From Occallatibacter sp. (GTDB lineage Bacteria; Acidobacteriota; Terriglobia; Terriglobales; Acidobacteriaceae): a DNA stretch of 33,410 nucleotides. The stretch lies in NCBI GenBank assembly GCA_017883405.1, contig JADGNO010000300.1:1-33410 (forward strand). Direction: 5' to 3'. Positions 1-33,410 of the stretch are shown here, one piece after another (positions within the stretch are counted from its first letter, which is position 1; every line of letters begins with the position of its first letter). The translations under genes were made by a program, and so were the position numbers. The notes beneath the pieces were generated by a model, which did no database searches, was not told the DNA's origin, and saw only the letters and a program-made list of their open reading frames with translations.

Positions 1-611
1 AATCGCTTCACCCGTGCGCTCATGTGCTCGACTTCGTTCATGCAATCCAGTCGCGTCACTTCCTGCGCAGGCTGCGTGTATCGGACCTGAGCCAGCCACC
101 TCATGTAGCGCTCTGTCCACGCCTTCAGTCCCAGCGGTGGACGCTGACCTGTACGAAGAAGCAACTTGGTCAGCCGATGCCGTGCGCGCAGCTGATCCTG
201 CTTGGCTGCCTCTCGTTGCCGGACAAGATCGCGCAATGCCTCGGAGTCTTCATCGGGAACCCACACCGCGGTCAGATCTCCGGAACGGTGACTGCGTGCC
301 AGCTTCAACGCGTCCCGCCGATCGGTCTTCACACGGTCTCCTGGCTTCTTCGGAACCAGGCTCGGTGCCACCACCGCGCACTCAACACCCAACTGCGTCA
401 GCTGCCAGTACAGGACGAAGCCTGTCGGTCCGGCTTCATAACAAGCGCGCAGATGCTCCGGCGAACCAAGCTTGCGAATCAACTTCCTGACCGAATCTTC
501 CCGGTTGGCAATCGTTCCCAGGCTGCGAACCTCGCCATCCGGTTCAGCTACTGCTACGGCTATCGTTTCGGCATGGACATCCATGCCCAAAAATCGTAAC
601 TTCTCTCTCAT
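1..611 (-). CDS. IS110-family transposase, N-terminal part (truncated by window edge)
   Basis: This is the N-terminal 203 residues of an IS110 transposase, open to the edge of the window. It starts at an ATG whose Shine-Dalgarno GGAGGG lies at 620-625. The RuvC-like DEDD catalytic set is visible: D11 in GMDVHAE, E59 in YEAGPTGF, and D97 and D100 in KTDRRDALKLA. After these comes the arginine-rich helical region that joins the RuvC-like domain to the C-terminal Tnp domain with its catalytic serine, which is not in view. In this family the transposase, guided by an RNA from the element's own non-coding end, recombines element and target. Long plus-strand frames across the same bases are shadows. 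The family call is firm; whether the element is intact is unknown. Confidence 0.93.
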   Translation of the reverse strand, partial: MREKLRFLGMDVHAETIAVAVAEPDGEVRSLGTIANREDSVRKLIRKLGSPEHLRACYEAGPTGFVLYWQLTQLGVECAVVAPSLVPKKPGDRVKTDRRDALKLARSHRSGDLTAVWVPDEDSEALRDLVRQREAAKQDQLRARHRLTKLLLRTGQRPPLGLKAWTERYMRWLAQVRYTQPAQEVTRLDCMNEVEHMSARVKR

Positions 612-774
612 GACCGGTTCCCTCCGCTTGTGGCTCTGGACTGGCGTTCTTAACAAACTCAGCCTAACCCACGACTAGCGCATCGAGCCGGTCACACCAT
701 AATGACTATCTTGCGGTAAACCTTCAATGCACCTGACCCACTTACCAGGTCCGCCTGCTTTTGCAAGTTGGCAG
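612..774 (-). ncRNA. Candidate bridge-RNA locus in IS110 leader
   Basis: This is the non-coding stretch between the transposase start and the neighbouring gene. In IS110-group elements such as IS621 this end encodes the bridge RNA that pairs with donor and target DNA. Two complementary 7-base arms are visible, TGACCGG at 611-617 and CCGGTCA at 688-694. They could close a structured RNA of about 84 nt that contains the ribosome-binding site at 620-625 and takes in the first base of the start codon. Inside it, GGCTCTGGAC at 632-641 is complementary in part to CGAGCC at 684-689. The RNA call rests on family knowledge plus this pairing; its boundaries and guide loops cannot be set from one copy. 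Confidence 0.4.
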
Positions 775-1806
775 CTATTTGCTTTCTTTAACGACTGCGT
801 ATTCCTCCAGCAGGACCGCGACCAACACCGCTGTAGGGATGGCAACCGTGGCGCCGAGAATGCCGGCCATTGCGGAGCCGATCAATAACGAGACGAGCAC
901 CGCCAGGCCGGGGAGATTGAGGCGGTTCTGCATGATGCGCGGAATCAGGAAAGAATTCTCAATCCACAGATAGATGGCGTAAAACACCGCAACGCCAATC
1001 ACGCTTCCCCACGAGTCGATTGATGCTGAAAGCAGCGCCAACGAGATTCCAATTGCTCCGCCCAGAACCGGAATCAGGTTCAGTGCGCCCATTAGGACTC
1101 CGAGCGCGTAGGCATAACGAACCTTCAGAATCACGAAGGTGAGGGTGCTGCAAATCCCTAGTATGAGCATCAGGCTGCCCTGGCCTACGAGCCACTTATC
1201 CATGCGGAGGCGCGCGCGCTGCAGCGTCATGTCGAGACGGTCGCGGCTGGCAAGTGGAATGAATGTCAGAAACCAGTCGTAAGCGTGCCTGCCCTCAAGG
1301 ATGAAATAGACGGTCAGGATGACGCCCATTGCGATGCTGAAGAGCGCGCTCGCCCAATTCTTGATAGAAAGCAAAAGACCGGTCGCAGAATTGCTGATGA
1401 CGCTCTGCACCTCCGCGCCGATGTTCCCGCCGAGAAAGCCCTGAAGAATCGGAATTCGGCGCAGGCGATCGATAAGCGCAGGAAGACGCGTAGGCATTTC
1501 GCGTCCGAATTCCTGAAGATCTCCGATGACTGGTGGCAGCGCAAGATAGCCGAAGCCCACAATCGCACCTGCCACAAGTAGCAGGAGGAACAGAATCGCC
1601 GATCCCTTGAAAGGGCGATAACGACCGACCCTGATACCGCTCGTCGCTGACACGAGCGGCGAAAGCACTACAGCAAAGAGAGCGCTGACGTAGAGGAGCA
1701 CCAGCTCGTTGCGCAACACCCAGGCCAGGTAACACGCCAGGGCAAGCGCGAATGCAAAGACGATCCCCTTGCGAACACTTATCTCGGTTCTTTGCAGATC
1801 TGTCAT
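775..1806 (-). CDS. AI-2E family transporter (UPF0118 permease)
   Basis: A polytopic inner-membrane protein of the AI-2E/PerM family (PF01594), 343 residues from the ATG at 1806. An in-frame TTG two codons upstream is possible. The family layout is present: paired hydrophobic helices at about 15-60, a long helix near 70-95, an amphipathic soluble segment at about 95-150, then a cluster of C-terminal helices with the conserved stretch around NLIPVLGG and the late helix ending in AIPTAVLVAVLLEEY. Members have been linked to autoinducer-2 export or Na+/H+ exchange, but the substrate cannot be read from sequence. The start lies 12 bases after the stop of the AIM24-family gene, so the two are probably co-transcribed. 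The IS110 element begins right behind its stop codon. Confidence 0.88.
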   Translation of the reverse strand: MTDLQRTEISVRKGIVFAFALALACYLAWVLRNELVLLYVSALFAVVLSPLVSATSGIRVGRYRPFKGSAILFLLLLVAGAIVGFGYLALPPVIGDLQEFGREMPTRLPALIDRLRRIPILQGFLGGNIGAEVQSVISNSATGLLLSIKNWASALFSIAMGVILTVYFILEGRHAYDWFLTFIPLASRDRLDMTLQRARLRMDKWLVGQGSLMLILGICSTLTFVILKVRYAYALGVLMGALNLIPVLGGAIGISLALLSASIDSWGSVIGVAVFYAIYLWIENSFLIPRIMQNRLNLPGLAVLVSLLIGSAMAGILGATVAIPTAVLVAVLLEEYAVVKESK

Positions 1807-1818
1807 TTGCAATTTTGG

Positions 1819-2592
1819 CTACTTGTCTCCATTAAGGATTTGGCCTGCGATTGCGCCAAGCAGCCCTCCGCCAACACCTGCTGCTGCCGTGTTGCGCGAA
1901 GATTCGCCGTGCGGAATGTACTCGTAGATTTTATGCGCAAGTCGCGAAATGGGCAGCGTCTGCAACCACACTCTTCCTGGTCCCTGCATTACTGCGAGGA
2001 ACAGGCCATCGCCGCCGAAGATCACGTTGCGAATGCCCGGAACGGTGGTGATCTGGAATCCTACCGAAGCCTGAAAAGCGCCTACGTGGCCGGGATGAAC
2101 ACGCAGCACTCCGCCAGGCGCGAGATCCTTAACGATGAGCTCGCCGCTGAGCTCGAGCCACGCGGTCCCCTGCCCGCTCAGACGCTGCAGCAGAAATCCA
2201 TCGCCGCCGAAGATGCCGGCGCCGAGCGACTGCTGAAAACCTACGCCAATAGTGACCTGCGGAGTGGCGCAGAGAAAGCCGTGCCGGTGCACCATGAATT
2301 CCTGTCCGGGCACCACCTCTACCGGCACAATGTGGCCGGGAACTTTGGCTGCGAAAGCAACTTCGCCAGGCACACCGAAAGCCCGGTACTCAGTCATAAA
2401 AATGCTGCCGCCGCCTGCTACGCGTTTGAGAATTCCAAACAGTCCTCCGCCGCCACCCATCTGAGTGTGCGTCGCCATTTGAATGGAAGCTGTCATCCAC
2501 GAGAGCTCGCCGCTCTCAGAAAATACGCTTTCGTTGGGGTCGAGCTGTATTTCCAGCACCGGCATTGTGGTGCCCTGAAGTTTGGCCTGCAT
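1819..2592 (-). CDS. AIM24 / TIGR00266 family protein
   Basis: A 257-residue soluble protein of the AIM24 (TIGR00266) family, made of two similar beta-rich halves. Recurrent motifs of the family are seen: a GESLF-like GGSIF near 60, IFGGDGFLLQRLSGQGTAW in the middle, VHPGHVGAF, and VIFGGDGLFLAVMQGPGRVW near the end. A flexible glycine run (about 45-62) and a glycine-rich C-terminus (about 236-252) are also present. The ATG at 2592 is chosen because GGAGG lies 8 bases upstream and homology starts just after it; the open frame extends further to 2727 but that part is high-GC and unlike the family. The molecular role is unknown in bacteria. It is followed closely by the AI-2E permease and likely forms an operon with it. 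Confidence 0.88.
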   Translation of the reverse strand: MQAKLQGTTMPVLEIQLDPNESVFSESGELSWMTASIQMATHTQMGGGGGLFGILKRVAGGGSIFMTEYRAFGVPGEVAFAAKVPGHIVPVEVVPGQEFMVHRHGFLCATPQVTIGVGFQQSLGAGIFGGDGFLLQRLSGQGTAWLELSGELIVKDLAPGGVLRVHPGHVGAFQASVGFQITTVPGIRNVIFGGDGLFLAVMQGPGRVWLQTLPISRLAHKIYEYIPHGESSRNTAAAGVGGGLLGAIAGQILNGDK

Positions 2593-2804
2593 AGGAAAGC
2601 CTCCTGTAATGCAACAGTGTACCCGCATCGGAGACAAATAAATGCTGGAAAGAAAATGAAAGTTGAAATTGAGGTCAGGACGGGTGGGCGGACCCGGAGA
2701 CCGCGGCAGCGTCCGGGGCCTCGCCACCCCGCTCTCGCCACAGTGTCAGGCCCGCCTGCGCCCGTGGGTTCCCGTTACCTAGCCGATAACAGGTCTGTTT
2801 ATTT

Positions 2805-3464
2805 TTAATTTTCACTTTCCTCGGTCTGTACGTTGTGTGCCTTCGCTAGTTTCTGGATCGCCTGAAGGTGCTGTTCGATGACCGGCGCGTCGGTTTGCGC
2901 TGTTCGCTGCACGTTCGGGTCCTGCGATGTTTCCGATGCCTGCTTGAAGCTCTTCACATCTTTTTCGTGAGCCCTTTCAATGGTGCGAATATATTCTTCA
3001 TCGAATTGATGTCCGGATAGCGTTTGCAGCTTGGCAATCTCCTGCTTGCTCTTCTTATCTGGTCCCTTAGGTTGGCTTACATCAAGGTGCTTGGCGAGCG
3101 GAGTGAGTTGGTCGTCGAGTCGCTTGCGATTTTCGACCATCTTCTGCGCAAGATGTTTGACGTCGTCACTCTGCGATTTCTCCTGGGCCATTTGCCCCAG
3201 CTGCACTTCTACAGCGTCGCTTTCAAACATCTGCCTGATAAAGGCTTGGTCTGCCATCGAGGGCTGGTTGCCCGGCGTCGCGTTGGGCATGGATTCGGGC
3301 ATTGGTTGAGCGCCCGGAGATCCAGGCGCGTTACCTGGAGTGGGTTGCTGCATGCCGCCGCCGGGCGCCATTCCTCCGGGATCCTGGGCGACAACCATTG
3401 CGCCTGAGAGCAGGACTCCCGCGGTCAAAAGCAACAACTTGCTATTTGCGCGCTGTGCAATCAT
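2805..3464 (-). CDS. Exported DUF4142 domain protein
   Basis: A 219-residue predicted periplasmic protein. Residues 1-26 form a signal peptide (basic start, hydrophobic core LLLLTAGVLLSGAMVV, cleavage near VVA/Q). Residues 27-70 are a low-complexity linker rich in Pro, Gly and Met. Residues about 72-210 are an all-helical DUF4142 domain, a ferritin-like four-helix fold (FIRQMFESDAVEVQLG, HLAQKMVENRKRLDDQL, DEEYIRTIERAHEKDV). No metal-binding ligand set is evident. The ATG at 3464 has GGGAGG 9 bases upstream; an upstream extension of the frame to 3566 lacks a signal sequence and is rejected. DUF4142 proteins are often linked to envelope stress, but the function is unproven. It stands alone, 189 bases from the GGDEF gene and 212 from the AIM24 gene. 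Confidence 0.88.
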   Translation of the reverse strand: MIAQRANSKLLLLTAGVLLSGAMVVAQDPGGMAPGGGMQQPTPGNAPGSPGAQPMPESMPNATPGNQPSMADQAFIRQMFESDAVEVQLGQMAQEKSQSDDVKHLAQKMVENRKRLDDQLTPLAKHLDVSQPKGPDKKSKQEIAKLQTLSGHQFDEEYIRTIERAHEKDVKSFKQASETSQDPNVQRTAQTDAPVIEQHLQAIQKLAKAHNVQTEESEN

Positions 3465-3653
3465 TCGGAACTTCCTCCCTTCCCGCAAATTGCGGAAGTT
3501 GGATTTAGCCCGGCGTTCGCGAATATAGCGAATTTTCGCCATACGTGGCCGGGGCGCTTCAGCCAACGTACGATGCCCCGCGCAGCGAAGCGAGTTGTCC
3601 CTGATGAATAGGTAATATTCGAAGATAGTTTTATGGACTTGTTGCGCAAGGTT

Positions 3654-4643
3654 CTACCAGGCCAACAATTCATCGCCTGATGAGGGTGAAAGAAATGTGA
3701 CTGGCGGCGGAGACGGCGGCAGCGAATCGGCGAAGCATTGGATTGTTTCGGGGCCCATTTGCCGCGCGAGCACAAGTGCCTGCTCCGCCTCACGAAGCAC
3801 GACGACGGGCGAACGACCCAGGCTGTTGGCCAAGCCAAAACATGCGGAGAGGCGAACGGATTCGCGGCCTACCCGGAAGGGCAGGCTGAATACATCCAGG
3901 CGCAATCGCTCTGCGAGCATCAGTGCGTTGTTCATGCCGCAACCGGGAAGCACGATCAGAAATTCATCTTTACCGAGGCGCCCCAGCGCGTCGTAGCTGC
4001 GCAGCAGTCGCGCAGTGCGCACAACTATCTGGCGCAATAATTCGTCGCAAGCTTCGGCGCCCAGGCGGGAATTCCAATGGCCGAAGTCGTCAATATCAAA
4101 CAGCAGAATGCAGAGGGCATTCTTCAGGCGCTGCACGCGATCGGTTTCCCTAAAGAGTATGGCGAGCAAAGCTTCGCGGTTGTACACACCAGTGAGCCGG
4201 TCGAGTTGCGCATTCGCCGTGGCGGCATCGCGCAAGGATTCGAGATCCTGCGCAATACGGTGTGTGCTCAGCACGAGGTCGAATCGCAGCCGCCAGTAGG
4301 AAGGCTCGGTGGAGCGGAGAATGATGTCATCAATCACGCCTTCGTGCAATCGGTCAGCCCATTCACGGGTCACAGAACTGGTAATGAGAACGATTGGGAA
4401 ACGCTTGCCTGCAGGGTCTGCGAGAACAGACGCGAGCAACTGACCGATGGGGACGCCGGGCAACTTGTCGTCCAGCACGGCGAGTGCGGGAGCATGATGC
4501 GCGTTCATTGCCTTAAGTGCGGACTCGGCGGAGAGCACGACTTCAACACGGCCCCCCGCGGCCACAAGAACCGGCTCGAGGTCGGCGAGCAATGCAGGTT
4601 CATGCGAGGCAAGCAGAAATGTGGGAGGGTTTGTGACGAGCAT
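3654..4643 (-). CDS. Receiver-like plus GGDEF domain protein (possibly inactive diguanylate cyclase)
   Basis: A 329-residue cytoplasmic signalling protein. Residues 8-130 resemble a response-regulator receiver: D58 in VLDDKLPG is the likely phospho-acceptor and SS at 89-90 fits the switch position, but the usual conserved Lys near 110 is replaced (RSTEP). A short helix (131-148) leads into a GGDEF domain at about 149-305 (LDRLTGVYNRE start). The signature reads GKDEF at 224-228 and the metal/substrate motif reads FDIDDFGHWN. A canonical inhibitory RxxD (R215-D218) sits exactly five residues before the signature. The start at 4643 has GGAGG 10 bases upstream. The protein may make c-di-GMP weakly, or bind it as a receptor; neither is settled by sequence. 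Confidence 0.88.
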   Translation of the reverse strand: MLVTNPPTFLLASHEPALLADLEPVLVAAGGRVEVVLSAESALKAMNAHHAPALAVLDDKLPGVPIGQLLASVLADPAGKRFPIVLITSSVTREWADRLHEGVIDDIILRSTEPSYWRLRFDLVLSTHRIAQDLESLRDAATANAQLDRLTGVYNREALLAILFRETDRVQRLKNALCILLFDIDDFGHWNSRLGAEACDELLRQIVVRTARLLRSYDALGRLGKDEFLIVLPGCGMNNALMLAERLRLDVFSLPFRVGRESVRLSACFGLANSLGRSPVVVLREAEQALVLARQMGPETIQCFADSLPPSPPPVTFLSPSSGDELLAW

Positions 4644-4733
4644 CTGTGAGAGCCTCCTTAATGGATGCATCGGCACAGATTAAAAAAAATTGAGGGGAAT
4701 TAGCGAGTTTCTTAGAACGCCGTAATCACCGAA

Positions 4734-4769
4734 GTGCTGCCAAAGGTAATGGTGGCCTTTGCACAGCAC
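4734..4769 (-). other. Intergenic hairpin upstream of the GGDEF gene
   Basis: GTGCTG (4734-4739) and CAAAGG (4741-4746) pair with CCTTTG (4756-4761) and CAGCAC (4764-4769). This gives a 12-pair stem with a small internal loop and a 9-base apical loop. It lies about 90 bases before the GGDEF start and behind the mqnD terminator, so it could be part of the GGDEF leader RNA. There is no T-tract, so it does not look like a terminator. Confidence 0.4.
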
Positions 4770-4806
4770 CTGGCCATCCCGGCGCTTAATCTTATGCAGG
4801 AATTAA

Positions 4807-4826
4807 GTACGGGCTGAGGCCCGTAC
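4807..4826 (-). terminator. Hairpin terminator downstream of mqnD
   Basis: A perfect 8-base-pair inverted repeat, GTACGGGC / GCCCGTAC, with a 4-base loop starts 18 bases after the mqnD stop. On the minus strand it is followed by TTAATT, a weak T-tract. The position and GC-rich stem support a rho-independent type terminator, but the tail is poor. Confidence 0.5.
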
Positions 4827-4843
4827 CCTTCTCCCAGGTTGCA

Positions 4844-5719
4844 CTAGTCGACGAAATCGACTTTAGGTTCAATGGGAATCACGCCGCGCTCATATCCCAG
4901 GTCGAGAAGTTTGCGAATGGCATCGCGCCCGTCTTGACCGTAGTCGAGTGTGCGCTCGTTTACATACATGCTGACGAAACGGCTGGCGAGGGTCGTGTCA
5001 AGATCGCGCGCAAACTGCATGGCATACTCAAGGGCCTGCTCGCGATGATCGAGCGCGTGCTGAATGCTGTCGCGCAGCGCTTTTGAGATAATCTTGTGCT
5101 TGTCTGCGCCGAGTGAGCGGCGAATGGCATTGCCGCCGAGCGGCAGAACCAGGCCGGTTGTTTCCTGCCACCAGATGCCTAAATCGAGAACCTTGTAAAG
5201 TCCGCTGGTGTTGTAGGTAAGTTGGCCTTCGTGAATGATAAGTCCGGCGTCATAGGTTCCGGCAAGAATGGCAGGAATGATTTTGTCGAAGGGTACGGTT
5301 TCCGTTTCAACATTGGGATTAAAAACTTTAAGTGCCAGGTAAGCCGTAGTCAGGGTGCCGGGGACGGCAATCTTAATATTGTCGAGATCGGAGAGCGATA
5401 ACTTGCGGCTGGACACGATCATTGGACCGTACCCCTCACCCACGCTGCCGCCGCAACCCATGATGGTGTAGTTGTCCTGCACGTAGGGGTAGGCATGAAA
5501 GCTGATGGCGCTTACGTCGTAAAAGGCTTCTTCGCGGGCGCGGCGATTGAGAGTTTCAATGTCGCAGAGGGTGTGGCTAAACCGATAGCCAGGTACGCGG
5601 ATTTTGTTGGTCGCCAATCCATAAAACATAAAGGCGTCGTCAGAGTCGGGGCTATGAGCAATGGAGATATCGATAATGCCATCGATGACGGCTTGTTCGG
5701 TTTGATTCGTGGTGGCCAC
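4844..5719 (-). CDS. mqnD: 1,4-dihydroxy-6-naphthoate synthase (menaquinone, futalosine pathway)
   Basis: MqnD converts cyclic dehypoxanthine futalosine to 1,4-dihydroxy-6-naphthoate in the futalosine route to menaquinone. The 291 residues match the family in length. Hallmarks seen are AHSPDSDDAFMFYGL at 21-35, ISFHAYPYV at 72-80, the GCGGSVGEGYGP loop near 89-99, and IIHEGQLTY with H163, the position equivalent to the catalytic histidine of the family. The start is a GTG at 5719 with AAGGA about 10 bases upstream; there is no nearby ATG in frame. It is 58 bases behind bioY on the same strand and probably shares its transcript. Other mqn genes are not in the window. The presence of this enzyme predicts menaquinone-based respiration. 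Confidence 0.94.
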   Translation of the reverse strand: MATTNQTEQAVIDGIIDISIAHSPDSDDAFMFYGLATNKIRVPGYRFSHTLCDIETLNRRAREEAFYDVSAISFHAYPYVQDNYTIMGCGGSVGEGYGPMIVSSRKLSLSDLDNIKIAVPGTLTTAYLALKVFNPNVETETVPFDKIIPAILAGTYDAGLIIHEGQLTYNTSGLYKVLDLGIWWQETTGLVLPLGGNAIRRSLGADKHKIISKALRDSIQHALDHREQALEYAMQFARDLDTTLASRFVSMYVNERTLDYGQDGRDAIRKLLDLGYERGVIPIEPKVDFVD

Positions 5720-5777
5720 AGGGGTGGAGTCCTTTCAGAGCACTTACAAAAAGCAGGTGAACAATTGTTAGATGCAA

Positions 5778-6368
5778 CTAAGTGTTAAGAACGCGATAAC
5801 GTCGCAATCCAGATGCAACCAAAGCCGCGGCGGCGATTTTAAGCAGGTCGCCGGGGATGAATGGAGCCACAGCGGTCGCCAGAATGGTTTGCGCACCGGC
5901 GTGAGCGAAGAGGTTGAGCCAAAGCGCACCGCAAGCCAGGATGACGCCACTGCCAACGGCGGCGCTGAGCGCAGCACCGGTGACACCGCGATCAACCCGC
6001 CGCCAGAGTATCGCCGTAATCGCGGCGGCCAAAGGGTACGACAGCAGATAGCCGCCCGTGGGTCCGAGCAAATGGGCCAGGCCGCCGAGCGCCGGCACTG
6101 GAGCGAAAACCGGCAGGCCGAGCGCACCTTCAGCCAGATAAGCAACCACGGCTCCGGCAGCCAGGCGGGGCGACAAGAGGAGCCCAATCAGCAGAACGGC
6201 GAAGGTCTGCAGGGTGAGCGGAACGGGCGTGAAGTAGAGCGGCAGGGCAATGTGGGAGCAAATAGCCAGCAACAGGCTGCTCGCGACGACGATCCCAACT
6301 CTGCGAACCCAGGCTGCCGGCCTGCTGGCTGCTCCGGTAACGATCGGTGCCGATAATTCGTTGCTCAA
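5778..6368 (-). CDS. bioY: BioY family biotin transporter S-component
   Basis: A 196-residue integral membrane protein of the BioY family, which captures biotin alone or as the substrate-binding unit of an ECF transporter. About six hydrophobic helices are seen. Family motifs include the FTPVPLTLQTFAVLL stretch (46-60), LGLPVFAPVPALGGLAHLLGP (84-104) and GYLLSYP (106-112), and FIPGDLLKIAAAA near the C-terminus. The start is TTG at 6368, supported by a strong GGAGG 8 bases upstream; no ATG fits. No bioM or bioN (EcfA/T) genes lie nearby, so energising units must be elsewhere or absent. It leads a probable bioY-mqnD transcript. I see no BirA-type operator. Confidence 0.93.
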   Translation of the reverse strand: MSNELSAPIVTGAASRPAAWVRRVGIVVASSLLLAICSHIALPLYFTPVPLTLQTFAVLLIGLLLSPRLAAGAVVAYLAEGALGLPVFAPVPALGGLAHLLGPTGGYLLSYPLAAAITAILWRRVDRGVTGAALSAAVGSGVILACGALWLNLFAHAGAQTILATAVAPFIPGDLLKIAAAALVASGLRRYRVLNT

Positions 6369-6462
6369 GAGAATTCCTCCGGAGATGACTGGATCACTTC
6401 AAATCCCAAAAGTTCGCGGTGCTTCCCGGATTGGGAACCACTTTCAAACCCCTTGCAGGCGT

Positions 6463-6693
6463 TCAAGGCTCAATTTCCAAATCTATGTCATGGGCCTCAT
6501 GCGAAGCAGGCGGCTCGTTCCGCAACTTCTTACGCTGGAGCCAGATATGGCGCGTAAGAGCTCCTGCGACAAACAGGAGCGCCCCCAGGGAAACGAGAAG
6601 GCCAATCATTAACCAAAGCATAGTTGCGAACCAACCAAGAATATCAGACGGCTTCGAGCGCTCATACCGGGGCGGTAGCAAATGGAATGACAA
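6463..6693 (-). CDS. Small single-helix membrane protein, hypothetical
   Basis: An open frame of 76 residues from a TTG at 6693, or 52 from the ATG at 6621. It has one clear transmembrane helix (WLMIGLLVSLGALLFVAGAL), a basic flank (RKKLR) consistent with the cytoplasmic side, and an acidic C-terminal tail (HDIDLEIE). Neither start has a good ribosome-binding site. It lies 94 bases upstream of bioY on the same strand. I do not recognise the family. The TM pattern with positive-inside charges argues for a real gene, but chance is possible. Confidence 0.45.
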   Translation of the reverse strand: MSFHLLPPRYERSKPSDILGWFATMLWLMIGLLVSLGALLFVAGALTRHIWLQRKKLRNEPPASHEAHDIDLEIEP

Positions 6694-6915
6694 TTGGAGC
6701 CGCCAAAAACGAGCCAGAGGTCTCGAAACGGGTCTATGATAGGAACGCCATTGGGTTGCGGCGATTTGCCAACCAATGACGTCTATAAGTTAGTGGGTGC
6801 TTTATCCGAGTGAACGCGCCGGCTTGGACTTGCGGGTTGACGGTTCGAACGAATTAGACCTGACCAAGCAGCCGGGACCGAGCGCCTAACCAGTACCTGC
6901 GCATAGCAGCAGAAA

Positions 6916-6927
6916 GGGGTTTTCCCC
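6916..6927 (+). promoter_or_regulatory. GGGG-TTTT-CCCC mini-hairpin covering the ribosome-binding site
   Basis: The purine-rich Shine-Dalgarno AAAGGGG (6913-6919) can pair with CCCC at 6924-6927 directly before the ATG, through a TTTT loop. In RNA this is a 4 G-C pair hairpin that would hide the ribosome-binding site. The pairing is plain in the sequence; a regulatory role is inference. Confidence 0.4.
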
Positions 6928-8964
6928 ATGAGAAGTCGCCTGGCATTTCAGCTCGCATTCGCTGGCATGTTGGTTTTGCCGGTCACAGCATTTGGCGCCG
7001 ATACAACAACCGCCCCGCCGGTTACACGGGCGCAGATTGTCCGCCTCAGCCTTGTCGAAGGTGACGTGCGCATTGCGCGCGACGAGCAGCAGGGTCAGGC
7101 CAAGAATGCGGACTGGGAAAAGGCGATCAGCGGCCTTCCGCTCGAATCTGGATTCAGCCTGGCGACCGGCGATGGGCGCGCAGTGATTGAGCTGCAGGAT
7201 GCCTCGACGCTGTACATGGGGCCGAACTCGGTTCTGGTGATGAACGATCTGACGACGACTGGCAACGCGCCCAACACTGAGATAGGTTTGTTGTCGGGAA
7301 CCGTGACTCTTCACGTTCATTCGATCTTTGCCGGGGAGCATTTTATTCTGCGCACGCCTACGGATACGATGGCTGTGCCCTATCCCGATCGCAATGACGT
7401 TCGTGTGACCGCCTATATGGATGCCCTGGCCCTTACACCTCTCACGGCGGGGACGATAATGCCGAGCAAGACTGGTGTTCAGACCAGTGACGCGGGCCAG
7501 ACTCTCTACTATCGCGCAGGAAAACCCGTGACCATTGCCGACAAAGGCGACCAGGCAGCCATGGCAGACTGGGACAAATGGGTGGCCGTCAAGTACACGC
7601 AGCGCGTTGAAGCCTATTCGACCCTGATGAAGGAGACGGGCCTGAAGACATTGGTTCCGGGCCTGGAATCGTTGCAGGGCAAGGGCAAGTTTGTCGATTG
7701 CGGCGAATACGGCAAGTGCTGGGAACCTCCGGCGCCTGCTGCAGCTGAAGCGCAGGCAAACCATCCGGCTGGAGCATCTGCTCTTACGGCGTCAACGGAT
7801 TCAAATGCCGGAGGCGGCTCATCAACGCAGCCGGTCATCATCCACAAGACATCTTTAGCATCGGTTCAAAACACCGGCGGCATGGGCGGAGGCCTGGGAT
7901 TCGACTCCTACTTCCCCTGCGGACCTGATTCGTACTACTACCGCATGATGATGTACCAGAACGGCGGCATGATGCCGATGGGCTATGGCATGGGCGGGTA
8001 CGGAATGGGTGCATACGGCGGAATGGCCGGTTACGGGGGAATGGGCGCTTACGGCAGCGTGTATGACCCCTGGAACTGGGCTGTCTGTCACTCCGGCAGC
8101 TGGATCTTCCAGGACATGCGCTATCTGTGGGTGCCGGGCAGCCAGATTCAATATCAGCCGCCGGTGCAATATGTTAAGTGGGGTAATAAACAGGGCTTTG
8201 TTCCAATTCATCCGCACGACGTAGCAGGGCAGACTCCGGTGAACCTGCAGAACGGCATTATCGCTCGCGGCAAGAATTCGCAGATTGCCGGTCCGATCAG
8301 AATTGATAACAGCAGCCCAGTGAAGATTCTCAATTCACCCCCGCGCGGTTTCAGAGAAGGCTATTCCATCTCCCTGGCAAAGAGCGATTCGCCGCACATG
8401 ATGGGCCGCATGGTGGGAGTGGATGGCGGCCAGAAGTCGCCGATCCAGGGCAACGCGCGCTCAGTGCCAATCTCGTTCGATCACGAATCGCGTAGCTTTA
8501 TGGTGGCGCGGCCGGTTGGCGGCTCCAATACCAGAACCGTAAACGAGCCGGTTGGCAGCTTCCTGGCGCGTTCAGGAACAGGCGGCTTTGGCGGACCGGT
8601 GGGTTACCACCCAGGCGTTGAAGCGGGTGGACGCGGCAATATGGGCGCTCTCAACGGAGGCAGCGGCGGCCAGTTCCACGGCGGCGCGGTGTTTAACGGT
8701 GGAGGCCAGCGAGGCGGCGGAGAGATGGGCGGCAACGGCAACTTCGGTGGCGGTGCACGTTCGGCAGGCGCTTCGCCAAGCGGTGGTGGTGGCTACAATG
8801 GCGGCGGAGGTGGTGGCGGTGCAGCACCCTCCGGTGGCGGTGGCAGCTTCGGCGGCGGTGGTCACTCGGGTGGTGGCGGCGGCGGTAGCATGGGTGGCGG
8901 CGGCGGTGGCGGTAATATGGGTGGCAGCGGTGGCGGAGGCGGCCACGCATCTCCAAGTCACTAA
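6928..8964 (+). CDS. Exported FecR-domain protein with glycine-rich C-terminal tail
   Basis: A 678-residue exported protein. Residues 1-24 are a signal peptide (cleavage near AFGA/D). Residues about 35-150 match a FecR domain (LSLVEGDVRIAR, GFSLATGDGRAVIEL, LLSGTVTLHV). A middle region (about 200-260) has a helical stretch and a cysteine pair (C257, C263 area). Residues 345-375 hold short Gly-Tyr-Met repeats (GYGMGGYGMGAYGG), followed by an aromatic/proline segment around WVPGSQIQYQPP. Residues about 540-678 are almost pure Gly with Ser, Ala, His and Asn. There is no sigma factor or TonB receptor beside it, so it is not a classical FecR anti-sigma regulator; a surface or matrix protein is a fair guess. 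A strong terminator follows. The start codon is preceded by a small hairpin. Confidence 0.85.
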   Translation: MRSRLAFQLAFAGMLVLPVTAFGADTTTAPPVTRAQIVRLSLVEGDVRIARDEQQGQAKNADWEKAISGLPLESGFSLATGDGRAVIELQDASTLYMGPNSVLVMNDLTTTGNAPNTEIGLLSGTVTLHVHSIFAGEHFILRTPTDTMAVPYPDRNDVRVTAYMDALALTPLTAGTIMPSKTGVQTSDAGQTLYYRAGKPVTIADKGDQAAMADWDKWVAVKYTQRVEAYSTLMKETGLKTLVPGLESLQGKGKFVDCGEYGKCWEPPAPAAAEAQANHPAGASALTASTDSNAGGGSSTQPVIIHKTSLASVQNTGGMGGGLGFDSYFPCGPDSYYYRMMMYQNGGMMPMGYGMGGYGMGAYGGMAGYGGMGAYGSVYDPWNWAVCHSGSWIFQDMRYLWVPGSQIQYQPPVQYVKWGNKQGFVPIHPHDVAGQTPVNLQNGIIARGKNSQIAGPIRIDNSSPVKILNSPPRGFREGYSISLAKSDSPHMMGRMVGVDGGQKSPIQGNARSVPISFDHESRSFMVARPVGGSNTRTVNEPVGSFLARSGTGGFGGPVGYHPGVEAGGRGNMGALNGGSGGQFHGGAVFNGGGQRGGGEMGGNGNFGGGARSAGASPSGGGGYNGGGGGGGAAPSGGGGSFGGGGHSGGGGGGSMGGGGGGGNMGGSGGGGGHASPSH

Positions 8965-8983
8965 ATATCCAGTACGCGTTCTG

Positions 8984-9018
8984 AAGGCCGAGGGTCCGCA
9001 TGGACCTTCGGCCTTTTC
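8984..9018. terminator. Strong hairpin terminator between FecR-type gene and cutA
   Basis: AAGGCCGAGGGTCC (8984-8997) pairs with GGACCTTCGGCCTT (9002-9015) around a GCAT loop, 14 pairs with one G-T, followed by TTTTC. It sits 20 bases after the plus-strand stop at 8964 and 18 bases after the cutA stop on the other strand. It can therefore act in both directions between the convergent genes. Confidence 0.85.
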
Positions 9019-9035
9019 ATTTCCAGATAGCGTCT

Positions 9036-9386
9036 TCAGGCCGGGTGAATGCTGGCCTGTAGCCAGTCGAGGTAGGCGTGGCTCCCAGACTCTACCGGCA
9101 GAACCAGAAATTCCGGCGTCTGGTATGAGTGCAGCTCGCGCAATCGGGCTTCGAGCGCCGGTAACTTGTCGAGCGAAGTTTTAATCATCAGCATCGTCTC
9201 ATTGGACGTTTCGATCTGGTCATGCCAGCGGTAGATGGAATGGATTGCGGGCAGCAGGGTTGCGCAGGCGGCCAGCCGCTCCTCCACAAGAGTGCGGCCA
9301 ATTCGGTTGGCTTCCTCAGCGCTGACGACGGTAGTCATAACTATGCGAGCGGACAACGCAGGTTCGAGCATGAGTCCCTCCAGCAT
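9036..9386 (-). CDS. cutA: Divalent-cation tolerance protein CutA
   Basis: A small cytoplasmic protein of the CutA family, which forms trimers with a ferredoxin-like fold and is linked to copper tolerance. The whole family pattern is present: IVMTTVVSAEEANRIGRTL, VEERLAACATLLPAIHSIYR, the WHDQIE turn, MLMIKTSLDKLPALEARLR, ELHSYQTPEFLVLPVESGS and YLDWLQASI. From the ATG at 9386 it has 116 residues; an ATG at 9371 (111 residues) has a better spaced GGAGG and may be the true start. The frame stays open to 9644 but that part is unrelated to CutA. It is convergent with the FecR-type gene and divergent from the phosphohexomutase. Confidence 0.93.
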   Translation of the reverse strand: MLEGLMLEPALSARIVMTTVVSAEEANRIGRTLVEERLAACATLLPAIHSIYRWHDQIETSNETMLMIKTSLDKLPALEARLRELHSYQTPEFLVLPVESGSHAYLDWLQASIHPA

Positions 9387-9500
9387 AAAAACAAATCTCC
9401 AAAACACTCTACGCCGGATTTGGAACCGTGGAGCATTCCGTTTGTAAGACAGATGCGGTATTCCGAAAGGGGAAAAAACCTCGTGCGCGAACGTGCCTGC

Positions 9501-9529
9501 TTGCTGTTCCCGGTGCGGTAGGGCAGTAT
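9501..9529 (+). promoter_or_regulatory. Possible sigma-70 type promoter for the phosphohexomutase operon
   Basis: TTGCTG (9501-9506) and CAGTAT (9524-9529) are separated by 17 bases in the divergent region between cutA and the phosphohexomutase, about 40 bases before the start codon. Matches to consensus are partial, so this is only a candidate. Confidence 0.25.
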
Positions 9530-9570
9530 GGAATTTGCGGCTTGTGAATTTGTAACTCGTGGAGTAAGCG

Positions 9571-10977
9571 ATGAATTCATCAATCAAGTTTGGAACTTCA
9601 GGATGGCGCGCTATTGTGGCCGAGGAATTTACCGTGGCCAACATTCGTCTGGCCGTGGCTGGAATTGCGGCCTACGTCAAGTCGCAGCCCCAGCCGCATC
9701 GCGTGCTGGTGGGGCGCGATCCGCGCTTTCTTGGAGAAAGCTTTGTTGCTGAAGCAGCGCGCGTTCTGGCCGGCGCGGGTGTTACGCCGATTGTGATTCC
9801 TGAAGCCGCACCCACTCCAGCGATTGCACATGCCGTGGGGACGCTCAAAACCACGGGCGCAATCAACTTCACCGCTTCTCATAATCCGCCGGAGTACAAC
9901 GGGATTAAATATTCGTCTCCCGATGGCGCGCCTGCGCTGCCGGAGGTGACCAGGCAGATTGAAGCCGCCATTGCTGCGTTGCCTGAAGGCTACGTGGTTC
10001 CCAAAGCGGAGCCACCTGCCGGAGGATTTGAAACCACAGAGGTGAAGCCGGCATTTCTCAAGCGGCTTGGCGAGCTGGTGGATCTGAAAGCGATCGCCAA
10101 ATCGGGCATTAAAGTGGTCTACGACCCGTTTTGGGGCGCGGGGCGCGGATACAGCTCCGATCTGTTGCGCGACGCTGGTGTAACGGTTGCAACGGTGCAC
10201 GATTATCGCGACGTGCTCTTTGGCGGCCACGCGCCGGAGCCGGATGATCACTTGCTGGGCGATGCAAAAGAAAAGATGCGTGAGATTGGCGCGGCAATTG
10301 GCATTGCAACTGACGGCGACGCCGACCGCTTTGGAATTGTTGACGGCGACGGAACGTTCATTCAGCCAAACTACGTAATTGCGCTGCTGCTGGACTACCT
10401 AGTGGAAACGCGCGGCTGGCGCAATGGCGTGGCCAAGAGCGTGGCAACAACCAACCTGATCAATGCCGTTGCAGAACATCACAACGTGCCGCTGTATGAA
10501 ACGCCGGTCGGGTTCAAGTACATTGGCGAGCTGATTCTTGAAGACAAAATTGCAATCGGCGGAGAAGAGTCCGCCGGCCTTACCATTCGCGGCCACGTGC
10601 CGGAAAAGGATGGAGTGATCGCGGGCCTGTTGGTGGCGGAAATGGTGGCCACGCGCGGCAAGAGCATCGGCGCGCAATTGAACGAGCTGTTTGCCAAGGT
10701 TGGTTCCTTCTACCCGGTTCGAGAGAACTTCCACTTGACCCCGGAGGTGAAAGCCGCGTTCACTGAGAAGTTGAAGACTGATCCAACGGAGCTGAGCGGC
10801 CGCAAGGTGGTCAAGGTTGTTCGAACGGACGGCCTGAAGCTGATTCTCGAGGATGGATCGTGGGTCTGCTACCGGCTTTCCGGTACAGAACCGGTTGTAA
10901 GAGCCTACACAGAGGCACGCAGCGAGCACGATATGGAAGCTCTGAAATCGGCCGCTGAAAAATTTGTATTGAGCTAG
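9571..10977 (+). CDS. Phosphoglucomutase / phosphomannomutase family protein
   Basis: A 468-residue alpha-D-phosphohexomutase, moving phosphate between C1 and C6 of a hexose. All four active-site loops are intact: the phosphoserine loop TASHNPP with S103, the metal loop TDGDADR with D248, D250 and D252, the sugar loop GEESAG (331-336), and the phosphate loop RLSGTEP (435-441). The N-terminus (IKFGTSGWRA) is typical. The ATG at 9571 follows GTGGAG 7 bases upstream. Whether the substrate is glucose, mannose or glucosamine phosphate cannot be fixed by eye; the GEESAG loop favours glucose/mannose types over GlmM. An FtsB/DivIC-like gene follows after 21 bases, suggesting joint transcription and an envelope-related role. 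Confidence 0.92.
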   Translation: MNSSIKFGTSGWRAIVAEEFTVANIRLAVAGIAAYVKSQPQPHRVLVGRDPRFLGESFVAEAARVLAGAGVTPIVIPEAAPTPAIAHAVGTLKTTGAINFTASHNPPEYNGIKYSSPDGAPALPEVTRQIEAAIAALPEGYVVPKAEPPAGGFETTEVKPAFLKRLGELVDLKAIAKSGIKVVYDPFWGAGRGYSSDLLRDAGVTVATVHDYRDVLFGGHAPEPDDHLLGDAKEKMREIGAAIGIATDGDADRFGIVDGDGTFIQPNYVIALLLDYLVETRGWRNGVAKSVATTNLINAVAEHHNVPLYETPVGFKYIGELILEDKIAIGGEESAGLTIRGHVPEKDGVIAGLLVAEMVATRGKSIGAQLNELFAKVGSFYPVRENFHLTPEVKAAFTEKLKTDPTELSGRKVVKVVRTDGLKLILEDGSWVCYRLSGTEPVVRAYTEARSEHDMEALKSAAEKFVLS

Positions 10978-10998
10978 TCCTAAACCTAGACGGAAGTA

Positions 10999-11394
10999 AT
11001 GCCAGATCAGAAACTGCAATTCGAAACGCCCACGCCGACCGTCGAGCCGCTTTCAAAGCGCGAACGGATGATTGAGCTGGCCAGGCGCGGTTGGCGCCAG
11101 GTGGGGACAGCGGTGGCCGTGCTGCTGGCCGCCCTGCTGATGTGGCACGTGATCAATGGCAAGCATGGCCTCTCCGTGTGGCACCAGAATCATACCCAGG
11201 ACCGCGAACTGCAGAAACAGATTAACGACATCCAGCAGGAAAATGCGCAGATGCGCAAGCAGATCGATCGGCTTAAGTCCGACCCTGACGCCATTGAGCA
11301 TGAGGCTCGCGAGAAGCTCCATTACGCGAAGCCTGGCGAGGTGATCTACGCCTTGCCTGATGTGCCGCTGACTCCGCCGCAGACTGGAAAGTGA
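10999..11394 (+). CDS. Septum formation initiator (FtsB/DivIC) family protein
   Basis: A 131-residue bitopic protein. A cytoplasmic N-terminus with many charged residues (1-33) is followed by one transmembrane helix (about 36-53), a periplasmic coiled coil (about 63-95, RELQKQINDIQQENAQMRKQ) and the family's closing segment with EHEAREKLHYAKPGE near 100-114. FtsB/DivIC partners with FtsL and FtsQ/DivIB in the divisome. The N-terminal cytoplasmic part is longer than in E. coli FtsB. The start ATG lies 21 bases behind the phosphohexomutase stop, so the two form an operon. Family assignment is confident; its partners are not in this window. Confidence 0.87.
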   Translation: MPDQKLQFETPTPTVEPLSKRERMIELARRGWRQVGTAVAVLLAALLMWHVINGKHGLSVWHQNHTQDRELQKQINDIQQENAQMRKQIDRLKSDPDAIEHEAREKLHYAKPGEVIYALPDVPLTPPQTGK

Positions 11395-11454
11395 GAGAAG
11401 CTCCCAGCTGGTTTCTTACTGCTGAAGCCTGATGGCTGACAGTTGAGGGCTGTC

Positions 11455-12900
11455 TTAAAAATCCACATGCACCCGAACTGAAGGAACATACAACGGTCCG
11501 CGGTCGCGGTTGTAGCCGGGATTGTCGATGAATGAACCGCCGGCCATTGCGAAGAATCCGCGCCACAGATGCGCGTTGTAATACCACTCCAAAATGTTCT
11601 CGCGCCCATAGTTCAAATTGCCGTCGCCCAGCAGAAAACCGCTGCCGCCGTAATGCAGATAATTCTGGTGGTCGCGCTTGATGGCATTGGAGACAAATGC
11701 AACTCCGGCCTTATCGTTAGGCCGAGACCATAGGCTCCCTTTGTAATCGCCGCCGACCAGAAACGTCTGCGCAACTTCTGTGTATGCGAAGGACTCGTTA
11801 CGGTCGTCATTCCAACCGAAACGCGCGAACAGGCGCAGGCTGTCCGAAACTTCCTGCTCAGTGTTCAAGCCGAAGCCATACTTTACGGCGCCAAAGCGCT
11901 CGGTCTGCAGCACATCGGGAACCGCGACTTTGCCGGCGAGGAACTGCTGCACGGACTGGCGGTAGTTGCCCATGTGCGCATTGTTTACGTAGCTGAGAAC
12001 GCGCACTGCGCCGGGACGCTTGAGCTGCGCTGAAAACAGTCCCTTGCGCAATTCGAATTCCCAGTCTTGCCCGTGGGCTCGGCTGATGGCCCAATCGAGA
12101 TCGAGACCGTTGGCCACCACAGGCATGGCGGCAATCGCGTAGCGCGCGGACCAGGTGCGATCGTCGTATTCAAGGACTCCGGCGACAGTGTAGCCGCGCG
12201 TGTCGGCGGCGTAATCCCACGCGCCGTTATTGTCGATGGTCCAGTTGGTGAACTGCAGATGGCTGTCGGTACCTATGGAATTGATATCGAATACGTCGGG
12301 CAGGCCCATTTTGCCGATGCGAATTTCAAAGCGGCGCGCAGGCACCTTGTTTGCAAGCGAAAACGGACCACGGGCCTGGTCGATCATTTCGTCTGTGAGG
12401 CCGATGATCTGGTGGATTTCACCGCGCGCCAGGTACGGAGCGGTGCTAAGCGTAGGGTTCCGCACTACGTCGAGATTGGTAACTCCCGCCAGCCCCAAAG
12501 CCTGCGAGATGCCACGCCCCCCCGCATTCTCAAAATCGACAATCAGGTCGGTGTTGTAGCGCCTGTTTGCTTTGAGCTGGTAACCGAGAAACAGGGTCGC
12601 AACCTCTGAGGCTTTGGTTTCGAATGTACTCCGCAGGCTGTTCGCACCTTCATAAGGCGAATGAAAATGACCGTGCATTTGAAAAATGCTGTTGGCCTGA
12701 CCGGAAACCCAGTAAGGTGCGCTCTCAGAGTGCGGCGCCATGGTTAGAATTGGATCAGCCAATGCTCCTGGCGCCTGTTGTTCCACTGGCTCTTGAGCGA
12801 TGGCCAGTTTTGCCGCGGAAGCAAGCAGCACCAATGCGCACACCAGGACAGCCGAATTGGAGCGCTGCAAAAGCATGTTGAGGAATGGGGAACGGCACAT
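11455..12900 (-). CDS. Carbohydrate porin (OprB-like outer-membrane protein)
   Basis: A 481-residue outer-membrane beta-barrel. Residues 1-35 form a signal peptide (core AVLVCALVLLASAAKLAIA, cleavage near AIA/Q). The rest shows alternating hydrophobic strands, many aromatic residues and a terminal aromatic (VRVHVDF), as expected for Bam-dependent barrels. Segments such as YWVSGQANSIFQMHGHF, RRFEIRIGKMGLPDVFD and FGWNDDRNESFAYTEV match carbohydrate-selective porins. The first ATG, at 12900, is chosen; it has no Shine-Dalgarno, but a -10-like TAGAAT lies just 8 bases upstream, suggesting a leaderless message. An ATG at 12876 is the alternative. A perfect palindrome overlaps the promoter region. 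It probably admits sugars to the periplasm. Confidence 0.85.
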   Translation of the reverse strand: MCRSPFLNMLLQRSNSAVLVCALVLLASAAKLAIAQEPVEQQAPGALADPILTMAPHSESAPYWVSGQANSIFQMHGHFHSPYEGANSLRSTFETKASEVATLFLGYQLKANRRYNTDLIVDFENAGGRGISQALGLAGVTNLDVVRNPTLSTAPYLARGEIHQIIGLTDEMIDQARGPFSLANKVPARRFEIRIGKMGLPDVFDINSIGTDSHLQFTNWTIDNNGAWDYAADTRGYTVAGVLEYDDRTWSARYAIAAMPVVANGLDLDWAISRAHGQDWEFELRKGLFSAQLKRPGAVRVLSYVNNAHMGNYRQSVQQFLAGKVAVPDVLQTERFGAVKYGFGLNTEQEVSDSLRLFARFGWNDDRNESFAYTEVAQTFLVGGDYKGSLWSRPNDKAGVAFVSNAIKRDHQNYLHYGGSGFLLGDGNLNYGRENILEWYYNAHLWRGFFAMAGGSFIDNPGYNRDRGPLYVPSVRVHVDF

Positions 12901-12908
12901 CTACAGCA

Positions 12909-12938
12909 ATTCTAGCATTAACGTATGTTAATGCATTA
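12909..12938 (-). promoter_or_regulatory. Porin promoter with overlapping palindromic operator
   Basis: On the minus strand TAGAAT (12914-12909) is a good -10 box. It abuts a perfect inverted repeat, GCATTAAC (12915-12922), 4-base spacer, GTTAATGC (12927-12934). A second perfect palindrome, TAATGCATTA, overlaps it at 12929-12938. The expected start of transcription is within a few bases of the ATG at 12900. No good -35 box is seen. The placement in the -10/-35 interval suggests a repressor site for sugar-responsive control of the porin. The repeat is certain; binding by a regulator is inferred. Confidence 0.55.
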
Positions 12939-13022
12939 CATTCACATGAATTAAACAATTCTGCCCGGCTTGTCGTCGATTCTACCCTGCAGATCGCGTG
13001 GTTATCGTTGATTGCGGCGTCA

Positions 13023-14270
13023 TTAGCATTGCTTCAGGGTCGTGAGTTCCCCGTCCGGCGCAATGCCCAGAAATTGCTGAAAAACTTCGTTCGACAGAAG
13101 CCGTCCCCTGGGCGTCAGGCGGACAAGGCCATTGGCAAAGGTCAATAGCTCGTCCTTTTCCAACTCTCTAACAACGTGTAGAGCCGCCCCGACGTCCCTG
13201 GCGCCAAATTCGCATTCAAGTTCTGCAACCTGCACACCGGCGTTCAGCCGCAAACCGAGAAACCACGCTTCCTCATGCTGGCTGACTGGAGAAAGCCACG
13301 CGGTTTCCGGATGGTCTTCGCCAGCAAGGTAGGCGGTAAGGTCATCGGTATTTGACGAGCGCAAAACGTAGCCCAGGTCCTCGGCATCGCGGTCTTCAGT
13401 CGCAGCCCGCAGCATGGACGAAGCATCGAGTCCGAGTCCAAGGTAGGGCCGCCGCTGCCAATAGCGCAGGTTATGGAGCGATTGAAAACCCGGCCGGCTG
13501 AAATTTGAAATCTCATATTGGATCAGGCCTGCTGCAGCCATTACTTCAATAGCGCTCTCATACATGCGCGCGATCGTTTCATCGGAGGGGACAAGCTCTG
13601 CATGATAGCGAGCGCCGCCCGCCAGCATCTCGCGGCCCAGGCGGGAGTCTTCATCCACTTCAAGCATGTAAATGCTGGCGTGGGGAACAGCCGATTCGGT
13701 CAGCACTTGCAGCGATTCCTGCCAGGATGCAAGAGTTTGTCCCGCGAGGCCGGCAATCAAATCGACGTTCAAGTTGGTGATTCCGGCGGCGCGCAAGCGG
13801 CGGAGATCGTCTGCCACAATGGCACGACTATGCAGGCGGCCGCTTGAATGCGCCTCGCGGTCGATGAACGACTGCACCCCGAGACTGACGCGGTTTACTC
13901 CGGCTGCAGCCAACGCGGCGAGTGTTCCATCTGCAAGTTGCCCCGGCGCGCACTCTACCGTGATCTCGGCGCGCGGGTCTACGTCAAACCCCTCACCGAT
14001 GGCTGCGAAGAGCCGCGCAATCAGTTCCGGAGCCAGCAGACTTGGCGTGCCACCGCCGAGATAAATGCTATCGACCGTACGCGGCAGAACGACGCCTGAC
14101 TGCCTGGCCCTTTGGCCCGCGGATGCCAAATCGGCGATGATGCGGTCTACATAACGAGCGTGCTCGCTGGCCGGGTAAACCCCTGAAGCGAAATTGCAGT
14201 ACGTGCATTTCGACCGGCAGAACGGAACCGAAATATAAATTCCCAGCGCCTTGTCACGGTCAACTGCCAT
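13023..14270 (-). CDS. hemW: Radical SAM haem-binding protein HemW (coproporphyrinogen III oxidase-like)
   Basis: A 415-residue radical SAM protein. The cluster motif is C18-x3-C22-x2-C25 followed by N-F; HemW proteins have CxxxCxxCxF, while true HemN has a further cysteine, so F27 supports HemW, a haem chaperone, over the oxidase. GGGTPS at 72-77 and the RVSLGVQSF segment are typical, as is the C-terminal HemN_C-like domain (RLNAGVQV to the end). The ATG at 14270 starts directly before conserved sequence (LGIYISVPFC). No clear Shine-Dalgarno precedes it. It is divergent from the metallophosphoesterase and has 122 bases between its stop and the porin start. Confidence 0.92.
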   Translation of the reverse strand: MAVDRDKALGIYISVPFCRSKCTYCNFASGVYPASEHARYVDRIIADLASAGQRARQSGVVLPRTVDSIYLGGGTPSLLAPELIARLFAAIGEGFDVDPRAEITVECAPGQLADGTLAALAAAGVNRVSLGVQSFIDREAHSSGRLHSRAIVADDLRRLRAAGITNLNVDLIAGLAGQTLASWQESLQVLTESAVPHASIYMLEVDEDSRLGREMLAGGARYHAELVPSDETIARMYESAIEVMAAAGLIQYEISNFSRPGFQSLHNLRYWQRRPYLGLGLDASSMLRAATEDRDAEDLGYVLRSSNTDDLTAYLAGEDHPETAWLSPVSQHEEAWFLGLRLNAGVQVAELECEFGARDVGAALHVVRELEKDELLTFANGLVRLTPRGRLLSNEVFQQFLGIAPDGELTTLKQC

Positions 14271-14353
14271 AAGGAGATTGTTTCACGGTTTCGAGAGCGC
14301 CCGGCAGCGCGCATCTATAACGAAGCGTGCAATCATTGAACTAGGAGGACCGT

Positions 14354-15475
14354 TTGAAGACTTGGCCGTTTTTCGGCTTGTTCGTTATCCAAGTTATCCT
14401 GCTACTCGCCCACTGGTTTCTATTTCACACATGGATTGAGTTTTGGGATGCTCCGAGCGCAGCCGCAGTGCTGATGCTCAGGATGACGCTGCTGGTGCTC
14501 GCATTCAGCTTTGTGTTCGCCGCGCTGCTCAGCTTTAAATACTCCAACGCGCTGGTGACGATTCTTTACAGGTTCGCGGCAGCGTGGCTGGGATTTCTGA
14601 ATTATTTATTTTTTGCCGCATGCCTGAGCTGGGTGGCCTGGTATGTGTGGGCAGCGATCAAGGTGAGCACTGACCCGCAAGCTGCACGCCCATGGATCGC
14701 GGGCACGCTTGCGGCGGTTGCGATCGTCGCAGGCGTTTACGGCATGCTGAATGCTCGCGGCATTCGCACTCGCAAGATTTCAGTAACCCTGCCGGGATTG
14801 CCGGATAGCTGGCGCGGCCGCCGCGCCGTGCTGATGAGCGACATCCACCTGGGCCATGTCAACGGAGAAAAGTTCAGCCGGCGGCTGGTTGCGATGGCAC
14901 GCGCTCTAGAGCCAGACATCGTTTTCATCCCCGGCGACCTGTTTGACGGAACTGAAGTGGATTTAGATCATCTGGTGACTCCCTTCAAGGAACTCAATGC
15001 GCGCTTCGGCACTTTTTTCACAACGGGTAACCACGAAGAGTTTGGCGGGACAGCAGAGAAAGTTCGCGCGGTAGCGCGAGCCGGAATGCGCGTGCTGCAG
15101 AGCGAAAAGATCCTTGTGGATGGTCTTCAAATAGGAGGCGTGCCGTGGGGCGACTCGCTCTCTCCCATCCGCCTGCAGGCCGTGCTCGACAAAATGCAGT
15201 TCAACCCTGAAGAAGCCAGCATTCTGCTGAATCATATGCCCAGCCGGCTGCCGATCGTTGAACGCGCGGGCGTCAGCCTGCAGCTTTCCGGCCACACTCA
15301 TGGGGGACAGGTGTTCCCGTTTACGTGGATGACGCGCCGCGTGTTTGGCCGCTTTACCTATGGCCTGCACCGCTTTGGCGCGCTGCAGGTATACACATCT
15401 ACCGGCGCAGGAACGTGGGGCCCGCCGATGCGCGTGGGAACACATCCTGAGATCGTGTTGATTGAGTTCATCTAA
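14354..15475 (+). CDS. Membrane-anchored metallophosphoesterase
   Basis: A 373-residue protein. The first 135 residues hold about four transmembrane helices (5-24, 41-61, 75-101, 113-131). A calcineurin-like phosphoesterase domain follows: SDIHLGH with D163 and H165, GDLFDG with D195, GNHEEF with N226 and H227, and the late LSGHTHGGQVFP. These metal ligands are complete, so the enzyme should be active on a phosphoester, perhaps a lipid or UDP-sugar lipid as in YaeI/LpxH-like relatives; the substrate is not readable. The start is TTG at 14354 with a strong AGGAGG 7 bases upstream. The GH42 gene follows after 57 bases on the same strand. Confidence 0.9.
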   Translation: MKTWPFFGLFVIQVILLLAHWFLFHTWIEFWDAPSAAAVLMLRMTLLVLAFSFVFAALLSFKYSNALVTILYRFAAAWLGFLNYLFFAACLSWVAWYVWAAIKVSTDPQAARPWIAGTLAAVAIVAGVYGMLNARGIRTRKISVTLPGLPDSWRGRRAVLMSDIHLGHVNGEKFSRRLVAMARALEPDIVFIPGDLFDGTEVDLDHLVTPFKELNARFGTFFTTGNHEEFGGTAEKVRAVARAGMRVLQSEKILVDGLQIGGVPWGDSLSPIRLQAVLDKMQFNPEEASILLNHMPSRLPIVERAGVSLQLSGHTHGGQVFPFTWMTRRVFGRFTYGLHRFGALQVYTSTGAGTWGPPMRVGTHPEIVLIEFI

Positions 15476-15532
15476 AGGTGTTCTGATGGTTGTTCTGGAT
15501 TTCGATTGCTTTTGTTCGAAAGAGGAAATGCC

Positions 15533-17689
15533 ATGGAACGATCGAACGTACGTCTTATTGCGTCTGTACTTTTAATTCTTATGAGCTTGGCAGCAAGCAC
15601 TGTGTGGGCTCAGCAGGCGAACCAGCCCAAGCCTGCGGGCCCCGATCTGAACTTTCCTACTATTTTGTACGGCGCGGCTTATTACAACGAGTACATGCCC
15701 GGCGACCAGGGTGCGCGGCTTGAGAAAGACGTTGCCTTGATGAAGGCCGCGGGACTGAACGTGGTGCGCATGGGCGAATCCACCTGGAGCCTGTGGGAGC
15801 CGGAAGACGGCCAGTTCGATTACGCATGGATGGACCGCATCGTAGACGCGATGAGCAAAGCGGGCATCAAGGTCATTCTCGGTACGCCTACATATTCGAT
15901 TCCGGCGTGGATGGCGCACCAGCATCCCGAAATGCTTGCGCGCTACTCTGACGGACGCCCGAACTCATATGGCATGCGCCAGAATATGGACACCGACTCA
16001 CCGGCGTACCGCTTTTATGCTGAGCGGCTGATCCGGCATATTGTTGCGCACTACAAAGACAATCCAAACGTGCTCGGCTGGCAGCTCGATAACGAAACGT
16101 CAAGCTACAATGCCGCCAACAACGATGTGTTCATCGGGTTCCAGCACTATCTTGAAAAGAAATTTGTGACGCCTGAAGCGCTGAGCAAGGCATGGTTCCT
16201 GAATTACTGGGGCCAGAATTTGCACACGTGGGAGGACCTGCCCATTCGCGATGGAGCACAGAGCACCGGCTACAAGCTGGAGTGGTCGCGCTGGAGCCAG
16301 ATGCGCGTAACGGATTTTCTGCGCTGGCAGGCTGAGCTGGTACGCGAATGCGCGGGAGCCGGCCAGTTTGTAACCACTGACTACGGCGGCATGATGCACG
16401 CCGATGTAAACGAAGAGGCAATTGCCTCGTTCCTCGATATTCCTGCCGACAACATTTACCACGCCACGCAAGATCACTATGACGGCACCCTGCAATCAAT
16501 CCAGGGCGACTTTACGCGCTCACTCAAGCACGGCAATTTTCTGGTAACTGAAACCAACGCGCAAACAACGGGCTGGAGCTCTGCATCGCAATTTCCACCG
16601 TACGACGGGCAGATGCGCGAGGATGTATACACGCACATTGCCAACGGCGCCGACATGGTGGAGTACTGGCACTGGGCCTCGATTGCGGCCAACCAGGAGA
16701 CCTACTGGAAGGGCGTGCTGTCACATGATTTGGAGCCGAATCGTCCTTACGCCGAGGTGAGCCGCACTGCGCATGAGCTTGAAAAGATCGGCCCGCATCT
16801 CGTCGGTTTAAAGATTCACAACGATGTTGCTATCTTGTGGAGCCGCGATTCACTGAACGCAATAAGCCAGATGCCGTTCTCATCGAACGCGGCGATGCCG
16901 GGGCAGTCGGGGCGCGCAAGTGCAGACTACGCTTCGCTGGTGCGGCAACTGCACAATTCTCTTTATCGGCTTAACGTGGGCTCTGATTTTGTGTTCCCGG
17001 AGAGTACGAACCTATCGCAATACAAACTGCTGATTGTTCCAGCACTGTATATCTCTGACGATGCCCTGTTGCAGAAGATTTCTGACTACGTGAAGAACGG
17101 TGGGCACGTAGTGATGACCTTCAAGAGTGGATTCGCAAATGAGAACGCGGCCGTGCGCTGGGTGCGTGCGCCGGGACCGCTGCGTGAAGCGGCGGGATTC
17201 AGCTACCAGGAATTTTCAAATCTTGAGAAACCGCTGGCGCTGAAAGGCGATCCTTTCAACGCGGGGCCGGACGACCAGGTGAGCTACTGGGCCGAGTTCC
17301 TGATGCCGGAGCATGCAACGGCGCTGGCCGATTACGATCATCCTTTCTTTGGCAAATGGCCTGCGATCACGGAGAACAGTTTCGGCGCCGGCACGCTGCT
17401 GTATGAGGGGACTTACCTATCTGATGGTCTGCAAACCGCGGTGCTGAAAACTGAGTTGGGCAAGATCGGCCTTGCAACTGCGGACCAGCAGTTGCCCGCG
17501 GCCGTGCACGCTCAACACGGCGTGAACCGGCTCGGCAAACGTGTGCATTACTACTTCAATTATTCAGGCGCAGATGTAAAGATTCATTACACATACGGCG
17601 CCGGCACAAATCTGTTGGACGGTAAAGCTGTTGCGGCGCAGGCCGATTTAATAATTGCACCATGGGATTTAGCTATCATTGAAGAATAA
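15533..17689 (+). CDS. Secreted GH42-family beta-galactosidase-like glycoside hydrolase
   Basis: A 718-residue exported glycosidase. Residues 1-26 are a signal peptide (cleavage VWA/Q). The TIM barrel of family GH42 begins at about 42 with ILYGAAYYNEYMP. The acid/base is E188 in GWQLDNE and the nucleophile is E340 in LVTETNAQ, both present. The WHWASI segment near 379-384 belongs to the barrel end. Residues about 430-630 resemble the Rossmann-like trimerisation domain (LLIVPALYISDD), and the end is a small beta domain. The ATG at 15533 has GAGG 8 bases before it; an upstream TTG would spoil the signal peptide. Export is unusual for GH42, where many enzymes are cytosolic. The malic enzyme gene starts 15 bases after the stop. 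Confidence 0.92.
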   Translation: MERSNVRLIASVLLILMSLAASTVWAQQANQPKPAGPDLNFPTILYGAAYYNEYMPGDQGARLEKDVALMKAAGLNVVRMGESTWSLWEPEDGQFDYAWMDRIVDAMSKAGIKVILGTPTYSIPAWMAHQHPEMLARYSDGRPNSYGMRQNMDTDSPAYRFYAERLIRHIVAHYKDNPNVLGWQLDNETSSYNAANNDVFIGFQHYLEKKFVTPEALSKAWFLNYWGQNLHTWEDLPIRDGAQSTGYKLEWSRWSQMRVTDFLRWQAELVRECAGAGQFVTTDYGGMMHADVNEEAIASFLDIPADNIYHATQDHYDGTLQSIQGDFTRSLKHGNFLVTETNAQTTGWSSASQFPPYDGQMREDVYTHIANGADMVEYWHWASIAANQETYWKGVLSHDLEPNRPYAEVSRTAHELEKIGPHLVGLKIHNDVAILWSRDSLNAISQMPFSSNAAMPGQSGRASADYASLVRQLHNSLYRLNVGSDFVFPESTNLSQYKLLIVPALYISDDALLQKISDYVKNGGHVVMTFKSGFANENAAVRWVRAPGPLREAAGFSYQEFSNLEKPLALKGDPFNAGPDDQVSYWAEFLMPEHATALADYDHPFFGKWPAITENSFGAGTLLYEGTYLSDGLQTAVLKTELGKIGLATADQQLPAAVHAQHGVNRLGKRVHYYFNYSGADVKIHYTYGAGTNLLDGKAVAAQADLIIAPWDLAIIEE

Positions 17690-17704
17690 TCAGGAGAAAA
17701 TATT

Positions 17705-19426
17705 TTGAGTGATAATATACCGCCGTTCCAACTGGGTGCGGATAACGTAATCCGCACCCATCTGACCGGATTCGGCCTTTTGACGAATCCGCGCCTGAAT
17801 AAGGGCACTGCGTTTACTGAGGAAGAACGCGATGCTTTTGCGCTGCATGGTTTGCTGCCGCCACATATTGGAACGCTTGAAGATCAGCGTGAGCGCCGCA
17901 AGATTGCGCTCCACAATCGAGACACGAGCTTCGGCAAATACCGGCTGATGCGCGATCTGCAGGACAACGACGAGACTCTTTTCTACTCATTCATTGCCCA
18001 CAACGTTGAAGAGCTGTTGCCCATTGTTTATACGCCGGCAGTCGGCGAAGGATGCCAGCGCTTTTCAGAGATATGGCGCAAGCCGCGTGGACTTTTTCTG
18101 AGTTATCCCAACGAAGCTCGCATTGAAAAAATATTGTCGCATCCACGCTACGACAATATTCGCTGCATCGTGGTCAGCGATGGCGAACGCATTCTTGGCC
18201 TCGGAGACCAGGGCGCCGGCGGCATGGGAATTCCGATTGGCAAGATGGCACTTTACACCGCGCTCGGCGGAATTCCACCGGAGCATTGCCTGCCAATCTT
18301 GCTCGACGTAGGCACCGATAACGAGTCGTTGCTCAACGATCCGATCTATATTGGCTGGCGTCACAATCGCATTCGAGGGCAGGAGTATGACGACTTTGTT
18401 GAAGCGTTCGTCTCGGCGGTCGAGCGACGCTGGCCGCACATCCTGCTGCAGTGGGAAGATTTTGCCGGCGTCAACGCCTCGCGTTTGCTTGAGCGCTATC
18501 GTGACCGGCTTTGCACTTTCAACGACGACATTCAGGGAACCGCCGCGGTTACGACGGCAACTCTGCTTTCCGCCGTACACGCCACCGGCAGGCCGCTGCG
18601 CGAACAGACGATTGCGATGTTCGGCTCTGGATCGGCTGGCATCGGCATTATTGAATTAATTATTTCTGCAATGAAAGAAGAAGGACTGAGCGAAGCCGAG
18701 GCTGGCAAGCGCATTTACGCATTTAATCGATATGGGCTGCTTGTTGAAGGCGGTAGAGGAATTCGTCCGGAGCAGGCGCACTTGGTGCGGAAGCGTGAAG
18801 ACGTGGCCGGATGGCAGCTCTCAGGTGGAGAAGACATTTCGCTGCTCGATGTTGTGCGCAACGCAAAGGTGACGGTGCTGGCAGGGGTTTCTGCGCAAGC
18901 TGGCGCGTTTACTGAAGAGGTTGTGCGCGAGATGGTTCGGCACTTCGAGCGGCCAGTCATTTTTCCTCTGTCCAATCCCACGTCGAAATCGGAAGCGCTT
19001 CCTGCCGACCTCTTGCGCTGGACGGATGGCCGAGCGCTGGTTGGCAGCGGCAGCCCGTTCCCGCCCGTTGAAGTGAATGGCAAGATGGTCCGAATTTCGC
19101 AGATCAATAACTCGTATATTTTTCCCGGTCTCGCCCTGGGCATTTTGGTTTCGAAGGCGCGGCGCGTGACTGACAACATGATCATGGCCGCAGCCAGAAC
19201 ATTGGCTTCGCTGTCGCCCGCACGCAACGACAAGAACGAAGCGCTGTTGCCGCCTATCAGCGACTCACGCAAAGTTGGATTGATTGTGGGAGAAGCAGTG
19301 GCTCATCAAGCTGTCGCCGACGGCGTAGCGGATGCAGCAACCGGCGAGAGTATGAAGGAGAGGATCGATGCCTACGTGTGGGAACCGGTTTATCTTCCGT
19401 ACGAGCGCGTCGATATGCCTCGTTGA
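17705..19426 (+). CDS. NAD-type malic enzyme (malate dehydrogenase, decarboxylating)
   Basis: A 573-residue malic enzyme of the large SfcA/MaeA type, converting L-malate to pyruvate, CO2 and NAD(P)H. Key residues are in place: Y109 in VYTPAVGEGC, K180 in GGMGIPIGK, E251-D252 in QWEDF, D274-D275 in FNDDIQGT, and the dinucleotide loop GSGSAG starting at 307. Length and the N-terminal segment (GFGLLTNPRLNKG) match the non-hybrid, single-domain class. The start is TTG at 17705 with AGGAG 9 bases upstream. It lies 15 bases behind the GH42 gene, so likely translated from the same message. Its stop TGA directly abuts the stop of the opposing kinase gene. Cofactor choice is inferred from subfamily only. 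Confidence 0.93.
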   Translation: MSDNIPPFQLGADNVIRTHLTGFGLLTNPRLNKGTAFTEEERDAFALHGLLPPHIGTLEDQRERRKIALHNRDTSFGKYRLMRDLQDNDETLFYSFIAHNVEELLPIVYTPAVGEGCQRFSEIWRKPRGLFLSYPNEARIEKILSHPRYDNIRCIVVSDGERILGLGDQGAGGMGIPIGKMALYTALGGIPPEHCLPILLDVGTDNESLLNDPIYIGWRHNRIRGQEYDDFVEAFVSAVERRWPHILLQWEDFAGVNASRLLERYRDRLCTFNDDIQGTAAVTTATLLSAVHATGRPLREQTIAMFGSGSAGIGIIELIISAMKEEGLSEAEAGKRIYAFNRYGLLVEGGRGIRPEQAHLVRKREDVAGWQLSGGEDISLLDVVRNAKVTVLAGVSAQAGAFTEEVVREMVRHFERPVIFPLSNPTSKSEALPADLLRWTDGRALVGSGSPFPPVEVNGKMVRISQINNSYIFPGLALGILVSKARRVTDNMIMAAARTLASLSPARNDKNEALLPPISDSRKVGLIVGEAVAHQAVADGVADAATGESMKERIDAYVWEPVYLPYERVDMPR

Positions 19427-21910
19427 TCAGGCCACACCCGCTTCAGGTGGAACCTGTTCAAGCAAGCGCTTCCATGTCTTCTGATTTTTTCTGAAGCTGC
19501 GTTTCAGGTCCTCAAGAATGCGTTCGAAGTCCGCATTCGTGCGCAGGTTGTTCCACGCCGGATTCTTCTGGAACCAAGGATAATTCTCATTGCCGAGATA
19601 GATGGCGCGGCGAAGCCAGTGCAGCGCTTCGCTTGAATCACCTTCGACGGCAAAGTACGTGGCCAGTCGATAAGCCATCTCGCTGTCGGCCTCCGCTCCA
19701 GCCAGCGTGTCATCTTTTAATAGCGCAGCGGCGTGCTCGCGCTGGCCGGCTTGCACATAGCACAACGCCAGCGTCGGCACTGCAATACGCATCGACGCGT
19801 CGTCGTGCACAACACTCTCAAGCGTTTCGATGGCCGCGTCAATGTTCCCCATGCGCATTTGCTGGTACCCAGACGACGTGCGCAGCAACGGATGCCGTGG
19901 CTCTAGTGCCAAACCCTTTTCGAGCTCATCTCCCGCAAGCTCAATTTGGTTCTGGTAGTGATATACACGCGCGCGATGATTGTAGAGAATGGGCGCACTC
20001 GCAGGATTTAGTTTGAGGGCACGGCTGAAGTGCGCAAGCGCTTCATCGTACATGCCATCGAAACGGAGTGCAATACCCGTGACCATGTGCACATCCCAGT
20101 CGTTGGCATCGCTGGCGAGCAAATTAGCGATTCCGTGGCGTGCCGACTCCTTGTCGCCGCGCGACAGCAGCATGTAAATGCGGTATAGATTCGCTTCAGT
20201 CGACGCGGGATCGAGCTTGAGCGCTTCGTCAAACGCGCGCCGTGCGTGCATTACGTGAATCTGTCCGCCGAAGCCATGGCGCGCATACTGCAGCTCCGAA
20301 ATACCGAGCCCTGTCCATGCCGGCGCAAAACGCGGCACGCCAAGCGTGATATTTGAAAGCAGAGCGTGCGCACGATCTAGGTCCGCACGCGAACCAGTAC
20401 GCACCATAAATGAACTGAGGAGTGCGCGACCCTGTAAATATTTTTCACTAAGGGCGCCTGAGAGTGACGCCTCAACCTGGCCGGAGCGCGGCGAAGAACG
20501 CGGCGGATCAATCTGGTCGCCTGCTGACAGGCCATGCAGCGACGCGTAGACTTCATTAGAGATTTCTGTTTGCACGGCAATCAAATCGAGCGAGGTCACG
20601 CTGATGGCACCCCCGGCACGCACGCTCTGCGCAGCCACGTCGAGCAGTTGCCAGTTCAGATCGAAGCCGCTTTGCGATCGGAAGAAGTTGCCTGCGAGCA
20701 CATATGAAACCAGCAGCTTTTGACCCACGGCAAGCGGGTCCATACTGGCAATCGGCAAGGGCATGAGCGCACTTGACGGCCGCACCACAAGCGCCGGAAT
20801 GCGCGCCAGCCGAGCGGCAATGGCATCGGCAAGCGCGTAGCCATAGAGCGGCGCAACTTGAGTGGCGCCCAGATTTGTGAATGGCAGTACCACCAGCGAA
20901 TTGGGCTGCGTACGCTCACCACCCGACTCGCGAAAACGCTCGGCCAGCATTGAAAGAATGCCTGTGGTGCGCTTTTCCGCCTCGGGACCGGTAGTAGGCA
21001 GGTTCGCCGCTGCTTCGCCGGGAATGACGCCCGTCTCAATCTGCAGCGCCTTCATCAAGGTCTTCAACGCTTCTCGAGCCTCGGCGGCAGACGCTGAACG
21101 CGCGCCGGGATTCTTCTCAAGACTTGCCGCAATAATGCTCTTCAATTCCGGCGAGATTCCGGGAACCGTTTCCGACAAATCAGGTGGCTCTGAAAACTGG
21201 ATGGCGCGGATGGCATGAAAATCTTCATCGTCAGGCCGGGCAAAAGGATGATGCCCGCTGGCGAGTTCATAAAGAATCACGCCTAGCGCCCACACGTCCG
21301 ATTGCACGCTTGAGTGACCGGTGACAAACTGCTCAGGCGCCATGTAGCGGATGGTTCCGCCGCGAGCGGTATACGTAGCGATGGCGCCGGACTCCCTGGC
21401 CAGCACCGGCTTGGCGGGATCGAAGGCTGCATCCTCTGGCCGGAGCCGACGCGCCAGGCCGAAGTCGAGAATCTTTACCAGGCCGCCGTCAGTGAGCATC
21501 ACGTTTTGCGGCTTCAGGTCGCGGTGAAAGATGCCCAGCGTGTGCGCAGCCTGCAGACCATCGGCAATCTGAATGCCGACCGAAAGCAGCAGCTGCAAAC
21601 TCGCGGGACCTTTGGCAATGAGCTGCTCGAGCGACTGGCCAGGCACAAATTGCATGGCGATGTAGGCTTCGTCGCCGCTTTCGCCTACTTCATAAATGCT
21701 GCAAACGTTAGGGTGCTCAATGGCGGATGCCATGCGCGCCTCGCGCAGCATTGTGTTCCGCATTTGCTCCGCGGAGAGCAGGCCAGCGCGCAGAATCTTC
21801 AACACCACCGGACGCTGCAGGAGCGTATCGTTGGCGAGGTAGACCACCCCGCTGCCTCCAGCACCCAGGCGACGGAGGATTTCATAATGTTCGATCGTTT
21901 TGCGCGCCAT
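19427..21910 (-). CDS. Soluble Ser/Thr protein kinase with TolB-like and TPR domains
   Basis: An 827-residue PknB-type kinase. The kinase domain spans 8-300: glycine loop GAGGSG (16-21), K38, E57, HRD at 129-131 with N136, DFG at 149-151 and APE at 191-193, so all catalytic residues are present. Residues about 335-460 match the TolB-like N-terminal module found in signalling proteins (SLVVLPFTNLG, DAIAARLARIPALVV). Residues about 510-800 hold TPR-like repeats (EALAHFSRALKLNPASAPI, AAIETLESVVHDD). No transmembrane helix joins the parts, unlike typical PknB receptors. The ATG at 21910 begins right at the kinase fold; a TTG at 21958 is a weaker choice. No ribosome-binding site is obvious. Confidence 0.9.
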   Translation of the reverse strand: MARKTIEHYEILRRLGAGGSGVVYLANDTLLQRPVVLKILRAGLLSAEQMRNTMLREARMASAIEHPNVCSIYEVGESGDEAYIAMQFVPGQSLEQLIAKGPASLQLLLSVGIQIADGLQAAHTLGIFHRDLKPQNVMLTDGGLVKILDFGLARRLRPEDAAFDPAKPVLARESGAIATYTARGGTIRYMAPEQFVTGHSSVQSDVWALGVILYELASGHHPFARPDDEDFHAIRAIQFSEPPDLSETVPGISPELKSIIAASLEKNPGARSASAAEAREALKTLMKALQIETGVIPGEAAANLPTTGPEAEKRTTGILSMLAERFRESGGERTQPNSLVVLPFTNLGATQVAPLYGYALADAIAARLARIPALVVRPSSALMPLPIASMDPLAVGQKLLVSYVLAGNFFRSQSGFDLNWQLLDVAAQSVRAGGAISVTSLDLIAVQTEISNEVYASLHGLSAGDQIDPPRSSPRSGQVEASLSGALSEKYLQGRALLSSFMVRTGSRADLDRAHALLSNITLGVPRFAPAWTGLGISELQYARHGFGGQIHVMHARRAFDEALKLDPASTEANLYRIYMLLSRGDKESARHGIANLLASDANDWDVHMVTGIALRFDGMYDEALAHFSRALKLNPASAPILYNHRARVYHYQNQIELAGDELEKGLALEPRHPLLRTSSGYQQMRMGNIDAAIETLESVVHDDASMRIAVPTLALCYVQAGQREHAAALLKDDTLAGAEADSEMAYRLATYFAVEGDSSEALHWLRRAIYLGNENYPWFQKNPAWNNLRTNADFERILEDLKRSFRKNQKTWKRLLEQVPPEAGVA

Positions 21911-22142
21911 CGCTGATATGAGTTTACCGGCAGTTCCGTCAAGAAGTTCTAAGGCCAAGTTACAAATTCAGGAAGTTACGGGGATTGAGGCGCTTGGCGC
22001 AAGGGCATGAGTGCAGAGAGCTGTCAAGCGGATGATGGAAAAGGGTCTCCTGAGTGTGGCGTGTCATCTGATACCTTCTTACCTGTACATGAACAAGACA
22101 CTCATTATCCAGGCGGGAGTGCCCAGTCGCGCGTTCGATTGG

Positions 22143-23585
22143 ATGGCTCGAAGAGCAGGTACATTTCGGATACCGGCCGCAGCCATTGGATTACTCTCAC
22201 TGGTGCTCATTACCCCAGCGATAGGGGCGCAAACCGGTGCAGCGAATTCCGCGCAGCAGCCGGGTGCGGGGGCGCAAGTACGTACGGGTGTGGTCAGCGG
22301 ATACGATTCCGACGCGCGGCTCGCCAACCTGCTTGCGGAGCATCAATACGCTCGCGTCGAATCGGAATTGCCGCAGTTGCCACCGCAGCAGGCGCAGCTC
22401 TACCGCGGCATTCTTGCCAACCGCAATAATGACACCGGGATGTCACTTGAGCTGCTCGAACCGCTGGCTGACTCGATCGATCAAAGCGGCAGAGTGATTC
22501 CCATAAAACTGTTGCACAAGACACTGGGCGAGAATTATCTCCGCGAGGGCGATCTGGCAAGAGCTGCTGCTCAGTATGAGTCATTGATGTCGCGAGTTGG
22601 CGACCGGCTTACAACCGACGAACTGGACGAAATCGAGCTGCCCGCAAAACTGCTGCCGCTGGCGAAAAGCAATCCTTCAATGACTGTGGATGCGTGCGAT
22701 CCATTTGAAATGCGCGTCGAGCGAAACGCACTCGGTCTTATTGATGTTCCGGTCTATGTTGATGGACACGCGCATAGCTGGCTGCTCGATCCCACAACTC
22801 AGCTTAATTTGATCGCGCGCTCTGTGGCACGTGATGCGGGTCTCAAAATCTCCACTGAAGCAGTTACGATCCACACGCTGCGCGGCAAGACGATGCAAAT
22901 GCATATGGCCGTGATCCCTCGGTTTACGATCGCCGGCCAGCTTACGCTGCATAATATGACCGTGTTTGTGTATGACGATGCTGATTACGTCTTCCCGCTC
23001 TCCGGCTATCATGTGCAGGGCGTGCTGGGGTACGCGGCTATTGCGGCGCTGAGCAGTCTTACCATCACGGACAACAGCACGGTGTTCGTCCGGCCCGACA
23101 AACAGATCGGGCCGCTAAATCCCAACGATCATCTGAAAGAAGGCGCGCGCTTTTATCTTGATGGAGAGCAGATGATCATTGCGCTGGGAGCGCCGACTGA
23201 CCCGTCTGATCGCGCCTTCCTGCGAGCCGCAGGCGATACGGATTCGCGCATGTATGCAGTGGACATGGGCGGGCAGCAAACGTATCTCACTACGCGCTAT
23301 TACGACGAGCACTCTCCGGATTTCCAGAACGAGAAGACGCATCCATTCAAGTTGTTTGGCGCGCCGCAGATTCCGGCCGTGCCGGCCTTCACGGCTGAGA
23401 CGATTCCGCTCACGGTTGGCGGAGTGCCGGTGGAGGTGCACTTTATCAGCGTGCTTACCCAGCCGCTGGGCCTTGTCGTGCGCGACGACATATATGGACT
23501 GCTGGGAATCGATGCGCTCGATCAGTTGCGGGAATACACATTCGATTTCCGCACCATGCGCTTCAGCATCAGGCCGGAACGTTAG
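22143..23585 (+). CDS. Exported tandem retropepsin-like aspartic protease-fold protein
   Basis: A 480-residue exported protein. The start at ATG 22143 gives a clean signal peptide (MARRAGTFRI, hydrophobic core, cleavage near AIGA/Q); longer starts at 22089 and 22011 are open but less likely. Residues 55-155 are helical and TPR-like. Two retropepsin-like lobes follow. Lobe one (about 195-320) has DPT at 216-218 where active enzymes have D-T/S-G, and VLGYAAI near 295-300. Lobe two (about 335-480) has DMG at 374-376 and LLGIDAL near 453-459. The missing Thr/Ser-Gly makes proteolysis doubtful, at least for lobe one. It is divergent from the Ser/Thr kinase. The fold assignment is by motif and moderately sure. 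Confidence 0.72.
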   Translation: MARRAGTFRIPAAAIGLLSLVLITPAIGAQTGAANSAQQPGAGAQVRTGVVSGYDSDARLANLLAEHQYARVESELPQLPPQQAQLYRGILANRNNDTGMSLELLEPLADSIDQSGRVIPIKLLHKTLGENYLREGDLARAAAQYESLMSRVGDRLTTDELDEIELPAKLLPLAKSNPSMTVDACDPFEMRVERNALGLIDVPVYVDGHAHSWLLDPTTQLNLIARSVARDAGLKISTEAVTIHTLRGKTMQMHMAVIPRFTIAGQLTLHNMTVFVYDDADYVFPLSGYHVQGVLGYAAIAALSSLTITDNSTVFVRPDKQIGPLNPNDHLKEGARFYLDGEQMIIALGAPTDPSDRAFLRAAGDTDSRMYAVDMGGQQTYLTTRYYDEHSPDFQNEKTHPFKLFGAPQIPAVPAFTAETIPLTVGGVPVEVHFISVLTQPLGLVVRDDIYGLLGIDALDQLREYTFDFRTMRFSIRPER

Positions 23586-23604
23586 ACTAACAAGACCTTC
23601 ACCA

Positions 23605-25734
23605 TCACTCTGCTGCGTTCAAAGTGTGTGCGGCGCGGTCCAGCACGGTTGTCAGCACGATCAACTGCGCGGCCGCCAATTCAGAATTGTGCGCATCGAT
23701 TGCTTCATTCACTCCCGGAATCTCGACTGCGGAGTAGCCGGTGAGTTGGCCCGGGGCATAGATGGTGTGCCGATACCAGGGGCGATTCGGAAGCCCGTTT
23801 GGCCACAGGAACGCAGCCTCAGTCTGTCGAAGCGCCGAGTTGAGTTTGGCAGGATTGCCCGGCGCAGAGACTTCAAGTGCGTGGGCTCTTTTGGCTGCAC
23901 TTGCAAAGCGGGCAGCCGCCGCTTCTGCCGCCGCAAAATCGAGCGATGACAGGCCGGCATCGGAGGCCTTACGTTTTGCTTCGGTAATGTAGCCGGAGAC
24001 TTCGCGTGCGTAGGCCTCGTAGTCGAGGGGAAGGACGTCTGAGTCGGCCATGCGAATGGTTTCAAGCCCGAGCACGCGAGCCATTTCCTGCAGATAGACA
24101 AAATGAGGGTCGGCGTTCTCGGTGTACCACTGATAATCGTCGAACGTCGAGTGATAGACGCCGTAAGCGCCGCTGGAACTGATGTCGGTTGACGGAACAC
24201 CCGCGTGCTGCAAGAACGGTGTAAAGTCTGAACCCGAGCCCATGTCGCCCATGCGCACATCGTCGCCGGGTACCTGACTGGTGAGCGGCTTGTTGGTTGA
24301 GGGTTGTTTGAGCCTCCACTGCTGGTACACCGTTCCGCCGAGCGGGCTCGACACATCGCGCGTAACATCGCGCACAAACTCTTTCAGCGACGGCACGGCA
24401 GAGGCGCCGAAATCGGAACCTGCTACAGCGACGTCCACATTAAAATACGCCACGGCCCTTTGCATTTCGCTACTGTGCTGTTCAACCCATTCGGTGGAAC
24501 CGATCAACCCTTCTTCCTCGGCATCCCAACTGCAGAAAATAATGGTGCGCTTTGGGCGCCAGCCCTGCTTGAGCAGGGCGCCTACACCGTGCACCGATTC
24601 AAGCATTGCTGCGGTGCCGCTTGAAGGATCAACTGCGCCGTAAACCCACGCGTCGCGATGATTGCCGGCAATGACTAACTCGTCGGGGTAGAGTGACCCT
24701 TTGACAGTACCGATCACATCCCAGATAACGCGCCGTTGATAGTCCTGATCTGACACAAGGTGAACGCTCACGCCACCGGGTCCCATGTGATAGCTGAAAG
24801 GCAACGCGCCTTGCCAACCTTGCGGGACGGCGGAGCCTTTGAGGGCGTGCAGAATCGGCGCTGCGTCGTGATAGCTGATGGGAATCGAGATGATACTGGG
24901 TTGATTGCCATTGAGTCCGACGTAATCGCGAATGCGCGCTGCATCCGGCAGATCGAGCGTAGAAGGCACGCCGGGTGTTTCAGGATCGCCGGGATATTTA
25001 AATAAAAATTGCACCGAGCCGCGCTGAACTCCTGTCTCCGGGCGCCACGGGCCAGCCGGGTAGGCGTCGCCTTTAAAGTAGCCGTCGTCTTGCGGATCGG
25101 AATAGAGCAAAACACCAACCGCGCCGCGCTGCTCTGCGAGGTAAACCTTCACCCCGCGAAAGTTTGCGCCGTAGCGGATAAGCGCGATCTTGCCACGCAG
25201 ATCAATATGGTGCGCGGCAAGGTCATTGAAATCTTCAAGCCGGCCATAATTTGCATACACAACTTCGCCGGTCACATCGCCGGACCCAGACGAGCCGTTG
25301 AACGGCATCACCACGCGTGCATTATCCTGCCCCGGATCGTTCTCGACATGCTCCGGCGTGGGCCCGCTCATCAGCCGGATGCCGTTTGCATCGTAGGCCT
25401 CCACGCGAACAGCTTTGGGCTGGTTCATCAGCACCCGATAAGGAATGATCTCTGTATCCAACCCGGCCGCGCGAAATTTCTGCGCGACAAATTCAGCAGT
25501 CTTGTGGTCCTCGGGCGTTGCCGCCAGGTGCGGCTCGGCGGTCAGGATCTTGAGGTTTTGCCCGGCCATTTTTGCATCGGGCACAGCCAGAAATTTCTCT
25601 TCAATTTTCGCTTGCGCAGAGAAGTTGGAGTATCCAAAAACTGTCTGCGAAACCTGACCGGAGGTCTGGGCCGTCGCGGTGTAAGTGGCCGTAAGCAAAA
25701 GAAAAGCAAAAACGCGAGAACTATCTAACTTCAT
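23605..25734 (-). CDS. Secreted M28 family metallopeptidase (glutamate carboxypeptidase II-like)
   Basis: A 709-residue exported peptidase of family M28B. Residues 1-22 are a signal peptide (cleavage near ATA/Q). A PA domain lies within about 120-330. The zinc peptidase domain follows with the full ligand set: H359 in GNHRDAW, D369 in AVDPSSG, catalytic E406 and ligand E407 in CSWDAEEEGL, D434 in FNVDVA, and H528 in YGVYHSTFDD. The C-terminus is the transferrin-receptor-like dimerisation helix bundle (about 590-709). It resembles human PSMA in layout. The ATG at 25734 is chosen over 25821 because the signal peptide starts there. It probably trims peptides in the periplasm. It is divergent from the MFS gene. 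Confidence 0.94.
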   Translation of the reverse strand: MKLDSSRVFAFLLLTATYTATAQTSGQVSQTVFGYSNFSAQAKIEEKFLAVPDAKMAGQNLKILTAEPHLAATPEDHKTAEFVAQKFRAAGLDTEIIPYRVLMNQPKAVRVEAYDANGIRLMSGPTPEHVENDPGQDNARVVMPFNGSSGSGDVTGEVVYANYGRLEDFNDLAAHHIDLRGKIALIRYGANFRGVKVYLAEQRGAVGVLLYSDPQDDGYFKGDAYPAGPWRPETGVQRGSVQFLFKYPGDPETPGVPSTLDLPDAARIRDYVGLNGNQPSIISIPISYHDAAPILHALKGSAVPQGWQGALPFSYHMGPGGVSVHLVSDQDYQRRVIWDVIGTVKGSLYPDELVIAGNHRDAWVYGAVDPSSGTAAMLESVHGVGALLKQGWRPKRTIIFCSWDAEEEGLIGSTEWVEQHSSEMQRAVAYFNVDVAVAGSDFGASAVPSLKEFVRDVTRDVSSPLGGTVYQQWRLKQPSTNKPLTSQVPGDDVRMGDMGSGSDFTPFLQHAGVPSTDISSSGAYGVYHSTFDDYQWYTENADPHFVYLQEMARVLGLETIRMADSDVLPLDYEAYAREVSGYITEAKRKASDAGLSSLDFAAAEAAAARFASAAKRAHALEVSAPGNPAKLNSALRQTEAAFLWPNGLPNRPWYRHTIYAPGQLTGYSAVEIPGVNEAIDAHNSELAAAQLIVLTTVLDRAAHTLNAAE

Positions 25735-25959
25735 TGAAAAAACCGTCCAGATCCTCAGGCCGCCGCATCCGCCATTCGATGGCGGCACAGCAGGGAGCCC
25801 ACTGCGCAACAATAAACTCACAGCTTACACTATGACCTGAGGCCACCTGATCTGAGCACGGACCGCGAGTTAAATCGTTCCCCCCGATCTCTTGCCGTCG
25901 AAGAAGCTGACGCTTCTACGCCTGCCTTTTGTGCTGAGCAGGACGAGAACTGGCCGCAG

Positions 25960-27159
25960 GTGGTGCGCGCGCTGCGCAATTGCGACTTCCGCTTGTTCTG
26001 GGGCGGAAATTTCCTCTCCAATATTGGCACCTGGATGCAGAACGTGGCGCAAAGCTGGCTCGTTCTGACGCTCACGGCCAACTCGGCATTCTGGCTGGGC
26101 ATCGTCAGTTTTGCAGGGTCGATTCCCTTTCTCGTGTTCACCTTGTTTGGCGGCGTGGTGGCCGACCGGGCAGACAAACGCAGGTTGCTGCTGGTCACGC
26201 AGTCGGTCATGATGATTCTCGCTTTCGTGCTTGCCACCCTTACCTGGTTCAAGGTCATCACCGTGTGGGAAGTGGTGGTTCTCTCATTCCTGAACGGCAT
26301 GGCGATGGCCATGAACGCGCCCAGCTACCAGGCGCTGGTGCCGCGGCTGGTGCCGCGCGAGGACCTTACCAACGCCATCGCGCTCAACTCGGCGCAGTTC
26401 AACTTGTCGCGCATCCTGGGTCCCACCCTGGGTGGCTATGCCATGGCGCTCTTTGGAATGGCGGGCAACTTCTTCCTCAATGGACTGAGCTTTCTTGCCG
26501 TGCTGTGGTCCCTCACCCGCATTCAGTATCCGGGCGAAGAAAAACGCGAGCATCCAAGCCTGCTTGACAGCCTGCGCGAGGGCTTTACTTACCTGCGCGG
26601 AGAACCGCAGATGTACGTGCTGGTGTGGATGACTGCGGTCGTAAGTTTTCTTGCCATCCCATTCATCACATTCATTCCGTTCTTTGCGCGCATGCAGTTG
26701 AACCTGGGTGAGACGGGTCTTGGCTGGTTGCTGGCTGCATCTGGCTTCGGAGCTGTTGTTGCTGCAGTCCTGGTGGCCGCATTCGGCGTGATTCGTCACC
26801 GCGGCAAAGTAGTTGTGATTGCGGGGCTATTCTTTTTTTCCGCAATTATCGGATTCTGCTACTCACACGTATTTGCTTTGTCAGCGTGCTGTGCTCTGGT
26901 GGAGGGCTTTAGCGCGATCCTGATGATCTCGTGCTTCAATATCGCCATCCAACACCTGTCGTCTGACGAAATGCGCGGGCGCGTGATGAGTATCTACGCA
27001 ACTTCTTTTTTGGGTCTGCCACCGCTGGGCGCGCTGCTGGCCGGTGAGTTGTCAAGACACATACCGACCGGGCATGTGCTGGCAGCCATGGCCGCAACCG
27101 CCGCCGTGCTTTACATCAGCTTTTATGTGTTATCAAAGCCGCTTCGGGAGTTGGACTGA
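25960..27159 (+). CDS. MFS transporter (MFS_3 / EntS-like exporter)
   Basis: A 399-residue 12-helix major facilitator of the MFS_3 group (PF05977), which includes the enterobactin exporter EntS. Motifs are RNCDFRLFWGGNFLSNIGTW at the start, the loop 2-3 signature DRADKRRLL, and NAIALNSAQFNLSRILGP. The substrate is unknown; export of a siderophore or drug is the usual role. The start given is GTG 25960, but there is no ribosome-binding site for it, and the frame is open upstream for 36 more codons to a CTG at 25852 that has TGAGG 9 bases before it. The added N-terminus would be hydrophilic. The stop is followed by a small hairpin shared with mscL. Confidence 0.85.
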   Translation: MVRALRNCDFRLFWGGNFLSNIGTWMQNVAQSWLVLTLTANSAFWLGIVSFAGSIPFLVFTLFGGVVADRADKRRLLLVTQSVMMILAFVLATLTWFKVITVWEVVVLSFLNGMAMAMNAPSYQALVPRLVPREDLTNAIALNSAQFNLSRILGPTLGGYAMALFGMAGNFFLNGLSFLAVLWSLTRIQYPGEEKREHPSLLDSLREGFTYLRGEPQMYVLVWMTAVVSFLAIPFITFIPFFARMQLNLGETGLGWLLAASGFGAVVAAVLVAAFGVIRHRGKVVVIAGLFFFSAIIGFCYSHVFALSACCALVEGFSAILMISCFNIAIQHLSSDEMRGRVMSIYATSFLGLPPLGALLAGELSRHIPTGHVLAAMAATAAVLYISFYVLSKPLRELD

Positions 27160-27183
27160 CGGCTACCTAAAAATGGATAGCCG
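27160..27183. terminator. Weak bidirectional hairpin between MFS gene and mscL
   Basis: CGGCTA (27160-27165) pairs with TAGCCG (27178-27183), with two further C-G pairs after a bulged A. It lies directly after the MFS stop and 14 bases from the mscL stop on the other strand. There is no proper T-tract, so it is only a possible terminator. Confidence 0.4.
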
Positions 27184-27197
27184 CCTTTCCACTTCTT

Positions 27198-27602
27198 CTA
27201 AGCAATTAGCTGCGTGCAGTGGGAGCAGCGCGTGGCCGCGACAGGGATTTCGCTGAAGCACTGCGGGCATGCTTTGGTGGCAGGCGGCGCCTCTGGCGCA
27301 GGCCCCTTGAACCTGGCCATCAGAGAATTGATGGGCAGCACCATGAAAAAATACACCACGAACGCAACCAACAGAAATGAAACTGTGGCGTTGAGGAAGT
27401 TGCCGATCATGATCGGCGTGCCCATGAAATTAACTTTCAATGCGCTGAAGTCCTGCTTGCCGACAATGGCGGCAATGAACTGCATGGCGACATCTTTGAC
27501 GAAGGAACTCACGATGGCGTTGAATGCCGCACCCATGATGAAAGCAACGGCAAGATCTACGACGTTGCCACGCAGAATGAAGTCCCGAAATCCTTTGAGC
27601 AT
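27198..27602 (-). CDS. mscL: Large-conductance mechanosensitive channel MscL with C-terminal zinc-ribbon motif
   Basis: A 134-residue inner-membrane channel that opens under high membrane tension to release solutes on osmotic downshock. The family start MLKGFRDFILRGNVVDLAVAF (S1 and TM1, here about 14-45), a periplasmic loop (46-68) and TM2 (about 70-95) are all present. Instead of the plain C-terminal helix bundle, residues 111-129 carry two CxxC pairs (C112/C115, C126/C129), a likely zinc ribbon. The ATG at 27602 has GAGGAG about 10 bases upstream. An upstream open extension to 27884 is not coding. The leader holds a three-copy imperfect repeat. Confidence 0.95.
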   Translation of the reverse strand: MLKGFRDFILRGNVVDLAVAFIMGAAFNAIVSSFVKDVAMQFIAAIVGKQDFSALKVNFMGTPIMIGNFLNATVSFLLVAFVVYFFMVLPINSLMARFKGPAPEAPPATKACPQCFSEIPVAATRCSHCTQLIA

Positions 27603-27631
27603 CTTACGTTTCTCCTCTCGCCTATCAGTTA

Positions 27632-27683
27632 GCTGCCAATCATGAGCGGGCTGCCGCTTATGCGGGCTGCCGATTGTGAGCGG
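27632..27683 (-). repeat. Three-unit imperfect tandem repeat in the mscL leader
   Basis: Three units start GCTGCC and end CGG: 27632-27649 (18 bases), 27650-27665 (16) and 27666-27683 (18). Units one and three share AT-x-x-TGAGCGG endings. The middle unit contains CCGC-TTAT-GCGG, a small inverted repeat. The array starts 30 bases upstream of the mscL start codon, so it is probably in its 5' untranslated RNA or promoter. Confidence 0.6.
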
Positions 27684-27793
27684 CACAACCGGAATTGTAT
27701 GCCCCATCCTACACGGCTTGTAAGAGTTTATCGCAGGCTTCAACACTGGTTTCCGAGTTTGATGCCGGGAGTCCTGCCATGCTGACGCTTGTA

Positions 27794-28090
27794 TTACAAA
27801 AGTGCCCAAAGAGCCAGTGCCGTGGCCAGAATCATCAGCTCGGCATAGAGCAGAATCATGACGCCGGCATGGTACAGGTCCCATCTACGGCGCAGGCAGC
27901 GCACCGTCTCCAGCATTCCCCAACAGGCAAAAGGCACGGCAATGAGTTGCCAGCGCGAACCGTGGAGTTTCTCAATATAGGGAAACCCAGCCAGACGCAA
28001 GCTAACCACAAATGCACTCAGAGACAGCAATACGCCACGGGTCAGCGATGGCTTACGAATGCGAAAGAAGTGCAGCCGGGGAAGGACCAC
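27794..28090 (-). CDS. Small polytopic membrane protein, hypothetical
   Basis: A 98-residue open frame from a GTG at 28090. It has three hydrophobic segments (about 17-34, 46-62 and 72-97) with basic loops between them (RIRKPSLTR at the start, RCLRRR after the second). It begins 23 bases after the mtnA stop on the same strand, so it is probably transcribed with mtnA. The ribosome-binding site (AAGAAG) is weak. I do not recognise the family. The operon position and membrane topology support a real gene. Confidence 0.6.
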   Translation of the reverse strand: MVLPRLHFFRIRKPSLTRGVLLSLSAFVVSLRLAGFPYIEKLHGSRWQLIAVPFACWGMLETVRCLRRRWDLYHAGVMILLYAELMILATALALWALL

Positions 28091-28113
28091 CTTCTTAGTT
28101 TAGAGTGTCGGCT

Positions 28114-29163
28114 CTACCCGGCTACCAGTTCCATTTGGCGGAGCGCTTCAGTGTACGGCGCGCGCAGTACGCCGCGCTCGGTAATGATCGCGGTAATGTA
28201 CTTTGAAGGCGTAACGTCAAATGCCGGGTTGCAGATGCCAACGCCGTTCGGCGTGAGTTGCTTGCCGCCGTGGTGGGTTACCTCCACCTGCGGTCGCTCT
28301 TCAATGGGAATCGCGTCGCCAGTCTTCGTAGCCAGATCGATGGTGGACCAGGGCGCTGCCACGTAAAACGGAATGCCGTGCTCTTTGGCGAGAATGGCAA
28401 CGTTGTAGGTGCCGATCTTGTTGGCCGCATCGCCGTTGGCGGCAATGCGATCTGCGCCCACCACGACAGCCTTGATCTTGCCGGCTTTCATCAAGCTGGC
28501 AGCCATGTTGTCGCAAATGACGGTTGTCGGAATGCCGTCGGCCATCAACTCCCACGCGGTAAGCCGCGCGCCCTGCAGGAACGGCCGGGTCTCGTCGGCA
28601 TAAACGTGGATATGCTTGCCCTGCTCCACAGCCGAGCGGATAACGCCGAGGGCAGTTCCATAGCCACAAGTGGCCAGCGCGCCCGCATTGCAGTGGGTCA
28701 GCACGCCACCCTCGTCGGGCAGCAGCGCTCCGCCGAATGCGCCCATGGTTTTGCAGGCGGCAATATCTTCTTCATACATGGCGTGCGCTTCAGCCAGCAG
28801 CCGGTCCTGAACCTGTGCAAGAGTGGCCTCGGAGTCGCGCAGATTTGCGAAAAGCCCCTTCATGCGGTCAATGGCCCAGAACAGGTTCACCGCGGTGGGC
28901 CGCGTTCCGGCCAGCCGCGCGCAGATCTTTTCGAACTCCGGCGCAAATTCCTGCGTGGATTTCGCGCTGGTGCTTTTGGCGCCAAGCGCCACGCCGTACG
29001 CGGCAGAAACACCGATGGCCGGCGCGCCGCGCACCACCATGGTGACAATCACCTCGGCCACTTCTTCATAGGTGGTGGCGAGTACATAGCTCTCTTCGAG
29101 CGGGAGCCGCGTTTGATCGATAAAGCTGACGCCTTCAGGCGTCCATGTCAGCGTGGGAATCAT
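28114..29163 (-). CDS. mtnA: S-methyl-5-thioribose-1-phosphate isomerase
   Basis: MtnA isomerises methylthioribose 1-phosphate to methylthioribulose 1-phosphate in the methionine salvage pathway. The 349 residues match the usual length. Signatures are RGAPAIG (45-51), [10 protein letters not shown] with the catalytic C158, and [17 protein letters not shown] with the catalytic D238. The ATG at 29163 matches the family's N-terminus ([17 protein letters not shown]); GGAA lies 5 bases upstream. The open extension to 29208 is rejected. Other mtn genes are not in view. A small membrane protein follows in the same direction. The gene is divergent from the sugar transporter. Confidence 0.95.
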
Positions 29164-29404
29164 GCATTTCCAGTGTAAATTGACGGCCTGCCACATAGCT
29201 GGGTCCAAAGAGCTGCTCCATGCAATGGTGAAAATGTTTACATATTCCGCTGGACTGACTGTGACCGGAGTGCGTACATTGATCGATGAATCAGCCGCCG
29301 TTCAGGTTCCGATTCCAGCCCGCATCAAATAGGCAGGAAGTCCAGACCGCCGGCAGCGAACTACCCAAAGCAATGCAACGAAAGCAAGTGGAGGAAGACC
29401 TTAT

Positions 29405-30643
29405 ATGGCATCGCATTCGGCAGAAAACGCCGGCTCGCCCAGTTACACCGGACCTTTTATCATTGTTGCTGCGCTATTTGGCATCTTTGGATTCCTGACA
29501 AGCCTCAACAATCAGCTGGTGACCAAGCTAAAAGAGACGTTCCAGCTTGGATACGGTCAGGCTATGCTAGCCACCGCAGCATGGTTTCTGGCCTACCTGG
29601 TTTTCTCCGTCCCTTCAGGCAAGCTCATTGAGATGGTGGGCTACAAGAAGACCATGGTGATATCGCTGTTCATCATGGTGCTTGGTGCTCTGGCGTTCAT
29701 CCCGGCAGCTAACTCGGTTAGCTTTCCTCTGACTTTGGGCGCCATATTTCTGCTCGCCACAGGTGTGTGCGCTTTGCAGACGTCGGCCAATCCTTACGCC
29801 GCAATTCTGGGACCCGAATCCAGCGCCGCGCTGCGCGTCAATCTGGCGCAGGCCTTCAACTCAGGGGCATCTGCACTGGCTCCTGTCGTAGCCACCACCT
29901 TCATTCTGGCCAATGCGAACAAAATGGGCACTACCACGGAGCAGGCCCATATGCTCGTCACCCCCTATATCGTGATCGCCGCTTCGCTTCTTGTACTCGG
30001 CTTCGTCGTGATGGGGCTGCATCTGCCGGCGGTTACCTCCACCCGAGACTTCCGCCCAGGCGACGACGTTGCCGGTGGCCGTTCAATCTGGAGCCATTCG
30101 CACGTCGTTCTCGGCATGCTGGGAATCTTCTTTTACGTTGGCGAGGAGATCGCGCTGGCCGCCATCGGTGTCCGCTTTGGGGTGGAGCAGGGCATCAGCA
30201 GCGTGAAAATTGCGGGCCTCCTTGTGACCATTTATTACTTGCTGATCATGGTCGGCCGCTTTGCCGGCAGCGCTCTGATGACCAGGATCCGTCCGGAGAA
30301 GCTGCTGGTTGGCCTGGGCATCTTCGGTATCTTGCTAATGGCCCTCGGCATGATGACCTCTGGGACACTGGCTGTTTCGTGCCTGGTCCTCTGTGGCCTC
30401 GCTAACTCCATCATGTACCCCACCATTTTCGCCTTGGGCATTGCGGAACTTGGACCGCTCACCAGCAAGGGTTCAGGCGTTATTACTATCGGCAATGTGG
30501 GTGGCGCGGCAATTCCTCCGCTCTTCGGACTGATGGCCGACCATATGGGCATTCAGCACGCTTTCATCCTGCCCATCATCTGCTACGTGTTCATTACTTA
30601 CTACGGTCTGTCGGGATACAAACCAAGCCGCGATGCTGCTTAG
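29405..30643 (+). CDS. FucP/GluP-like MFS sugar transporter
   Basis: A 412-residue, 12-helix major facilitator of the FucP (fucose:H+ symporter) group. It shows the family's SANPYAAILGPESSAALRVNLAQAFNS stretch split here as SANPYAAILG (127-136) then the VNLAQAFNS segment, and YPTIFALGIAELGP late in the protein. Aligned without gaps to E. coli FucP, the two acids needed for proton coupling (D46 and E135 there) are N36 and Q125 here. The ATG at 29405 has GGAGG 10 bases upstream. It likely imports a hexose, 6-deoxyhexose or similar sugar; the specificity and coupling ion are uncertain. A strong terminator follows and is shared with sodC. Confidence 0.9.
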   Translation: MASHSAENAGSPSYTGPFIIVAALFGIFGFLTSLNNQLVTKLKETFQLGYGQAMLATAAWFLAYLVFSVPSGKLIEMVGYKKTMVISLFIMVLGALAFIPAANSVSFPLTLGAIFLLATGVCALQTSANPYAAILGPESSAALRVNLAQAFNSGASALAPVVATTFILANANKMGTTTEQAHMLVTPYIVIAASLLVLGFVVMGLHLPAVTSTRDFRPGDDVAGGRSIWSHSHVVLGMLGIFFYVGEEIALAAIGVRFGVEQGISSVKIAGLLVTIYYLLIMVGRFAGSALMTRIRPEKLLVGLGIFGILLMALGMMTSGTLAVSCLVLCGLANSIMYPTIFALGIAELGPLTSKGSGVITIGNVGGAAIPPLFGLMADHMGIQHAFILPIICYVFITYYGLSGYKPSRDAA

Positions 30644-30669
30644 CCCACACTGAAGTTGCGCCAAACTGA

Positions 30670-30698
30670 AAGCCCTCCGGATTCGTTCCGGAGGGCTT
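30670..30698. terminator. Strong bidirectional terminator between sugar transporter and sodC
   Basis: AAGCCCTCCGGA (30670-30681) and TCCGGAGGGCTT (30687-30698) form a perfect 12-pair stem with a 5-base loop. It is 26 bases after the transporter stop and 23 bases after the sodC stop on the other strand. The T-rich tail is short on both sides, but the position between convergent genes makes the call firm. Confidence 0.85.
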
Positions 30699-30721
30699 CA
30701 ACTTTCTGCGTGCAACCACTT

Positions 30722-31252
30722 TTATTTTTCGATAACACCGCACGCGATCCTGTCGCCGGAGTTGCCAGAGGGATCGGACATGAGATCATCCGCCTTCGCG
30801 TGGATCACCAGCGCAGTGCCGCCTTCGTGGAAGAGCGAGTTAGCACCGTCACCGAGCGTTGCGCCTTCAATCGTGAAGCTGGTGCTGGCTTTGCCATTTT
30901 TGGCCACTACCAGGTTTGGCAAATCGCCAACGTGAGGATGCGGACCATTCGTGTTGTGAACGCCGTGATGCGAACTGGTGGGGTTGAAGTGGCCGCCGGC
31001 AGTAGTAAACGCCGGACCTTCGCATTTGCCAACCGTATGAACGTGGATGCCATGTTCACCGGGAGTGAGCTGCGATACCTTGACCGAGACCTTCACACTG
31101 TTGCCCGCCGCGGTCAGCTTCGCAGTTCCGATTTGTGTTCCCTGGGCATTCACAATATTGGCGTGAGCTGATGCGGATGCAGCGTTGGCAATTTGAGCTG
31201 AAACGGAAAACGCAAGAAGCCCGGCAAGGGCCAGAATATTTCGAGTACGCAC
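30722..31252 (-). CDS. sodC: Superoxide dismutase [Cu-Zn], periplasmic
   Basis: A 176-residue Cu/Zn superoxide dismutase that removes superoxide in the periplasm. Residues 1-24 form a signal peptide (cleavage near ANA/A). Copper ligands H70 and H72 (GIHVH), bridging H88 (GGHFNP), H151 (VIHAKADD) and the zinc-side histidines and D110 (HVGDLPN) are present; C77 and C171 should form the conserved disulphide. The start is GTG at 31252 with GGAGG 7 bases upstream, which gives a clean signal peptide; the frame continues to 31360 without support. An extra His-Pro pair (PHPH) sits in the zinc loop. It is a stand-alone gene. Confidence 0.95.
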   Translation of the reverse strand: MRTRNILALAGLLAFSVSAQIANAASASAHANIVNAQGTQIGTAKLTAAGNSVKVSVKVSQLTPGEHGIHVHTVGKCEGPAFTTAGGHFNPTSSHHGVHNTNGPHPHVGDLPNLVVAKNGKASTSFTIEGATLGDGANSLFHEGGTALVIHAKADDLMSDPSGNSGDRIACGVIEK

Positions 31253-31508
31253 GATAATCCCTCCATAAGGAATATTGGTTGAACCGCGTAAGTGTTTGCA
31301 CGGAACGAAGACCCGGAGAATTGGTCGCGCTGGGGCGCTCGTGCTGTCAGAAGCATACATCCAGCCGCAGGGCTTCGTGAATATTCGAGAGGATGTTGCC
31401 CGCTACGGCGGCGCTACTTGGCTGCACCTCTAAATCCAGCCTTTAGAATTGCTTGTGGAGCGTGTCTGCGCGCTTCAATCCATCGCACGCAAAGTGCGGG
31501 AGCTGCAA

Positions 31509-33350
31509 TTGCCCGATCTTGCTTCAACTGACTGGCTGATTCTTCTGCTGTACGTGCTCGGCATGATCGGCCTCGGCGTGTCGATGCGGTCGAGCATCAA
31601 GAGCAGCCGGGACTACTTTCAGGCGGGACGCTCACTGCCTACCTGGTTGTGCGCGCTTGCATTCATCGGGGCGGGCCTGGGCGCGCCAGAAATCATCGGC
31701 ATGGGCGCTGCCGGAGCGGGCTTCGGCTTTCGCGCGGCGCTTTACTTTTTGCTCGGCGGCGTTCCGGCCATGCTGTTCGTTGCGCTATTCATGATTCCGA
31801 CCTATTACAGTTCCGGCGCAGTTACGTTGCCCGGATACCTCGGCCTAAGGTTCGATACCAAAACGCGCGTGCTTTCTGCAGGGTTGTTTATTGCGATGGC
31901 CCTGACAAGCGTTGGTATTGCGCTGTACATGGTGGCACGCATTCTTGAGGCGCTACGCATTTTCGATAAGTTGTTCTTCGCCTACGGATGGCCGCGTGAG
32001 GGCATCTTTCTTGTTTGCATCCTGCTGGCAGCTGTTCCGGTGCTCATTTACGTGCTTATTGCCGGACTGCGCGCAACCATCATGGGACAGTTTGTGCAGT
32101 TTGTGCTGCTGGTCGCCGGTTTTCTTCCCATTGTCTGGATCGGCCTCAAGAACATTGGCGGCTGGGGCGGCTTGAGCTCTTCATTCACCGCGCTCGATTC
32201 GGCTTCAACATTGGGACTCCGGCCAGCCGGCATCGCAGGAATTGCGCTTACGCTTGGATTTGTTCTGGGCGCTGCCCGCTGGACCACCGATTTTAGCGTG
32301 CTGCAGATGGCCATGGCTGCGAAGTGCGCGGATTCGGCGCGGAGAATACCCGTCGTAGCAGCGGCGGTCCGGCTCGCGGTTCCCTTCCTTTTCGTGCTTG
32401 CAGGCGCTATCGCCATCTCGCTGCCCACACAGCAATCAAAGACCGTAGTTCGCAATGAGAACGGCGCGATCTACCACGAAATTACAATCGTCCCGAGGGC
32501 GATTTCAGAAGGCCGCGGGCTTGTTCCCGCGCTCATCGATCCAGCCACCAATAACCCGCGCCTCGATGCTGCTGGCCACGCGCTGCACGACTACGCCATG
32601 GCCACGCCAAACCTGCTCGCGCATTTTGCAACAACCGGCCTGCTGGGCCTGGCGATCGCAGGCCTGCTTGCCAGCCTGATGAGCAGCGTCGCCTCCTGCA
32701 TTGTCGCGGTGAGTTCGGTGTATGCGTGCGATCTGTATCAGCCAATCTTGCGCAAGGACGCAAGTGACGCCGATCTGCTGCGCATCGCACGATGGATGGT
32801 TGCTATTGGCGTGCTGCTATCCGGAGGAGTGGCCTTTACAATCGCGGCTTTCAGCGGCAAAAGCTCCGTGAACACTATATCGGCATGGCTGGTTGCGCTC
32901 GTGCCGGTCTTTGCGCTCCTGCAGGCTCCGCAACTCGCCACTTGCGCGCTGGGCGTCTTCTTTCGGCGCACCAGCGGGCACGGGGCATTTGCCGGGCTCG
33001 TGGCGGGCATGGTCATTGCGTTGCTTCACTACGGCCTCACTCTGCCTGCAGGCGCACACGCCGGGCTTCATGGAGGATGGCTTGCCGTTCTATACCGCTA
33101 TCCCGGCATACCGGCGCAGTTGTGCTTTACGATTGTGTTCAGCTTTTTTGCCAACTTTGCCGTGGCTTGGGTTGTCAGCATGGCTAGCGGCGCACCTCCA
33201 AATACGAAGCTGGAAGGCATTACCTACCCGCCAGTCGCCACAAAAAAGGCGAAATCCAAGTGGAAACGCCCCCGAAATACTGGCCGTTGGTGTGATGCTA
33301 ATCACTCTTGTTTTCGCGCTGCTCTTCGCCTGAAGTCGGGCCATTCGTAA
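31509..33350 (+). CDS. Sodium:solute symporter (SSS family) with apparent C-terminal frameshift
   Basis: A 613-residue membrane protein of the sodium:solute symporter family, with TM1 at about 8-24, the SRDYFQAGRSLPTWL segment typical of the family after it, and a dozen further helices. The substrate is unknown. The start given, TTG at 31509, has GGGAG 6 bases upstream; a TTG at 31449 is also open. A soluble insert (about 320-370) follows TM7 or so. The last 25 residues are polar and unlike the family. The +1 frame over the same bases reads APEILAVGVMLITLVFALLFA and stops at 33333, which looks like the true final helix. A run of five C at 33269-33273 is where the frame would change. Confidence 0.85.
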   Translation: MPDLASTDWLILLLYVLGMIGLGVSMRSSIKSSRDYFQAGRSLPTWLCALAFIGAGLGAPEIIGMGAAGAGFGFRAALYFLLGGVPAMLFVALFMIPTYYSSGAVTLPGYLGLRFDTKTRVLSAGLFIAMALTSVGIALYMVARILEALRIFDKLFFAYGWPREGIFLVCILLAAVPVLIYVLIAGLRATIMGQFVQFVLLVAGFLPIVWIGLKNIGGWGGLSSSFTALDSASTLGLRPAGIAGIALTLGFVLGAARWTTDFSVLQMAMAAKCADSARRIPVVAAAVRLAVPFLFVLAGAIAISLPTQQSKTVVRNENGAIYHEITIVPRAISEGRGLVPALIDPATNNPRLDAAGHALHDYAMATPNLLAHFATTGLLGLAIAGLLASLMSSVASCIVAVSSVYACDLYQPILRKDASDADLLRIARWMVAIGVLLSGGVAFTIAAFSGKSSVNTISAWLVALVPVFALLQAPQLATCALGVFFRRTSGHGAFAGLVAGMVIALLHYGLTLPAGAHAGLHGGWLAVLYRYPGIPAQLCFTIVFSFFANFAVAWVVSMASGAPPNTKLEGITYPPVATKKAKSKWKRPRNTGRWCDANHSCFRAALRLKSGHS

Positions 33351-33410
33351 TTGGACAACCCGGCTCCGCTTGCAGCGCAAGCACTTAGCTCCCTCTCAAC
33401 CGCTGCTCAC

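What the first reader, a model, noticed from the sequence alone, without database searches (positions are those of the whole stretch)
609..774. IS110 leader with a closing stem that includes the ribosome-binding site: candidate bridge RNA
The transposase is preceded by about 160 non-coding bases. TGACCGG at 611-617 and CCGGTCA at 688-694 can pair and would close an RNA domain that contains the GGAGGG ribosome-binding site and takes in the first base of the start codon. IS110-group elements are known to encode a guide RNA at this end. If the same RNA segment both guides recombination and gates transposase translation, folding would couple the two. The pairing is seen; the guide role follows from the family; the coupling is inference.
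Basis: partly seen in the sequence, partly recalled or inferred. Interest (0 to 1): 0.55.

Follow-up and report, generated by a model that had tools for sequence, protein, structure and literature searches.

The report
RNA lid on a transposase start

Summary
The pairing is real. TGACCGG/CCGGTCA closes a conserved four-helix RNA inside a 96-nt left end (window 612-707); 708-774 is host flank. On 69 related leaders, 14 of 24 pairs keep pairing through changes on both sides (126 cells; shuffled mean 35.9). It is probably not the bridge RNA: relatives have a short left end, an 11-bp sub-terminal repeat and, downstream of the transposase, a two-loop RNA whose guides match each copy's own flanks (93/145 and 65/105; permuted means 44.2 and 35.1; 0/5000). 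That is the IS1111 layout. The contig ends inside the transposase, so its own right end is unseen. The leader most likely gates translation: predicted cost of opening the ribosome site is 13.2 kcal/mol, 7.1 with shuffled leaders; ISPpu9 is a published precedent. Boldest reading: the arm that shuts the site lies in the terminal repeat, so in transcripts crossing the excised circle's junction the two repeats pair and open it (11.4 to 6.6 kcal/mol, lower in 25 of 27). The gate would keep inserted copies silent under read-through and let circles express. Predicted, not shown.

The parts
1..611 (-). IS110-family (DEDD) transposase, first 203 residues, cut by the contig end; start codon 611-609
   Evidence: PF01548 E 1e-20; NF033542 126.6 bits, below its cut-off of 140 because truncated, full-length relative 244.2
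612..707 (-). Left end of the element = transposase leader RNA (P1-P4)
   Evidence: Homology boundary at 707/708; covariance model R1, 100.4 bits, E 3.2e-22 (the window is a training member)
690..700 (-). Left sub-terminal inverted repeat ATGGTGTGACC, preceded by 7 bases (701-707); its inner part is the P1 5' arm
   Evidence: the right-end partner is seen in relatives only (L050 GGTCACACCAT, 11 of 11)
699..704 (-). CATTAT, candidate -10 of the promoter that forms when the ends are joined; the -35 would lie in the unseen right end
   Evidence: CAnnAT in 58 of 69 left ends; TTGACA in 27 of 33 right ends, spacing 17-18 in 28 of 33
688..694 (-).
611..617 (-).
   Evidence: the pair with the start codon's column can form in 49 of 69
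677..682 (-). P2 5' strand (partner 623-628; one G-G mismatch, 681/624, in this copy)
623..628 (-). P2 3' strand
669..672 (-). P3 5' strand (partner 630-633)
630..633 (-). P3 3' strand
665..668 (-). Nearly invariant internal-loop strand GUUA, opposite 634-638 (CAGAG)
   Evidence: conserved columns; 667-635 and 666-636 may pair
660..664 (-). P4 5' strand (partner 639-643), apical loop variable
639..643 (-). P4 3' strand
620..625 (-). Ribosome-binding site GGAGGG, enclosed between P2 and P1
   Evidence: accessibility predicted
708..774 (.). Host flank between element and transporter gene
   Evidence: not shared with other copies
775..1812 (-). AI-2E family transporter gene, same strand, upstream of the element: possible source of read-through
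   Evidence: PF01594 1.7e-40; no promoter-like site found in 600-1900 and no terminator-like site between this gene and the leader

Best explanation
The leader is a conserved cis-acting 5' RNA of an IS110-family element with the IS1111 layout. In the transposase transcript it folds into a long hairpin (P1-P4) whose base clamps the start codon and encloses the ribosome site, so that transcripts reading in from a neighbouring gene make little transposase. The bridge RNA of this element type is a separate RNA in the right end, outside this window. Shown: the fold (covariation), its place on the start codon, and a separate guide-matched RNA in relatives. Predicted: low accessibility of the start site. 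Inferred: low translation, and whatever opens it.
For: Covariation on a sequence-only alignment with repeated Watson-Crick changes on the transposase tree, at least 12 in P1, 7 in P2, 6 in P3, 17 in P4. Model R1 finds the leader in sequences not used to build it. Opening the -15 to +3 site costs 13.2 kcal/mol on average in 65 of 69 leaders (4 without a start codon found), 7.1 with the upstream leader shuffled, 6.0 with 8 nt of the P1 5' arm removed; 60 of 65 above their shuffle mean, 45 at z > 2; window 13.4, 7.8 and 4.3. Precedent: in ISPpu9 the 5'-UTR fold includes the ribosome site and mutations weakening it gave 26 times the reporter activity (PMC8450116). Guides sit in the right-end RNA.
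Against: No expression data. The fold of the single sequence is not unusually stable. In 5 of 65 leaders the native cost is not above the shuffle mean, e.g. L028. Part of the 5' arm is also fixed by the DNA repeat. The leader is not universal: IS4321 and five of nine other loci show no match. The window's right end is unseen.
Confidence: 0.68

Rival explanations
1. Circle-sensing gate (a sharper form of the best explanation): the hairpin is closed in read-through transcripts of an inserted copy and opens in transcripts that cross the joined ends of the excised circle, because the right-end repeat pairs with the left-end repeat and takes the P1 5' arm. Transcripts from the junction promoter start on the arm and are partly open.
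For: 27 elements: opening cost 11.4 kcal/mol behind the own left flank, 6.6 behind the own right end, 11.7 behind a shuffled right end; lower than inserted in 25, lower than shuffled in 27. By 5' end of the transcript the mean cost is about 14.8 for starts 2-12 nt before P1, 10.7 at the predicted start, 8.1 two nt later, 6.6 four nt later.
Against: L034 and L066 go the other way and L067 and L069 change by about 1 kcal/mol or less. The 27 are related. The overlap of repeat and stem makes the competition nearly automatic, so selection for it is not shown. Whether transcripts cross the junction is unknown.
Confidence: 0.33
2. The leader is itself a bridge RNA or a second guide RNA.
For: The leader is a conserved structured RNA at an IS110-family end with an internal loop; in the IS110 group the bridge RNA is in the left end (PMC11208160 passages).
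Against: Layout of relatives and guides at the other end. Leader against own flanks: longest-match score 197, permuted 200.1, 238/300 as high; but this test is weak, since the right-end RNA itself gives only 217 against 211.0, 35/300. Position scan: best of 332 leader windows z 3.7, right-end RNA z 4.9 at its left guide.
Confidence: 0.06
3. The inverted arms and inner helices are a DNA feature (transposase binding or cruciform), and the overlap with the start site is incidental.
For: The P1 5' arm overlaps the terminal repeat.
Against: P1 pairs outside the repeat, and P2-P4, covary. G-U cells, wobbles of the sense strand, number 88 against 62 A-C cells, which would be wobbles of the other strand (a modest excess). 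The distance to the start codon is kept.
Confidence: 0.06
4. The leader fold is a binding site for the recombinase or a host factor, through the nearly invariant GUUA/CAGAG loop, and autoregulates or stabilises the mRNA; sequestering the start site is secondary.
For: Loop conservation across 69 leaders that pairing alone does not explain.
Against: No binding data; not tested here.
Confidence: 0.2

Closest known systems
ISPpu9 transposase 5'-UTR, Pseudomonas putida KT2440 (PMC8450116; abstract and parts 3 and 4 of the text read)
   Same: IS110-family element; transposase mRNA 5'-UTR folds over the ribosome site and holds translation down
   Different: There the 5'-UTR is 244 nt and two sRNAs (Asr9 antisense, Ssr9) tune it, shown by experiment; here the element's leader is 96 nt, conserved by covariation across many elements, overlaps the terminal repeat, and no antisense RNA was looked for specifically
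IS1111-group bridge RNA / seekRNA in the right end (PMC11208160 passages; PMC11187229 passages and one section)
   Same: Relatives have the short left end, long right end, sub-terminal repeats and a guide-bearing two-loop RNA downstream of the transposase
   Different: That RNA is another molecule; a conserved left-end leader was not mentioned in the passages read
Protection of IS10 and IS50 transposase from read-through transcription (recalled; from no call)
   Same: A transcript from outside folds over the start signal; a transcript from the element's own promoter lacks part of the stem
   Different: Those are DDE elements with their own promoter; here the promoter would exist only when the ends are joined, and the predicted start falls on the first bases of the arm, so the effect is graded

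Membership tests
IS110 family (DEDD transposase) | DEDD_Tnp_IS110 domain | tested here: met
   PF01548 74.6 bits, cut-off 29; full-length relative NF033542 244.2 bits, cut-off 140
IS1111 group | Sub-terminal inverted repeats of 7-17 bp | tested here: met
   In relatives: 10 or 11 of 11 in 28 of 36, changing together at both ends; the other 8 include right ends cut short or not found. Own right end not in the window
IS1111 group | Right end longer than left end, with the bridge RNA in it | tested here: met
   In relatives; not testable on the window's own copy
IS1111 group | Transposase groups with named IS1111 members | tested here: inconclusive
   IS4321 and ISEc21 gave no tblastn match to the 203-residue fragment at E 0.01, so neither could be placed on the tree
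Bridge RNA in the left end (IS110 group) | Left end longer than right end | tested here: not met
   About 100 nt against 350 nt in the three G561 copies; same order in relatives
Bridge RNA in the left end (IS110 group) | Loops complementary to target and donor | tested here: not met
   No excess over permuted flanks, in a test of low power; guides are in the right-end RNA
ISPpu9-type gated leader | 5'-UTR fold that hides the ribosome site | tested here: met
   By prediction and covariation only
ISPpu9-type gated leader | Mutations weakening the fold raise translation | not testable with these tools
   needs reporter fusions
ISPpu9-type gated leader | Antisense RNA from the leader that opens the fold | not tested
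   No dedicated search; the general promoter scan of 600-1900, both strands, found none

The most novel reading that the evidence does not exclude
A transposon senses its own excision by RNA folding: the terminal repeat that marks its DNA end also supplies the arm that shuts transposase translation, and joining the ends in the circle lets the two repeats pair in the transcript and free the start site. Inserted copies stay silent under read-through; circles express.
Probability: 0.33. Interest if true: 0.78.

Novelty: new variant of a known kind. Interest (0 to 1): 0.6.

Why it matters
How RNA-guided IS110-family elements keep their recombinase off between jumps is little known (my judgement). 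A conserved, covarying leader, found here in elements from contigs assigned to six phyla, would give a shared answer separate from the bridge RNA, and a simple reporter assay could decide whether it also senses the excised circle. It also matters to anyone who expresses these recombinases from their native context.

Tried and rejected
Leader as bridge RNA: rejected on layout and on guide matching at the other end; the direct test of leader against own flanks showed nothing but has low power. Known RNA family: no Rfam match over the whole window at gathering scores, and in window 1-1200 at E up to 10 only two chance-level plus-strand matches inside the transposase (E 4.3 and 6.6). Single-sequence stability as evidence: rejected (z -0.87). 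Pairing of the leader's GGGUUA with the right-end RNA's ACCCGCG: considered by eye, no co-variation seen, not tested formally. Strict IS10-type exclusion of the arm by the junction start: not supported as such, since the predicted start is on the arm's first bases; kept as a graded effect. IS4321 as a named carrier: no match. Placing the transposase among named references: failed.

Rows dropped: 19 of 88 leaders left out of A1 as not alignable by eye; of these, R1 later matched L035, L075, L085, L027, L081 below 1e-3, L074 and L072 at 0.011-0.019, L076, L078, L090, L080, L086, L089 at 0.07-0.69, and did not match L052, L073, L077, L083, L091, L092. 4 of 69 without a start codon found. 48 of 69 leaders had no usable right end or flank, or repeated another, before the guide test of 21. 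17 of 53 right ends gave no full right-end RNA stretch, and 6 of the 36 that did were left out of A3. 20 of 53 right ends without a recognised end or -35.

Full report
What is in the window. The minus strand of window 1-611 encodes the first 203 residues of an IS110-family transposase (PF01548 1e-20), cut by the contig's end: the window is contig G000:C167 from its first base, in a 340-contig assembly (78% complete) in which no other copy was found. The leader's features are at the stated coordinates. Upstream on the same strand lies an AI-2E transporter gene ending at 775, with no promoter-like site found in 600-1900 and no terminator-like site between that gene and the leader, so read-through into the transposase is plausible (inference).

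Where the element ends. A search with window 560-860 in 200 genomes of the family found matches in 29; 30 of the 44 places other than the window's begin at query base 153 or 154, that is window 708 or 707. In the genus search (59 genomes) 23 of 24 leader-type places begin there, and 7 of 8 loci taken from it align from 707 or 708, the eighth from 703. Three copies in one genome (G561) share about 1,580 bp: about 100 nt of left end, a 375-residue transposase, 350 nt of right end. By the convention in Siddiquee 2024 (7 bases outside the repeat at the left end; section 7 read) the first element base is window 707.

The leader RNA. Sixty-nine unique leaders (of 88 found; 19 not alignable by eye were left out) were aligned by sequence alone. 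A structure of four helices (P1 closing, P2, P3, P4) was named and counted: 89.9% of cells pair, 14 of 24 pairs have changes on both sides, 126 cells do; shuffles give 83.3%, 9.4 and 35.9, none of 500 reaching the observed; slid partners give at most 17 cells. One measure, further pair types, is not exceptional (70/500). On the transposase tree the Watson-Crick type changes at least 12 times in P1, 7 in P2, 6 in P3, 17 in P4 (quick tree of a partial protein, 32 of 80 inner branches weakly supported). A covariance model built from A1 (R1) finds the leader in sequences not used to build it: L060 3e-19, L035 7e-15, L075 2e-8, and L084, L085, L027, L081 below 1e-3 (78 sources), and in plasmid elements of Azospirillum (4e-6) and Bradyrhizobium (6e-6), more weakly in Sulfitobacter (0.0025) and Paracoccus (0.024), with none in ISEc21, Sphingopyxis, Sinorhizobium, Rhodococcus or Phaeobacter (9 sources). 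In 396 genomes of the phylum, the window's included, 31 have a match. Of the 20 loci returned, which include training members and the window, 14 have a transposase match beside it, 3 more are cut by a contig end after a visible transposase start, and 3 (L167, L168, L172) have none. On 41 diverse matches fitted to the model 17 of 24 pairs have changes on both sides (such an alignment leans to the model). Carriers come from contigs titled as Acidobacteriota, Pseudomonadota, Gemmatimonadota, Spirochaetota, Myxococcota and Bacillota, mostly metagenome bins, which can be misassigned, and lie on both sides of the midpoint root.

Where the bridge RNA is. The right ends of relatives hold a very conserved RNA: 30 aligned copies (of 36 extracted) give 40 consensus pairs in an outer stem and two domains, 14 pairs with a double change. 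In 21 elements with both flanks, the right-hand guide of its first loop matches the element's own right flank at 93 of 145 positions (permuted 44.2 +/- 5.8) and the left-hand guide the own left flank at 65 of 105 (35.1 +/- 5.9); 0 of 5000 permutations reach either. A blind longest-match test is weak: right-end RNA 217 against 211.0 (35/300), leader 197 against 200.1 (238/300). A position scan gives z 4.9 at the left guide, and z 3.7 as the best of 332 leader windows. Together with the 11-bp sub-terminal repeat (10 or 11 of 11 in 28 of 36, changing together at both ends) this is the IS1111 layout: Durrant 2024 places predicted bridge RNAs in the right end for IS1111 and the left end for IS110 (passages); Siddiquee 2024 finds the non-coding region mostly downstream in IS1111, with exceptions (passages). 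Two members of the window's own four-row clade, L003 and L050, carry the right-end RNA. The window's own right end is unseen.

What the leader does. With ViennaRNA, freeing the ribosome site and AUG (-15 to +3) costs 13.2 kcal/mol on average in 65 of 69 leaders, 7.1 when the leader upstream of the site is shuffled, 6.0 when 8 nt of the P1 5' arm are removed; 60 of 65 lie above their shuffle mean, 45 at z > 2; the window gives 13.4, 7.8 and 4.3. This agrees with ISPpu9, where a 5'-UTR fold likely hides the ribosome site and a construct with the fold weakened had 26 times the reporter activity (abstract and text parts). Mechanism proposed: the hairpin clamps the start codon and keeps the transposase low, above all in transcripts reading in from outside. 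Fold and position are shown; the effect is predicted.

A switch built into the ends. The P1 5' arm is the inner part of the left terminal repeat. In the circle, the right end brings its own copy, inverted, directly upstream. In 27 elements with both ends, the opening cost falls from 11.4 (own left flank) to 6.6 (own right end joined), against 11.7 with the right end shuffled; it is lower than inserted in 25 and lower than shuffled in 27. Exceptions: L034 and L066 rise, L067 and L069 change by about 1 kcal/mol or less. In L012 the competing hairpin has about 15 pairs. Right ends also carry TTGACA (27 of the 33, of 53, in which a -35-like hexamer was recognised), at 17-18 bp (28 of 33) from a position that reads CAnnAT in 58 of 69 left ends. 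This predicts a start on the first bases of P1; the distance is fixed in 68 of 69. Mean opening cost by 5' end falls from about 14.8 (starts 2-12 nt before P1) through 10.7 (+1) and 8.1 (+3) to 6.6 (+5). So both kinds of circle transcript are predicted to be more open than read-through of an inserted copy. This is the most novel reading; selection for it is not shown, since the overlap of repeat and stem makes the competition nearly automatic.

Known or new. No Rfam family matches at gathering scores. Six paper searches were answered; their listings and the passages read showed the ISPpu9 precedent but no conserved leader of this kind in IS1111-layout elements. That library lacks most subscription papers and preprints, and supplements and figures were not seen, so absence from print is not claimed. 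Verdict: the pairing is real and conserved, the bridge-RNA label is probably misplaced, and the gate idea is likely and now has a concrete, testable form.

Noticed in passing
L172 (G223:C318:2538-2658); L167; L168: Leader RNAs with no transposase match beside them; in L172 the leader is closed by an inverted copy of its own end (CTAGACATCATGGATTGACC and the reverse complement, nearly perfect), like a small foldback or miniature element.
   Followed up: partly
window 665-668 and 634-638 (minus strand): Nearly invariant GUUA/CAGAG internal loop of the leader with no assigned role; a possible protein or ligand site.
   Followed up: no
L050, L033, L079, L044, L030 element ends: Left and right sub-terminal repeats change together between elements (for example GTGTG with CACAC), so the repeat is maintained as a pair.
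   Followed up: partly
window 1; L192, L197, L199 and other loci cut inside the element: Several assembly contigs end inside copies of this element, as expected of a multi-copy repeat; the window's first base is such a break.
   Followed up: no
L025 (contig titled Rhodanobacteraceae): Its element nests among Acidobacteriaceae copies on the transposase tree: horizontal transfer or a misbinned contig.
   Followed up: no
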